From: Acidimicrobiales bacterium
Lineage (GTDB): Bacteria > Actinomycetota > Acidimicrobiia > Acidimicrobiales > JAUJNH01
DNA: 64,000 bases
NCBI GenBank assembly: GCA_030448245.1
Contig: JAUJNH010000008.1
Coordinates: 91,432 to 155,431 of the forward strand
Direction: 5' to 3'
The notes under the pieces are model-generated. The model did not search any database. It saw nothing but the letters and a program-made list of their open reading frames with translations, and was not told where the DNA came from. Below are positions 1 to 64,000 of this stretch, in pieces. Each line of letters begins with the position of its first letter. Position 1 is the first letter of the stretch. The position numbers and the translations under genes were made by a program.

Positions 1-428
1 TCGATCACGACGAAGCCGGGAACGCCGAAGCAGCGGTGGACGGCGTCGCCTCCGGGGACCCGCAGCACCGTCTCGACGACCGGCGTCGACTCGAGGAGGG
101 ACTGGCGAACCGCAGCCTCCCGACTCGGCAGCCGCCAGCGGTCGTCGGCGCCCACCCACCAGTCGAGCGACCAGCCCCCCAGCCGAGGGGTGACCAGCCC
201 GGCGGGGTCGACGGCGGCGGCGGGCCCTCCGACGGCTCCGACGAGCGTCCACCGCCGCCCCGTGCGGTTGACCAGCCCCTCTCCCGCCAGCCGCGGAACG
301 AAGGCCACGTTGGCCGGGTCACCCTGCCGAGACAGCCCCCAAGGCAGCACCCACCCCCCATCCACCAACCGAGCCGTCCGCGCCGCCCGATCAACCTCCG
401 CCCCCCGACCCCGACGCCCCCACCCCAC
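1..428 (-). CDS. Unrecognised protein, N-terminal part, runs off the window edge
   Basis: The minus-strand frame ending at base 2 is open from about base 428 and has the G/C-biased third positions of a real gene. The ORF track lists only its shadows. The translation contains GGWVLPWGLSRQGDPANVAF, GGWSLDWWVGADDRW and VETVLRVPGGDAVHRCFGVP, which read like a folded, Trp-rich enzyme domain. I do not recognise the family. Start is uncertain: GTG at 428 or TTG/GTG at 368/365, just before the conserved-looking part. The C-terminal portion lies outside the window. It follows gpsA on the same strand, separated by strong hairpins, so it is probably a separate transcript. Confidence 0.6.
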   Translation of the reverse strand, partial: MGWGRRGRGAEVDRAARTARLVDGGWVLPWGLSRQGDPANVAFVPRLAGEGLVNRTGRRWTLVGAVGGPAAAVDPAGLVTPRLGGWSLDWWVGADDRWRLPSREAAVRQSLLESTPVVETVLRVPGGDAVHRCFGVPGFVVI

Positions 429-574
429 CCCGGGGTGTCTACCCCCTCGGCGCGTGGTGGTGGCTTGCAGGGGGGCGTGGGGGGCAGATGCCCCCCACAG
501 ACGGCCCGCAGGAGGCTCCGCCTCCGAGGAGCCTGAGCGCGGCCGGAGGCCGCACGACCTACCGGAGGGGGGTC

Positions 575-601
575 GGGGGGAGGGGCTCCGCCCCTCCCCC
601 C
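575..601 (-). terminator. Perfect 12-bp GC hairpin downstream of gpsA
   Basis: GGGGGGAGGGGC and GCCCCTCCCCCC flank a TCC loop and begin immediately after the gpsA stop codon. There is no U-tract. A weaker hairpin (GGAGGC/GCCTCC) lies at 511-525. Position and strength suggest a transcription end point or mRNA 3' stabiliser for gpsA; function is inferred. Confidence 0.5.
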
Positions 602-603
602 GA

Positions 604-1605
604 TTACATGATCCCGTCATGCTCGAAGCCGGTGCCGCGAGCCAGGAGGCTCCCGAGGGCGTCGGTCACGGTCCAGCCTTCGTGGCAGACGCCGGCTACG
701 GCCTCGGCGATGGGCAGGTCGAGGCCGGCGCGGCGGGCGAGGTCGACGACGGCTCGGCTGGTCTTCACGCCTTCGGCCACCATGTTCATCTCGGCGACGA
801 CCTGCTCGATGGTCTTGCCGCCGCCGAGCGCCACGCCGACGGCGCGGTTCCGGCTCTGGGGGCTCGAGCAGGTGGCGACGAGGTCGCCCATGCCGGCCAG
901 GCCTGAGAACGTGAGCGGGCGGCCGCCGAGGGCGACCCCGAGGCGGGAGAGCTCGGCCAGGCCGCGGGTGATGAGGCTGGCCTTGGTGTTGTCGCCGAAG
1001 CCCATGCCGTGGGCCATGCCGACGGCGATGGCGACGACGTTCTTCAGGGCGCCAGCCAGCTCGCAGCCGACGACGTCGTCGTTGGTGTACACCCGGAACA
1101 CGGGCGTGCCGAAGACCGACATGAGCCGCTCGGCGAGCGCCAGGTCGGCGAAGGCGACGACCGAGGCGGCCGGCTGGGCCGCGGCCACCTCCTTGGCCAG
1201 GTTGGGCCCGGTGAGCACGCCGACCGGGCTGTCCGGCAGGACCTGCTGGACCACCTCGGTCATGCGCAGCAGCGTGCCCTGCTCGACACCCTTGGCCAGG
1301 CTGACCACCGGGGTCCCGGGGCCGACGTGGGGTGCGGCCTGCTGGAGCACCGAGCGGAAGCCGTGGCTGGGAACGCCCAGCACCAGGATGTCGGCGCCCG
1401 CAACGGCCTGCTCGAGGTCACTGGTGGCCCGGACGCCCGGTGGGAGCACGTAGCCGGGCAGGTAGGCCGAGTTGGTGTGGTCGAGGTCGACCTCCTCGGC
1501 GACCTCCGGCCGCCGGGCCCAGAGGAGCACGTCGGCTCGCCGCTGGCACAGCCCTGCCACGGCGGTGCCCCAGCTGCCGGCCCCGACCACGGCCACCGTC
1601 GTCAT
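604..1605 (-). CDS. gpsA: NAD(P)-dependent glycerol-3-phosphate dehydrogenase
   Basis: This cytoplasmic enzyme reduces dihydroxyacetone phosphate to sn-glycerol 3-phosphate, the backbone for phospholipids. The 333-residue protein has the family's usual length. It opens with the dinucleotide-binding GAGSWGT (residues 8-14), has SLAKGVEQG near 102 and GPNLAKEV near 133. The catalytic-lysine helix KNVVAIAVGMAHGMGFGDNTKAS begins near 188, followed by SGLAGMGDLVATC near 245. The ATG start at 1605 puts the Rossmann strand right at the N-terminus, as expected. It is divergent from cofC, with about 60 bases between the two starts. Confidence 0.97.
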   Translation of the reverse strand: MTTVAVVGAGSWGTAVAGLCQRRADVLLWARRPEVAEEVDLDHTNSAYLPGYVLPPGVRATSDLEQAVAGADILVLGVPSHGFRSVLQQAAPHVGPGTPVVSLAKGVEQGTLLRMTEVVQQVLPDSPVGVLTGPNLAKEVAAAQPAASVVAFADLALAERLMSVFGTPVFRVYTNDDVVGCELAGALKNVVAIAVGMAHGMGFGDNTKASLITRGLAELSRLGVALGGRPLTFSGLAGMGDLVATCSSPQSRNRAVGVALGGGKTIEQVVAEMNMVAEGVKTSRAVVDLARRAGLDLPIAEAVAGVCHEGWTVTDALGSLLARGTGFEHDGIM

Positions 1606-1664
1606 CGGCTGGACCGTAGCCCTGACTTCGCGGGCGGGAAGTCGAGCGCGCGGGCTGCCCTACG

Positions 1665-2261
1665 GTGGTGGCGGTGGAGGCGGACGCCGCGGTGCTCGTG
1701 CCGGTGAAGGCCTTCGGCGAGGCCAAGCGGCGGCTGAGCCCGGCGCTCGGCGCGGCCGAACGTGCGGCCCTGTCGCGCCGCTTGACGGCCGGGGTCATCG
1801 CCGCCGCGGCGCCGCTGCCCGTGGCCGTGGTGTGCGACGACCGGGAGGTTGCGGGGTGGGCGCGCTCGCTCGGGGCCCTGGTCATCTGGGAGCCGGGCCG
1901 CGGGCTGAACGGTGCTGTCGCCGCCGGGGTGGCCCACCTCGCCGGGGAGGGTGTGCGCGTGGTGGGGGTGGCCCACGGCGACCTGGCGCAGCCGGCGGGG
2001 CTGGGAGCGCTCTGCACCGGCCATCCTCAGCGGGCGCTCTCCCTGGTGCCCGACGGCCGCGACGACGGCACGAACGTCGTCGTGGTGCCCACCGCCGCCG
2101 CCTTCCGGTTCTCCTACGGCCCCGGCTCGTTCCGCCGGCACCTGGACGAGGCGGACGCCCTCGACCTGCCCGTGCGGGTGGTGCGGGGTACCGGCCTGTC
2201 CCTCGACGTCGACCTGCCGTCCGATCTCTCGCTCCCCGGGGCCCCTGCGGGTGGCCGGTGA
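1665..2261 (+). CDS. cofC: CofC/FbiD-type guanylyltransferase of coenzyme F420 synthesis
   Basis: This family transfers GMP from GTP to 2-phospholactate or, in actinobacterial FbiD, to phosphoenolpyruvate, giving the activated precursor of the F420 side chain. The 198-residue protein begins with the nucleotidyltransferase signature VLVPVKAFGEAKRRLSP near residue 10. It has AHGDLAQP near 105 and DGTNVVVVP near 130, followed by the FSYGPGSFRRH segment typical of CofC. GTG at 1665 is chosen; an in-frame GTG lies a codon downstream. The stop overlaps the GTG of the deacetylase gene, so the two are translationally coupled. I cannot tell which phospho-acid is the substrate. Confidence 0.9.
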   Translation: MVAVEADAAVLVPVKAFGEAKRRLSPALGAAERAALSRRLTAGVIAAAAPLPVAVVCDDREVAGWARSLGALVIWEPGRGLNGAVAAGVAHLAGEGVRVVGVAHGDLAQPAGLGALCTGHPQRALSLVPDGRDDGTNVVVVPTAAAFRFSYGPGSFRRHLDEADALDLPVRVVRGTGLSLDVDLPSDLSLPGAPAGGR

Positions 2262-3022
2262 GCCAGCCGCTCGCCGGTGGCTCAGCTCCGGTGACGACCG
2301 GCCTGCCCACGCCGGCCGTGGCGCTGGCCGTCGCCGCCCACCCGGACGACGTCGAGTTCCAGGCCGGTGCCACCCTGGCCAGGTGGGCGGCGGGCGGCTG
2401 CGAGGTCCATCACCTGATCCTCACGGACGGGTCGAAGGGCACGTGGGACCCGAACACCGAACCGGCGGCGCTGGTCGCCGAGCGCGAGGCCGAGCAGCGG
2501 GCCGCCGCCCTCCGGCTCGGCGGCAGGAGTGGGGGCGTGCGGTTCCTCCGCTGGCCGGACGGCGAGCTCGAGGCCGGCCTCCGGCAGCGTGCTCAGGTGG
2601 CGGCGGCGATCCGGGAGGTGCGGCCCGAGGTGGTCCTGGGCCACGACCCGTGGAAGCGCTACCGCCTCCACCCCGACCACCGCAACGCCGGCTGGCTCGT
2701 CTGCGACGGCGTGGTGGCCGCGCGCGACCCGCTGTTCTTCCCGGAGCTGGCCACGCCCTGGCACCGCCCGCGTGCCCTACTGCTGTGGGAGGCCGACGAG
2801 GCGAACCACGTGGAGGTGGCCGACGAGGCGGCGGTCGAGGCCAAGGTGGCCGCCCTCCTGGAGCACCGCAGCCAGTTCGTCACCACCCACGGGATCACCG
2901 ACGAGGCGGACACGGTCCAGCGGGCGGCCTTCACCGCCCGGGTGCGCGCCCGTCTGGCCGAGCGTGGTGCCCTGGCGGGCGTCGGCCTTGGAGAATCCTT
3001 TCGCCGGCTCGAGGACCTCTAG
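2258..3022 (+). CDS. PIG-L family zinc-dependent deacetylase
   Basis: The 254-residue protein starts at a GTG that overlaps the cofC stop. The LmbE/PIG-L signature AVAAHPDDVEF sits near residue 27 and the third metal ligand motif HPDHRNAG near 145. Family members remove acetyl groups from GlcNAc-containing conjugates. Actinobacterial relatives include MshB and Mca of mycothiol metabolism. The exact substrate cannot be told here. The coupling to cofC suggests co-expression, not necessarily a shared pathway. The translation upstream in the long 1472-3022 ORF is a shadow of cofC. Confidence 0.88.
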   Translation: MSQPLAGGSAPVTTGLPTPAVALAVAAHPDDVEFQAGATLARWAAGGCEVHHLILTDGSKGTWDPNTEPAALVAEREAEQRAAALRLGGRSGGVRFLRWPDGELEAGLRQRAQVAAAIREVRPEVVLGHDPWKRYRLHPDHRNAGWLVCDGVVAARDPLFFPELATPWHRPRALLLWEADEANHVEVADEAAVEAKVAALLEHRSQFVTTHGITDEADTVQRAAFTARVRARLAERGALAGVGLGESFRRLEDL

Positions 3023-3043
3023 TCCTCGAGCCGGGCCCACCCG

Positions 3044-3487
3044 CTACTGCTTGGTGTTCCGCTTGGTGGCGGTCTTGGCGGCCTTGGTGGTGGGCGTGGA
3101 CGACTTGGCCGCCGTCTTCGATGACCTTCCCGCGCCGGTCTTGGCTGCGCCGGTCGTCTTGGTCGTCTTCTTCTCGCCGGGCGACTGGGCCGCCTTCGAC
3201 GCCTTCTCGACCTTCTCGACCTTGGCCCGGGAGGCCTTCTTCGTGTCCGGGGTGCTGCCGGCGCCACCGAGCCCCTTGGAGGTCTTGCCGGCCTGGGAGG
3301 TCTTGGAGGGGTTCTTCGCCGTCTTCGGCGTGGGGCCCGACTCGGACGTCTCGGCCGACTCCGCCTTGCCGGAGCCGGTCGCCCTGGTGGTCTTCACGTC
3401 GGTGTTCTGCCGGCCGGCCTCCTTCGAGCTGCCGGGGACCACCTTCTTCACGGCCGAGGCGATCTTGTTCGACTTCTTGACACCCAT
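3044..3487 (-). CDS. Lys/Ala/Thr-rich histone H1-like basic protein
   Basis: This 147-residue protein has almost no hydrophobic core. It consists of lysine-, alanine-, threonine- and serine-rich stretches such as KKASRAKVEKVEKASKAAQ and KTTGAAKTGAGRSSKTAAK, the composition of eukaryotic H1 tails and bacterial H1-like proteins. It starts 3 bases after the HU stop, so the two form an operon. A role in nucleoid compaction or RNA/DNA coating is inferred from composition and neighbour. No catalytic domain is visible. Confidence 0.75.
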   Translation of the reverse strand: MGVKKSNKIASAVKKVVPGSSKEAGRQNTDVKTTRATGSGKAESAETSESGPTPKTAKNPSKTSQAGKTSKGLGGAGSTPDTKKASRAKVEKVEKASKAAQSPGEKKTTKTTGAAKTGAGRSSKTAAKSSTPTTKAAKTATKRNTKQ

Positions 3488-3489
3488 GG

Positions 3490-3873
3490 TCAGCCCCTCT
3501 TCTTCGCGGTGGTCTTCTTGGCCGGTGCGGCCTTCTTGGCGGCCGACTTGTTGGCCGGTGCGGTCTTGGATCCTGCTGCCTTCTTGGCGGCCGACTTCTT
3601 GGCGTTGAGCGCCGTCTTGAAGCCCTGCGCCGGAGCGAACTTGACGCTCTTCGATGCCGCGATCTTGATGGAGGCCCCCGTCTGGGGGTTGCGACCCGTT
3701 CGAGCGGCGTTGGCCTTGGGTGAGAACTTCCCAAAGCCGAAGACCGACACCTCCTCGCCCTTCTTGACGGTGTCGACGATGCCGCTGAGGACGGCTTCCA
3801 CCGCCGCCTCAGCTTCCTTCTTGCCGGTTCCCGTGGACGACGCCACGTGATCGACCAGGTCTGCCTTGTTCAC
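3490..3873 (-). CDS. hupB: HU family DNA-binding protein with basic C-terminal tail
   Basis: Residues 1-90 form a classic HU fold: MNKADLVDHVASSTG, the helix EAEAAVEAVLSGIVDTVKKG, and the DNA-binding arm with FGKFSPKANAARTGRNPQTG. Residues 91-127 are a Lys/Ala-rich tail (AAKKAAPAKKTTAKK) as in mycobacterial HupB. HU bends and packages DNA. The gene begins at GTG 3873 behind an AGGAGG ribosome site. The tail composition matches the following H1-like gene, as if the two shared an origin or job. Confidence 0.95.
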   Translation of the reverse strand: MNKADLVDHVASSTGTGKKEAEAAVEAVLSGIVDTVKKGEEVSVFGFGKFSPKANAARTGRNPQTGASIKIAASKSVKFAPAQGFKTALNAKKSAAKKAAGSKTAPANKSAAKKAAPAKKTTAKKRG

Positions 3874-4008
3874 GCCACCTCCTGGTGGTTGGGGAAGTTC
3901 CTAGCAATGAAAGGGGTTCTGGCCCTCCAGGTCAAGCATCCTCCAGCGGATCCGCGGGATTTTTGGCTTCCTGGCCATCGAAACCCAGGATCTGCAAGGG
4001 TTCGGGCC

Positions 4009-4239
4009 GTGCAACCGCTGCCTGACGGGTCGTACGAGGCGATGGTCGTCGAGGTCTCGCCGCCCGCCGAAGGACGGGGCGCCCGCCTCGAGCTGGCGCT
4101 GCTGGACGGCGAGCACAAGGGCGACGTCGTGCACGTGCGGTCGCCGGGGCTGGACCCGGACGACCTCTCGCTGCTCGGCCGGGTTGCCCGAGTGACGGTC
4201 GTGGCCGGCGTCCCGGGGGTGCGCCTTGACCAGCGGTGA
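4009..4239 (+). CDS. Small unrecognised protein, 76 residues
   Basis: GTG at 4009 follows a GCAAGGG ribosome-site-like sequence. The translation VQPLPDGSYEAMVVEVSPP..RLELALLDGEHKGDVVHVRSP has the alternating pattern of a small beta-barrel, perhaps OB-like. No family is recognised. The stop overlaps the TTG start of the PPK2 gene (4226-4239), suggesting coupling. The longer 130-residue version in the ORF track starts antisense to the HU promoter and is unlikely. Confidence 0.55.
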   Translation: MQPLPDGSYEAMVVEVSPPAEGRGARLELALLDGEHKGDVVHVRSPGLDPDDLSLLGRVARVTVVAGVPGVRLDQR

Positions 4240-5053
4240 GCGGCCGGCCGCGACGGGCCGGCTCACGTCACTGGACCTGTCCGTGCGGCTGTCGAGGGAG
4301 GAGGAGGCCCGGCGGCTGGAGGCGGCGTCGCGCCGCCTGCTGCAGCTGCGGCTGGTCCTCGGCGGCCACCTGGCGGCCGACGGGACGCTCGAGGGCGAGC
4401 GCCGCCTGGGACCGCCGCTGTGCATCGTGTTCGAGGGGTGGGACGCCTCGGGCAAGGGCGGCGTCATCCGCCGGCTGGTGACGCCGCTCGACCCCCGTCA
4501 CGTGTCGGTCGCGCAGTTCGCCGCGCCCACGCCCCGCGAGAAGCGCCACCACTTCCTCTGGCGCTTCTGGCCGGTGCTGCCGGGGTGGGGCGGGATGACC
4601 GTGCTCGACCGCAGCTGGTACGGGCGGGTGCTGGTGGAGCGGGTCGAGGGCTTCGCCACCGATGAGCAGTGGGGCCGGGCCTACCAGGAGATCGTCGAGT
4701 TCGAGCACACCCTCGTGGCCGAGGGGACCATCCTGCTGAAGTTCTGGCTCGAGATCTCCGACGCCGAGCAGCTGGCCCGCTTCGAGCGGCGAGCGGGCGA
4801 CCCCCTGAAGGCGTGGAAGCTGGGTGACGAGGACTGGCGCAACCGCGGGAAGCGGGCCGACTACGAGGCCGCCATCGAGGAGATGGTGGCGCGCACCGAC
4901 CATCTCGCGGCACCGTGGCTGCTGATCCCGGCCGAGTCGAAGCGCTACGGCCGGGTGGCCGTGGTCGAGCGCACCGTGGCCGCCGTCGAGGACGGCCTGC
5001 GGGCCCGGGGCTTCGGAGAGGTCTCTCCGCTCCGACGGCCGGCGGGCGGATAG
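4226..5053 (+). CDS. ppk2: Polyphosphate kinase 2 family protein
   Basis: PPK2 enzymes move phosphate between polyphosphate and nucleotides in the cytoplasm. The 275-residue protein carries Walker A GWDASGKGG near 71-79, the lid region APTPREKRHHFLWRFW, the Walker-B-like DRSWYGR near 131, and WKLGDEDWRNR near 197, all diagnostic. Whether it phosphorylates NMPs, NDPs or AMP cannot be settled from motifs alone. Start is TTG 4226, overlapping the small upstream gene. Confidence 0.93.
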   Translation: MTSGERPAATGRLTSLDLSVRLSREEEARRLEAASRRLLQLRLVLGGHLAADGTLEGERRLGPPLCIVFEGWDASGKGGVIRRLVTPLDPRHVSVAQFAAPTPREKRHHFLWRFWPVLPGWGGMTVLDRSWYGRVLVERVEGFATDEQWGRAYQEIVEFEHTLVAEGTILLKFWLEISDAEQLARFERRAGDPLKAWKLGDEDWRNRGKRADYEAAIEEMVARTDHLAAPWLLIPAESKRYGRVAVVERTVAAVEDGLRARGFGEVSPLRRPAGG

Positions 5054-5115
5054 CGGGGCGGCGCCGAGGGCGACGGGCGCCCGGCGCCCCGGTGACTAAG
5101 GTCGCCCGACGACAA

Positions 5116-6988
<1,873 letters not shown>

Positions 6989-7135
6989 CCTGAGGTCTCC
7001 CGCCAGGGCTGCGGCCGGATGGTGGCGCTTCGTTCCTAGCTGGGCGTGTTGACCGCGCCGTGGGTTGGGTGAGTTCCGATCCGGGGATATCCTGCTTCCG
7101 TGGCCCCTCTCCTGCTCTCCCAGATCCGAACCTAG

Positions 7136-9307
7136 GTGGAAGCCATCCGGGCGCACCGGGTTCGGTCGGCGGCCGCGGCCATGGCCATCCTCCTGGTCCT
7201 GATCGCGGTGGTGCCGCCGCTGCGCAGCATCGCCACCTTGGCGGTGTCGAAGGTCATCCTCGTGGTGACCACCCCGTTCGCCCCAAGCGTGAAGGGGCTG
7301 AACACCGCCCCGGAGAGCTCGAGGGTGGTGGCGGCCGACGGCTCGCCGCTCGGCACCTTCGAAGAGGGTGAGCGGCTCCCCGTCCGGGTGGCCGACCTCC
7401 CTCCCCACGTGACCGGCGCTGTCCTCGCCGCCGAGGACGACGACTTCTACAAGCACGACGGGGTCGACCCGTCCGCCATCGTCCGGGCCACGCTCAACAT
7501 GGCCACCGGCAGCAAGCAGCAGGGTGGCTCGACCATCACCCAGCAGCTGGCCAAGCTGAACTACACCAGCGGAGAGCGCACCGTGTTCCGCAAGCTGCGC
7601 GAAGTGCTGTTCGCCACCCGCCTCGAACGGACCTACTCGAAGGACGAGCTGCTCGAGCGCTACCTCAACCAGGTCTACTTGGGGGACGGCACCTACGGCA
7701 TCGAGGCTGCGGCGCGGCGCACCTTCGGCGTGCCTGCGGCCAAGCTCACGCCCGACCAGGCCGCCGCCATCGCCGTGCGCATCCGCAGCCCGCGCAACAT
7801 CGACCCGAGGAAGAAGCCTGACGCCGTCCTGAGCCGGCGCAACACCGTGCTCGGGTCCATGGCCGATCTCGGCACCGTGCCGAAGGACCAGCTGGCCGGG
7901 CTGCAGGCCACGCCGCTCGCCCCCATCCCGCTGCCACCGTCGTCGGCCAAGCCCGAGCGCCTCGTGGTCGACCGAGCTCGGCAGGAGGCGCTGGAGCTCG
8001 ACGTCCTCGGCGGCAACGAGGAGGACAGGCTGACCAAGCTCGAGGGTGGCGGGCTCATCATCGAGACAGCGCTCGACCCGAAGGGCCAGAAGGCCGCCCG
8101 CGAGGCCGCCCAGGCCACCCTCCCCCGCCCGGAGGACGCCAGCGCCGCCATCGTCAGCGTCCAGCCGGGCGACGGTGCCATCAAGGTCCTGGTCGGCGAC
8201 TCCAAGGGCGGCCAGTTCGACGTGGCCACCAACGGTCGGCGCCAGCCGGGTTCGTCGTTCAAGCCCTTCACCTATGCGGCCGCCCTCGAGGACCGCATCC
8301 ACCCCGGCACCACCTACGAGTCCAGCTCGCCCCAGAGCTTCACCTACCGGGGCAGCACCTTCCAGGTGCAGAACGCCGAGGGCGGAACCGGCGGCCCCAT
8401 CACCTTCGACCAGGCGACGGTCGAGTCGGTGAACGTCGTCTACATGCAGGTGGCGCTCAAGGTCGGACCCGACAAGGTGAAGAAGGTGGCCGAGCGCCTG
8501 GGTGAGCCCAGCGACCTGCAGGCCGTCCCGTCTCTCGCGCTGGGCGGCGAAGGCAAGGGCGTCAGCCCGCTCGACCAGGCGGCCGCCTACGCCACCTTCG
8601 CCTCCGGCGGCACCTACGCCGAGCCCTACCTCGTGACCAGGATCAAAGACGCCACGGGCAAGGTGGTCTGGCAGCACGACAAGAAGACCCGCAAGGCGAT
8701 GGACCAGAAGCTGGCCGGCAACCTCAACCGCGTGCTCCAGCAGGCCGTCAGCGACGGCACCGGCAAGGCGGCGGCCATCGGCCGACCGGTGGCCGGCAAG
8801 ACCGGCACCACCAACGACAGCAAGGACATCTGGTTCGTCGGCTACACCCCGCAGCTGGCCACCGCGGTGTGGGTCGGGTACGTGGACGCGCCAAAGACCG
8901 TCACCGACGCCAAGGGCCGGCCCCAGTTCGGCGGCGGCCCGCCGGCCAGGATCTTCTCGGGCACCATGAAGGCGGCGCTGCAGGGCGTGAGGGACACGCC
9001 GCTGCAGGTCAACACCCCCGAGGACCTTGGGCTGAAGCTCCCGGGCGGTGCCCCCCTCCCGCCGCCGCCGCCGCCGCCGCCGGTGAACGGTGCCGCTCCG
9101 ACGACGGTGCCCCCGCTGGCCCCCCTCGACACGACCCCCCTGCCCGTGCCCACGGTGGCCCCGGTGGCGCCGCAGCCACAGGGCCCGCTGCCGACCACCC
9201 CGACGACCCGGCCACCTCGCGCCGCCACGACAACGAGGCCTCCACCCTCGACGACGACGACGAGCGCTCCGCCGCCCCCCACCACCGCCCCGGCGACGGC
9301 GCCTTGA
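7136..9307 (+). CDS. Class A penicillin-binding protein (transglycosylase/transpeptidase)
   Basis: This bifunctional peptidoglycan synthase polymerises glycan and cross-links peptides outside the membrane. The 723-residue protein has a TM anchor (about 13-35). The GT51 domain carries the catalytic-Glu segment [14 protein letters not shown] and [11 protein letters not shown]. The transpeptidase has SSFKP (nucleophile Ser), SVN and KTGTT. The last ~90 residues are a Pro/Thr-rich tail ([34 protein letters not shown]), likely wall-spanning. Start is GTG 7136. About 150 bases separate it from thiC. Confidence 0.95.
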
Positions 9308-9319
9308 CCAAGGGGGTCG

Positions 9320-9817
9320 TCACCTGGCCGGCGTGACCACGAGGAGGCTGGCGGCGCCGAGGTCGATCTCGAGGCGGGCCAGTCCGCCTCTGACGTCCAG
9401 CCAGGCCTGAGCCGGGGGGCTGCCATCGAGGCGGAGGTGGCGGCCCTCCCACCGAGCCGGCCGTTCGACCAGCGGGGCCAGCAGCCATGCCGGTTCAGCG
9501 GCCGGCACGTCGACGGTGGTGCCGAGGGCGTGGAGGCGGTCTCCTTCCTGCACCCCGCGCAGGCCGGCGGCCGCCACCTCGGTCCGGTCGCCGTCCACCC
9601 GGGCGCGAGCGATCTCGCTGCCCTCGGATGTCACGAGGGTGACCAGGAGCGGCGTGACCAGGGCGAGCTCGTGGGCCCGCCGAGCCGCCTGCACGGGGTC
9701 AACGGGGGGTCCATGCTGCGCCGGACCGTGCCGGCCCACAGGTCCGAGCGCAACGACCACAGCGACGGCCAGCACCACCATCACCACCACCAGCAGAGCG
9801 GTTCGCCGCACGGGCAC
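9320..9817 (-). CDS. Unrecognised membrane-anchored protein
   Basis: The 165-residue protein has a single N-terminal hydrophobic segment (RTALLVVVMVVLAVAVVVALG). A soluble domain rich in short beta-like stretches follows, e.g. ARARVDGDRTEVAAAGLRGVQEGD. Codon bias supports coding. It lies convergent to the PBP gene and about 100 bases beyond the 3' end of lon. No family recognised; it is probably extracytoplasmic. Confidence 0.7.
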   Translation of the reverse strand: MPVRRTALLVVVMVVLAVAVVVALGPVGRHGPAQHGPPVDPVQAARRAHELALVTPLLVTLVTSEGSEIARARVDGDRTEVAAAGLRGVQEGDRLHALGTTVDVPAAEPAWLLAPLVERPARWEGRHLRLDGSPPAQAWLDVRGGLARLEIDLGAASLLVVTPAR

Positions 9818-9921
9818 CTCCGAGGACCATCGGGAGGGCAGGGGTGCCGAGCGGCCAATCGGGCCGGGCCCGCAAGACTACCCGGCCAAGCCGGGGACCC
9901 GGCCGACGGGAGCCCCGGCTC

Positions 9922-12369
<2,448 letters not shown>

Positions 12370-12461
12370 GAACGGCCCTCCTTCGAGCGGTAACGGTGTA
12401 ACTACCGTCGACGGCGCCGCTATTCCGGCACCTCGCGAGGGCCAGCGGGCAGGATGGAGCC

Positions 12462-13453
12462 GTGAGCGACCGGTGGCCTCCGCCTCCCCCTCCCCCCGGC
12501 GGGCCACCGCCGCCCGATGGGCCACCGAGCGGACCGCCGCCCCCGCCCGGGGCGCCACCGCCACCGGACCCGCCTCCTCCGCCGGCGCCCCCGCCCCGGC
12601 GGGCCCCGCCGCCGCCCGGCGGCCCCCGCCGCCGCCCGGCGGGCCACCGCCGCCACCTCCCTGGAGCCCTCCCCCGTCGGGCCCGCCACCCCAGCCGCCG
12701 CCCCAGGCCCTGCCGACCGGATGGAGCCCGCCGCCGGGCGGCCCGATGCCGCCGGGCGGCCCGATGCCCCCACCCGGGGCCCCGTTCCCGCCCCCGGGGC
12801 AGGGGCCGCCGCCGGGCTGGGGCGGCCCGCCGCCTCCCCCTCGCAAGTCCAGGACCGGCCTGGTGGTCGGCCTCGTGCTGGGCGGGCTGGCCCTCCTGGC
12901 GCTCCTCGTCATCGGCGGGACGCTGCTGGCCGTCAACAGCGGCGAGGAGGACGCCGAACCCCCGAGCACGACGGTGGACCCGCGCTCGTCGACCACGCGG
13001 GCGTCGACCGCCGGCACGGGCCCGACCACCTCGGTGGCCGGCACGGGGCCCCCCGCCTCGGTCACGGCCGACCAGGCGGAGAACTTCTTGAAGGAGCAGC
13101 AGGAGAAGGCCCTGCCCGACGTCCCCGTCTCCACGGTCACCTGCCCGTCCGAGCCCTACCGGGTGGGCCACGTCATCCTCTGCCGGATGGTGCTCCAGGC
13201 GACGCCGGTGCTCTACCAGGTCACCATCACGGGCGTTGACGCCCTCGTGGTGAAGCCGGCCAGGCCGATCATCGACACCGACAAGGCCGAGGTGCTGGTC
13301 GAGGACAACGAGGTCGGCAGCGTCGCCGACTGCGGCTCGCCCCGGATCCGTCAGGTCGAGATCGGCGCCACCTTCTCGTGCAGGACGGCCACGAGCACCT
13401 GGGACTTCACGGTCCGCGACGAGTACGGCCAGGTCGCCGGCACACGCCGCTGA
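12462..13453 (+). CDS. Membrane-anchored DUF4333-like protein with Pro/Gly-rich N-terminus (one apparent frameshift)
   Basis: GTG 12462 opens MSDRWPPPPPPPGGPPPP and the Pro/Gly-rich region breaks at a C-run (12623-12627). Adding one C joins it to the frame with PPPWSPPPSGPPPQ and everything downstream, giving 330 residues. After the low-complexity part come a TM helix (TGLVVGLVLGGLALLALLVIGG) and a Thr/Ser linker. The exported region has two cysteine-containing units (VSTVTCPSEPYRVGHVILCRM and VADCGSPRIRQVEIGATFSCR) resembling tandem DUF4333 domains. Function unknown; probable cell-surface protein. Divergent from lon. Confidence 0.8.
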
Positions 13454-13952
13454 TCCTCCCGGCTGCTCTCAGTCGGCCGGTCACCCGGCACCTCTCGACG
13501 GAGCTCCGGCTCACCCCGGTCGGGCGCGTCGGCGAACTCCGGGTGGTAGACGGTCTCCGGTGCCGGCGGGGAGAGGCTCCGGGCGGCACAGAGGTGCGAG
13601 AGGGTCTGCTCCCAGCGGGCGCCGTCCATCGAACCGGGCGCAGCACCGTTGGAAGACGGAGGGAGCCAGCAGCCGCCAGCCCTCGCGGGCGTCGTCCTCG
13701 TCGGCCTCCGGGTACCGGCGCCGCAGGTACGGCAGGTGGTAGCCGGGCAGTCAGGTGGGGCAGTAGAAGCTCAGCCGGAGCCGCTGTCGAACCTTCCCGT
13801 CGGATCCCATGAAGCTCCCGCCGTGCCGCACATCGGCTCGGGGTCGAATACTGCTGTGGCCCCCGAAGGGCGTCAAGCGTGCGCTGCATACCGAGCGACG
13901 CCCGCCCACAAGCGCTTCGGCTTGCGAAGCTTCGTGCCGTAGCGTTGCCGAG
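13454..13952 (+). other. Intergenic stretch without an intact gene
   Basis: All six frames are short or broken. On the minus strand, fragments such as VRQRLRLSFYCPT (ending about 13751), YLRRRYPEADEDDAREGWRLLAPSVFQ and RWEQTLSHLCAARSLSPP lie in different frames in succession. This suggests a decayed gene, but I cannot name it. The ABC exporter promoter should lie near the right end. Confidence 0.4.
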
Positions 13953-15944
13953 GTGGCAGGCGAGGCGGATCGGCTGGGGTGGGGACGCCAGCTGCTGCGC
14001 TGGCTGGCCCCCCACCGGCTGAACGTCGGCATCGCCCTCGGCGCCGGGCTGCTGGGCACCGGGGTGGCGGGGCTGACGCCCCTGGTGCAGAAGGTGGTGG
14101 TCGACGACGTCACCCGCGGCACGGGCGACGCCATCGCGCCATGGCTCCTGCTGCTGGTGGTCGCCGGCGTGGCCCGCTTCGCCCTCGCCTACGTGCGCCG
14201 CTTCTTCGGCGGCCGGGTGGCGGCCGACGTGCAGTACGACCTGCGCACGGCCCTGTTCCGCCACGTGCAGCGCCTCGACGTGGCCAGCCACGACCAGCTC
14301 CAGACCGGTCAGCTCGTCGCCCGAGCCACGACGGACGTCAACGCGCTCCACCACCTGCTGAGCCTGCTGCCCCTGGTGTTCGGCAACGTGCTGCTGTTCG
14401 TCATAACCCTCGGGATCATGCTGCGGCTGTCCCCGCTGCTGACGCTGGTCGTCTTCGGCGTGGTGCCGCTCATGGCCCTGGCCACGGACCGGGTCCGCCG
14501 GACGATCTTCCCGGCCAGCTGGGATGCCAGCCAGCACGCCGGCGTGGTGGCTGGCATCGTCGAGGAGTCGGTCTCGGGGGTGCGGGTGGTGAAGGGCTTC
14601 GGCCAGGAGCGGCGCGAGCTGGCCCGCCTCAGCCAGGGTGCCGCCGACCTGCTGGCCAGCCGCACCCGCCTGGTCCGCCTGCAGGCCCGCTTCGGCCCCA
14701 CGCTCCAGGTGATCCCGATCCTGGCCCAGGTGGCCGTGCTGGCCGTCGGCGGCTGGCTCGCCATCCGGGGCCGCATCACCCTCGGGACCTTCCTGGCCTT
14801 CAACGTGTACGTCACCTCGCTGGTCGGCCCGGTCCGCACCGCCTCGTTCCTGGTGGCGGCCAGCCAGCAGGTCAAGGCCAGCATCCAGCGCCTCACCGAG
14901 GTGCTCGACGCCAACCCGCAGGTGGCTGACCGGCCGGGCGCAGCGCTGCTGACCACCGCCGACGGCGCCCTCGAGCTCGACGACGTCACGTTCGGCTACA
15001 CCCGGGACGAGGCCGTGCTCGACTCGTTCAGCCTCAGGGTGGAGCCGGGCGAGACCGTGGCGCTCGTGGGTACCAGCGGCTCCGGCAAGAGCACGGTGGC
15101 CCTGCTCCTGCCCCGCTTCTACGACGTGCACGCCGGGGCCGTCCGCATCGGCGGGACCGACGTGCGCGACGTGACCCTCGAGTCGCTGCGGCGGCGGATC
15201 GGCGTGGTGTTCGAGGAGCCGTTCCTGTTCTCCGACACGATTCGGGCGAACATCGCCTACGGCCGCCCTGACGCCACCGACGACGAGGTCGAGGCGGCGG
15301 CCCGTGCGGCCGAGGCCCACGCGTTCGTCTCGGAGCTGCCCGACGGGTACGACAGCGTCGTCGGCGAGCAGGGCCTGACCCTGTCAGGCGGCCAGCGCCA
15401 GCGAGTGGCCCTGGCCCGGGCCCTCCTCACCGACCCCCAGGTGCTGATCCTCGACGACGCCATGTCGGCGATCGACAGCCGGGTCGAAGAGGAGATCCTG
15501 GCCACCCTCTCGCGGCTGCTGGCCGGCCGGACCACGGTGCTGGTCGCCCACCGACGCTCGACGCTCCGGTTGGCCGACCGGATCGCCGTCGTCGACGGGG
15601 GCCGGGTGGTGGCGATCGGGACGGCGGACGAGCTGGAGGCGACCAGTCCGCTCTACCGGGCGCTGCTGTCGGGGCCGGACGAGGACGTCGAGCACGCCGC
15701 CGACGTCGAGGAGGCAGACGTCGCCGCTGGCCGGGATGCCGCCCCCTGGGACGGCCGGCCGACGGCCACCCTGTGGGCCCGCCGCGAGGTGTCGGCGGCC
15801 GAGGCCCTCGCCGCTGCGGGCCGCCTGCCGAAGCCGGACCCGACCGCCACCTCCCGCCCAGGAGGCCATGGGCACGGCAGGGGCGGCGGCATGCGGGGAC
15901 CGGCCACATCGGCGCCTCGATGGTGGCCACGCCCGAGCTGCTGA
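13953..15944 (+). CDS. ABC exporter half-transporter, degenerate-site subunit
   Basis: The 663-residue protein from GTG 13953 has six TM helices (about 20-310) and a C-terminal ATPase domain. Walker A is GTSGSGKST and the signature is LSGGQRQR. Walker B is followed by Asp rather than Glu (ILDDAMSAID), and the Q-loop is FEEPFLF with Glu in place of Gln. The H-loop reads LVAHRRS. These changes mark the subunit holding the non-hydrolysing site in heterodimeric exporters. A tail of about 80 residues has no TM. It overlaps the next half-transporter by 25 bases. Substrate unknown. Confidence 0.93.
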   Translation: MAGEADRLGWGRQLLRWLAPHRLNVGIALGAGLLGTGVAGLTPLVQKVVVDDVTRGTGDAIAPWLLLLVVAGVARFALAYVRRFFGGRVAADVQYDLRTALFRHVQRLDVASHDQLQTGQLVARATTDVNALHHLLSLLPLVFGNVLLFVITLGIMLRLSPLLTLVVFGVVPLMALATDRVRRTIFPASWDASQHAGVVAGIVEESVSGVRVVKGFGQERRELARLSQGAADLLASRTRLVRLQARFGPTLQVIPILAQVAVLAVGGWLAIRGRITLGTFLAFNVYVTSLVGPVRTASFLVAASQQVKASIQRLTEVLDANPQVADRPGAALLTTADGALELDDVTFGYTRDEAVLDSFSLRVEPGETVALVGTSGSGKSTVALLLPRFYDVHAGAVRIGGTDVRDVTLESLRRRIGVVFEEPFLFSDTIRANIAYGRPDATDDEVEAAARAAEAHAFVSELPDGYDSVVGEQGLTLSGGQRQRVALARALLTDPQVLILDDAMSAIDSRVEEEILATLSRLLAGRTTVLVAHRRSTLRLADRIAVVDGGRVVAIGTADELEATSPLYRALLSGPDEDVEHAADVEEADVAAGRDAAPWDGRPTATLWARREVSAAEALAAAGRLPKPDPTATSRPGGHGHGRGGGMRGPATSAPRWWPRPSC

Positions 15945-17752
15945 CGTCGGTCGCGGCCCTGCCTCCGGCCACGGACCGTCCGGACGTGGGGGTCGACGAG
16001 CTCGACGTGGCCGAGCCGTCGTTCTCCTTCTGGCGCTTCGTGCGCCGGTGGCGACGGCTGCTGGGCTTCGGCGTCGGCCTCGTCGTGGTCGACTCGGTCA
16101 CCAACCTCCTCGGGCCGACCGTCGTCCGCTACGGCGTCGACAACGGGGTCGAGCCGGGGCGGACCGGCGTGCTGTGGGCGGCCACCGCGGTGGCCCTCCT
16201 GGTCGCCGTGATCTCGTGGGGCAACGCCATCGTCGAGCAGCTCGTGACGGGCGCGACCGCCGAGAAGGTCCTGTACGCGCTGCGGGTGCGGGTGTTCGCC
16301 CACCTGCAGCGCCTGTCGCTCGGCTACTACGACCGCGAGATGGGCGGCCGAATCATGACCCGCATGACGACCGACGTCGACGCCATGCAGCAGCTGCTGG
16401 CGACCGGCCTGGTGCAAGCGGTCGTCAGCGGCGTCACCTGCAGCGGCGTGGCCGTGGCGCTCGTCCTGATGAGCCCGCCGCTGGCCCTCGTCACGTCTGC
16501 CGTCGTCCCGCCGCTGGCCCTCGCCACCTGGCTGTACCGCCGGCGGGCCCACGCGGCCTACGACCGGGCCCGCGAGCGGGTGGCCGAGGTCAACGCCGAC
16601 TTCCAGGAGAACCTCTCGGGGGTCCGGGTGGCGCAGGCCTACAGCCGGGAGGAGCGCAACGAGGCCCGCTTCGCCGGGCTGGCCGACCGCTACCGGCGGG
16701 CCCGGGTCGACGCCCAGCGCCTCGTCGCCCTGTACTTCCCGTTCGTCGAGATGCTCTCGGAGCTGGCCAACGCCCTGGTGCTGGGAGCCGGAGCGGTGTT
16801 CGTGACCCGCGGCACCACCACGACGGGCGAGCTCATCGCCTTCCTCCTGTACCTCAACCTGTTCTTCGCGCCGATCCAGCAGCTGTCGTCGGTGTTCGAC
16901 ACGTGGCAGCAGGCCCGCATCTCGATCGGCCGGATCGAGGGGCTCCTGGCCCTGCCCTCGGGCACGCCGCCGGCCGATCACCCGGTCGACCCGGGGCGCC
17001 CGACCGGCCGGATCGACCTGGTCGGCGTCCGGTTCCGCTACGACGGCACGGCCGACGAGGCACTGCGGGGCGTCGATCTCACCATCGAGCCGGGCCAGAC
17101 CGTCGCCTTTGTCGGTGAGACGGGCGCCGGCAAGTCGACGGTCCTGAAGCTGGTGGCCCGCTTCTACGACGTCACCGGCGGCGCCGTGCTCGTCGACGGC
17201 GTCGACGTCCGCCAGCTCGACCTCACGGCCTTCCGCCAGCAGCTCGGCGTGGTGCCGCAGGAGCCGTTCCTGTTCGCCGGGACGATCCGCGACAACATCG
17301 CCTACGGCCGCCCGGACGCCACCGAGGCCGAGGTCGAGGCGGCGGCCCGGGCGGTCGGTGCCCACCCGGTGGTGGCCAGCCTGCCGGGCGGCTACACCCA
17401 CGTCGTCGGTGAGCGCGGCCGCAGCCTGTCGGCCGGGCAGCGCCAGCTGATCGCCCTGGCCCGCGCCCTGCTTCCCGACCCGCCGATCCTCCTGCTCGAC
17501 GAGGCCACGGCCAACCTCGACCTGGCCACCGAGGCCAGGGTGACCGAGGGGATGGGGGTCGCGGCCCGTGGCCGCACCACCCTCCTGATCGCCCATCGCC
17601 TGCCCACCGCGGCGGGAGCCGACCGCATCGTGGTCCTCGACGGCGGCCGGGTGGTCGAGTCGGGCACCCACGCCGAGCTGCTGGCTCGCGGCGGCCGCTA
17701 CACCCAGCTGTGGCAGGCGTTCGCCGGAGCCGACGCCGGCGCCGCCGCCTGA
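15920..17752 (+). CDS. ABC exporter half-transporter, catalytic-site subunit
   Basis: The 610-residue protein from ATG 15920 has six TM helices and an ATPase domain. Walker A is GETGAGKST, the Q-loop VVPQEPFLF, and Walker B with canonical catalytic Glu is [11 protein letters not shown]. The signature is altered (LSAGQRQL). An altered signature here and an altered Walker B in the partner fall on the same composite site, as expected for a TM287/288-type heterodimer. The long N-terminal extension in the ORF track overlaps the previous gene out of frame and was rejected. Confidence 0.94.
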
Positions 17753-17819
17753 CCGACACACACCAAGAAAAAGAGCAGCGGACAGCCCGATCGGCCGGGT
17801 CGCTGAGTAGGTTGGGCCG

Positions 17820-19619
17820 GTGGCCCCACTGAGACGACTTCGCCGCGGACGAGCCTGGCTGGCTGGCCTGGTCGTGGCCGTCGGCCTCGTCCCGGTCACC
17901 GTCGGTCTCGACGTCCCCGGCCGTCACGCCGGCCCGGCCATCGATCCCTCCCTGACCGCCACGAGCCGTGAGGTTCCGGTCGTGGTGCAGGCGCGGCCTG
18001 GCCGTGTCGACCACGCGGCGCGCCGGGCGGCCGCGGCCGGTGGCCAGGTCGGAGCGCCCCTCCCCATCGTCGACGGCTTCGCGGCCCGGCTCTCCGGCCG
18101 GTCCCTCGCCGCGCTCGCTGGTTCGCCGGACATCGTGGCCATCACCCTCGACAGGCAGGGGGCGTTCACGTCGAGCGGGAGCCAGCTGAAGCCTCCCGTC
18201 GAATCGCCCTTCGTTCAGGTGACGGGCGTCGGCGATGCGCGGGCGAGCGGGTTGCGAGGAGGCGGCGTCACGGTGGCGGTGCTCGACACCGGCATCTCGC
18301 CGATGCCCGATGTGGCCAGCCGCACCGTCCACGGCCCCGACCTTTCCGGGGAGGGGACGCTGATCGACTCCTATGGCCACGGCACGGTCATGGCCGGCAT
18401 CATCGGCGGGGACGGAGGCGACTCGGCCGGCCGGCGGGCCGGCGTGGCTCCCGACGCCCGGCTGGTGGCGGTCAAGGTGGCCGGGCGGAACGGCGCCGTC
18501 GACGTCTCGACCGTGCTCGAGGGCATGGCCTGGGTGGCCACCTACCGGCAGGCGCTCGGCATCCGGGTGCTGAACCTGTCCTACGGCACCCGCTCCACCC
18601 AGGACCCTCGCCTCGACCCGCTCAACTTCGCGGTGCAGCGCCTCTGGGCGCAGGGTGTGGTCGTGGTGGCCGCCGCCGGCAACGGCGGGCCGGGGCCAGG
18701 CACGATCACCAAGCCAGGCGACGACCCCGTGGTGCTGACCGTCGGCGCCTACGACGACCGGGGCGACACCTCCCCCCGCAACGACCTGGTTCCGGCCTGG
18801 TCGTCGCGGGGCCCGACGGCCCAGGGCGTCGCCAAGCCCGACCTGGTCGCTCCCGGGCGCACCGTGGTCGCCACCCGCTCCTACGGGTCGGCGGTGGAGC
18901 AGGAGAACCCCGAGTCGCTGGTATCGCCCAGCTACATCAAGGGCAGCGGCACCTCGGAGGCCGCGGCGGTCACCTCGGGCCTGGTGGCGCTGCTTCTCCA
19001 AGCCCATCCGACCTGGACGCCCGACCAGGTCAAGCAGGCGCTCACCTCGACCGCGGTCCCACTGGCCACCGCCGCGCCGGCCGCCTCCGGCCATGGGCGG
19101 GCCCGGGTGGACCGGGCGCTCCAAGCCGATCCTGGGCCTGCGGTGCGCCAGCGCCTGACGGCCACCGGCCTCGGCTCGCTGGAGGCCAGCCGGGGCGGAG
19201 CCCACCTGGTGGCCGCCTGCGGCCTCATCGTGGGCGAGAAAGACGTGCTCTGCCAGCCCTGGAACCCGTCGGCCTTTGCCGGCGGCACCTGGACCGGCGG
19301 CACCTGGACCGGCGGCACCTGGACCGGCGGCACCTGGACCGGCGGCACGTGGACCGGCGGCACCTGGACCGGCGGCACCTGGACCGGCGGCACCTGGACC
19401 GGCGGCACCTGGACCGGCGGCACCTGGACCGGCGGCACCTGGACCGGCGGCACCTGGACCGGCGGCACCTGGACCGGCGGCACCTGGACCGGCGGCACCT
19501 GGACCGGCGGCACCTGGACCGGCGGCGCCTGGACCGGCGGACCGACCGCCGGCTGGACCGGAGACAGGTCGTCCCGGCGGGCCGACGGTCGGCCCGGCAC
19601 GCTCACCGTTCTGGGGTGA
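17820..19619 (+). CDS. Secreted subtilisin-like (S8) serine protease with C-terminal GGTWT repeats
   Basis: A 599-residue exported protease. The signal peptide is about residues 1-30, followed by a propeptide-like segment to about 130. The catalytic triad is visible: Asp156 in AVLDTGIS, His187 in [10 protein letters not shown] and Ser379 in GSGTSEAAA, with oxyanion Asn288 in AAAGNGG. After about residue 485 the protein becomes 17 pentapeptide repeats (16 GGTWT, 1 GGAWT), then GWTGDRSS. The repeat tail may bind wall polymers or form a stalk; that is inference. Start GTG 17820. Confidence 0.93.
19281..19535 (+). repeat. 15-bp tandem repeat, 17 units, inside the S8 protease gene
   Basis: The unit GGCGGCACCTGGACC is repeated head to tail with only two variant units, one CACGTGG and the last GCCTGG. 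Each encodes Gly-Gly-Thr-Trp-Thr. Near-identity at synonymous positions implies recent expansion by slippage or unequal crossing-over. Unit number is likely to vary between strains and to be error-prone in assembly. Confidence 0.97.
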
Positions 19620-19668
19620 CCGCCCCAAGCGGGGCCAGGCCGTCGCCGGCGAGCGCTCGGCCGACTAG

Positions 19669-22196
19669 GTGGCTGCGACCCACGCAGAAGACCGGGCCAC
19701 GCTGCACCGGTTCGTGGGGTTCACCACGGTGCTGGGGGTGGCCTGCATGGCGATGGCGGCCGCAACCCTGGGCGGGTCGGCACCGCCACTCCCGTGGCGC
19801 CTGGCAGCCGTCGCCGCAGGCTTCGCGACCGCCGACGCCGCCCTGGTGCACCTCCGCTTCGGTCACGACCGCTGGTCCTTCAACTGGTCCGAGGTCGTGG
19901 TGGTCGTCGGGCTGACGGTGCTGCCACCGGCGTGGATCGTCCTCGCAGCCCCCGCCGGGGTGGCGGCTGCCAACCTTTGCCTTCGTCGGCCCCCGGTGAA
20001 GGTCCTCTTCAACGTCGCCGTCGCCGCCGTCGGCACCGCTGCTGCCTGGCTGACGTACTCGGCCGTCGAGGGGATGGCCGACGGCGCCGGGATCGGCCCG
20101 ACGACGCTCCGGCTCGTGGCCGCCTCCCTCGCCTCATGGGCCGTCACGACCGCCGCCGTCTCGTTCGCCGTGGCCACCTCGCAGAACGTGTCCGTCGGCT
20201 GGGTGCACGCCAAGGCCTTCCGCATGAACCTCGTGGTCTGGGTCGGCAACACCGCGATGGGCTGCCTCGTCGTCGGCATCGGCGCCACGGAACCCACGGC
20301 CCTGTACGCCATCCCGGGCCTCGCGGCCATGCTCGCCGTGATCTACCGGGGCTACCTGGTGGCGCTCGAGGAGCGCGACACCTGGGAGCGGCTCCAGGCG
20401 GTGTCACGCCAGCTCCTGGGTGCGGACGCCGAGAGCATGGCGGAGGTGGCGATCGATGGCGCGCTCGCGCTGCTCCAGGCCGAGTTCGCCGACTTGATGC
20501 TGGTCGAGAACGAGCGCGACCGCGCCGCCATCGGTTGGCGCCGAACCGCCGGCGGCCAACTCGATCGCCTCATGGGGGACCCGTTCGACCTGACCCCCGG
20601 CAGCTGGGGCCGGGTGCTCTCCGACCGGGCTGCGTTCACCATCGACCTCTCGTCGTCGACCGGGCCCCAGCACGACGAGCTGCGTGCCATGGGGCTGACG
20701 TCGCTCAGCGCCGCCCCCTGCTCGTGCACGGCCGCTGCCTGGGCACCTTGCGGATCGGCTTCCGAGGCCCCGTGCGGCTGCGGGCTCGGGAGCGGCAGGT
20801 GCTGGAGACGTTCGCCAACCACATCAGCGCCGCCGCCAACGCCGTCCAGCTGTTCGAGCGGCTCCGTTCGCTGGCCCTGTTCGACGCGCTGACCGGCCTG
20901 CCCAACCGGGCCGAGCTGACGGGGCGCCTGCGCGACGCCGTGGCCGGCGACGGGGTCGTGAGCGTGCTGTTCCTCGACCTGGACCGGTTCAAGGTGGTCA
21001 ACGACTCGTTGGGCCACCAGGCCGGAGACCGGGTGCTGCAGGAGGCGGCCTCCCGCCTGCGTGCCGCCCTGCCCGAGGGAGCCGTCGCCGGGCGCTTCGG
21101 CGGTGACGAGTTCGTGGTGGTCTGGCCAGGCATGGCGGACGAGGCCGTGGCCGCCGACGTGGCCGCCCGGCTGGCCGCCGCGGTGGCGCAGCCGATCGAG
21201 GTGGACGGCAGCCAGCTGCTGCTGACGGCCAGCGTCGGGGTCGTCGTCGCCCCCGGGGGCAGCGCCACCCCGGCCGGCCTCCTGCGCGACGCCGACGCCG
21301 CGATGTACCTGGCGAAGGAGCGGGGGCGTGACCGCGTCGAGCTGTTCACGGCCGCGGTGCGCACCACCGCGGTCCGCCGCCTCGAGCTGGAGAACGAGCT
21401 GCGTGCAGCCCTGGAGAGGTCAGAGCTGGTCGTGCACTACCAGCCGATCGTCCGCCTGCGGGACCGCCGGGTGATCGGGGCCGAGGCGCTGCTGCGCTGG
21501 CACCACCCGCAGCGGGGAGTGGTACCCACGAACGAGTTCGTCGCGGTGGCCGAGGAGACGAAGCTGATCCTGTCGCTCGGCGCCTGGGTGCTGGACGAGG
21601 CCGTGGGCAGCCTCCGGCGGTGGGACGAGGCGACGGCCGAACCGCTCGGGGTCTCGGTGAACCTGTCGGCCCGCCAGCTCAGCTCGTCCCGCCTGGTCGA
21701 CGAGGTGGTCTGCACGCTCTCCCGGGCCGGGGCCGATCCGGCCCGTGTCACGTTCGAGGTGACCGAGTCCTCGCTGGTCGACCTGGCCGGCGAGGCGGTG
21801 GGGAACCTCGGCCGGTTGCGAGCCCTCGGCTGCACCATCGCCCTCGACGACTTCGGGACGGGCTGGTCCTCGCTGTCCTACCTCCAGCGCCTGCCGGTCG
21901 ACTGCCTGAAGCTGGACCGCTCCTTCGTGGCCCGCCTCGACGAGGACGGCCGGGACCGCGCCGTCGTCGGCAGCCTGGTGAACCTGGCCCACGCCCTCGG
22001 CCTGGTCGTCGTGGCCGAGGGGGTCGAACGGGAGGCCCAGCTCGACGTGCTCCTCGACTTCGGCTGCGACGCCGCCCAGGGCTTCCTCCTGCAGCCGCCG
22101 TGCACCGCCGCCGACCTGCTGCAGGCCGTCGGCCAGCCCGGTGGCTGCTGGCCGGCCGCATCGGCCACGCCGGTCCCCCTCTTCCGCAGCGCCTGA
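19669..22196 (+). CDS. Membrane-anchored GAF-like/GGDEF/EAL cyclic-di-GMP protein (one apparent frameshift)
   Basis: Frame one (19669-~20715) encodes about six TM helices and a GAF-like region (AESMAEVAIDGALALLQAEFADLMLVENERD). Frame two resumes with LLVHGRCLGTLRIGF..RERQVLETFANHISAAANAVQLFERLRSLALFDALTGLPN. One missing C in the run at 20714-20718 reconciles them, giving 842 residues. The cyclase motif is intact GGDEF. The EAL domain keeps EALLRW, SVNLSARQ, FEVTES, DDFGTG and AEGVER, so both synthesis and hydrolysis of c-di-GMP look possible. Start GTG 19669 directly follows an in-frame stop. Confidence 0.87.
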
Positions 22197-22216
22197 ACGA
22201 CCGGGGCCGTCCCGCC

Positions 22217-22873
22217 TCACAGGCGCCAGTCCACCGGCTCCCGACCCGCCTCGACCAGGGCGGCGTTGGCCCGGCTGAAGGGCCGGCTGCCGAAGAACCC
22301 GTTGCTGGCCGACAGGGGTGACGGGTGGGCCGACTCGAGGACGACGTGGCGGCCCTGGTCGACCAGTGCCCGCTTGCGCCGCGCCGAGGCCCCCCACAGC
22401 ACGAACACGACCCGTTCGGCCTTGGCGTCGACCGCCTTGATGACCTCGTCGGTGAAGGTCTCCCACCCCCGGCCCTGGTGGCTGGCCGCGGCGCCGCCCC
22501 GCACGGTGAGCGTGGTGTTGAGCAGGAGCACGCCCTGGCGGGCCCAGGGCTCGAGGCTGCCGCTGCGGGGCGGCGGGATGCCGAGGTCATCCTGCAGCTC
22601 CCGGAAGATGTTGCGGAGCGACGGCGGGAGCGCCACGCCGGGGCGGACGCTGAAGGCCAGGCCGTGGGCCTGCTCGGCACCGTGGTACGGGTCCTGGCCG
22701 AGGATCACGACCTTGGTCGCCGCCCGCGGCGTCAGGTGCAGGGCGGCGAAGACCTCGGCCGCCGGAGGGTGCACGGGGTGCTGGTCCCGCTCGGCGGCCA
22801 CGAAGGTCTGCAGCTCGGCCCAGTACGGCTTGGCCAGCTCGGCCCCGAGCACCGGGTGCCAGTCGGTCTTCAC
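22217..22873 (-). CDS. ung: Uracil-DNA glycosylase, family 1
   Basis: This enzyme excises uracil from DNA in base-excision repair. At 218 residues it is of standard length. It has the water-activating GQDPYHG (Asp61), LLLNTTLTV and the DNA-intercalating AHPSPLSAS loop near 183. It is convergent with the GGDEF-EAL gene, which ends 20 bases away. Confidence 0.97.
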   Translation of the reverse strand: MKTDWHPVLGAELAKPYWAELQTFVAAERDQHPVHPPAAEVFAALHLTPRAATKVVILGQDPYHGAEQAHGLAFSVRPGVALPPSLRNIFRELQDDLGIPPPRSGSLEPWARQGVLLLNTTLTVRGGAAASHQGRGWETFTDEVIKAVDAKAERVVFVLWGASARRKRALVDQGRHVVLESAHPSPLSASNGFFGSRPFSRANAALVEAGREPVDWRL

Positions 22874-22898
22874 CGCACCAGCTCGCGCCGCACTGTGG

Positions 22899-23396
22899 TC
22901 AGGCGGCTTGGGTCAGGTACGGCTCCCACGCCGGGTCGATCCGCCCGACGCCGACCACAAGCCACCGGGTGCCGCGAGGGACCGTGGGCGTGGTGCGCAG
23001 GGTCCACCCGAGCTCGGCCAGGAGGCGGTCGCCCTTGCGGCCGTTGCACAACCGGCAGGCGGCCACCACGTTCTCCCACTCGTGGTGGCCGCCTCGCGAG
23101 CGGGGCACGACGTGGTCGACGGTGTCCGCGCTCCTGCTGCAGTAGGCGCACCGGTGGGCGTCACGGGCGAGGAGGGCCCGGCGGGTGAGGGGCAGGCGGG
23201 CCCGGTAGGGGACCCGCACGTAGGTGGTGAGCCGGATGACCGAGGGGATGGGCAGGGCGGTCGACGCCGAGCGCACCACGCCGCCGCCGGCCTCGATGAT
23301 CTCGGCCTTCTCGGCGAGCACCAGCACGATCGCCCGCTTCAGCGGGACGACGCACAGCGGCTCGTAGCTGGCGTTGAGGAGCAGGGTGCCCTTCAT
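22899..23396 (-). CDS. HNH endonuclease family protein
   Basis: From ATG 23396 the protein is 165 residues. It carries the zinc-finger-like HNH module CAYCSRSADTVDHVVPRSRGG..NVVAACRLCNGRKG. The N-terminal MKGTLLLNASYEPLCVVPLKRAIVLVL is typical of the widespread actinobacterial stand-alone HNH proteins, whose role is not settled. The 239-residue track version adds an unlikely Arg-rich extension. It ends 25 bases upstream of ung on the same strand. Confidence 0.9.
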   Translation of the reverse strand: MKGTLLLNASYEPLCVVPLKRAIVLVLAEKAEIIEAGGGVVRSASTALPIPSVIRLTTYVRVPYRARLPLTRRALLARDAHRCAYCSRSADTVDHVVPRSRGGHHEWENVVAACRLCNGRKGDRLLAELGWTLRTTPTVPRGTRWLVVGVGRIDPAWEPYLTQAA

Positions 23397-23665
23397 GCCC
23401 GGCCGGCCCAGAACGACAAAGGCCGCCCACATGGGCGGCCGGCGGTACTTGGGAGGCGGAGCGGGGCTGCGTGCGCCCTCCGCCGCCGCCGTGGCGCGCC
23501 GTGCTGCTCGCTCCGATCCCCCGTCGGCCAGCGGGCTGCCACGGCCCGAACGATACCGGCGCCGGCGGGGCGCCGCCGACCATATGCCGCTGCACGGGAA
23601 GCCACTGGCCCTGAACACCTAGCATTCGCCCTTCGGGTGGCTCATCCCGAGGACTAGAGGAGCGC

Positions 23666-24991
23666 GTGGTGGGTGAGGTGGAGAGAGATGGAGGGCCGGC
23701 ATCCGGCCGCCGGACCATCCCGGCGCCGGGTCGCGGTGGCTCCGTCGCGCTGGTCACGCTTCTCGTCGTCCACCTCGTGCTCGCCGGCCCGGCCGGCGCC
23801 CAGAACCCCCCGGCCCCGCCGCCCGTCCCGGTCACGGCGCCGCCGCTGACCACCCCCCTGGGCGCCGACGAGAACCTCCGGGCCCGGACCCTGGCCGAGG
23901 TGGCCGCAGCCAAGAAGGCCCTGAGCGCCGCCCAGCGGGCCGAGAACCAGACCCGCCAGAAGGCCGCCGACCTCGACAAGGCCCTGGCCGGGTTCGAGGG
24001 CCAACGGGCAGCCCTGGCCGGCGAGGAGCGGGTGGCCGCCGACCGGCTCGAGGGCACCCGCAGCCGGCTGCGGACCGCGGCCGTCAGCGAGTACATCAGC
24101 GGCGGCAAGACGACCATCGCCAACCAGCTGCTGCGCTCGGTCAGCCTCGAGGAGTTCACCCGCAACCGCGTCTACGGCGCCGCCGTGCTCCAGAGCCAGC
24201 AGCGCACGCTCGCCACCTACCGCGACCAGCTGTCCAAGGTGACGGCGGTCACCTCGACCCTCGGCCGCCAGGTCGACCGGGCCAAGGCCGACCGCGGCCT
24301 GATCCTGCAGGAGCTCGAGGCGCTGGTGGCACAGCGGGCCCTGCGTGAGCAGGAGCTGGCGCAAAAGCAGATCCTCAACCAGCTGGCCACCGCGGGCGCT
24401 CCCGTCCTCCCGAGCGACATCCCGGCCCTCGTCCTCGACGCCTACGTCCGCGGTGCCGCCGCAGCCAACCGTCGCACGCCCGGGTGCCGCATCCACTGGT
24501 CTGCCCTCGCGGCGATCGGGCGCACCGAGTCGGGCCACGCCCGTTCCGGCGGCGCCTCGCTCACGCTGACCGGCGACGTGACGCCCCGCATCCTCGGCCC
24601 CCGGCTCGACGGGAACGGCTTCGCCTACGTCGGCGACACCGACGGGGGGGCCCTCGACGGCGACCTCGAGCTGGACCGGGCGGTGGGGCCGATGCAGTTC
24701 ATCCCGTCCACCTGGAAGGGGCTCGGCGAGGACGGCAACGGCGACGGGAACCGGGACCCGAACAACATCTACGACTCGGCCACGGCCGCCGGCATGTACC
24801 TGTGCCGCTCCCGCCAGGCACTCGACCTCGACGAGAACCTCTACAACGCCGCACTCAGCTACAACCGCAGCACCACGTACGCGGCGCTCATCGTCAGCAC
24901 GGCGCGCGAGTACATCAACCTGAACCTCGCGGGGTTCCCGCCTGGGCCGCCGCCATCGCCGTCTCCCGCCGTCCCGGCGGCCGCTCCATGA
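23666..24991 (+). CDS. Secreted coiled-coil lytic transglycosylase
   Basis: A 441-residue exported protein with a signal peptide (SVALVTLLVVHLVLAGPAGAQ) and Pro linker. A long Ala/Lys/Gln-rich coiled coil spans about residues 70-240, and the C-terminal domain resembles MltB-type transglycosylases. The catalytic-Glu segment is ALAAIGRTESGHA near 280, followed by AVGPMQFIPSTWKGLGEDGNGDG and AALSYNRSTTY. It would cleave glycan strands during wall remodelling. It is followed at once by the M23 pseudogene, also with a coiled coil, suggesting a former pair of wall hydrolases. Confidence 0.88.
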   Translation: MVGEVERDGGPASGRRTIPAPGRGGSVALVTLLVVHLVLAGPAGAQNPPAPPPVPVTAPPLTTPLGADENLRARTLAEVAAAKKALSAAQRAENQTRQKAADLDKALAGFEGQRAALAGEERVAADRLEGTRSRLRTAAVSEYISGGKTTIANQLLRSVSLEEFTRNRVYGAAVLQSQQRTLATYRDQLSKVTAVTSTLGRQVDRAKADRGLILQELEALVAQRALREQELAQKQILNQLATAGAPVLPSDIPALVLDAYVRGAAAANRRTPGCRIHWSALAAIGRTESGHARSGGASLTLTGDVTPRILGPRLDGNGFAYVGDTDGGALDGDLELDRAVGPMQFIPSTWKGLGEDGNGDGNRDPNNIYDSATAAGMYLCRSRQALDLDENLYNAALSYNRSTTYAALIVSTAREYINLNLAGFPPGPPPSPSPAVPAAAP

Positions 24992-26216
24992 ACAGCCGGC
25001 GGCGGGCTCGCTCCCGCGGGGCCTCGTCGTCGGCCTTCTGGCGCTCCTCGTCTGCGCCACCACGGGGCCGGCGATGGCCCAGACCACCGACCGAACCCGG
25101 TCCGACCACGACCACGGCGGCCCCCGTCACCACGGCGGCGCCTCCCACCACCCAGCCGCCGGCCACGAGCCCGCCGACCACCCAGCCCCCGGCGACCTCC
25201 CCGCCCGCGACGTCCCCGCCCGCCACCGTGCCGCCGACCACGGCGCCGCCACCGACGCCGGCTGGCGGGCCGGCTCCCGCGCCCCTCCCCCGCCCCCACC
25301 TTCCGGCGGCCCGGCGCCGGCCGCTCCCGCCGCGCCGCGACCCGTCGACACCAGGGCCGAGGACAGCAGCGAGGAGCCGCCGCCGCGGATGCCGCCCAGG
25401 CCGCCGAGCGCCGGTTGGCCGTCCTGGAGGCCTAGCAGGCCGCGCTCAAGCGGACGTTCGCGGCTCTGCACGCCGACGAGGCCGCCGCCGCCCAGAAGCT
25501 GGTCGAGCAGCGCCAGAACATGCGGACCCGCGCCGTCGCCATCTACGTGTCCGGGCCCGTGAGCCGGTCATCCCGGCCGGCGACGACATCCACGAGTTCG
25601 GCCGCCGGCCCGGGTGCTGGTCCAGGCCCTGCACGCAGCCGACCGGCGCACCCTCGACCGCTACCTCGACGCCAAGAAGGCCGCCGGGTCGACGTGGACG
25701 CCATCGTCGACCGCCTCGAGGACCTGAACGGCAAGGTGCTGGCCGCCCGGGCCCAGACCGAGAACAAGGCGGCGCAGACCCAGAGCGGCTACCGGAGCGT
25801 CAGCACCGCAAAGGCGGGCGGCCGGATGGCGGCTTCGCCTTCCCGGTGGCCGAGCCCCACAACTTCGGCACCTTCGCCCCCGCAGCGGCGGGCGGCTGCA
25901 CGGGCGAGAGCGGTACCAGCTACTACTACGCCCACCTCTCGGCGTTCGCCATGAACGTGTTCGCGCTGGTCGAGGCGGGCGACGTGGTCGGCCTCGTCGG
26001 GAACACCGGGAACGCCATCACCACCCCACCGCACCTCCACTTCGAGATCCATCCCGGGGGCGGACCGGCGATCGACCCCACCCCATCCTCAAGGCCGCCG
26101 ACGACGCCACCCGGCAGGCGGCGCCAAGCAGCCAGGGGCGGCCACCACCACACCGACGTTCACGCCCATCGGCCGTGGCGAGCACCTCGACCATCCCGGC
26201 GGCGGCCATCCCCTGA
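24988..26216 (+). pseudogene. Broken secreted M23 (LytM-like) metallopeptidase gene
   Basis: Pieces of a coiled-coil peptidoglycan peptidase lie in changing frames: signal peptide GLVVGLLALLVCATTGPAMAQ, a TTTTAAPVTTAAPPTTQPP linker, and coiled coil AAQAAERRLAVLEA. An in-frame TAG (25432-25434) follows, then QAALKRTFAALHADEAAAAQKLVEQRQNM and an M23 tail with YYYAHLSAF and PPHLHFEIHPGGG. The stretch normally holding the first zinc ligands (HxxxD between the FPV strand and YYYAHLS) is missing. Several frameshifts, a nonsense codon and loss of metal ligands together argue for genuine inactivation. Confidence 0.85.
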
Positions 26217-26234
26217 GCCCCGGGGGTCGGTGGC

Positions 26235-26903
26235 CTACGCCTTGGAGACGAAGAGCGACCCGGCCAGGCTGGGGCCGAGCGCCAGCGGCTGGCCGTCGAT
26301 GTCGAGGGTCAGCGTGCCGTCGGGCGCCCGCGCCTTGACGGTTGCCCCCACACCCGGCATGAACCGGGCCGCCGCCAGGTACGAGAGCGACTCCTGGTCG
26401 AGCTCGACCTGTTCGATGACCCGCCGCAGCACCAGGCGACCCCCCGGGCCGATGTCGCTGAGCGGCACGAGGTCCCGGTCGTCGTCGCCGGCCACCGCCC
26501 CGGGGATGGGGTTGCCGTGGGGGCAGGTGGTGGGGTGGCCGAGCACCTCGACCAGCCGCTCCTCGACCTCGTCGGAGATCACGTGCTCCCACCGGCAGGC
26601 CTCGACGTGCGCCTTGTCCCAGGCCAGGCCGATGACATCGGTCAGCAGCCGCTCGGCGAGCCGGTGCTTGCGCACCACCGACTCGGCCAGGTGGCGACCC
26701 TTGCCCGTGAGCTCGAGCTGGCGGCCAGCCACCTCGACGTAGCCCTCCGTCTTGAGCCGCCTGACCATCTCCGAGACCGAAGGCGCCGAGTGTCCGACCC
26801 GCTCAGCCAGGCGGGCCTGGATGACGACGGTGCCTTCCTCCTCCAGCTCGTGGATGGCTTCGAGGTACTCCTCGAGCGGAGGGTGGTAGCCGTCGCCGGT
26901 CAT
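26235..26903 (-). CDS. DtxR/IdeR-family metal-dependent transcriptional regulator
   Basis: The 222-residue protein has an N-terminal winged helix (EEYLEAIHELEEEG..RVGHSAPSVSEMVRRLKTEGYV). The dimer/metal domain has EACRWEHVISDEVEERL and GHPTTCPHGNPIP, supplying Cys/His/Glu ligands. A C-terminal SH3/FeoA-like domain begins near 150. Family members repress iron or manganese uptake genes when metal-loaded. No metal transport gene is adjacent, so it is probably a global regulator. Confidence 0.93.
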   Translation of the reverse strand: MTGDGYHPPLEEYLEAIHELEEEGTVVIQARLAERVGHSAPSVSEMVRRLKTEGYVEVAGRQLELTGKGRHLAESVVRKHRLAERLLTDVIGLAWDKAHVEACRWEHVISDEVEERLVEVLGHPTTCPHGNPIPGAVAGDDDRDLVPLSDIGPGGRLVLRRVIEQVELDQESLSYLAAARFMPGVGATVKARAPDGTLTLDIDGQPLALGPSLAGSLFVSKA

Positions 26904-26924
26904 CGGCCTCCACGCTACCGGGGT

Positions 26925-27368
26925 CTAGTTGGCTGGGACGTCGATCAGCGAGCGTGCGGCGCGCAGCGCCGCCCCCCGGGACCGCAGCGCCACGTTCAGC
27001 GCGTCGGAGGGTCGGGCGTCCAGGTCGGCCGTCGACCCGTCCGGGCGGAGCACCCGGACGTTGGCCACGTACACCCCGCCCGGACGCCGCTCGACGAGGG
27101 TGACGCCGGTGACGGCACCGGAGAGGGAGGCGATGGCGGCGAGCAGCAGGTCGTGGGTGCGGGGACGGGGCGGCTCGGTGCCGGCCAGGGCCTCCTGCAC
27201 CAGCACGGCGTCGCTTCGGGCCATGACGATGTCGAGGTGACCAGCACCGTCGACCTCGACCAGCGACACCGTCCCGGTGGCCGGCTGCAGGCCCTCCGGA
27301 GACAGCTCGACGGAGGCCAGGGCCAGCTCGACCAGCTCTGGCTCGGTGGTGCCGGCGTCGTCAGGCAC
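26925..27368 (-). CDS. Bifunctional nuclease family (BFN/DUF151) protein
   Basis: The 147-residue protein matches the BFN pattern: a beta-rich N-terminus (VSLVEVDGAGHLDIVM), RPRTHDLLLAAIASLSGAVTGVTL, VYVANVRVLRPDG, and the conserved DLDARPSDALNVALRSRGAAL. The founding plant member has DNase/RNase activity; bacterial members are poorly characterised. GTG start at 27368. It sits between the DtxR and DJ-1 genes on the same strand with short gaps, possibly one transcript. Confidence 0.9.
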   Translation of the reverse strand: MPDDAGTTEPELVELALASVELSPEGLQPATGTVSLVEVDGAGHLDIVMARSDAVLVQEALAGTEPPRPRTHDLLLAAIASLSGAVTGVTLVERRPGGVYVANVRVLRPDGSTADLDARPSDALNVALRSRGAALRAARSLIDVPAN

Positions 27369-27380
27369 GAGCGGCGATCC

Positions 27381-27977
27381 TCACACGTCGGCCTGGAAGG
27401 GCGGCGCCGGGTCGTACTGGATGGCCCGCTGCGTCCACCGGGCGTGCTCGACGCCGGCCAGCTGGCCGACCAGCCACAGGGCCATGTCGATCCCGGCCGA
27501 GACGCCGGCTGCGGTGACGAGCTTGCCGTCGACGACCCAGCGGGGCCCGTCCACGACCTCACCGGCCAGCGCCCGCTCGCGCAGCTGCTCGACGAAGCCG
27601 AAGTGGGTGGTGACCCGCCGCCCGGCAGCCGGTCCGGCGGCGGCGAGCAGCAGCGAGCCGGTGCACACGCTGGTCGTCCACGTCGTCTCTCGGTCGACCT
27701 CCCGGATCCAGCCGAGCACCGCGTCGTTGGTCACCTCCCGCCGGGTGCCGGCACCGCCCGGCACCACCAGCACGTCGAGCGGGGGGTGGTCGTCGAACCC
27801 GTGGTCGGCCATCACCCGCAGGCCCTTGCTGCACCGCACGATCCCGTCCCCACCGGCCTCGGCGATCGTGACCACGCGGTCGCGGTCGCGCCGGGCCATG
27901 GCCAGGACCTCCCACGGCCCGGCGAAGTCGAGCTCCTCGACCCCGTCGAAGAGCAGGATCCCGATGGTCCACGGCAC
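27381..27977 (-). CDS. DJ-1/PfpI family protein
   Basis: A 198-residue glutamine-amidotransferase-like fold with the nucleophile elbow TSVCTGSLLLAAAG near residue 105. The N-terminal strand is IGILLFDGVEELDFAGPWEVL, and TTHFGFVEQL and SAGIDMALWLV follow, as in isonitrile-hydratase-like proteins. Exact activity (hydratase, glyoxalase or chaperone) cannot be decided. It reads divergently from msrA with 35 bases between starts. Confidence 0.9.
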   Translation of the reverse strand: MPWTIGILLFDGVEELDFAGPWEVLAMARRDRDRVVTIAEAGGDGIVRCSKGLRVMADHGFDDHPPLDVLVVPGGAGTRREVTNDAVLGWIREVDRETTWTTSVCTGSLLLAAAGPAAGRRVTTHFGFVEQLRERALAGEVVDGPRWVVDGKLVTAAGVSAGIDMALWLVGQLAGVEHARWTQRAIQYDPAPPFQADV

Positions 27978-28012
27978 GACCGGGAGCGTAGAGGGGAACG
28001 CCCGGAGCCCCG

Positions 28013-28699
28013 GTGCGGTTGCACGAGGTGATGCTCTTCGCCCGCAAGACCCTCGAGCTGCCCACCCCCGAGACAGCGCTGCCCGGCCGCCCGACCCCCC
28101 TCGGCCAGGTCGGTCCCCACGCGGTCACCGGCCGCCCGGTCCAGCCCCCCTTCCCCGACGGCTACGACACCGTCCAGGTGGGCCTGGGCTGCTTCTGGGG
28201 GGCCGAGCGGCTCTTCTGGGAGACCGACGGCGTGTGGACCACCGCAGTGGGCTACGCCGGCGGCATCACCCTCAACCCCACCTACAGCGAGACCTGCAGC
28301 GGCCGCACGGGCCACACCGAGGCGGTGCTCGTGGTGTTCGACCCGGCGGCCATCTCGTTCGAAGGCATCCTCAAGGTGTTCTGGGAGGGCCACGACCCGA
28401 CCCAGGTGATGCGCCAGGGCAACGACGTCGGCAGCCAGTACCGGTCGGCCCTCTACTGGACCAGCGAGGAGCAGCGCGTCGTGGCCGAGGCCAGCCGCGA
28501 CGCCTTTGCCAAGGCTCTGACCGACGCCGGCCACCCGCGGCCGATCGCCACCGAGCTGGCCCCCGCCGGCCCCTTCTACTACGCCGAGGACTACCACCAG
28601 CAGTACCTCCACAAGAACCCCGGCGGCTACTGCGGCCTTGGCGGCACCGGGGTCTCCTGCCCGACCGGGTTGATGACGTCGGAGCCGACGGAGGACTGA
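28013..28699 (+). CDS. msrA: Peptide methionine (S)-S-oxide reductase
   Basis: MsrA repairs S-oxidised methionine. The 228-residue protein contains the catalytic [11 protein letters not shown] near 58-68, [22 protein letters not shown], and [20 protein letters not shown]-terminal Cys residues in [13 protein letters not shown] probably act as recycling cysteines. GTG 28013 has a GGAG site 6 bases upstream. ATG 28031 ([14 protein letters not shown]) fits the family N-terminus equally well. Confidence 0.95.
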
Positions 28700-28718
28700 T
28701 CGAGCTCGGGAGGCACCA

Positions 28719-28814
28719 TGTCCCTGGTTCGTGTCGACAACTTCTCGATCTCCGCGCTCGGCCGCCCACGCGAGCTTGCCGACCTCCTGGCCACCGACGT
28801 TGCTTCGTAGCGCG
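28719..28814 (+). pseudogene. Possible N-terminal remnant of a DHFR/RibD-like gene
   Basis: ATG 28719 gives MSLVRVDNFSIS, resembling the first strand of actinobacterial dihydrofolate-reductase-family proteins. It then diverges (ALGRPRELADLLATDVAS) and stops. Too short to function. Identification rests on about 12 residues. Confidence 0.3.
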
Positions 28815-28858
28815 CCAGGCATGGTCCATGCCTGCACCGATCCAAAGCCTCGACGCCG

Positions 28859-29096
28859 CTACGCCACACGGGCCTTGCTCATGGCGTCGAGGTGCCGGTG
28901 GTTTGTGCCGCGGCAGCCGCCGAGCACCCGCAACGCCGGCAGCTGCTCACGCAGCTCTCGGTAGCGGGCGGCCAGCTCGAGCGGATCGCCGCGTTCCAGC
29001 TCCTCGGCCTCGTCGAGCTCGGCGTGACTGAGCATCGAGGCGTTGGCCCGTAGCCCGCCCCGCCGGCCAGTCCACCTCGGGCTGCGGTCGTTGCGG
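28859..29096 (-). pseudogene. C-terminal remnant of a homocysteine S-methyltransferase family gene
   Basis: The minus frame ending at TAG 28859 reads GLRANASMLSHAELDEAEEL..YRELREQLPALRVLGGCRGTNHRHLDAM. This is the conserved end of homocysteine S-methyltransferases (RANxSxxSHAELD..LGGCCGTDxRH). The zinc-binding GGCCGT is changed to GGCRGT and the upstream catalytic barrel is absent. It is therefore a non-functional tail. Confidence 0.65.
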
Positions 29097-29136
29097 TTCT
29101 CCGGGGGCGGGCCGAGCGGCGGCCGGCTGCGCCTGG

Positions 29137-29766
29137 CTAGATGCGGCCCTCCTTCTTCAGGAAGGACTCCTTGGCTGCGTAGAACGCGATGGTGGCGGCG
29201 GCGATGCCCACACCGATGGTGGCGATGAACTGCGAGAGGAGCAGCGGGGCGCTGCCCTCGGACGAGATGATGACCAAAGCCCGGATGACCGCGTACACGG
29301 CGATGATGGCGGCGAGGGCGGCGGTCGCCTGGAGGAGGAGGCGGCGGGCGAAGCCCCCCGGCGGGTCCGGCGTCAGGAGCAGCAGGGCGACAGCCAGCCC
29401 GAGGAGGGCGACGTCGCCCACGTCGACGGTGTCGGTCAGGGCCAGGAGCCGAGCCCGGAAGCCACCGATGCGCGGGTCAGCCAGGAAGCCGATCAGGCCC
29501 GCAGCCGTGGCGAACAGCACGGCGGCGATCAGGCCGGAGGCCGCCAGGGTCGACGGGTCGGCCGTCATCCCGGCAAGGCCGCTCTGCCCACCCGGGCCGG
29601 ACGAGCGTCCGGAACCGGCCATGGAGGACGTGCCCCCGTAGGCGCCGGACGGGGCGGGACCGGGCGGAGGCCCAGGCGGTGGGCCGGGCGGTGGGCCGGG
29701 CGGCGGTGGGAAGCCCGAGCCTGGCGGTGGCGGTTGGTAGGGCGGATGCTGGAACGGGTCGGTCAT
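29137..29766 (-). CDS. Membrane protein with Pro/Gly-rich N-terminus
   Basis: The 209-residue protein starts MTDPFQHPPYQPPPPGSGF and has a Pro/Gly-rich cytoplasmic-looking segment to about 65. Four hydrophobic segments follow: LIAAVLFATAAGLIGFLA, VALLGLAVALLLL, TAALAAIIAVYAVIRALVII and FIATIGVGIAAATIAFYAA. It ends with KESFLKKEGRI. Function unknown. Divergent from icmF. Confidence 0.8.
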   Translation of the reverse strand: MTDPFQHPPYQPPPPGSGFPPPPGPPPGPPPGPPPGPAPSGAYGGTSSMAGSGRSSGPGGQSGLAGMTADPSTLAASGLIAAVLFATAAGLIGFLADPRIGGFRARLLALTDTVDVGDVALLGLAVALLLLTPDPPGGFARRLLLQATAALAAIIAVYAVIRALVIISSEGSAPLLLSQFIATIGVGIAAATIAFYAAKESFLKKEGRI

Positions 29767-29865
29767 GCTGGAAGTGTCGCGCCCGGCCGCCTGGCCGCGC
29801 GCCGGATGGCAGCGGCGACCACGACGGGCGTTCGCAGTGCTTGGACGTCAAAGTATCTTCCTTCC

Positions 29866-32800
29866 ATGGGCTCCACCGCCCTCCACCGGCCGATCCACCC
29901 CGTGCGCTTCGTCACGGCCGCCAGCCTGTTCGACGGGCACGACGCCGCCATCAACATCATGCGGCGGCTGCTCCAGGCCCAGGGGGCCGAGGTGGTGCAC
30001 CTGGGCCACAACCGCTCGGTCGACGAGATCGTGGCCGCCGTGGTGCAGGAGGACGTGCAGGGGGTGGCGGTGTCGTCGTACCAGGGCGGCCACCTCGAGT
30101 TCTTCCCCTACCTGGTCGACCGCCTGCGGGAGGAGGGCTGTGGCCACGTGAAGGTGTTCGGCGGAGGCGGCGGTGTGATCATCCCCACCGAGATCGAGGC
30201 GCTGCAGGCCGCCGGCGTGACGAGGATCTTCTCGCCCCAGGACGGCCAGCGGCTCGGCCTGGCCCGCATGGTCAACGCCATGGTCGAGGCGTGCGACGTG
30301 GACCCGGCCGGGCCGCTGCCGTCGCTGGACGAGGTGCTGGGCGGCGGGCACCGGGCGCTGGCCCGCACGATCACCGCGGTCGAGGCAGAGGTCGTGCCCG
30401 GTCCGCTCCGGGGCGAGCTGGCCGCCGCCGCCGGCCGCCGCCCCGTCCCCGTCCTGGGGATCACCGGCACCGGCGGGTCCGGCAAGTCGTCGTTGACCGA
30501 CGAGCTGGTACGCCGCTTCCGGCTGGACCAGGAGGACAAGCTCCGGATCGCCGTGCTGGCCGTCGATCCCACCCGCCGCAGGGGCGGCGGCGCCCTCCTC
30601 GGTGACCGGATCCGGATGAACGCCATCGACTCATCCCAGGTCTTCTTCCGCTCGCTGGCCACCCGTGGCGCGGCCACCGAGCTGCCGGAGCGGCTCGCCG
30701 ACGCCATCACGGCCTGCCGGGCGGCGGGGTTCGACCTGGTGATCGTCGAGACGCCCGGGATCGGCCAGGGCGACGCCGCAGTGGTCGACCTCGTCGACCT
30801 GTCCCTCTACGTCATGACCCCCGAGTTCGGCGCCGCCTCGCAGCTCGAGAAGATCGACATGCTCGACTTCGCCGACGCGGTGGCGATCAACAAGTTCGAG
30901 CGCCGGGGCGCCCAGGACGCCCTGCGCGACGTGCGGCGCCAGCTCGCCCGCAACCGAGAGGCCTTCTCGACCCCACCCGAGGAGCTCCCGGTGTTCGGCA
31001 CCACCGCGGCGCGCTTCAACGACGCCGGGGTCACCGCCCTCTACCAGCACCTCCGGGACCAGCTCGCCGGCCTGGGCCTCACGACGGTCCCGGGCCGCCT
31101 GCCGGCCGTGCACACCAAGGTGCCGCCGGCCGCCACCGCGCTGGTGCCGCCGAACCGGACCCGCTACCTGGCCGAGGTGGCCGAAACGGTCCGGGCCCAC
31201 CACCACCGCACGGCCGAGCAGGCCGAGGTGGCCCGTCGGCGCCAGCAGCTGCGGGCCGTGCGCGACCTCCTCGTCCAGCAGGGTGATCCCGTCGACGCGG
31301 TCGAGCGCCTGCTGGCCGACGCCGAGGAGCAGCTGGACGCGGAGTGCCGGGCGCTGCTCGACGGGTGGCCGGCGGTGGTCGAGGCGCTGTCGGGCGAGGA
31401 GCACGTGGCCGTGGTCGGCGGCCGGGAGGTGCGGATCCCGCTGACCAGGGAGTCGCTGGCCGGCACCAAGGTCCCCCGCATCGCCCTCCCCCGCACAACC
31501 GACGAAAGCGACCTGCTGCGCTGGCTCCGCTCGGAGAACCTGCCCGGCCGCTACCCCTTCACCGCCGGCGTGTTCCCCTTCAAGGCCGGCGGCGAGGAGC
31601 CGGCCCGCATGTTCGCCGGCGAGGGCGGGCCGGCCCGCACCAACCGCCGCTTCCACCTGCTGGCCGAGGGCCAGCCGGCCACCCGCCTGTCGACCGCCTT
31701 CGACTCGGTCACCCTCTACGGCGCCGACCCGGACGAGCGCCCCGACGTGTACGGCAAGGTCGGCACCTCCGGCGTGTCGATCGCCACGCTCGACGACATG
31801 AAGGCCCTCTACGACGGCTTCGACCTGTCGTCGCCGACCACGTCCGTGTCGATGACGATCAACGGTCCGGCGCCCACGATCCTGGCCATGTTCCTCAACA
31901 CGGCCATCGACCAGCAGGTCGACGGCTTCGAGGCCGAGCAGGGCCGGCCGCCCACCGACGAGGAGGCCGCCGCCATCCGCGACCGCGTGCTGTCGTCGGT
32001 GCGGGGCACGGTGCAGGCCGACATCCTGAAGGAGGACCAGGGCCAGAACACCTGCATCTTCTCCACCGAGTTCTCGCTCGGGATGATGGCCGACATCCAG
32101 CAGCTGTTCGTCCAGCACCGGGTCCGGCACTTCTACTCGGTCTCGATCTCCGGCTACCACATCGCCGAGGCCGGGGCCAACCCCGTCACCCAGCTGGCCT
32201 TCACGCTGGCCAACGGCTTCACCTACGTCGAGGCCTACCTGGCCCGGGGCATGGCCATCGACGACTTCACCCCCAACCTCTCGTTCTTCTTCTCGAACGG
32301 CATGGACCCGGAGTACACCGTCCTCGGGAGGGTGGCCCGCCGCATCTGGGCCGTAGCCATGCGCGACCGCTACGGCGGCAACGTGCGCAGCCAGAAGCTG
32401 AAGTACCACGTCCAGACCTCGGGTCGGTCGCTCCACGCCCAGGAGATGGCCTTCAACGACATCCGCACCACCCTCCAGGCCCTCTGCGCCATCTACGACA
32501 ACGCCAACAGCCTGCACACCAACGCCTACGACGAAGCCGTCACCACGCCCTCGGCCGACTCGGTTCGGCGGGCCCTGGCCATCCAGCTCGTGATCGGCCG
32601 GGAGTGGGGGCTGGCGGCCAACGAGAACCCCCTGCAGGGCAGCTTCGTCGTGGAGCAGCTCACCGACCTGGTCGAGGAGGCGGTGCTGGCCGAGCTGGAG
32701 CGCATCAGCGAGCGGGGCGGTGTCCTGGGGGCCATGGAGACGGGCTACCAGCGGGGCCGCATCCAGGACGAGTCGATGCTGTACGAGCAGCGCAAGCACG

Positions 32801-33102
32801 ACGGATCACTGCCGATCGTCGGCGTCAACACCTTCCGCAACCCGTCCGGCGACACCGCGCCGACCGCGCTCGTGCTGGCCCGCTCGTCGGACGAGGAGAA
32901 GCAGGACCAGCTGGCCCGCCTCCGCGACTTCCAGGCCCGCCACGCCGGCGAGCGCCCCGCAGCCCTCGAGCGGCTGCGTCAGGCCGCGCTGGCCGGCGAC
33001 AACCTCTTCGCCGTGCTGCTGGACGTGGTGCGCTGCTGCACCCTCGGCGAGATCACCAACGCCCTGTTCGAGGTGGGCGGCCGTTACCGCCGCAGCGTCT
33101 GA
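29866..33102 (+). CDS. icmF: Fused isobutyryl-CoA mutase IcmF (B12 mutase plus G-protein chaperone)
   Basis: IcmF interconverts isobutyryl-CoA and n-butyryl-CoA using adenosylcobalamin and carries its own GTPase chaperone. The 1078-residue protein from ATG 29866 has the B12 domain first (LFDGHDAAINIMRRLL, with the lower-ligand His). The MeaB-like GTPase follows (Walker A GTGGSGKSS near 202, VIVETPGIGQGD). The mutase barrel then shows TAGVFPFKAGGEEPARMF, GKVGTSGVSIATLDDMK and SISGYHIAEAGANP. The order B12-GTPase-mutase is diagnostic. The 1122-residue track start lies upstream without need. Confidence 0.97.
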   Translation: MGSTALHRPIHPVRFVTAASLFDGHDAAINIMRRLLQAQGAEVVHLGHNRSVDEIVAAVVQEDVQGVAVSSYQGGHLEFFPYLVDRLREEGCGHVKVFGGGGGVIIPTEIEALQAAGVTRIFSPQDGQRLGLARMVNAMVEACDVDPAGPLPSLDEVLGGGHRALARTITAVEAEVVPGPLRGELAAAAGRRPVPVLGITGTGGSGKSSLTDELVRRFRLDQEDKLRIAVLAVDPTRRRGGGALLGDRIRMNAIDSSQVFFRSLATRGAATELPERLADAITACRAAGFDLVIVETPGIGQGDAAVVDLVDLSLYVMTPEFGAASQLEKIDMLDFADAVAINKFERRGAQDALRDVRRQLARNREAFSTPPEELPVFGTTAARFNDAGVTALYQHLRDQLAGLGLTTVPGRLPAVHTKVPPAATALVPPNRTRYLAEVAETVRAHHHRTAEQAEVARRRQQLRAVRDLLVQQGDPVDAVERLLADAEEQLDAECRALLDGWPAVVEALSGEEHVAVVGGREVRIPLTRESLAGTKVPRIALPRTTDESDLLRWLRSENLPGRYPFTAGVFPFKAGGEEPARMFAGEGGPARTNRRFHLLAEGQPATRLSTAFDSVTLYGADPDERPDVYGKVGTSGVSIATLDDMKALYDGFDLSSPTTSVSMTINGPAPTILAMFLNTAIDQQVDGFEAEQGRPPTDEEAAAIRDRVLSSVRGTVQADILKEDQGQNTCIFSTEFSLGMMADIQQLFVQHRVRHFYSVSISGYHIAEAGANPVTQLAFTLANGFTYVEAYLARGMAIDDFTPNLSFFFSNGMDPEYTVLGRVARRIWAVAMRDRYGGNVRSQKLKYHVQTSGRSLHAQEMAFNDIRTTLQALCAIYDNANSLHTNAYDEAVTTPSADSVRRALAIQLVIGREWGLAANENPLQGSFVVEQLTDLVEEAVLAELERISERGGVLGAMETGYQRGRIQDESMLYEQRKHDGSLPIVGVNTFRNPSGDTAPTALVLARSSDEEKQDQLARLRDFQARHAGERPAALERLRQAALAGDNLFAVLLDVVRCCTLGEITNALFEVGGRYRRSV

Positions 33103-33106
33103 GCGA

Positions 33107-33526
33107 TCAGTGGACGGCCGGCGGCGCCGGGTTGGACGGGAGGACCTCTGCCATGGCCTGGCGCAGCCGGCGGGTGCGGGCGTGGTGCTGGCGCAGCCGC
33201 TCCTCCTCGGCAGCGTCGAGCACGTCGACCACGGCCTCCCATCCGGCGCAGGTCCACACGGCGGGGCCGTGGGTGGGCACCCGCTCGGCCAGGCCCTGCT
33301 CGGTGAGCGCCTCCATCACCTGGTAGGTGCTGGTGCGGGGCACGCCCGACAGCTCGGCGAGCTGGGCGCTGTTGGCCGACCCGGCCCGCAGGAGGGCCAG
33401 GAGGACCCTGGCCTCGTACGGCCGCAGGCCCAGCGCCTGCAGCTCCCGGCGCAGACCGTCGGGGACGGCCGTTCCGCCGTTCGCCCGCCTTCCACCATGG
33501 TTCCTGTCTTGCAGGCTGGTGACCAC
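33107..33526 (-). CDS. TrmB-like / winged-helix transcriptional regulator
   Basis: From GTG 33526 the 139-residue protein contains LRRELQALGLRPYEARVLLALLRAGSANSAQLAELSGVPRTSTYQVMEALTEQGLAERV. This is the TrmB/HTH-type DNA-binding domain. A short helical C-terminus (AAEEERLRQHHARTRRLRQAM) follows. No effector domain of full-length TrmB is present. It ends 4 bases from the icmF stop, convergent. Target genes unknown. Confidence 0.82.
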   Translation of the reverse strand: MVTSLQDRNHGGRRANGGTAVPDGLRRELQALGLRPYEARVLLALLRAGSANSAQLAELSGVPRTSTYQVMEALTEQGLAERVPTHGPAVWTCAGWEAVVDVLDAAEEERLRQHHARTRRLRQAMAEVLPSNPAPPAVH

Positions 33527-33818
33527 CCGTCTCCCCTCGTGGTAGTGCTCGAAGCTCAGCGGCCCCCTGTCGCCGCTAGATGTACCACGCCTATAGCCCC
33601 GATGCCACACATTCGACGCGCCAGCACCCGAGCGAGCGGCCGTGACGGCACCGTGGACCCGGGTGACACCACCCTCGTCGGGCGCCCGCAGGGGTCCACC
33701 GCATCCCGGTGACGGTGCCCGTAGCGTCGGGCTGGATGTCCTGCGCGTCGGCTCGAGCGGTGGAAGCGGCCCTCCCCGCACACGATCCGGGTTCCCCCAC
33801 CCGGGCCGAGCGGGCACG

Positions 33819-35345
33819 GTGACCGACCTCCGACCGAGGGGGACCTCGACCCGCGCCTTTGGCGCCGGCCGGCGTGAGAGCCACGACGCCGGCGACTTCT
33901 ACGCCCGGTTCCGGCCCCCCGAGGTGTCGGACGACGACGCCGTCCACCCGCCGTTCGAGCTCGAGGAGCCGCTCGTGAAGGGCGACGCCCGGCACATGGA
34001 GGCGATCCCGTCGAAGTCGGTCGCCCTGGTGGTCACCTCGCCGCCCTACTTCGCCGGCAAGGAGTACGAGGAGGACCTCGGCCGTAACGGGGTGCCGGCC
34101 GACTACCTCGACTACCTCAGGATGCTGGGCCAGGTCTTCTCCGAGTGCGTCCGGGTCCTCGAGCCCGGCGGGCGGATCGCGGTCAACGTGGCCAACCTCG
34201 GCCGCAGGCCGTTCCGGTCACTTGCCTCCGACGTCACCCGGATCCTGCAGGACGACCTGGGCCTGCTGCTGCGGGGCGAGGTGGTGTGGGCCAAGGCCGA
34301 TGGCGCCTCGGGCTCGTGTGCGTGGGGATCGTTCCGCTCGGCATCCAACCCGGTGCTGCGAGACGTGACCGAGCGGGTGATCATCGCCTCGAAGGGCCGC
34401 TTCGACCGGGCGCTGACGACCGAGCAGCGGCGGCGGGCCGGGCTCCCCTCCAGCTCGTGGATCTCGAACGACGAGTTCCTGGAGGCCACCCTCGACCTGT
34501 GGCGCATCCCACCCGAGAGCGCCACCCGGGTCGGCCATCCGGCCCCCTTCCCCGTCGAGCTCCCGCTGCGACTCATCGACCTGTACACCTTCCAGGGCGA
34601 CCTGGTCCTCGACCCCTTCCTCGGCTCTGGCACCACCGCCGTCGCGGCTGTGCAGCGCGGCCGCCGTTACGCCGGCTACGACACCGACGGTGCCTACGTC
34701 GAGCTGGCCCGGCAGCGGGTGGCCGCCGCCGAGGCCGAACGGGCCGTGCCGTCCCTGGGCCGGCAGGGCGCGATCGAGGTCTCGGACGGCGGCGGTGGCG
34801 AGGACTTCCAGTCGCAGGCCACGGCCGAGGGGCGCGGGGCGCGGGCGCTGGCCGAGGCGGTCCTCGAGCGTGCTGGCTTCACGATCACGGCCAGGAACCA
34901 GAAGGTCCCGGGCCTGGGGATCACCGTCGGCATCGTGGCCGAGGATTCCCGGCGCGAACCCTGGCACTTCGACGTGACCGGCGCCTTCAGCACCACCCGC
35001 AGCGGGCTCGTCCACAACGGCACGCTCTGGGCGTGCATCGGGAGGGCCAGCCTGCTCACCCGCCGGGGGCTCCACCCCCTGGTGCTCCTCACCTCGCACC
35101 TGCCGCCTCGCCGCAGCACCGGCGACCGCGCCCTGCGCGAAGTCGGTCCGGCCGCCATTCACGACGCCATCGAGATGCTCTCTGCCGAGGGCCAGCGCCG
35201 CCTGGCCGCCTACGCCGCCGGGGGGCGCCGGCACCAACCCGCCGCCGGTTTCTGGACCGAGCCCGAGCTTGACGGCTGCACCCACCCTTCGGCGGGCAGC
35301 ACCTCGGCCGGGAAGCCGCCTAGAAGCAGAGCGGGCCCGCCCTGA
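33819..35345 (+). CDS. Site-specific DNA methyltransferase with extra C-terminal domain
   Basis: The 508-residue protein from GTG 33819 has catalytic motif IV as TSPPYF near 73. This is the DPPY-like motif of amino-methyltransferases (N4-cytosine or N6-adenine). The SAM motif LDPFLGSGTTAVAAVQRGRRYAGYD lies near 264; the order IV before I is beta-class. From about 335 a second domain begins: ALAEAVLERAGFTITARNQ..WHFDVTGAFSTTRSGL..LWACIGRASLL. It may be a restriction-like or target-recognition domain. No separate restriction gene is nearby. The 3' end overlaps the convergent protease gene by 26 bases. Confidence 0.88.
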   Translation: MTDLRPRGTSTRAFGAGRRESHDAGDFYARFRPPEVSDDDAVHPPFELEEPLVKGDARHMEAIPSKSVALVVTSPPYFAGKEYEEDLGRNGVPADYLDYLRMLGQVFSECVRVLEPGGRIAVNVANLGRRPFRSLASDVTRILQDDLGLLLRGEVVWAKADGASGSCAWGSFRSASNPVLRDVTERVIIASKGRFDRALTTEQRRRAGLPSSSWISNDEFLEATLDLWRIPPESATRVGHPAPFPVELPLRLIDLYTFQGDLVLDPFLGSGTTAVAAVQRGRRYAGYDTDGAYVELARQRVAAAEAERAVPSLGRQGAIEVSDGGGGEDFQSQATAEGRGARALAEAVLERAGFTITARNQKVPGLGITVGIVAEDSRREPWHFDVTGAFSTTRSGLVHNGTLWACIGRASLLTRRGLHPLVLLTSHLPPRRSTGDRALREVGPAAIHDAIEMLSAEGQRRLAAYAAGGRRHQPAAGFWTEPELDGCTHPSAGSTSAGKPPRSRAGPP

Positions 35346-35979
35346 CGTTGAAGGCGCCGCAGCGGTCCTTGGCGTCGACGTGGGCGTAGAGCTGGCGAAG
35401 GGTCTGGACGTCCTGCTCGTCCGGCTTGTCCGATCCGCCGCTCGGGTACATCAGCGAGCTCAGCCGCGGGTTGTGATCGAGGCCTAGGGCGTGGCCGAGC
35501 TCGTGGGTGGCCACGACCCGGCGGCGGGGCGCCTCGAGCCCGCAGTTCGAGCAGACGATGATGGCTGTTCCCCCGATGTGAGCCTGCTCGCGGTCGGGGC
35601 CCAGCCGGAGGTCGGTCAGCCCCTGCCGGTCGAGGTGCAGGTCGTCACCCAGCGACTGGTAGGGCTCCTGGCAGATCTCGATGCGGCTGCCTCCCGGCTT
35701 GCACGCACCGGTCCCGGAGGTCCACGTGAGGCGCAGTCCTGTCCCCGACGCCGTCTTGTTGAAGGCGGTTACGGCGTGACGGGAGGCTTCGTGCCACTTG
35801 CGGTCGCCGGTCTTGTCGACGACGACCAGCGTGCGGTCGTCGCTGCGCCAGTGCGGGATCAGGTCCACCCGCGACAGCGCTGACGCCACGCTCTGGTCCA
35901 GCATGAGCGCCAGGGAGGTGGCCAGCAGCACGATGTTCGCCATGCGGACGGCCCGGTACAGACTCGACGAGTGGTCCAT
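35320..35979 (-). CDS. Matrixin-like (M10-type) zinc metalloprotease, exported
   Basis: From ATG 35979 the 219-residue protein has an N-terminal hydrophobic segment (RMANIVLLATSLALMLDQ). The zinc signature VATHELGHALGLDHN gives three His ligands and the catalytic Glu, and the Met-turn is SSLMYPSGG. Two Cys pairs (GACKPGG..IEICQ and VCSNCG) may form disulfides outside the cell. Length fits a minimal matrixin without hemopexin repeats. Substrate unknown. Confidence 0.87.
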   Translation of the reverse strand: MDHSSSLYRAVRMANIVLLATSLALMLDQSVASALSRVDLIPHWRSDDRTLVVVDKTGDRKWHEASRHAVTAFNKTASGTGLRLTWTSGTGACKPGGSRIEICQEPYQSLGDDLHLDRQGLTDLRLGPDREQAHIGGTAIIVCSNCGLEAPRRRVVATHELGHALGLDHNPRLSSLMYPSGGSDKPDEQDVQTLRQLYAHVDAKDRCGAFNVRAGPLCF

Positions 35980-36098
35980 CTTGTCGTCGATCCTCCTGTG
36001 ATGTGGGCGGACGGGAGCAGCCGCAACCAATCGACGACGACCATGCCCTCGGAAGGAGAACCACCGCCGAGCGCCCGACATTCCGGGTTCCGCCCGGT

Positions 36099-38819
36099 TC
36101 AGCCGGTGTTGCGAAGCCCGGCGGCGATGCCGTTGATGGTGAGCAGGAGCCCCCGCCGCAGGAGCGGGTCGGGCTCGTGGCTCTCCCGCCACCGGCACAG
36201 GAAGTCCACCTGCAGGTGGCTGATGGGCTCGAGGTACAGGTCTCGCACGCCCAGCGTGCGGCGGAGGGCGGGCTGGCGCTCGAGCAGGGCGCTCTCGCCG
36301 CTGAGGGCGAGCACCTCGGCCACGGTCCGGTCGTACTCCGACTGGATCACGTCGAAGAGGTGGTGCAGCGAGGGGTCGACCAGCCGGTCGACGTATCGCC
36401 GGGCCACGCTCAGGTCCACCTTGGCCAGCACCATCTCCACGTTCGACACGAAGGTGCGGAAGAAGTGCCAGCCCTCGTACATCTCGGCCAGGGCCGGGCT
36501 CTCGCCGGCGGCCCGGGCGGCGGCCAGCCCGGAGCCGACGCCGAACCAGCCGGGGACGATCTGGCGGGACTGGGTCCAGGCGAACACCCAGGGGATGGCC
36601 CGCAGGGAGTCGACGCCGTCGGATGCGGCCGACTGGGCCCGGCGGGCGGGGCGCGACCCGATGTTGAGGCCGCTGAGCTCCTCGACGGGCGTGGAGGCCC
36701 GGAAGTACTCGGCCATGCCGTCGGCGGCCAGGAACGAGCGGTAGGAGGACGCCGCCGCCGTGGACACCACATCCATCGTGCGGTCCCAGCGAGCCAGCAC
36801 GTGGTCCTCGAGCCTCGAGGTGCGGTGCAGCACGGTGGCCTCGGTCAGCGCCGCCAGCGCCAGCTCGAGGTTGTGCCGGGCCAGGCTGGGCAGGAGGTAC
36901 TTGTCGGAGATCACCTCCCCCTGCTCGGTGAGCTTCATCGGGCCCTGCACGACGCCGAAGGGCTGCGCCAGCACGGCGTCGTGGGTCGGACCACCGCCCC
37001 GGCCCACGGTGCCGCCCCGGCCGTGGAAGAGCCGCAGGAGCACGCCGTGGCGCCGGGTCACGTCGCGGAGCATGCGCTGCGCCCGGTGGATCTCCCACTG
37101 CGAGGTGGTGATGCCGGCCTGCTTGTTCGAGTCCGAGTAGCCGAGCATCACCTCCTGGACGTCGCCCCGCAGCCGCACGACGTCGCGGTAGGCCGGCTCG
37201 CAGAGCAGCTGGTCCACCATCTCGCCGGCCGCGCGCAGCTCGTCGACCGTCTCCAGCAGGGGGACGAACCCCACCCGGGCCACGCCGCAGTGGACGTCGA
37301 CCAGACCGGCCTCACGGGCCAGGACGACGGCAGCCAGCACGTCGTCGGCCCCCTTCGTCATCGAGATGATGTAGCTCTCGACGGCGTCGGCGCCGAAGCG
37401 GTCGAGAACCGAGCGGAGGGTGGTGAACAGCGAGAACGTCTCGGCAGCCTCACCCTGCAGCGTGGGGACCGGCCCGAGCAGCGGGCGCCGGCTCTCGAGC
37501 TCGCCGGCCAGCAGCCGCACCCGTTGCCCGGCGTCGAGGCTGGCGTACGGCTGGCTGAGCTCCCCGAGCCGGTCGAACACCGCCTCCAGCGTGATGTGAT
37601 GGCGCTGGGCGTCCTCACGGATGTCGAGCGTGGCGAGCTGGAACCCGAAGCAGGTGACGGTGCGGATGAAGCGGGTCAGCGAGCCCTCGGCGATGAGCTG
37701 GCCCCGGTTGGCCAGCAGCGACTCGCGCATCAGCTCGAGGTCGTCGAGCAGGGCTGCGGCGTCGACGTACTCGTCGGCAGCCGGCACCAGTCGCCCCTCG
37801 GCCAGCCGCCGGCTGGTGTTGCGCAGCCGCTGTCGGATGAACGACGCCTTCAGCCGGTAGGGCTCCTCGGCGTTGAGCCGCCCGTAGCGCTCGGTGACCT
37901 GGGGCAGGTGGATGGCGTCGTCGGACATGCTGAAGGCGAGACCCTCGGAGACGCCGGAGATCTGGGTCGACGAGCTGAGCTCGGTGACCAGGGCGTCCAT
38001 GCCGGCGAGCAGCAGCTCGATCCCGAGGCTGTGCTGCTGCGCCAGCACCGCCTCGGTCACCTCCGGCGTGACGTGGGGGTTGCCGTCGCGGTCCCCGCCG
38101 ACCCAGCTGCCGAAGCGCACCGGGGCGGCGCTGCCGGGCAGCTCGGCCCCGATCCGGCCCAGCTCGCCCACGTAGTCGTCGACCACGCCGGGCACCACGT
38201 TGCGGGCCAGGTCGGACAGGTAGAACAGCACGGCGCCCGCCTCCTCGGTGGGGGTCGGCTTCTCGCGGCGCAGCTCGTCGGTCTGCCACAGCAGGTCGAT
38301 CACCTCGGCGAGGCGCTGGTCGATGCGGTGGTGCTCGGTGGCCCCGCTGCGGCTGCGCAGCTCGAGCAGCTCGCCCACCCGGCGCAGCTTCGTGAGGACC
38401 GACTGGCGGGCGACCTCGGTGGGGTGGGCCGTGAACACCGGGCGCAGCTCGATGTGGTTGCCGAAGCCGTGCAGCTCCTTCACCGCCTCGGGATCCGCCG
38501 CCACCCGGTCGGCCATCTGCCGGATGGCGCTGCCGTTGGCCACCCGGAGGCGATCGAGGCCGGCGGCCCGGTGCACCTGCTCGGCCGTGTTGGCCAGGTT
38601 GAAGTACGAGGAGAACGCCCGGGCCAGCGCGATGGTGGTGGGGAGGTCGGCGCTGCCGAGCACGGCCGCCATCTCCGCGTCGTGGCCCCCGTCCTGGCGG
38701 CTCAGCCCCCGCACCCGCTCGACCAACTGCAGCAGGTCGTCGCCCACCTGCCGCACCAGGGTCTCGCCCAGCAGCGTCCCGAGGAGGCGGATGTCGGCCC
38801 GAAGCGCGTCGTCCTCCAT
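36099..38819 (-). CDS. ppc: Phosphoenolpyruvate carboxylase
   Basis: PEP carboxylase fixes bicarbonate onto PEP to make oxaloacetate, refilling the TCA cycle. From ATG 38819 (MEDDALRADIRLLG) it is 906 residues, the usual size. It has VFTAHPTEVARQS, GGDRDGNPHVTPEV, LGYSDSNKQAGI, the catalytic loop FHGRGGTVGRGGGPTHD and the conserved C-terminal LRNTG. The 22-residue upstream extension in the track is not needed. The huge plus-strand ORF 36003-38930 is its shadow. Confidence 0.98.
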   Translation of the reverse strand: MEDDALRADIRLLGTLLGETLVRQVGDDLLQLVERVRGLSRQDGGHDAEMAAVLGSADLPTTIALARAFSSYFNLANTAEQVHRAAGLDRLRVANGSAIRQMADRVAADPEAVKELHGFGNHIELRPVFTAHPTEVARQSVLTKLRRVGELLELRSRSGATEHHRIDQRLAEVIDLLWQTDELRREKPTPTEEAGAVLFYLSDLARNVVPGVVDDYVGELGRIGAELPGSAAPVRFGSWVGGDRDGNPHVTPEVTEAVLAQQHSLGIELLLAGMDALVTELSSSTQISGVSEGLAFSMSDDAIHLPQVTERYGRLNAEEPYRLKASFIRQRLRNTSRRLAEGRLVPAADEYVDAAALLDDLELMRESLLANRGQLIAEGSLTRFIRTVTCFGFQLATLDIREDAQRHHITLEAVFDRLGELSQPYASLDAGQRVRLLAGELESRRPLLGPVPTLQGEAAETFSLFTTLRSVLDRFGADAVESYIISMTKGADDVLAAVVLAREAGLVDVHCGVARVGFVPLLETVDELRAAGEMVDQLLCEPAYRDVVRLRGDVQEVMLGYSDSNKQAGITTSQWEIHRAQRMLRDVTRRHGVLLRLFHGRGGTVGRGGGPTHDAVLAQPFGVVQGPMKLTEQGEVISDKYLLPSLARHNLELALAALTEATVLHRTSRLEDHVLARWDRTMDVVSTAAASSYRSFLAADGMAEYFRASTPVEELSGLNIGSRPARRAQSAASDGVDSLRAIPWVFAWTQSRQIVPGWFGVGSGLAAARAAGESPALAEMYEGWHFFRTFVSNVEMVLAKVDLSVARRYVDRLVDPSLHHLFDVIQSEYDRTVAEVLALSGESALLERQPALRRTLGVRDLYLEPISHLQVDFLCRWRESHEPDPLLRRGLLLTINGIAAGLRNTG

Positions 38820-38881
38820 GACATCGTCCACGGCCGCAGTCTCGCAGCCACACGTGTCCGGTCTGTTTCGACGACGCAGAC

Positions 38882-39627
38882 TCAACCCGAGGTGGCACCG
38901 GGCGGTTGCGGCCTGATGCCCGGATCCTGATGTGGCTGTTGGTCATCAGCCGAACGAGCCGCTTCTCCCCCGGTTCCACGGCAGGCGCCTCCCGTCCGGT
39001 GGGCCAGCTCCAACCGGACCGCGTCGGGATCCGGGGTGACCGGCGTCGGGCGCCCGGTCCCCCCGGCGGGGCTCAGGAAGACGTCGTGGATCATGACGGC
39101 AAGGGGGGCGAGCTGCCTCGTGGTGCGCGGCATGCTGTCGGGTAGGACGTCGGGGTACGAGGACAGGAACGTCGCCGCTGCTCGCACGGCGTCTCGCTCG
39201 GCTCGGTCGGCGGGGCTCGGGAAGCTGAACCGCCAGCGTCTCGACCGCCGGGCGATCGAGAGCTTCGACCGGTCGCCGACCTCCAGCCCGGCGGCGGGGA
39301 AGATGCGGCAGTCGTAGGTTCGGCAGGTCCTCGGGCGCTGCTCGTAGATCGAGCAGCGGTCGTCGATCAGCATCGGGCAGGAACCCCGCTCGTCATAGCC
39401 GAGCACGACGTGGCCGGGCGGCAGGCCCGGGGCCGGAAAGAGCAGCGCAGACGGGATGCGGGGAGCGTCTCGACCTCGTCAGGGGCGATGTGGACGAACT
39501 GCGAGGAGGTGCAGCAAGCCGTACAGCCGTCGCATGGCACGTCGGACCGACCCTCACCTGCTAGCGCGCCCTGCACCTCTCGAGGAGAAGCCACCAGCCG
39601 CCAGCTCGTCCTCGGCGGCCGGCTCAT
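38882..39627 (-). CDS. YkgJ-type cysteine-cluster protein (one apparent frameshift)
   Basis: The upstream frame has VPCDGCTACCTSSQFVHIAPDEVETLP. Adding one C at the run 39460-39463 continues into RIPSALLFPAPGLPPGHVVLGYDERGSCPMLIDDRCSIYEQRPRTCRTYDCRIF, giving about 248 residues. CxxCxxCC followed by CPML..CSIYExRPxxCRxYDC is the zinc/iron cluster pattern of the YkgJ family, whose function is unclear. Start could be ATG 39627 or GTG 39594. As sequenced, the ORF is split and only a 174-residue C-terminal ORF appears in the track. Confidence 0.8.
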
Positions 39628-39752
39628 GAACTGCCACGAGGTGCCCATGTCCACCGGCCGACGGACCGGAGTCCGCCCGCCGCCGCGCCAGGGCCGTCCA
39701 CGACACAACGCTATCCGGCCCGTCGAACGAGCCCCGGGGACCAAGGTCTACG

Positions 39753-39941
39753 GTGAGCCCTGTGACGGTGCCGGCAGGGCTGCGGCTGCGGGTTGATGAT
39801 CTCGAGATCGGGGCGCTGCCCCACGTCTGCGCGCTGACGAGGGACCCAGGGGAGGGTGTCGCCGCCGCCGGAGCCAAGGCCGACCACGCCGACGCCCGCG
39901 CCCACGAGCACGCCGGTCGGATTCACGGTTTGCGCCGGTGA
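39753..39941 (+). CDS. Small protein at the head of the Tad operon
   Basis: GTG 39753 opens a 62-residue reading frame (VPAGLRLRVDDLEIGALPHVC..ADARAHEHAGRIHGLRR) with G/C-biased third positions. Its TGA overlaps the next GTG by four bases (GTGA), the same coupling used through the rest of the operon. No family recognised. It may be a leader peptide or a small operon protein. Confidence 0.5.
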   Translation: MSPVTVPAGLRLRVDDLEIGALPHVCALTRDPGEGVAAAGAKADHADARAHEHAGRIHGLRR

Positions 39942-40657
39942 GCCGGCCGGCACCGGCCCGGGGCGCAGACGGCGCGTCGGGAGTCGACTTCGTCAAGGGC
40001 CGCCGGCGGAACACGCCCTGGATCGTCGTGGGCTTGCTGCTCGCCGGGCTCGGCGGGCTGGGCGCCTTTGTCGCCGCCGCCACGCTCGCCGACAGGGTTT
40101 CGGTGGTGGTCGCGGCCCGCGACATCACCGCCGGCCGGCCGCTCGAACGGGCCGACCTCAGGACGGTGGACATCGGGGGGGGTGACGGGGCCCGAGCCAT
40201 CCCGGCCGGGCGCATCCCGACCCTGGTTGGTGCCGTGCCGGCGACCGACGCCGCCGCCGGGGCGATCCTGCACCCCGACCAGGTCCTGCCACCCGACCAG
40301 GGCGCCGGCCGGATGGTGATCGTGGGTGTGGCGCTGACGCCGGGGCAGTACCCACTGTCCGTGCTGCTCCCGGGCCAGGTCGTCCAGGTCATCGAGGTGA
40401 GCGGGGAGACGTCGGCCAGCACCGAGGAGACGGGCGAGGGTGAGGTGATCGGCGAGGCCACCGTCTTCGCCACAAAGGCGCTGTCGCGCACCGACGAGCT
40501 GCTCGTGTCCCTGCGGATCGAGCAGCGGTTCGCGGCCGAGGTGTCCGAGCGGGCCCAGCAGGGACGGGTGCGCCTGGTGGTCGTCGAGCAGCCAGGGACC
40601 ACCCTCACCGCGCCAACGGAGAGCTCCGACCGGTCGGTCAGCTCGCCTCGTCCATGA
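39938..40657 (+). CDS. SAF-domain / CpaB-like pilus assembly protein
   Basis: The 239-residue protein has an N-terminal TM helix (TPWIVVGLLLAGLGGLGAFVAAATL) and a SAF domain (VVVAARDITAGRPLERADLRTVDIGG). A CpaB-like region follows (MVIVGVALTPGQYPLSVLLPGQVVQVIEVSGE). In Gram-negative Tad systems CpaB/RcpC sits at the secretin. In monoderms its role at the cell surface is unclear. Overlaps both neighbours by four bases. Confidence 0.83.
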   Translation: MSRPAPARGADGASGVDFVKGRRRNTPWIVVGLLLAGLGGLGAFVAAATLADRVSVVVAARDITAGRPLERADLRTVDIGGGDGARAIPAGRIPTLVGAVPATDAAAGAILHPDQVLPPDQGAGRMVIVGVALTPGQYPLSVLLPGQVVQVIEVSGETSASTEETGEGEVIGEATVFATKALSRTDELLVSLRIEQRFAAEVSERAQQGRVRLVVVEQPGTTLTAPTESSDRSVSSPRP

Positions 40658-41379
40658 CCGTGGTCGCAGTCGGTTCGGCCGGCGCCAGCCCCGGGGTCAG
40701 CGCCCTCGCCGTCGGCCTCGGCCAGGCGAGAGCGCGTCGCGGCGGGGGCCACATCGTGCTCGTCGAAGCCGATCCGGCCGGCGGGCGACTGGCTTCGCGC
40801 TTCGGGATGCCAGCCGAGCCGTCGCTGCTCAGCTTCGTCGCCGACGCCCGGCGGTGGCCGACCGCCGAGGTGCTCTTCGCGAGCACGAAGCTGATCGGTC
40901 GGCTCCCGGTCATCACCAGCCCGGCCGATCCCCGCCTCGCCCGCCACGCCCTCGTCGAGGGCGGGGCGACGGTGGTCGACTGCCTCCGCACCCACCAGGT
41001 GGACGGGGTGCTCGACCTCGGCCGGATCGACGACGAGAGCCCCACCCTGGCCCTCGCCGCCCGGGCCGACGTCGTCATCCTCCTCGCCCGGCCCCGGGCC
41101 GACGAGGTGCAGGCGCTCCTGTTCCGGCGAGACCTGCTCCGCAACGCCGGTTGCGAGCCGCAGCTCGTCACCGTGGGTGACGAGCCTCACAGTCCGGCCG
41201 AGGTGGCTGGCTTCGCCGGGATCCAGCTGCTCGCCGCCTGGCCGGACGACCCCGTGGCCTCCGCCCTCTGCGGCGGGCGGTTCACCAGCAAGCACCTGGC
41301 CAGGAGCCGGCTCTGGCGCACGACGCTCACGCTCGCCGACCGCCTCTTCGGCGAGGCACCTGCGGTACCCGGGCCGTGA
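40654..41379 (+). CDS. CpaE/TadZ-like protein with eroded P-loop
   Basis: A 241-residue MinD/ParA-fold protein starting TVVAVGSAGASPGVSALAVGLGQA. The position of the deviant Walker A (KGGxGKT) is GSAGASPGVS, lacking the Lys and Thr that bind phosphate. Strand HIVLVEADPAGGRLASRFG and DVVILLARPRADEVQALL fit the fold. TadZ/CpaE proteins localise Tad pili. Here ATP hydrolysis is doubtful. ATGA overlap with the CpaB-like gene, GTGA overlap with cpaF. Confidence 0.78.
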   Translation: MTVVAVGSAGASPGVSALAVGLGQARARRGGGHIVLVEADPAGGRLASRFGMPAEPSLLSFVADARRWPTAEVLFASTKLIGRLPVITSPADPRLARHALVEGGATVVDCLRTHQVDGVLDLGRIDDESPTLALAARADVVILLARPRADEVQALLFRRDLLRNAGCEPQLVTVGDEPHSPAEVAGFAGIQLLAAWPDDPVASALCGGRFTSKHLARSRLWRTTLTLADRLFGEAPAVPGP

Positions 41380-42719
41380 CCGTGACCAGGGCCGCCAGGG
41401 CTGCCGCCCGTCCGCAGGTGCTCGACCTCGCCCTCGTCGCCCGGGTGCGCGACCTGGTCACCGACGAGCTGAGCGAGCGCCGCCGCGAGCGGGATCGCGC
41501 CCTCGGGCCGGCCGACGAGTCGGTCGAGGCGGCCTGGGCCGAGCAGCGGAGCTGGCAGGAGCTGGGCGAGGTGGCCCGGACGCGCATGGAGCGGATGGAG
41601 CCTCCCCTGCCCGAGGCCGTCGAGCAGGCCGTCGTCGAACGGGTCATCGCCGACCTGTACGGGCTGGGGGGATTCGAGCCGCTGGTTGCCGATCCCAGCG
41701 TCGAGGACATCTTCGTGAACGGGGCGGACCGCGTCTTCGTCTCCAGGATCGGGGGCCAGGTCGAGCCGGTCGACGCGGTCGCCGAGTCCGACGAGGCCCT
41801 CATCGAGCTCGTGAACCGATGGGCCTCTCGACTCGGGCGCACCGAGCGCCGGTTCGACATGGCCAACCCGCGGGTGAACCTCAAGCTCCCCGGCGGGTTC
41901 CGCCTGCACGCCATCATGGAGGTCACCGAGCGGCCGGCGATCACCGTGCGCTGCCCCCGCCACCGCGGTGTCACCCTGCGAGAGCTGGCGGGCGAACTCG
42001 GCACGATCGACGAGCGCCTCCGGCACGTGCTTGCGGCCGCCGTTCGGGCCCGGTGCAACATCATCGTCTCGGGCGGGACAGGCTCCGGCAAGACCACCTT
42101 CCTCCGGGCGCTCCTCTTCGAGGTCCCACCGCACGAGCGGATCATCACCATCGAGGACACGAGCGAGCTGGGCCTCTCGGCCTTCCCCGACCGCCACCCG
42201 AACGTCGTCGAGATGGAGACACGGGAGGCGAACCTCGAGGGGGTCGGGGCGATCTCGATGGTCGACCTCACCAAGGAGGTCCTGCGGATGTCCCCCGACC
42301 GCGTCGTGGTGGGCGAGGTCCGAGGGGCCGAGGCCATCTCCATGCTCAAGGCCATGGGCCAGGGCAACGACGGGTCGATGTGCACGATCCACGCCGACTC
42401 GGCCTTCGGGGTCGCCGGACGGCTGCGCATCTACGTGGCCGAGGGCACCGCGGGCCTGCCGGTGGCGGCCGTCGATGCCCTCACCGCTTCGGCCGTGGAC
42501 CTGCTCGTCCACCTAAAGATGGTCGAGGGTCGGCGCCGGGTCGTGTCGAGCGTGGTCGAGATCGAGAAGACCCCGGACAACCGGCTGCAGTACGGAGAGC
42601 TGTTCGTCGAGGGGGACGACGGACTCGCCCGGATCGAGCTGCCGCCGACCGAGCGGCTCCTGAGCCGCCTCGTCGCCGCCGGCCTCGACCCGGCCGCCGT
42701 ACGGCCGGACCGCCGATGA
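41376..42719 (+). CDS. tadA: Tad/Flp pilus secretion ATPase CpaF/TadA
   Basis: This cytoplasmic hexameric ATPase powers pilus extension and, in some Tad systems, retraction. The 447-residue protein has Walker A GGTGSGKTTFL near 233, the Asp box IEDTSELGL, Walker B region DRVVVGEVRGAEAI, and the His box GSMCTIHADSAFG. An N-terminal CpaF domain contains DLYGLGGFEPLVADPSVEDIFVNG. GTGA overlap upstream and ATGA overlap with tadB. Confidence 0.96.
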   Translation: MTVTRAARAAARPQVLDLALVARVRDLVTDELSERRRERDRALGPADESVEAAWAEQRSWQELGEVARTRMERMEPPLPEAVEQAVVERVIADLYGLGGFEPLVADPSVEDIFVNGADRVFVSRIGGQVEPVDAVAESDEALIELVNRWASRLGRTERRFDMANPRVNLKLPGGFRLHAIMEVTERPAITVRCPRHRGVTLRELAGELGTIDERLRHVLAAAVRARCNIIVSGGTGSGKTTFLRALLFEVPPHERIITIEDTSELGLSAFPDRHPNVVEMETREANLEGVGAISMVDLTKEVLRMSPDRVVVGEVRGAEAISMLKAMGQGNDGSMCTIHADSAFGVAGRLRIYVAEGTAGLPVAAVDALTASAVDLLVHLKMVEGRRRVVSSVVEIEKTPDNRLQYGELFVEGDDGLARIELPPTERLLSRLVAAGLDPAAVRPDRR

Positions 42720-43585
42720 GCCCCCTCGCCGCCGCGCTCCTGGGCGCGCTCACGGTCGCCGGGCTCACCCTCGCGGCGGCCGGCTGGCGCGGTCTCCTGC
42801 CGTCGCTGGGCGGACCGGTCACGCTGCCGACCTCCGTCGACCTGCTGCAGCGGATCGTCCTGGCGATGGCCGGGTTCGTCCTGGCCTTCGTCGTCACGGG
42901 CTGGGTGGTCGCAGCCGGCTACGTGGCCTTTGGGGCGGCTGCCATCCCCACGCTGCGCCGGTCGAAGCGGGCGCGGAGCGACGCCATCGACCGGGTCGAG
43001 GCCATCGCCACGTGGACCGAGAGCCTGAGCGACACCGTGCTGTCGGGGGCCGGCCTGCGCAAGGCGCTCGTGCTGTCGGCGCGGGTGGCTCCGGCACCGA
43101 TCCATGAGGAGGTGCGCCGCATGGCCCAGCGGCTCGAGCACGAGTCGGTCGAGTCGGCCCTGGGGGGCCTCTCCTCCGACCTGGCCGACCCGGCCGCCGA
43201 CATGGTCATCGTCTCGCTGCTGCTGGCCATGCGCTCGCCGGCCGGCGGCCTGAACGAGGTCCTCACCTCCGTGGCCCGGACGGCCCGAGACGCCGCAGCC
43301 ATGCAGCGCCGGATCGAGGCCAGCCGGGCCCGGACCTACGCCCAGAGCCGCATCGTCTCAGGGACCAGCATCGTGTTCATCCTTGGTCTCGTGCTGTTCC
43401 GCCGCGAGTTCCTGCGCCCCTATGACGACCTGGTCGGCCAGGTGGTGCTGCTGGTCGTGGGCGGCTTCTTCGCGGTGTCAGGCGTCGCCATGTACCGCCT
43501 CGGTCGGCCGCGGGTGGCGGTGCGGCCCTTCGGCCGGGTGCAGCGGGTGGCCGAACGGCGGCCGGCCGGGGTGGACCAGCCGTGA
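42716..43585 (+). CDS. tadB: Tad platform membrane protein TadB
   Basis: The 289-residue protein from ATG 42716 has two N-terminal TM segments and a T2SSF-type cytoplasmic domain (IDRVEAIATWTESLSDTVLSGAGLRKAL..SPAGGLNEVLTSVARTARD). C-terminal TM helices are IVSGTSIVFILGLVLF and QVVLLVVGGFFAVSGVAMY. It forms the inner platform with TadC. The 802-residue ORF in the track begins inside tadA and is mostly shadow. Coupled to both neighbours. Confidence 0.93.
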   Translation: MSPLAAALLGALTVAGLTLAAAGWRGLLPSLGGPVTLPTSVDLLQRIVLAMAGFVLAFVVTGWVVAAGYVAFGAAAIPTLRRSKRARSDAIDRVEAIATWTESLSDTVLSGAGLRKALVLSARVAPAPIHEEVRRMAQRLEHESVESALGGLSSDLADPAADMVIVSLLLAMRSPAGGLNEVLTSVARTARDAAAMQRRIEASRARTYAQSRIVSGTSIVFILGLVLFRREFLRPYDDLVGQVVLLVVGGFFAVSGVAMYRLGRPRVAVRPFGRVQRVAERRPAGVDQP

Positions 43586-44448
43586 TCCGCGCCGTGGTCT
43601 GCGGGTTGCTCCTCGCCGCCGGCGCCTGGTGTGTGCTCCGCGGCCTCTTCCCGCCGAGGGCCAGCCTCGAGCACAGCCTGGCCGAGGTCCCGGCAGCCGA
43701 GCGGGAGGCGTCGCCGGGCACCCAGCTCCGGAACCGCTGGGCCCGCCTCGCCCTGCGGCTGCTCAGGCTGAGCCGAGCCGATCCTGTCTCCCTCCGTCAG
43801 GACCTCGCCGTCACGGGCACCTCGATCGGCGAGCACGCCACCGACCGGCTGACAGCCGGGGCGCTCGGCGCCGTCACGTCCGGGGCCGTCCTCGTGATCA
43901 TCGGGCAGACCGACCCGCTCCTGCTCGTCGGGGCGCTGGTCGTCGGGTTCCTCGCCTTCTCACGCGAGCCGGCGTCCCGGCTGCGAGTCCGGGCAGCTCG
44001 TCGTCGGCGTGAGTTCACCGACGCCGTCACCGCGTACATCAGCCTCGTGTCGGTGTCGATCAGCGGGGGCGGCGGTGTCATGGGGGCCATGAGCGCGGCC
44101 GCCAGCTTCGGCTCCGGGTGGCCGCTCGAGCAGATCCGGTTCACCCTCGACCGGGCGGCTCAACGGAACCTGCCGCCCTGGCGCGAGCTCGAGCGCCTGG
44201 GGGACGTGCTGGGCATCCCTTCCCTGGTCGAGCTGGGCAGCGCCATGTCGCTGGCCGGCGAATCCGGGACCCAGGTCAGCGATTCGCTCGGTGCCCGCGC
44301 CCACTCGGCCCGGGCCCGCGAGCTGTCCGAGCGGCTGGCCGACGAGGAGCGCAAGAGCGAGACCCTCGGCATCCCGGTCGTGTTCATGCTCCTCGGCTGG
44401 ATGGGCTTCCTCGGCTACCCGGCGATCGCCGGCCTTCTCGCCCTGTGA
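43582..44448 (+). CDS. tadC: Tad platform membrane protein TadC
   Basis: The 288-residue T2SSF-family protein starts at GTG 43582 overlapping the tadB stop. It has TM segments near the N-terminus, at about 90-130 (LGAVTSGAVLVIIG, LLLVGALVVGFLAF) and at the C-terminus (VVFMLLGWMGFLGYPAIAGLLAL). The cytoplasmic part is RREFTDAVTAYISLVSVSISGGGGV..GIPSLVELGSAMSLAGESGTQVSDSL. It pairs with TadB as the pilus assembly platform. Confidence 0.92.
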   Translation: MIRAVVCGLLLAAGAWCVLRGLFPPRASLEHSLAEVPAAEREASPGTQLRNRWARLALRLLRLSRADPVSLRQDLAVTGTSIGEHATDRLTAGALGAVTSGAVLVIIGQTDPLLLVGALVVGFLAFSREPASRLRVRAARRRREFTDAVTAYISLVSVSISGGGGVMGAMSAAASFGSGWPLEQIRFTLDRAAQRNLPPWRELERLGDVLGIPSLVELGSAMSLAGESGTQVSDSLGARAHSARARELSERLADEERKSETLGIPVVFMLLGWMGFLGYPAIAGLLAL

Positions 44449-44544
44449 GAGGTCCGCAGGCGTAGGTCGACTGGATTACGCTGAGCTCCGGCAGGATGTG
44501 ACTCAAGATCGGCTGGCGGGATCAGCTGAGGAAGCGAGCCAACG

Positions 44545-44748
44545 ATGTACATCGAGATGGTCTCCAGAATGATGCTGCTGGTCTGGGACGTGTCGGCCGG
44601 CATGAAGCGGCGGGTGGCGCGCAACGAGCGCGGCGAGATCGGGTCGTGGATGATCATGGCTGCGGGCCTCGCCGTCGCCGCAGCCGCCGCCATCGTCGTC
44701 CTGAAGCCCTGGTTCGCGAAGAAGTCCGGCGAGATCACGAAGAACTGA
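44545..44748 (+). CDS. Flp-type pilin candidate
   Basis: A 67-residue protein with a charged leader (MKRRVARNERGEIGSW) followed by one hydrophobic helix (MIMAAGLAVAAAAAIVVLKPW) and a short basic tail. The RG-E junction before the helix resembles a prepilin peptidase site. Size and position after TadC support the major pilin, though the mature part is shorter and less typical than classical Flp. It has its own start region about 100 bases after tadC; higher expression would fit a major subunit. No prepilin peptidase gene is in the window. Confidence 0.75.
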   Translation: MYIEMVSRMMLLVWDVSAGMKRRVARNERGEIGSWMIMAAGLAVAAAAAIVVLKPWFAKKSGEITKN

Positions 44749-44759
44749 CTGGTCGGGCG

Positions 44760-45173
44760 GTGGGGCACCGACCCGGCGCGCCCGTACGGGCGAGCCGGGC
44801 GGAGCGAGGCGAGGTGACGATGCTCCTCGTGCTCCCGATGGCCGTGCTCGCCTTCATGTCGTGCGCGCACGCGGCCCTCGTCTTCCACGGTCGCTCGGTC
44901 GTCTCCGGCGCCGCCCAGGACGGGTTGCGGGCGGCCCAGATCGAGGGGGGCGGCTCGGCCGACGCCGTCAGGGAGGGCACCGAGATCCTTCGCCTGGCCC
45001 CCGGCCTCCGGAACCCCGCCATCGCCGTGCGCACCACCGACGGTGGCGACCGGATCACGGTGACCGCCACCGGTCAGGTGGTCGGCGTCATCCCGGGGCT
45101 CCTCACCGACGTGCGATCCGTCGCCTCGGGGCCGCGAGAGCGCTTCTACGCCGAGAACGAGCGGGCGCGGTGA
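44760..45173 (+). CDS. TadE-like pseudopilin 1
   Basis: GTG 44760 gives 137 residues: a leader with ASRAERGEVTMLLVLPMAVLAFMSCAHAALVFHGRSVVSGAAQDGL, then an exported domain. A Gly followed by Glu and then a hydrophobic helix is the prepilin-like arrangement of TadE proteins. The last base pairs overlap the next GTG. Likely a minor pilin involved in assembly. Confidence 0.8.
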   Translation: MGHRPGAPVRASRAERGEVTMLLVLPMAVLAFMSCAHAALVFHGRSVVSGAAQDGLRAAQIEGGGSADAVREGTEILRLAPGLRNPAIAVRTTDGGDRITVTATGQVVGVIPGLLTDVRSVASGPRERFYAENERAR

Positions 45174-45598
45174 CCGCCCGGCGCAGGCGCCAGGAGGGGG
45201 GCATGGCCGTCGTCGAGCTCCTCGTCATCTTCCCGATCATCGTCGCCTTCTTGGAGCTCATCGTGCTCGGAGGACGGGTGGCCGTGGCCCGCAGCGACGT
45301 CGCCTCGGCAGCTCGCGAGGCCGCCCGACAGGCCACGCTCGCCAACAGCCGCGGGGCGGCGCAGCGGGTCATCACCCCGGTGGCACTCGAGGCCCTGCGG
45401 GACAGGGGCTACGCCTGCGAGTCGCACACCGTCTCCCTGGGCCCGGCCACCCGGTTCGAGCGCGCCGGACGGGTCGAGGTCGTCGTCGCGTGCCACCTGA
45501 ACCTGTCCGACCTCGACCTGCTCAACCTGGCCCCGGGCGGCACGACCGTCGAGCTGGCCGTGCTCGAGCCGATCGACCGGTACCGGGTGATCGAGTGA
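45170..45598 (+). CDS. TadE-like pseudopilin 2
   Basis: A 142-residue protein with RRRRQEGGMAVVELLVIFPIIVAFLELIVLGGRVAVARSDVASAAREAAR. This is the classic TadE motif, with Glu in the hydrophobic helix and the AAREAAR stretch after it. Two Cys occur in the exported domain (YACESH, VVACHL). GTGA overlaps at both ends. Confidence 0.87.
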   Translation: MTARRRRQEGGMAVVELLVIFPIIVAFLELIVLGGRVAVARSDVASAAREAARQATLANSRGAAQRVITPVALEALRDRGYACESHTVSLGPATRFERAGRVEVVVACHLNLSDLDLLNLAPGGTTVELAVLEPIDRYRVIE

Positions 45599-46032
45599 AC
45601 GGGGTGGCGTCTCCGAGGAGGGGCAAGGGGCCCGGGCGCGACGAGCGGGGCTCGACGCTGGTGTTCTTCTCGGTCCTGTTCATCGGCCTCGCCGGCTTCG
45701 CCGGCCTGGCCTACGACGCCGGCACCCTCTTCTCCAAGCGCCGCGCAGCCCACAACCTGGCCAGCGCCGCGGCCCGAGCCGGCGCCAACGAGGTCACCGA
45801 GGAGTCGGTCCGGTCGGGGCGGCCCGAGTTGGCCGCCACGGCGGCTTCGACGGCGGTGCAGTTCGTGGCGGCGGCCGGCGGTCGGGGGAACGCGGCAACG
45901 CTGCCGCCGGACCGGGTCGAGGTGACCGTCGAGCTCGACGTCACCTTCGATTTCCTCGGCCTGTTCGGTATCGAGAGCGCCACCGTCGACGGCTCGTCGA
46001 TGGCGCGCGTCGAAGGAACGAGGCGAGGGTGA
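45595..46032 (+). CDS. TadG-like pseudopilin 3
   Basis: A 145-residue protein with DERGSTLVFFSVLFIGLAGFAGLAYDAGTLFSKRRAAHNLASAAARAGA, the N-terminal signature of TadG/TadE-like proteins. It lacks the large von Willebrand-like domain of long TadG. GTGA overlap with the preceding gene; its stop overlaps the start region of the LysM protein. Confidence 0.85.
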   Translation: MNGVASPRRGKGPGRDERGSTLVFFSVLFIGLAGFAGLAYDAGTLFSKRRAAHNLASAAARAGANEVTEESVRSGRPELAATAASTAVQFVAAAGGRGNAATLPPDRVEVTVELDVTFDFLGLFGIESATVDGSSMARVEGTRRG

Positions 46033-46811
46033 TGGCGACCGCCCCGCCCTGTCGGCTCTCCTCGCCCAGGCGCACGGCTCGAGCCGTCCTGACCACCCTC
46101 GCCCTCGCCCTCGTCGCCAGCGCCACGCTGTCCGGCGTGCTGGTGCTCGTGCATCGGGCTCTCGCCGATGGCCTCGGGGGGGAGGGCCTCCGGGCCCTGG
46201 CCATCGCCGTTCCGTTGGCCGCCTTGTGGCTCCTCCTCGCGGTGGTGGTCCTCGGCGAGCTGTGGAAGGCAGACCGGCCGGCGCGCCGCTCGAGCCCCCC
46301 CATCGCGTGGTTGCGCCGGCTGGTGGCCGGGCCACTCGAGGCCAGCCTCCTCGGGACTGGAACCCTCGCCGGCTGGACCAGCACCCGGATCGACGGCTCG
46401 CTGGCCGACCTCGAGCAGCCGGTGCCCGACTCTCGGCCGGTGTTCCGGCCCCCGGCCGCGCCAGACGGCCGGCCGGTGTTCCCTCCCCCGCCGGCAGCCC
46501 CCCCGCCGATCTCCTCGGCCGCCGTCGCCGAGGCACCGAGCTCGAGGCCCCGGCTCCCCCTGGTCCGCCCGCGCCCACCCGCTCCCCCGGCGGCTGACCC
46601 GGCCCAGCCGGCCCGCAGCCACCTGGTGCGCCACGGCGAGACGTGGTGGTCGTTGGCCGAGCTGTACTTGGGCGACGGGGGCCGGGCGAGCGTGCTCAAG
46701 CAGGTCAACGCCGGGCGCCCCCAGCCCGATGGCAGCATCGTCGATCTCAGGAGGCCGTTGCGGGCGGGGTGGACGATCGAGGTGCCGGTGGTGGAGGGCG
46801 AGAAGCCATGA
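46029..46811 (+). CDS. Membrane protein with C-terminal LysM-like domain
   Basis: The 260-residue protein has two TM helices (VLTTLALALVASATLSGVLVLV and ALAIAVPLAALWLLLAVVVLGEL). A long Pro-rich linker follows, then a LysM-like module at about 196-258 (HLVRHGETWWSLAELYLGDG..VNAGRPQPDG..PLRAGWTIEVP). Such proteins may dock the pilus machine to peptidoglycan. The LysM end and following gene start are the segment copied twice downstream. Overlaps the lipoprotein gene by four bases (ATGA). Confidence 0.85.
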   Translation: MMATAPPCRLSSPRRTARAVLTTLALALVASATLSGVLVLVHRALADGLGGEGLRALAIAVPLAALWLLLAVVVLGELWKADRPARRSSPPIAWLRRLVAGPLEASLLGTGTLAGWTSTRIDGSLADLEQPVPDSRPVFRPPAAPDGRPVFPPPPAAPPPISSAAVAEAPSSRPRLPLVRPRPPAPPAADPAQPARSHLVRHGETWWSLAELYLGDGGRASVLKQVNAGRPQPDGSIVDLRRPLRAGWTIEVPVVEGEKP

Positions 46812-47805
46812 GGGCCAGGAGCGTGGTCCAGGTGGTGCTGGCCGTGGCCGTGCTGGGCGCGGTTGCTGGGTGTCGCGGTGACCGCTCGGATCTGACCGAA
46901 CCGGCGGCGAAGGGGCCGGTGGCGCCGGTTGCCGCGGGACCCGACTTCCGGGACCCGTTCCCGAGTGGTGACCCGAAGCTGGTCGATTCCCTCGGCGGCT
47001 TCTACAGCCAGCTCCTCCGGGCTCTCGATGAGCACGTGACCGCTCCAGCGGCCCCGAGGTCGGGGTTGGAGGGTCTGGCCGTCCCGGCGGTGGTGGCCCG
47101 GGTCGAGGCCGAGCGTCAGGCCAACGTGGCTTTCGGCCAGGGGTTCCAGCGGGTGACGAAGCTGGCCAGCACACCCAGCATCCTCGGGGTCGATGTGGCC
47201 GGACCTCGGGCCACGATCCGCGACTGCACGATCGAACAGCGCACCTACGTGACCGGCCAGACCATCACCTCGTATGTGACCCGCACGGTGCAGGTGGCCA
47301 ACCACGGCGGCACGTTCCGGGCCGCGGCGGTCGAGGTGCCCCACGACGGCACGATCGGCGCCGCCGGGTATGGCTGTGCCACCAGGCGGATGGTTGAGGA
47401 CGCCGAGCGGACGGCGCGCACCATCGTGGACCTGTTCGCCCAGGCCCGCCGGCGGCCGGCGGCCGGTTTCCCGGCCGCCCTGCGGTCACCGAGGGGGCGC
47501 TTCAGAAGGAGCTGCAGGAGTCGCTGGCCAAGCAGGCGGCCAGGGGGCTGGTCATCCTGTCGCCGGCGGAGGTCACCATCAAGGTGCTGGGCTTGGACCC
47601 CCAGCTGCTCGGCACCATCGCGGTGGCGTCGGTCTGTGTGACCTACCCGCAGGGCTTGGCCACCGAGGCCGCAGCCGGTGGGGGCCGGCGGGAGTTCCTG
47701 CCTCCTGGCAGCCAGAGCCGGGTTGACTACGGCGTCCGGGTCGAACCCGGTGAGGACCCGGTCGGGATGAAGATCGTGTCCGAGGAGCTGCAGGCGTCAT
47801 GCTGA
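46808..47805 (+). CDS. Putative lipoprotein between pilus and toxin genes (one apparent frameshift)
   Basis: ATG 46808 encodes a lipoprotein signal (VVQVVLAVAVLGAVAGCRGD, lipobox Cys about residue 22) and an exported domain with IRDCTIEQRTYVTGQTITSYVTRTVQV. After RRRPAAGF the frame is lost. One extra C at 47470-47472 restores PGRPAVTEGALQKELQESLAKQ..KVLGLDPQLLGTIAVASVCVTYP..VSEELQASC, total 332 residues. The TGA overlaps the toxin ATG by seven bases. Family unrecognised. Its invariant place suggests a role in presenting or anchoring the toxin. Confidence 0.78.
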
Positions 47806-49225
47806 GCGGACGGTGCTCGACGCGGCGGCGGTGGGTGGCGGTGGTGGTTGCGGTGGTGGTGTTGGTGCCGTTGCTGGTGGTGGTGCCGGCCGGGGCGGGG
47901 GTGGGGCGGGTGGTGGTGGGGTCGGCGTGTGATGGGTCGGGTGATGGGGTGGCGTCGGGTGTGGTGGAGGAGGTGGTGTCCAGCGGGGCTGATCGGGCGG
48001 CTCGGGGGTTGGCGGAGGATGCGGGGGTGGTGTTGGCGCCGGCCCGGGCGGCGTGGCGGTGGCGGGTGCCGGTGTGTGTGGAGGTGGCCGATGACGGGGA
48101 TCCGGTGACGGTGGACCGGCGGGTGCGGGCGGTGGGCCCGCCGGTGGAGGAGCTGAACCCGGCGGCGGCCGCCTGGGAGCGGGCGGCGTTGGGCAAGGCG
48201 TTGGGTTCGTTGCGCCCCCGGTACTACCGGCCGGCGCCGTGGACCTCGCCGCGTGTCGACGGGGTGCAGGTGGTGGGGTTGGAGACGTGGTTGGCGGTGG
48301 ACCCCAAGGTGTGGGAGCCGTTCACCCAAACGTCGCGGGACGGGGAGGTGGAGGTGTCGGCCAGGGCGACGCCCCGGCGGGTGGTGTGGGAGTTCTCCGA
48401 CGGGGTGGTGGAGGTGTGTGAGGGGCCGGGGGTGCAGTGGTCGCCGGGGGCGGCCGGCCCGGCGCCGTGCGGCCGGGACTTCGCCTCGACCACCGCGGGG
48501 GAACCGCCGATGGTGCTGCAGGTCCGGTTGGAGTACGAGGTGGAGTGGAAGTCGACGATCGGCGGGTCGGGGTCGGTGGCCGAGCGGGGTGAGCCGTTCC
48601 GGGCTGAGCTGGTGGTCGGTGAGGTGCAGGCCTATCTGACCGACGGGCTGCGCCGGACGCCGCCGGCGCTGGACCCGTTGCCGCTGCCCGAGTCGACCCA
48701 GCCGATCAACGACAAGGACTGCGACTGGTCCAGCTTTTGGACTGCTCACCGAAGGACATCCTCGGCGCGGCGAAGGACGCCGCCCGGGAGGCGTGGGAGA
48801 CGGTCCGGGCGTCGGTGGTGGTGGCGGCGAAGCAGGTGTGGGAGTTCTTGAAGGGGTGCGCGGCGTTCGTGGGTGAGGTGTTCGGGAGCGTGGGGGAGAT
48901 GGTGACCCAGCTGGGGCAGCTGGCCGCCGACCCGCAGAAGTTTGTCGATGAGAAGCTGCAGCTGGCCCGGACGGTGAAGGCCGCAGTCAGCGAGGACGCC
49001 GAGGCCTTTGCCATCGAGGTCCTGGGCGGCATGGTCGACCGTGACCTGTTCAACCAGAACAAGGCGAAGTGGGCAGGCAAGCTGGCCTGCGAGGTGGCCG
49101 TCACCGTCCTCACCGGAGGGGTCGGCGGCGTCGGAGGACGCTTCGCCAAGCAGTTCGCCGACATGAACAAGTTCCTGCGCACCATCGACGACTGGCTCAG
49201 CGGCCGCCGCAACGGCAACAACGGC
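47796..49225 (+). repeat. Direct repeat, copy 1 (toxin N-terminal and pretoxin region)
   Basis: About 1.43 kb from the toxin start codon to the RRNGNNGNDPD linker is repeated at 52718-54165 in the same orientation with high identity. Differences are scattered substitutions and single-base indels. Divergence starts sharply at the Hint domain, and the tips are unrelated, as expected for tip swapping by homologous recombination. Confidence 0.9.
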
Positions 49226-50026
49226 AACGACCCCGACAGCGACGGCACTCCAGGGACGTGCCCGGCCCGGAGCTTCGGGGCGGCCACACCGGTGCTGATG
49301 GCGAACGGCGAGCGGAAGCCGATCGCGCAGGTGCAGGTCGGCGACCTGGTCCTGGCCACCGATCCGCGGGTGGGCGGAACGACGAGCGCCCGTGTGGCGT
49401 CCACGTTGCCTCACGTTGACTCGCTCGTCACTCTGACGACGTCGGCGGGCGAGGTCGTGACCACCGAGGACCACTTGTACTGGGACCTGACGGAACGACG
49501 GTGGCAGGAGGTGCAGGCGCTCCAGGTCGGTGACCGCCTTCTCGCAGCCGACGGCGACCTGGTTGTGGTTGGCGGGATCGACTGGGCGACGGTCCAGACC
49601 GCTCCGGCCTACGACCTGGAGGTCGCCGATCTGCACAGCTTCTATGTGGGCGTCGGCTCCGAGGACGTGCTGGTCCACAACGAATGCCTCGCCGATCTAC
49701 GGGACTGGCGGAGCCGCCAGTTCCAGTTCGGGAACTCAACCTTCCTGCTCGACAAGTCCGACATGACCCACATCCTCACCAGGCACCACCCGAAGTACTG
49801 GGACGGCTCACTGAAGGACAGGCAGACGTTCTTCGACGAGCGGCTCACCATCGCTGACGTCGAACGGCTCATCGAGGAGGTTGCCAAACGGAATCGTGAC
49901 GAACTGCTCGAGGTGGGGGTCGGAGTCCGCCAAGTCACGGCGACGATCGACGGGATGACCTACGTCCTCGGCGTGGGCGGTGGCCATCTTCGCCAGTTCT
50001 ACCCGCTGCCGCCGGAGGCTCCGTGA
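47799..50026 (+). CDS. Secreted polymorphic toxin with Hint pretoxin domain and EndoU-like tip (one apparent frameshift)
   Basis: One missing G at 48739-48740 (copy 2 has the extra G) joins two ORFs into 742 residues. Order: signal peptide (WVAVVVAVVVLVPLLVVVPAGAG); a domain with RPRYYRPAPWTSPRVDG and VQVRLEYEVEWKSTIGG; helical pretoxin region (FVGEVFGSVGEMVTQLGQLAADPQKF, KWAGKLACEVAVTVLTGG). A Hint autoprocessing domain follows (CPARSFGAATPVLMANGE, VTTEDHLYWDL, SFYVGVGSEDVLVHN). The 110-residue tip (MTHILTRHHPKYW..VTATIDGMTYVLGVGGGHLRQFYP) resembles EndoU-type ribonuclease toxins. It is followed by a coupled immunity candidate. Confidence 0.82.
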
Positions 50027-50490
50027 GCGTCGAGGTCAAGACCTACCTGCGTACGCCGTCAGGCCCCGTCCACATCGTCGATGTGCAGCGGTACGACGGT
50101 GATGCAGCTTGGGTGCCGGGTTCGATCGTCCTGAACGTCGACGGAGTCGAGCTCCTGTCCCACGATCTGTGGGACGACGTGAACTGGCTGTGGCCCCTGG
50201 TCGTCCAGGCGGTCGATGAGAGCCTGCGGACCGGATCCGGCGAGCGCTACTTCCCGGACCAGCCGATCTTGTTCGGAGCTAAGTCTCAGGGTTCACGGAT
50301 GCTGCTGACGGTGAAGGGCAGTTCGAGGGATCGGTCCGTCTCTGCCGATCGGGTTGAGCTTCTCCATGCCTTGGGCGCGGGCGCGCTCGCCTTTTTCGTT
50401 GAGCTCGAGCGTCTCGTGCCAGGTTCCGCAGTGATCACCTCCAAGGAGGAGTCGATAGCCCGTGGCTGGCTTGAGGACCCGCCCGGCTGA
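50023..50490 (+). CDS. Putative immunity protein for the EndoU-like toxin
   Basis: A 155-residue soluble protein starting at GTG 50023, which overlaps the toxin TGA by four bases. It has no signal peptide, as expected for cytoplasmic immunity. The sequence (VEVKTYLRTPSGPVHIVDVQRYDGDAAWVPGSIVLNVDGVELLSHDLWDDVNWLWP) matches no family I can name. Position and size are the evidence. Confidence 0.72.
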   Translation: MSVEVKTYLRTPSGPVHIVDVQRYDGDAAWVPGSIVLNVDGVELLSHDLWDDVNWLWPLVVQAVDESLRTGSGERYFPDQPILFGAKSQGSRMLLTVKGSSRDRSVSADRVELLHALGAGALAFFVELERLVPGSAVITSKEESIARGWLEDPPG

Positions 50491-50599
50491 GACCTGTCCG
50501 CGATCCGGCCTTGTTGTGGGCGTCCGTTTCCGCTTGTGCGACTTCCAGTCCCCCCGGCCCCCGGCCTCCTCCGCTCCTCTCGGCAGCCGGAGGGGCCGG

Positions 50600-50932
50600 C
50601 TCGATCGAGGTGGTGTGTCATGGTGGGACGTGGGTGGTCGTCGGCCGAGTTGTACTTGGGGGACGGCGGCCGGGCGAGCGTTGCTGAAGCAGGTGAACGC
50701 GGGGCGCCCTCAGCCGGATGGCGGCGCTGTCGATCTCAGGAGGCCGTTGCGGGCGGAGTGGACGATCGAGGTGCCGGTGGTGGAGGGGCGAGAGGCCATG
50801 AGGGCCAGGAGCGTGGCCGAGGTGCTGCTGGCCGTGGCCGTGCTGGGCGCGGTTACTGGGTGTCGCGGTGACCGCTCGGATCTGATGGGACCCTCGACGA
50901 GCGATCATTATGGCTCATTCACGCAGTTATAA
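50600..50932 (+). pseudogene. Second, damaged copy of the LysM-tail / lipoprotein-start segment
   Basis: Bases 50606-50884 match 46614-46894. The LysM part (SSAELYLGDGGRASV) is broken by frame changes. The lipoprotein start is intact (ATG 50798, MRARSVAEVLLAVAVLGAVTGCRGDRSDL) but diverges after 30 residues and stops at 50932. It marks a recombination junction just upstream of the barstar gene. Confidence 0.8.
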
Positions 50933-51457
50933 ATCTATTGAGGCCAGGGCACGCGAAGTTGGGCTACTCGATACGAGAGCTGCGCCTTTGTGCATCGTGG
51001 ATGTCGACGAGTCAGGCCTCGCCAACCTCCTCCTCTCTTCGACTCGAGATAACCCAGACTGGGCCATCATCCGAGTGCGGGGTCAGAAGTCCCACGATGA
51101 CCAACGGTTTTTGATGAGTGCTCGGCAGCCGTACAGTTCCTCTACTATTTCGGAGAGAACTGGGACGCATTCTGGGAGTGCATGATCGATCTAGGCTGGA
51201 TCGCCCGGCCGCATTTGCTTGTCGTTTTCGATCGGGCCGAACGGTTGCTGCAGGGGTCGGATCGTGGGTTTGATACGCTCATGCGCCTTCTTGCGCCGCG
51301 GAGCAAGTACTTGGCTGGTCAAGTCACGAAAGCAACGGACGATCATATCCTTGCGCAGCCGTCAATTCTTCGGGCACTGTTAGCAGTCTCGGCTTCTGAG
51401 CTTCCTTCTGTGAGACGTCGTGTGGAGGCGGCCGAGGTACACTTCAACATAGTCTGA
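50910..51457 (+). CDS. Barstar-family immunity protein, orphan (one apparent frameshift)
   Basis: The two track ORFs (50910-51185 and 51182-51457) are one gene: adding one base near 51103 (CAA run) reads SHDDQTVFDECSAAVQFLYYFGENWDAFWECMIDLGW. The YFGENWDAxxxCxxDLxW signature is diagnostic of barstar, the inhibitor of barnase-type RNases. Total 182 residues. Composition is lower in GC than the neighbours, and no barnase-type toxin is adjacent, so it is an orphan immunity gene. If the frameshift is real the protein is truncated. Confidence 0.8.
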
Positions 51458-51827
51458 GCACGGAGGTGACGTCATGACCCGTGTATTTGGTCCGGCGCGA
51501 CTGAACCTGTCTTTGCCAGCCAGACTCGAGCGGTTGCCCCAACGGCGAGGGAGTGATTGTTGATCTGAAGCGCGACGGACGCCATCGCCGCCAGTTCCAC
51601 ACGGTGGACGTGTTCAAGGATGCGCTGTTGCCGTCGTTCGTGGAGCTGGGCTTCTAGGACGACCGAGGTGCCGACCGGGACAGCTTCCGGCCACCTCTGT
51701 CAACTTCAGACGGGTGGGGGTGCTACATCCGGCCTGATGGAGTGGGCGTGCGTTTCCGCTGGCCGCGATCGCCCCGGCCCCCGCCTCCCCCGCTCCCCTC
51801 GGCGGCCGGAGGGGACGCCTCGGGTCG
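51458..51827 (+). other. Degraded intergenic segment with one tiny ORF
   Basis: No gene of normal size. A 34-codon frame at 51553-51657 (VIVDLKRDGRHRRQFHTVDVFKDALLPSFVELGF) looks like the end of a lost protein. The rest is non-coding in all frames and leads into the third copy of the LysM segment. Confidence 0.45.
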
Positions 51828-52185
51828 AGGTGGTGTGTCATGGTGAGACGTGGTGGTCGATGGCCGAGTTGTACTTGGGCGACGGGGGCCGGGTGAGCGT
51901 GCTGAAGCAGGTGAACGCAGGGCGCCCTCAGCCCGACGGCAGCGTGGTCGATCTCAGGAGGCCGTTACGGGCGGGGTGGACGATCGAGGTGCCGGTGGTG
52001 GAGGGCGAGAAGCCACGAGGGCCAGGAGCGTGGTCCAGGTGGTGCTGGCCGTGGCCGTGCTGGGCGCTGTTGTTGGGTGTCGCGGTGACCGGTCCGATCT
52101 GACGGGGGCCGGCCGGCGGCGACCGGTCGCTGGGGGGGCCGAGTTCCGGGACCCGTCCACCAACCTCCCAAGGATTCCGCCATGA
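51828..52185 (+). pseudogene. Third copy of the LysM-tail / lipoprotein-start segment, start codon lost
   Basis: The LysM module is nearly perfect (VEVVCHGETWWSMAELYLGD..VNAGRPQPDGSVVDL) and matches 46614-46811. The lipoprotein ATG is changed to ACG at 52015, so TRARSVVQVVLAVAVLGAVVGCRGDRSDL is in frame but without a start. It diverges by about 52105 and ends at 52185, overlapping the next small ORF. Confidence 0.8.
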
Positions 52186-52421
52186 GCGCGCACTTTGACG
52201 CTGGGTACTACGACCGCCTCCAAGGCGAGATACGGGGGACGCTCATCGACGCGAACGAGCTCGGCGTCGCTCTGGAGATGATGATCGAGTCCCTGGAGTC
52301 CAGCGGTGCGGTCATCGGACCACGGGCAGCTGACGGCCTGAACAGGGCGGCGGCGACCATGAGGCTGGACGTCAGGTTCCGAGGTCCCGAGACATCATCT
52401 GCGCAGACCGGCCCCTCCTAA
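52182..52421 (+). CDS. Small acidic protein, possible orphan immunity
   Basis: ATG 52182 has AAGGA seven bases upstream. The 79-residue product (MSAHFDAGYYDRLQGEIRGTLIDANELGVALEMMIESLESSGAVI) is short, helical and cytoplasmic. It is vaguely like MafI-type immunity proteins. Its position between two decayed toxin-linked segments supports an immunity origin. Family not certain. Confidence 0.5.
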   Translation: MSAHFDAGYYDRLQGEIRGTLIDANELGVALEMMIESLESSGAVIGPRAADGLNRAAATMRLDVRFRGPETSSAQTGPS

Positions 52422-52484
52422 GCTAAGCCGACGGGTGATGAGACGCCGGCTGAGGGTCTACAGATCCGGCCTGATGGGCCAGGA

Positions 52485-52722
52485 TCCGCGACTGCACGAT
52501 CGAGCAGCGCTCCTTCGTAACCGGCCAGACCGTCACCTCGTATGTGACCGAACGGTGCAGGTGGCCTACCACGGCGGCACCTTCCGGGCCGCCACGATCA
52601 GGTGCCCCACGACGGCAGGATCGACGCCCCCAGGTACGGCTGCGCCACCAGGTGGAAGGCCGAGGACGCCGAGCGGACAGTGCGCACCATCCAGGTCGTG
52701 TCCGAGGAGCTGCGGGCGTCAT
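52485..52722 (+). pseudogene. Internal/C-terminal remnant of the lipoprotein gene
   Basis: The DNA matches lipoprotein positions about 47218-47410 (RDCTIEQRSFVTGQTVTSYVT, then frame loss). It then jumps to the gene's last codons (VSEELRASC). The middle is deleted. It still provides the same overlap with the start codon of toxin copy 2. Confidence 0.78.
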
Positions 52723-54165
52723 GCTGAGCGGACGGTGCTCGACGCGGCGGCGGTGGGTGGCGGTGGTGGTTGCGGTTGTGGTGGTGGTGCCGTTGCTGGT
52801 GGTGGTGCCGGTGCCGGCGGGGGCTGTGGTGGGGCGGGTGGTGGTGGGCTCGGGGTGTGATGGGTCGGGTGATGGGGTGCCGGGCGGGGTGGTGGAGGAG
52901 GTGGTCTCCAGCGGGGCTGATCGAGCGGCTCGGGGGTTGGCGGAGGATGCGGGGTTGGTGTTGGCGCCGGCTCGGGCGGCGTGGCGGTGGCGGGTGCCGG
53001 TGTGTGCCGAGGTGGTGGCCGATGATGGTGATCCGGTGACGGTGGACCGGCGGGTGCGGGTGGTGGGCCCGGCGGTGGAGGAGCTGAACCCGGCGGCGGC
53101 CGCCTGGGAGCGTTCGGCGTTGGAGGAGGCGTTGGAGTCGTTGCGCCCCCGGTACTACCGGCCGGCGCCGTGGACCTCGCCGCATGTGGACGGGGTGCAG
53201 GTGGTCGGGTTGGAGACGTGGCTGGCGGTGGACCCCAAGGTGTGGGAGCCGTTCACCCAAACCTCCCGGGACGGGGAGGTGGAGGTGTCGGCCACGGCCA
53301 GGCCGCGGCGGGTGGTGTGGGAGTTCTCCGACGGGGTGGTGGAGGTGTGTGAGGGTCCGGGGGTGCAGTGGTCGCCGGGGCGGTGGGCCCGGCGCCGTGC
53401 GGCCGGGACTTCACTTCGACCACCGCTGGGGGCCGCCGATGGTGTTGCAGGTCCGGTTGGAGTACGAGGTGGGGTGGAAGTCGACGATCGGCGGGTCGGG
53501 GTTGGTGGCCGAGCGGGGTGAGCCGTTCCGGGCTGAGCTGGTGGTCGGTGAGGTGCAGGCCTAGCTGACCGACGGGCTGCGGGGGCCGCCGCCGGCGCTG
53601 GAACCGTTGCCGCTGCCCGAGTCGACTCAGCCGATGAACGACAAGGACTGCGGTGGGTCCAGCTTCTGGGACTGCTCACCGAAGGACATCCTCGACGCCG
53701 GCAAGGACTTCACCCGGGAGGCTTGGGAGACGGTGCGCGGGTCGCTGGTGGTGGCGGCGACACAGGTGTGGGAGTTCTTGAAGGGGTGCGCGCCGTTCGT
53801 CGGTGAGGTGTTCGGGAGCGTGCGGGAGATGGTGACCCAGCTGGGGCAGCTGGCCGCCGACCCGCAGAAGTTTGTCGATGAGAAGCTGCAGCTGGCCCGC
53901 ACGGTGAAGGCCGCAGTCCGCGAGGACGGCGAGGCCTTTGCCATCGAGGTCCTGGGCGGCATGGTCGACCGTGACCTGTTCAACCAGAACAAGGCGAAGT
54001 GGGCGGGCAAGCTGGCCTGGGAGGTGGCTGTCACCGTCCTCACCGGAGGCGTCGGCGGCGTCGGGGGACGCTTCGCCAAGCAGTTCGCCGACATGAACAA
54101 GTTCCTGCGCACCATCGACGACTGGCTCAGCGGCCGCCGCAACGGCAACAACGGCAACGACCCCG
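52718..54165 (+). repeat. Direct repeat, copy 2
   Basis: Counterpart of 47796-49225, same orientation, about 3.5 kb between the copies. Recombination between them would delete everything from the first toxin tip to the second copy's pretoxin region. This would fuse the intact N-terminus to the second tip. Confidence 0.9.
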
Positions 54166-54893
54166 ACGGCGACAGCGACGCGACAACAGCCGGGGACGTG
54201 CCCGGCCGGCAGCTTCAGCGCCTCCACCCCGGTCCTGCTGGCCGACGGGACCAGGCGACCGATCAGCCAGGTCCGCGTCGGTGACCTGGTGCTGGCCACC
54301 GACCCGACAACCGGGACCACCGGCGCCCGGGTCGTGCTGGCCACCTCCCCCACATCGACGCCCTCCTCACCCTGCGGACCAGCGCCGGCGGCATCGTCAC
54401 CACCGAAGACCACAAGTACTGGAACGCCACCGACCGCAGCTGGCAAGAATCCCAGCACCTCGACCCCGGCGACCGGCTCCACGAACCCGGAGGTGCCACC
54501 GTCGTCGTCAAGGGCCTCGACTGGTCAACCCTCCACACCGACGCCCCCTACGACCTCCCCATCGCCCACCTGCACAGCTACTACGTCGCAGCCGGCGACC
54601 AGAACGTGCTGGTCCACAACTGCGGGGATATGCTCGGCGCGAACTGGACGAAGGTTACGAGCAAGACGCTCCTGAACCGGCCCGATTACCGCATCGACGT
54701 CGAGAATCCCGCTCCCGGAAGTCGGCCAGGACAGTTCCACCTCCAGGATTCGGCCGGCGGTAAGTACCTGTATGACTTCGAAGCCGGGCAGTTCCCGGGC
54801 CTTCCGAGAAGTCTCCAGAAGCAAATCGAGAACGACTCGGCAGTCGGTCGAGCGATCGCCACTGGTCGCCGCTACCTCGGGCTGGATCCCTGA
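52721..54893 (+). pseudogene. Second Hint-toxin gene with a different tip; several lesions
   Basis: From ATG 52721 it repeats copy 1 up to the GNNGNDPD linker, then has its own Hint sequence (CPAGSFSASTPVLLADGTRR, SYYVAAGDQNVLVHN). The new 90-residue tip is NRPDYRIDVENPAPGSRPGQFHLQDSAGGKYLYD. As sequenced it has frame breaks near 53383, 53435, 54185 and 54350 plus an in-frame TAG at 53562-53564 where copy 1 has TAT (Tyr). The indels sum to a restorable frame of 724 codons. The TAG cannot be explained by homopolymer error. Probably inactive, possibly a reservoir of the tip. Confidence 0.8.
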
Positions 54894-55102
54894 TGCGCGA
54901 GTCGCTTCCCCCGGCCAGCCATTTCGCGTCCGAACCCGGGCGCTGGCAACTCGAGTTGATCGGCGGAGGGATAGTCCGCCTGTCGGCGCACGGATACTCG
55001 GTCGAAGACGGTCACTACCTTTTCTCGCTCCTGATGGAAGGTCAGCCACCTTTCGAAGTAGACGTCGCGAGTCTTCCGCAAAGCCATCGTGCGCTCCATT
55101 GA
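54893..55102 (+). CDS. Putative immunity protein for the second toxin tip
   Basis: ATG 54893 shares a base with the toxin TGA (TGATG). The 69-residue product (WQLELIGGGIVRLSAHGYSVEDGHYLFSLLMEGQPPFEVDVASLPQ) is soluble and lacks a signal peptide. Function is inferred only from the toxin-adjacent position. It may be shortened at its 3' end. Confidence 0.6.
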   Translation: MRESLPPASHFASEPGRWQLELIGGGIVRLSAHGYSVEDGHYLFSLLMEGQPPFEVDVASLPQSHRALH

Positions 55103-55122
55103 GGGCGGATGAATGCGATCCG

Positions 55123-55739
55123 GTCATCGAGAAGCAGACTTGGCTAGGAAAGGGTCGGCGGCGGCCCGCGAGGACGCTGGCTCTTGCCACCGAGATCGTT
55201 GGAGGAATGGTTGACCGCGAGCCGTTTCAACAAGGACAACGCTGTGCGGGCGGGCGGGAACGGGTCCGACTGCCGAGACGCGATCTCACCGGGCGCACCT
55301 TGGCGAGGCGGTTCCTGGAAGATGCCTGCTTGCACGGGTCAATCCTGTGGCGCGTGTTCCCTGGCGAAGATCCTCATCGAACTCGAGGAGGACCTCCCCG
55401 CGGAGTGTGACTTGTTCGCTTTCTACGTTTTCGCCGGCGACGACGGCGCGGCGATCCGGCAGCGTTGGTGCACAACGAGGATCACGATGGCTGTCGGGTA
55501 CCGTCGGCACCGGCGGCCAACGTCCGCCGAAGACGCCCAGCTATCGGTCTACCGATGCGGGGGCCGATCCCAATCGGGAGGCTGCGTGGCAGCGCGCTGT
55601 GCGTGACAGGGCGAATCACCCGTACGCGAACACGCGACCCGAGTGCAGCGCTACGGGGTGCCATGTACACTTTGACATCTACAACAATCAGCGTCGGTTG
55701 CTGGAGACCCGCCACTACTCGTACCCCGACGGCCGTTGA
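55123..55739 (+). pseudogene. Third, strongly decayed Hint-toxin remnant with another tip
   Basis: Fragments align with copy 1: ATEIVGGMVDREPFQQGQ with AIEVLGGMVDRDLFNQNK, and FAFYVFAGDDG plus, in another frame, LVHNE with the Hint end. Most of the Hint domain is deleted. The tip reads ADPNREAAWQRAVRDRANHPYA..GCHVHFDIYNNQRRLLETRHYSYPDGR, unlike the first two. Several frame changes make it non-functional as written. Confidence 0.7.
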
Positions 55740-55970
55740 TGGGCGGGCAGATGTCGGAGCCGCTGATGTTGGCGGCGCGCAGTGTGTCAGGCGGTTGAGG
55801 CTCACGCCCAACTTTGCCTCGCCGATTCGAACGACGTGCTCGGCATCATCGGGACTGGCGAGCGTCTTGTCGCAGCGATGCTGGAGTATGAGCGAAGGCT
55901 GTCGGACACGGGTTGGTCGAATCCGCTTCGTCACTTAGGTCGGATGCCCCTGTACGAGAGCGACGATTAG
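55739..55970 (+). pseudogene. Probable immunity gene after the third tip, frame-disrupted
   Basis: ATG 55739 overlaps the tip's TGA (TGATG), giving MGGQMSEPLMLAARSV, then shifts frame near 55782 to QAVEAHAQLCLADSNDVLGIIGTGERLVAAMLEYERRLSDTGWSNPLRHL. About 77 residues if joined. Soluble, no family recognised. Confidence 0.5.
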
Positions 55971-56034
55971 TACGACACGGGCGCGGGGATCGACGCGACG
56001 GAGGGAGCGTGTTCGCGTTGCGGCCAACTACCTC

Positions 56035-56217
56035 GTGGGGGTCAGGGACGAGGAGCTACTGGGCAACCTCGTCGAGAGCCGAGGTGGTGATCGTCCGCCT
56101 GGGGTGGAGGGGGCCGTCCGTTTCCTCTTTGAGTCGGACAGCTGGGACGTCGGGCAGTATCCGCCCGGGAGGCTCCGTCTCGTTGAAGCGGATGTCGAAA
56201 TATCGGCCGTGGATTGA
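56035..56217 (+). CDS. Small protein in the cassette region, possible orphan immunity
   Basis: GTG 56035 yields 60 residues (VRDEELLGNLVESRGGDRPPGVEGAVRFLFESDSWDVGQYPPGRLRLVEADVEIS). The frame is open further upstream (RVRVAANYLVG), so the true start may be earlier. Charged, cytoplasmic, no recognised family. Confidence 0.42.
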   Translation: MGVRDEELLGNLVESRGGDRPPGVEGAVRFLFESDSWDVGQYPPGRLRLVEADVEISAVD

Positions 56218-56449
56218 GCACTGTTAGCATGTTCCGCTCGGAGGGCGATCGGGAGGGGATCCACCATGCCGAACATCGGGAACAAGCGTGACCATCGGTG
56301 CGGAAGCGCTACCGAACAATCACCATCCACTGGTCCCGCAACCTCGACGGCCCGACGAAGAACGTCGAGTTCAAGTTCACGCAGCGATACGGAGGCTGAC
56401 ACGTGCGCGTCATCTGTATAGGGTCGACCGGCGCAACCCTACCTGAGGC
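56218..56449 (+). other. Degraded segment with a broken small gene
   Basis: ATG 56265 starts MPNIGNKRDH. After a frame change near 56300 the DNA reads RKRYRTITIHWSRNLDGPTKNVEFKFTQRYGG and stops at about 56399. It may be the end of another displaced toxin tip or immunity gene. Confidence 0.4.
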
Positions 56450-56815
56450 ATGCCTAGACCCAAGCGCTGGTATAACAAGGACACCAACTTCCCACTGACG
56501 GTCGGTGCCGTCTACGTGGTTTATGCCATTACAACGTTCCGCTGTCACAGCTGGTACTACGTCTTCGACGACAACAAACTTCCTTACCCGGTTTGGAAGT
56601 TGGCTCCGCTCTTCGAGATCGCGGAGGCATCACTCCCCTCGGATTGGATTGTCGGGTATGTCCGAAAGAACCTTCAGGACGCGGGCTTTCCTTGCATCTC
56701 CTTTTCGGAATGGGCCCTTGACCACCACTTCTATGAGCGTCTCGTCGACGGTGATCCAGCGGCCGTATCGACATTCGATGACCGTCGGGCGTCGGCCGAA
56801 CGCGATACGAGCTAA
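56450..56815 (+). CDS. Unrecognised 121-residue protein, likely immunity or cassette gene
   Basis: An intact frame with lower GC and AT-richer codons than the chromosome around it. The protein (MPRPKRWYNKDTNFPLTVGAVYVVYAITTFRCHSWYYVFDD..YPVWKLAPLFEIAE..EWALDHHFYERLVDGDP) is rich in aromatic residues and soluble. Similar proteins often accompany polymorphic toxins, but I cannot name a family. Codon use suggests recent transfer. Confidence 0.62.
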   Translation: MPRPKRWYNKDTNFPLTVGAVYVVYAITTFRCHSWYYVFDDNKLPYPVWKLAPLFEIAEASLPSDWIVGYVRKNLQDAGFPCISFSEWALDHHFYERLVDGDPAAVSTFDDRRASAERDTS

Positions 56816-57156
56816 TCATTTAGCCAGCTGCACCGAACCGCGCCCAACGCCACACCCCAAGTCCCGGACCCGCCGGCCCCCGGTGGTGGACCCCTCGACG
56901 ACGACTTCAGCGCTCTCCTAGACATTGCCGGTCGACGAGGTCAGGCCCTGCTACCTCAGGCTGTTCGGGCTAGGGGGTCGAGGAAACGACGTGAGGATCG
57001 GGCAGCGGCCCGTCTTGTGACGCGGAAGCTTCCTCGGGCGACCGACGAAGAACATCGTCATGTTCAAGAGCCTGCCGGTGTCCATGACCCGGCAATCAGG
57101 GGCGCACGAGCAGGAGTTGGTTCCCACGGTCGTGGACGCAGCCGCATCGCCCTCGG
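56816..57156 (+). other. No supported gene
   Basis: Frames on both strands are short and show no consistent codon bias. Possible remains of the cassette array. Nothing else seen. Confidence 0.4.
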
Positions 57157-57324
57157 TCAGTCGTCCTCGTCGTCCTCGTCGTCCCCGCCACCAGCGCAGC
57201 CCGACACCGCGACGACTGTCACCATGCCGAAGCCGAGGAGCAGGCCACGGCGGAGCGCGCCGCGACGGGTGAGCAAGGGGATCGCGCTCTCCGGGTCGGA
57301 CGCCGCGCCGGGGTTTCGCTGCAT
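57157..57324 (-). CDS. Short Tat/lipoprotein-like peptide with acidic tail
   Basis: ATG 57324 encodes 55 residues: IPLLTRRGALRRGLLLGFGMVTVVAVSGCAGGGDDEDDEDD. A twin-arginine, a hydrophobic stretch and a lipobox-like VSGC are followed only by Gly and eight acidic residues. Too short for the ORF track. It may be a complete micro-lipoprotein or the start of a truncated gene; the acidic end directly before the stop argues that it is complete. Confidence 0.55.
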   Translation of the reverse strand: MQRNPGAASDPESAIPLLTRRGALRRGLLLGFGMVTVVAVSGCAGGGDDEDDEDD

Positions 57325-57963
57325 GCGGCCACGCTAGCCAACACGCCCGGTGGAGCGGGCGAGGGACGTCCGGGCAGTAGCGGGCACAGATGGTCCGGGG
57401 TACCCGCGTCCCGTCGATCTGTACGGGCGCTACGGCGATCGTTCGAGTCTCGGCGCGGCCAGCGTCGACACTGCAAACCACGACTGCACGAGGCAGGAGG
57501 CTCCGGTGAGCGGCATGCACGTATCGATCAATGGCATCGACCTCTACGCACGAGCTACCCATCGAGGGGCCTCTCGACGGTGGACCCGGCGTCGAACGGG
57601 CAGCCTCCTCCCCAACGTCGGATCGACCCTGACCGGCTGGTCGATCTGGGCGGGCCTTGCAAGCTCGACGCATGGTTTTATGAGGAGCGCGGGCGGGGTG
57701 CCGTCAACCTTGAAGCCCTGAGACCGCTCGTCAAGGGGCGGTCAACGTGAGCCCCGAGAGCGGCGCAACCATCCGTCGCTGCTGAGGAGCCCAGCTCGGC
57801 CCCGGGCTGCTTGAAGGCACCCGCTGCCTGATCGTCGGCCGGGTCTCCACGCGGCGGTCGAGGCGCGGTGCGCGAGGCCGTGTCAGTGGGCGCGGCGGTC
57901 GAGGGCGTGCGCGAGGCCGTGTCAGTGGGCGCGGCGGTCGAGGCGCGCGAGGCGAGGCCTGTG
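57325..57963 (+). other. Decayed stretch with gene fragments
   Basis: A plus-strand fragment at about 57600-57750 reads IDPDRLVDLGGPCKLDAWFYEERGRGAVNLEALRPLVKGRST, and MHVSINGIDLY occurs near 57516 in another frame. They look like pieces of one or two broken small genes. The right end is the tandem repeat described separately. Confidence 0.4.
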
Positions 57964-57979
57964 TCAGTGGGCGCGGCGT
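57852..57979 (+). repeat. Imperfect triplication of the 3' end of the oxidoreductase-methyltransferase gene
   Basis: The sequence GAGGCCGTGTCAGTGGGCGCGGCG occurs twice within about 39 bp, and a third, variant unit (GAGGCCTGTGTCAGTGGGCGCGGCG) contains the real stop codon of the neighbouring minus-strand gene. The two outer units therefore lie just beyond the stop and look like duplications of the gene end. Confidence 0.75.
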
Positions 57980-59552
57980 CGGGCGCGCAGCACGAGGTCA
58001 TCGACGTGGTGTGAGGCGGAGGCCGCCCCGGGCGGCCGGGGACGCTTCTCGTGGGCTTCGATCTCCCATTCGGAGTTGTCGGCGAGGGCAGCGGCGAAGT
58101 CGTCGAGCCGCACGTAGGCATCCGGGTCGAAGGGCCGGCTGTGCTCGTTGGTGTCGATCGGCGAGCGCATCGGCTCGAGGTCGTGGCTCACGATGAGGAG
58201 CGTTCCACCGGGTGCCACGGCGTTGAGGAGGTTGCGGACAGCGCGGCCATCGGGGGTGCGGGGGATCGACGCGTACTGGGCTGACACCAGGTCGTACATG
58301 CCGCTGTCGAACGCGCCGAGGGCGTTGGCGTCTGCGTGATGGCACTCGATCACCAGACCCCGCCGCTGGGCCTCGGCGGCGACGCGTTCCAGCGCCCGCT
58401 GGGAGATGTCACTCGCGGTCACGTTCCAGCCCTGCTCGGCCAGCCAGACCGCATCGCCGCCCTCACCGGCACCGACGTCGAGGGCGCGGCCGGCGGCCAG
58501 CCCGCCGATCTGGTTGACGAGCGTGCCGTTCGGGTTGCCGCTCCACATCTGGTCGCCGCCGTAGCGGTGGTCCCAATCGGCTTCGTTGGCCGATGGTCGG
58601 GCTGCCGCCTCGATGTCGTCGTGGGCCAGGCTGAAGCTGATCATGCCGCCGACCCGGGCGCCGTCGGCCGCGGCCTGCAGCACCTGGTGGCTCGGGTCGG
58701 TCCCATTGCCGGCGGCGTAGAGGCCCGGCACCGCCGTCTCGCCGGTCGGGTCGGTCTCGACGAAGTCCCCGAGCCCGGTCGGATGCTCGGCCGGCTTGAG
58801 ACCGACCGATGCGAACGGCTCGGCCCGCACCCTGAACCGGGGCCCGATCGCCACCGCGCCAGCGTCGATGCGGACCCCGTCGGACAGCTCGACCGCCGCG
58901 ACGTGCCCGTCGTCACCCGCAACGATGCTTCGCACCCGACCGTCGACGATGTTCACCCCGGCGGCCCCCAGGCGCTCCACCTCCGGGTTGTCAGCCTCGA
59001 CCCCGCCATGGAGCACCAGGGTGAACCGGGCCGTCAGCTGGCGGAACAACCCGGCCGGGTGGAGACCTCTCGGGTGGGTGACGATCTGGACGATGCGCCG
59101 GTCGCGGACCTCGAAACCGTGGCAGAACGGACAGTGGATGACGTCACCGCCCCAATGGTCGGCCAAACCGTCGATGTCGGGGAGCTCGTCGACCAGACCG
59201 GTGGCGGCGAGCACCCGGCGGGCGATCACCGTGTGGCCGCCCACGAGCCCGACCCGGAAGCGGTCGTCCTCGGCCCGGGTCACCTCGACAGCGCGGCCGG
59301 CGATCACCTCACCTCCGTAGCTGCGGACCTCCTCGCGACCGATCCCGGTCAGCTCCGACGGCGGAAGTCCCTCGTGGCCGAGGTAGCTGTGCATGTGAGC
59401 GGCCGGGGCGTTGCGCGGCTCACCGGCGTCGACAACGATCACCGAGCGGCGCTGGCGCCCGAGCTGAGCGCGGCAGCCAGTCCTGCAGCCGATCCGCCGA
59501 TCACGGCAACGTCACAGTGGCGCTCGACGGTGCGCAAGGCATGCTCACTCAT
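57964..59552 (-). CDS. Fused FAD-dependent oxidoreductase / class I SAM methyltransferase (one apparent frameshift)
   Basis: From ATG 59552 the N-terminus reads SEHALRTVERHCDVAVIGGSAAGLAAAL. One added base at about 59463-59467 continues into QLGRQRRSVIVVDAGEPRNAPAAHMHSYLGHEG, total 529 residues. Residues to about 300 are thioredoxin-reductase-like with redox motif CPFC (VIHCPFCHGFEV) and a C-terminal FAD motif (VPGLYAAGNGTD). The rest is a Rossmann methyltransferase (WDHRYGGDQMWSGNPN, ALDVGAGEGGDAVWLAEQGW). This fusion is known in actinobacteria, though its substrate is not. As sequenced the first 30 residues are out of frame. Confidence 0.85.
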
Positions 59553-59860
59553 GGGTGCGACGATACGCCCACCGCTGGCCGGCGCAAGGCACCTTGCGAG
59601 ATCCGCAAGAGGGAGGAGCGACGGGACCCAAAGGGCGCGCTGAACGAGATCGAGCAGGTGGGTCCGCACCCGACTGCACAGCCAACCTCGCCCGTCCACC
59701 ATCAGCCGGGTGGAAACCGCGCAGCGCGATGCCTCGACGTCCTGCTTGTCGCTGGTGCCCTTCAGGTCGAGCACTGCCACGCGCCAACCGTGGTCAGCCC
59801 GTCCACCATCAGCCGGGTGGAAACCCGATCAGCTGGTGATCGACGCACTGCTCGTCCGCA
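59553..59860 (+). repeat. Intergenic region with two 28-bp direct repeats
   Basis: CCCGTCCACCATCAGCCGGGTGGAAACC occurs at 59691-59718 and again at 59798-59825, 107 bases apart. Each contains an internal inverted pair CCACC/GGTGG. No gene seen. They could be operator sites or traces of a small mobile unit. Confidence 0.7.
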
Positions 59861-60181
59861 GCTGATCGCACCCGCCGGCGATGGAGCTGCCGAGCAGCAG
59901 AGGTGAGCGCCGACTGGATGCGGCGGGAACACGATCGCCGTCGAGATGCTCGAAGTTCGAGTGCATCCCGGCCACGACTGGTTCTTCTTCATCGGAGGGC
60001 GGGTGCGGTTCCTGCTCGGCGAGCGCGAGATCATCATCGAGACCGGCGAGGCCGCCGAGTTCGCCACCATGACCACCCACTCCTTGCAGCCGGCGACGGC
60101 CCCACCGAGCTCATCATGATCTTCGACCAGCGGTGGCTTCCACGTCCATGTGGCTGATCGCACCCGCCGGCGATGGAGCTG
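59861..60181 (+). repeat. Pair of 29-bp direct repeats flanking a cupin remnant
   Basis: GCTGATCGCACCCGCCGGCGATGGAGCTG is found at 59861-59889 and exactly again at 60153-60181. Between them lies only the cupin fragment. The arrangement looks like a small inserted or duplicated unit. Confidence 0.8.
59926..60152 (+). pseudogene. Cupin-domain fragment
   Basis: The frame reads NTIAVEMLEVRVHPGHDWFFFIGGRVRFLLGEREIIIETGEAAEFATMTTHSLQPA. It continues after a frame change near 60090 as DGPTELIMIFDQR. This is a cupin barrel as found at the C-terminus of XRE-cupin regulators. There is no start region and no DNA-binding domain. Confidence 0.6.
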
Positions 60182-61008
60182 TCTCGCCGACGTGCTTCCG
60201 ACGGCGTTCGTGGGATGCGGGCGAACGGGCACACGGCGTTCGGCGGCGGGTCCCTTGTCGCACCGTTTGGGACGTGTCCGCCGACGTGTTGACGGCGGTT
60301 GTTGTCGGCGTACCGGGCGTAGTCCTCGGAGGGGGCCCACCTGGTGTAGGTGGGTGACTGGGGCCAGCCGGTGGGAGAGTCCTGCCACTCCTCCTGGCGT
60401 CCGTAGGGCAGCAGGTCGATCAGCGGGAACGTGTGGCTGACCTGTTCCACGCCGCGGCCCTGGGTGTTGTACGTCCGGTACGCCGTGTCGCCGACGCGGC
60501 ACAAGACGTTGAGCTGGAAGCCGCCGTCGGGTGGCGCGCCCATGTCCGAACCGAACGGGCTGTTCGCCGTCGAGTACCAGTCCATCCGGTTCCCGACCCG
60601 GGCCTTGTAGGCGAGCGCTTCGTCGATGGGCCCTTGGGTGACGATGACGAAGCGGGCGTCGTAGGGGTCGAGGAACTCGAGGCGGGTGAACTGGCTCGTG
60701 AAGCCGGTGCAGCCGCCGCACTGCCATTCCTGGCCCGGGAACCACATGTGGTTGTAGACGATGAGCTGCCACCTGCCTTCGAAGATGTCGACCAGCCGGA
60801 CCTGGCCGTCCGGCCCGTCCAACGTGTAGTCGGGTAGCTCAACCATCGGCAGGCGCCGGCGGGCCGCGGCGATGGCGTCCAGTTCGTCGGTCGCCGCCTT
60901 CTCGCACACCCGGAGCTCGGCCAGCGCCGCCTCCCACGTGTGCTGGTCGACGATTGGCGGAACAGCGGCCGGCTGGTTGTTATCGATCGTGTTCGATGGC
61001 GGTGTCAT
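60034..61008 (-). CDS. DUF899 family (thioredoxin-like) protein with overrun C-terminus
   Basis: The 324-residue ORF starts MTPPSNTIDNNQPAAVPPIVD. It carries the DUF899 core: LPMVELPDYTLDGPDGQVRLVDIFEGRWQLIVYNHMWFPGQEWQCGGCTGF, ending naturally near TGWPQSPTYTRWAPSEDYARY at about residue 240. The last ~85 residues are translated from sequence antisense to the cupin remnant and its 29-bp repeat. They are probably not native, as if the original stop was lost when that DNA arrived. DUF899 proteins are thioredoxin-fold proteins of unknown role. Confidence 0.82.
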   Translation of the reverse strand: MTPPSNTIDNNQPAAVPPIVDQHTWEAALAELRVCEKAATDELDAIAAARRRLPMVELPDYTLDGPDGQVRLVDIFEGRWQLIVYNHMWFPGQEWQCGGCTGFTSQFTRLEFLDPYDARFVIVTQGPIDEALAYKARVGNRMDWYSTANSPFGSDMGAPPDGGFQLNVLCRVGDTAYRTYNTQGRGVEQVSHTFPLIDLLPYGRQEEWQDSPTGWPQSPTYTRWAPSEDYARYADNNRRQHVGGHVPNGATRDPPPNAVCPFARIPRTPSEARRRDSSIAGGCDQPHGRGSHRWSKIMMSSVGPSPAARSGWSWWRTRRPRRSR

Positions 61009-61397
61009 CGGGCCTCCCTGCGGTGTGGCACATCTGGGCCTCTCCGGAGTTCTGACGTCGCCCGAGCTGCGAACTCATCGGTCAAAACCCCTGGAGAGGT
61101 CGGACCGGCGCCTGGCCGCCCACGAGCTGAGCTGGTCGGCGCCGCGAGCCTTGCGCCGAGGATCCTCACGAGGCGCTGGCATTCGAACGGCCAAAGCTGG
61201 TCCTCCAGATCCATGGCAGGCCGAAGCAGAACTGTCAGTCGTTGGTGGCCTCGCCGGCGAGAAGGCCGTCGAGGAGTACATGGACACCCACGCAATCAGC
61301 TTCCGCATGATCAGACTCCAGGGTCGCGGGTCGTCTGGCGACCACGCCTACTCGGGGGACGTGCCTCAAAACCCTCCGAACCGCCTGACCCGCCCAG
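61009..61397 (+). other. No supported gene
   Basis: Only short overlapping frames on both strands. A plus-strand run (LSVVGGLAGEKAVEEYMDTHAISFRMIRLQG) is plausible protein but lacks a start and neighbours in frame. It should contain the DUF899 promoter. Confidence 0.35.
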
Positions 61398-62024
61398 CTA
61401 CATCTGGCCGTGGCGAACCGGACCGGCAGGTTCATAGGTGCCGAGGACGATGCCGAGATCGGTAACGGTGAGGTCGACAGGGCGCACCGTCGCCGGGAGG
61501 AGGCCGTCGTTGAACAAGCGGCGGCCGGAGCCGAGCACCAGCGGAAAGGTCATCAGGCGGAAGCGGTTGACGAGCTCGTGCTGCAACAGCGTCTGCAGCA
61601 GGTTGCTGCTTCCCCAGATCTGCAGCTCGTCGCCGGGTTCGTCCTTCAGTGCCTGCACCGCTGCGACGACATCGCCGGCCACGAGGCGAGCGGTGTCGGG
61701 GTGCTTGCCGCGCCACGTGGCATCGGCCTCGCTGAGCGAGTTGGACACGACGTACTTGGGCAGCGAGTTGATTGACGTGGCGACGGGGTTGGCGGGGGCG
61801 GTCTGATCAGGCCAGTAGCCGCGGAAGATGTCGAACGTCCGGCGACCGAACAGGAACGCGCTGGCGTGGCTGTTGAGCTCGGTGACGAACTCGCCGACGG
61901 CCGGGTCGGGGAACAGGGCCTGCCAGCCGCCGTGGGTGAAGGTGCCGCTCGGATCTTCCTCGGGTCCGCCGGGCGCCTGCATCACGCCGTCGAGGGTCAG
62001 GAACGTCTGAACGGTGAGCTTCAT
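61398..62024 (-). CDS. Dihydrofolate reductase family (RibD C-terminal-like) protein
   Basis: From ATG 62024 the protein is 208 residues: MKLTVQTFLTLDGVMQAPGGPEED, then SAFLFGRRTFDIFRGYW, PKYVVSNSLSEADATW, DELQIWGSSNLLQTLLQ and FPLVLGSGRRLFNDG. This is the fold of the DHFR/RibD family that uses NADPH. True substrate is unknown; the folate motif set of FolA is absent. It abuts the integrase remnant. Confidence 0.9.
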   Translation of the reverse strand: MKLTVQTFLTLDGVMQAPGGPEEDPSGTFTHGGWQALFPDPAVGEFVTELNSHASAFLFGRRTFDIFRGYWPDQTAPANPVATSINSLPKYVVSNSLSEADATWRGKHPDTARLVAGDVVAAVQALKDEPGDELQIWGSSNLLQTLLQHELVNRFRLMTFPLVLGSGRRLFNDGLLPATVRPVDLTVTDLGIVLGTYEPAGPVRHGQM

Positions 62025-62046
62025 GGCAAGGCAGACGGAGCCACGC

Positions 62047-62310
62047 ACTGATTCTGAGCGCGTCAGGTCCGATCGCCAGCTGACAATGCGCCCCGGTCGC
62101 CTTCAGCCGGCTGTACCAGCGGTCGAGGTCCTCCGGCCGGAGCCGGCTCAGCTTCAACTGCCCGATGTCACCGGTGAAGTGGTTGTGGATGAAGCCCTTG
62201 TACGTCATCCGCCTCGACGCTTCGGCGGGCCCGCCCAGCTCGAGCCACCGGTCGATCAGCTCGTCGAGGGTGGCGTCGGCGGCCAGACCTCCCTGAGGCG
62301 GGGGGTGGAA
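62047..62310 (-). pseudogene. Tyrosine-integrase remnant (core-binding domain only)
   Basis: ATLDELIDRWLELGGPAEASRRMTYKGFIHNHFTGDIGQLKLSRLRPEDLDRWYSRLKATGAHC matches the N-terminal SAM-like domain of phage/ICE integrases. The catalytic domain with the R-H-R-Y residues is missing, replaced by the DHFR-like gene. Together with the tRNA scar next to it, this marks an old integration event. Confidence 0.75.
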
Positions 62311-62364
62311 CCAGGGTAGGGACCGGGATCTCGAGCGGAGCCCCCTGCAGTGCCCTGACCTTGC

Positions 62365-62411
62365 TGGCAGCCCCAACGGAATTCGAACCCGTGCCTCCAC
62401 CTTGAGAGGGC
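62365..62411 (-). other. 3' tRNA fragment, probable attachment-site scar (tRNA-Glu-like)
   Basis: Read on the minus strand: CCTCTCAAGGTGGAGG, then T-arm ACGGGTTCGAATTCCGT, acceptor TGGGGCT and G-CCA. The anticodon loop CTCTCAA suggests Glu (CUC). The 5' half is absent: bases before the loop cannot pair with GGTGG, and no matching acceptor strand is found within 100 bases upstream. This is the classic att site left by an element that used the tRNA 3' end. Confidence 0.7.
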
Positions 62412-62809
62412 CTCCAGGGGTGTTCAGCGAGTACCAACCGTTGCCAAACAGCCCGGAATCATTGGGCTTCCGGTCCGCCCCGTCCCGCCTGATGTTGCCC
62501 GATGCCGTCTGGTTGGGTGTAACGAGGGTGTAACGACGTGTCCGCCAAGGCCTGCTGGCTCTACTGGCGAGCGGTCCGCTGAGGTTCAAGTGCTGCCACT
62601 GCTTCCGCGCGCCACACCCACCTGGATCACAACGGAACCAAGGCGCAAGTAGACGACGTAGGTTGTGCCACCGCCGCCGGCTACCCGAAAAGCTACCGAG
62701 CTGGGCGGTGCCGCCGTCGTCGCCGCCAGTTGGTGGGCTTCTCCGGCGGCGGCCTCGGCCTCAGGGCTCGAGCTCGCCTGAGGCCATCAGACGGACCAAC
62801 CTGGTGGGC
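62412..62809 (+). other. Intergenic region between att-like scar and membrane gene
   Basis: No supported gene. The minus frame here (SGLFGNGWYSLNTPGG) merely reads into the tRNA fragment. It includes a probable promoter zone for the membrane protein/kptA pair, but no clear promoter was recognised. Confidence 0.35.
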
Positions 62810-63178
62810 ATGGGCGGCACCACCTCCTGGGCTGGCGAGGGGGAGGCCACCGACGCCTGGGGCCGCCCACCGGCTCCGCACCTGCCGCTTTCCGGCCAGC
62901 GGGGAATGCTGCTCGACCGCGCCGTCCTGGCCATCCTCCGAGGCTTCCTCTTCATCCCCGGCGCCCTGTTCGCCCTGGTGCTCAGCGGAAACCTGGCCTA
63001 CTTCGGGGAGAACATGGTGTGGCTCCTTCTGCAGCTCGCCATGGTGCCGGCATCGGTCGTCGGCTGGGTGCAGGCTTCCCGGGGCAAGGCCGGCGACCGC
63101 TGGACGATCGGGTACCTGTTCGCCTGGGGCGTGCTGCTCACCGTCGTGGCACCGATCGCCAACCTGCTCGACTCATGA
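62810..63178 (+). CDS. Small membrane protein coupled to kptA
   Basis: ATG 62810 gives 122 residues. A polar N-terminus is followed by hydrophobic segments AVLAILRGFLFIPGALFALVL, MVWLLLQLAMVPASVVGWV and IGYLFAWGVLLTVVAPIANLL. No family recognised. ATG 62909 is an alternative start. Its TGA overlaps the kptA ATG (ATGA). Confidence 0.68.
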   Translation: MGGTTSWAGEGEATDAWGRPPAPHLPLSGQRGMLLDRAVLAILRGFLFIPGALFALVLSGNLAYFGENMVWLLLQLAMVPASVVGWVQASRGKAGDRWTIGYLFAWGVLLTVVAPIANLLDS

Positions 63179-63732
63179 TGGGCACGCCGAATGATGTCCG
63201 GATCAGCAAGCTCCTCGCGCTCGTGCTGCGCCATGAGCCCGAGAAGGTCGGCTTGCGGCTGGACCCGGCGGGATGGGCGGGCATCGATGACCTGCTGGCC
63301 GGCATCGCCGATCACGGGATGGACCTCAGCGAGGACGACCTGCGGCGCATAGTGGCGGAGAGCGACAAGCAGCGGTATGTCATCGACGGCGGACGGCGGG
63401 CAATCCGGGCCAACCAGGGTCACAGCGTCCCCGTCGACCTGGGCCTCGAGCCGCTGGCCCCGCCGGACCAGCTCTACCACGGCACCGCCACCCGGTTCCT
63501 GGACGAGATCCTCACGTCCGGCCTGCGCCCGATGAGCCGCCAGCACGTGCACCTCTCCGCCGATGCCGACACAGCACGGAAGGTGGGCAGCCGCCACGGC
63601 AAGCCATGCGTCCTCACCGTCGCCGCCGCCCGCATGGCCGCGAACGGGTCCGACTTCTATCGCTCCCTCAACGGCGTCTGGCTCACCGCCGCCGTCCCGC
63701 CGGTCTACCTGTCGGCCCCCGAGACAACCTGA
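63175..63732 (+). CDS. kptA: RNA 2'-phosphotransferase (Tpt1/KptA family)
   Basis: The family removes an internal RNA 2'-phosphate, passing it to NAD to form ADP-ribose 1''-2'' cyclic phosphate. The 185-residue protein from ATG 63175 has ISKLLALVLRHEPEKVGLRLDPAGWAGIDDLL, the RNA-binding RYVIDGGRRAIRANQGHS, and the NAD site LYHGTATRFLDEIL..MSRQHVHLSAD. Bacteria lack the tRNA ligase pathway that makes 2'-phosphate splice junctions. The role here is unclear: RNA repair, or NAD-dependent modification. Confidence 0.93.
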   Translation: MMGTPNDVRISKLLALVLRHEPEKVGLRLDPAGWAGIDDLLAGIADHGMDLSEDDLRRIVAESDKQRYVIDGGRRAIRANQGHSVPVDLGLEPLAPPDQLYHGTATRFLDEILTSGLRPMSRQHVHLSADADTARKVGSRHGKPCVLTVAAARMAANGSDFYRSLNGVWLTAAVPPVYLSAPETT

Positions 63733-63873
63733 TCCGGACGCTGGCCGGCGGCATCGTGTACGGCCCATGCGCGGAACACGCTGGTGGCGCCCAGCGGGCG
63801 ACTGCTGGCTGTCCCTCGAGGACGGACGCGGGCCAGCGCGCTGCGAGGACCGCGATCCGCATGGGGCCTCCTC

Positions 63874-64000
63874 ATGGGCGGCAGGTCCTCACGGAGGTCG
63901 GCCCGGACCGCCCAGCGGAACCAGAGGCCACTCCCCAGCGACGCCATCCGGGTGACCCGAGGGCAGCGCACCTGGACGGCACTCGTCGAGGTGAAGACCG
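63874..64000 (+). CDS. Partial gene at the right edge, possible nuclease-like domain
   Basis: The frame from about ATG 63874 reads NQRPLPSDAIRVTRGQRTWTALVEVKT into the window end. A strand ending W-x-A-L-V-E-V-K resembles the ExK strand of PD-(D/E)XK nucleases. With about 40 residues visible this is a guess; the start is uncertain. Confidence 0.3.
   Translation, partial: MGGRSSRRSARTAQRNQRPLPSDAIRVTRGQRTWTALVEVKT

Follow-up and report, generated by a model that had tools for sequence, protein, structure and literature searches.

The window, the whole stretch of DNA analysed here, is 64,000 nt long and corresponds to C6:91432-155431 of a genome assembled into 22 contigs (3.26 Mb). Its right end is also the end of contig C6. 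Near this end lies the 3' part of a tRNA gene, with a broken integrase gene to its left and a pair of short repeats to its right. The features are:

61398-62048, minus strand: RibD_C/dihydrofolate-reductase-like gene (PF01872, E=9.8e-25), a neighbour that abuts the integrase relic
62097-62299, minus strand: integrase pseudogene relic, core-binding domain only (PF14659 Phage_int_SAM_3)
62300-62319, minus strand: degenerate P-arm repeat pair CTACCCTGGTTCCACCCCCC, putatively from an older element, which aligns with the P arm on contig C22 GTTACACCCTGGTTACACCCTCC
62365-62411, minus strand: half tRNA, which covers the 3' part of tRNA-Glu(CUC), anticodon loop through CCA, and is very likely a displaced core (attR)
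62412-64000, minus strand: probable distal end of an integrated element, cut by the contig end at 64000 and placed by the polarity of the half tRNA and the P' arm
62515-62536, minus strand: putative P' arm, paired arm-type sites TCGTTACACCCTCGTTACACCC with an 11-bp period
62663-63178, plus strand: small membrane protein, probable element cargo
63169-63732, plus strand: KptA/Tpt1-type RNA 2'-phosphotransferase (PF01885, E=1.7e-49), probable element cargo at the distal end

The half tRNA reads GCCCTCTCAAGGTGGAGGCACGGGTTCGAATTCCGTTGGGGCTGCCA on the minus strand. It differs from the intact tRNA-Glu(CUC) at G000:C22:251412-251487 by 1 mismatch over 46 nt, a C to T change in the T-stem of the displaced copy, and the homology begins sharply at the anticodon loop (62410). 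The chance expectation for such a match is nil (100 shuffles gave 0 matches when up to 3 mismatches were allowed). ARAGORN found no complete tRNA in the 64-kb window, and the Rfam tRNA model scores the half tRNA at 16.3 bits with a cut-off of 29 bits. We ruled out a full tRNA with an unusual 5' half because the Rfam alignment requires a 56-base insert and still scores below the cut-off. A half tRNA beside a broken integrase is a known kind of arrangement. The first-pass annotation had described a half tRNA without its 5' part, which it is, and had taken it for an attachment-site scar, which is supported by an intact tRNA-Glu(CUC) elsewhere in the genome with an integrase directly downstream.

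The genome has a single intact tRNA-Glu(CUC) gene and a single 3' part of it. The intact gene on C22 shares the 3' part and fits the other att site that had been predicted for it; reading the shared 3' part as the recombination core is supported. On C22 the intact tRNA is followed by a 107 bp gap, the integrase IntA, an HTH_17 protein, a TrwC/MOBF relaxase-helicase and then the contig end, 8 kb past the tRNA. The two larger genes are:

L039:7592-8728 (C22): IntA, an intact tyrosine integrase of 378 aa (PF00589, 7.9e-21; PF14659, 1e-5)
C22:254257-256953: TrwC/MOBF relaxase-helicase of 898 aa (E 7.7e-81)

IntA has both the core-binding and the catalytic domain and adjoins the core. Its closest relatives in the order, at 57–59% identity, are found in G108 (two copies), G004 and G140, and all are directly downstream of a tRNA-Glu, either CUC or UUC. 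The HTH_17 (helix-turn-helix) protein is a candidate excisionase with a profile score just under the family cut-off. Provided that the C22 tail is part of the element, the relaxase lies inside it, as in an ICE or IME. The element would be integrative and probably mobilizable or conjugative. Of the AICE-type proteins that would stand in for a relaxase, an FtsK-like Tra and a Rep, we saw neither on the 8 kb of the C22 tail. We located no type IV secretion (T4SS) or transfer genes on C22 or C6, and the middle of the element lies on neither contig.

Between tRNA-Glu and IntA on C22, 56 nt past the CCA and in the tRNA orientation, is the repeat pair GTTACACCC-nn-GTTACACC with 11-bp spacing. With at most 1 mismatch this pair is found in only two places in the 3.26-Mb genome, and the form GTTACACCCNNGTTACACC occurs exactly twice, once per proposed element end and in the same orientation. 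A reversed-pattern control gave 0 occurrences. The second place is the P' arm at 62515-62536. Read in the tRNA orientation, it lies between 126 and 105 nt upstream of the core, to the right of the half tRNA, and no other 9-mer in the window is repeated with a period of 11. By analogy with known attachment sites, the pairs are best read as putative arm-type integrase sites. They would then flank the core on both sides, as expected for a tRNA-targeting tyrosine-recombinase element. IntA would bind core-type sites in the tRNA 3' part, while its N-terminal domain would bind the arm-type pairs on either side, in which GTTACACCC recurs at 11 bp. The arm repeats here read ACACC, whereas the closest tRNA-Glu integrases have ACAGCC in theirs. 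Because both proposed ends carry the local ACACC version, the right end of the window is tied to IntA.

The 11-bp period is also seen more widely. Of the 26 related integrases that adjoin a tRNA, 16 show a perfect 8-mer repeat with a period of exactly 11 in the gap between tRNA and integrase, where mononucleotide shuffles give an expected count of 0.07, and none of the gaps has a perfect 8-mer repeat at periods 8, 9 or 13–20. Among these IntA homologs next to tRNAs (L121-L150), the repeated sequence is specific to each integrase, and such integrase-specific arm repeats are a possible barcode for pairing element ends.

An element in the 3' part of a tRNA leaves that 3' part at its far end, with the missing 5' half facing the element. 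Here the missing half faces right, so the element lies to the right of 62411. The P' arm pair is on the right as well, which settles the side independently of the tRNA polarity. The same anatomy occurs at other tRNA-Glu elements in the order (see below). Taken together, these lines of evidence lead us to read 62365-62411 as the distal attR of the C22 element, integrated in tRNA-Glu(CUC); as a whole this is the best explanation and we consider it very likely. Integration would have left a complete tRNA on C22, beside the integrase, and shifted the earlier 3' part to the opposite end of the element. The element would span C22:251.5 kb to the end of C22, then an assembly gap, then the window from 64000 down to 62412. 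Both contigs end within the proposed element, and a comparison of the C22 and C6 ends gave no overlap and no shared repeat. The intact tRNA and the 3' part would be in direct orientation, a point that depends on C22 and C6 being joined in the proposed way.

To the left of the core, the integrase relic has a match to PF14659 (E=5.6e-4) that falls slightly short of the family cut-off. Its nucleotide identity to IntA is 91% over 205 bp (codons ~59-126). Its start is gone (a 198-bp deletion precedes it), it has two 1-bp frameshifts, and the whole catalytic domain is missing. The truncated core-binding domain that the first-pass annotation had named is real at 62097-62299, but the reading frame to 62047 continues past the homologous part into sequence upstream of the RibD_C gene. 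That gene has 82% nucleotide identity to G002:C1:2845463-2846141, and the matching block starts at 62076. As a separate observation, the other genes are far less alike between this genome and G002, which is from another family, and a recent transfer of 61398-62076 is likely.

Judging from its sequence, the relic together with the decayed P arm would be what is left of an earlier, related element that occupied this site. A second att arm and integrase lie directly beyond the attR of the first element, the layout of tandem accretion. The C22 element would have entered a site already occupied by a relative, of which a decayed P arm and a core-binding-domain fragment are left. Since the relic shows that an older related element once reached left, part of the lower-GC region at 47-62 kb may descend from it. 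We did not find the outer end of the older element, and that boundary is not preserved. The region also contains a duplicated block (47208-49681 and 52476-54620, 87% nucleotide identity); its left copy has a pretoxin HINT domain protein and its right copy is split into several frames.

The nearest relatives compared belong to other families of the order. We found no uninfected genome with an empty site at the species or family level, and the downstream sides of these relatives vary too much to be compared cleanly. The same anatomy does recur in independent cases. In G108, contig C102 (tRNA and integrase) pairs with C139 (half tRNA with 70 identical nt and a P' pair at -123), and C37 pairs with C115, where the repeat period at the far end is 12. 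The closed genome G002 has the tRNA at 3760513 and the half at 3657333 on one contig, about 103 kb apart, with cognate TGTGTCCC pairs at both element ends. At its far end is an integrase-like ORF, named from position and N-terminus only, and beyond the attR core there is another, different arm pair that resembles the tandem layout here. The half copies in G043 and G019 have both ends on one contig and no clear matching arm pairs, and we do not count them among the supporting cases. We ruled out G004:C205 as the far end of the element on G004:C1, as it has its own integrase on that side. G049:C12:16912-19183 (L112) has two complete tRNA-Glu(CUC) genes 2.2 kb apart, whose 3' parts differ by one mismatch.

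The part of C22 that precedes the tRNA is collinear with genomes from other families (G003, G011). On the downstream side, the sole clear ortholog that C6 shares with G003 and G011 is MsrA. Its orientation matches, and in these two genomes it is within 43 kb downstream of tRNA-Glu(CUC), while in most other relatives it is elsewhere. PEP carboxylase gave no signal of synteny with the tRNA, the gene being scattered or absent. We dropped Lon/PPK2 near tRNA-Glu in G108:C102 as synteny support, since order and orientation differ from the window.

The scar had at first been taken as a possible right edge of an element at about 50.5-62.4 kb carrying toxin-like cassettes. The integrase relic does point left from the core, and the 47-62 kb stretch is lower both in GC (0.68 vs 0.73) and in GC3. 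However, the tRNA-half polarity and the P' arm at 62515-62536 reverse this geometry. There is no second core (tRNA-Glu 3' copy) anywhere on C6, including left of the scar, and no core bounds 50.5-62.4 kb on the far side. With the integrase dead, the left side can hold only an older remnant, so this is contradicted as the main reading and we find it improbable. An attP-like or dimer junction between two tandem copies of one element, the left one decayed, in place of two separate insertions, has somewhat more in its favor: the layout P'-core-P-int is exactly that of an attP, and the relic is close to IntA. Yet the 9% divergence, the indels and the decayed arm are more than a recent duplication should show. 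We regard this reading as unlikely, and what sets it apart from the best explanation is chiefly the history it implies.

The assembly lacks the middle of the element, which leaves room for the distal end to belong to a third element at the same tRNA instead of the C22 element. Against this, the arm repeats match the C22 version (ACACC) and not the ACAGCC of other tRNA-Glu integrases, and the genome has one integrase only of this specificity; we give this little credence. A degraded tRNA gene or a chimeric assembly with no mobile element is the least probable of these readings, and we think it highly improbable. The assembly is fragmented and a contig end is 1.6 kb away, but the boundary is sharp at the anticodon loop, a cognate arm pair sits at the expected distance and contradicts this reading, and the same structure is found in unrelated assemblies, including a closed genome.

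Two actinobacterial elements on one tRNA have been documented, namely Fean5518/Fean5534 on tRNA-Lys and Sav3708/Sav3728 on tRNA-Arg (PMC3218068). These ICEs are like the arrangement here in having a tyrosine integrase by the tRNA 3' end, a displaced 3' part as the far att, and two stacked elements (PMC3218068). They differ in that here we find a MOBF/TrwC relaxase, tRNA-Glu(CUC) and an Acidimicrobiia-type genome, and of the second element just a remnant is left. Stacking and decay at one att site are also seen in ICESt1-related elements (Pavlovic et al. 2004), as far as they are described in PMC3218068; these are a Firmicutes ICE family, and the likeness to the element here is one of arrangement. 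In the attP of cluster J mycobacteriophages (tRNA-Leu), arm-site pairs flank both sides and the core starts in the anticodon loop (PMC3706429). The core start and the direct-repeat arm-type pairs on both sides are shared with our locus. In contrast, those are phages, with repeats of about 10 bp and another sequence, and their attP is 3' of int whereas here it is 5' of int (PMC3706429).

This genome has other tRNA-linked loci of a similar kind. Near the end of C16 (G000:C16:334952-339914, L191) a tRNA, an integrase and a TrwC relaxase form a second element of the same type, with a relaxase 54% identical to that on C22. At G000:C21:195336-196634 an integrase with 43% identity to IntA comes after a tRNA, making this a third candidate element. 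Two more TrwC-type relaxases are at G000:C4:1986-3845 (contig start) and C3:190309-192723 (3 kb after a tRNA).

For this locus, the corrected geometry places the mobile element on the right-hand side of the scar, and this element does not bound the toxin-cassette region to the left. The element probably links contigs C22 and C6. Arm repeats are a simple, testable means of pairing attL and attR in fragmented genomes. We suggest, tentatively and with more doubt than confidence, that a large and little-described family of tRNA-targeted elements with relaxases exists in Acidimicrobiia-type genomes, that the integrases of this family read integrase-specific arm pairs at a strict 11-bp period, and that these pairs may serve as a barcode for matching element ends across broken assemblies.
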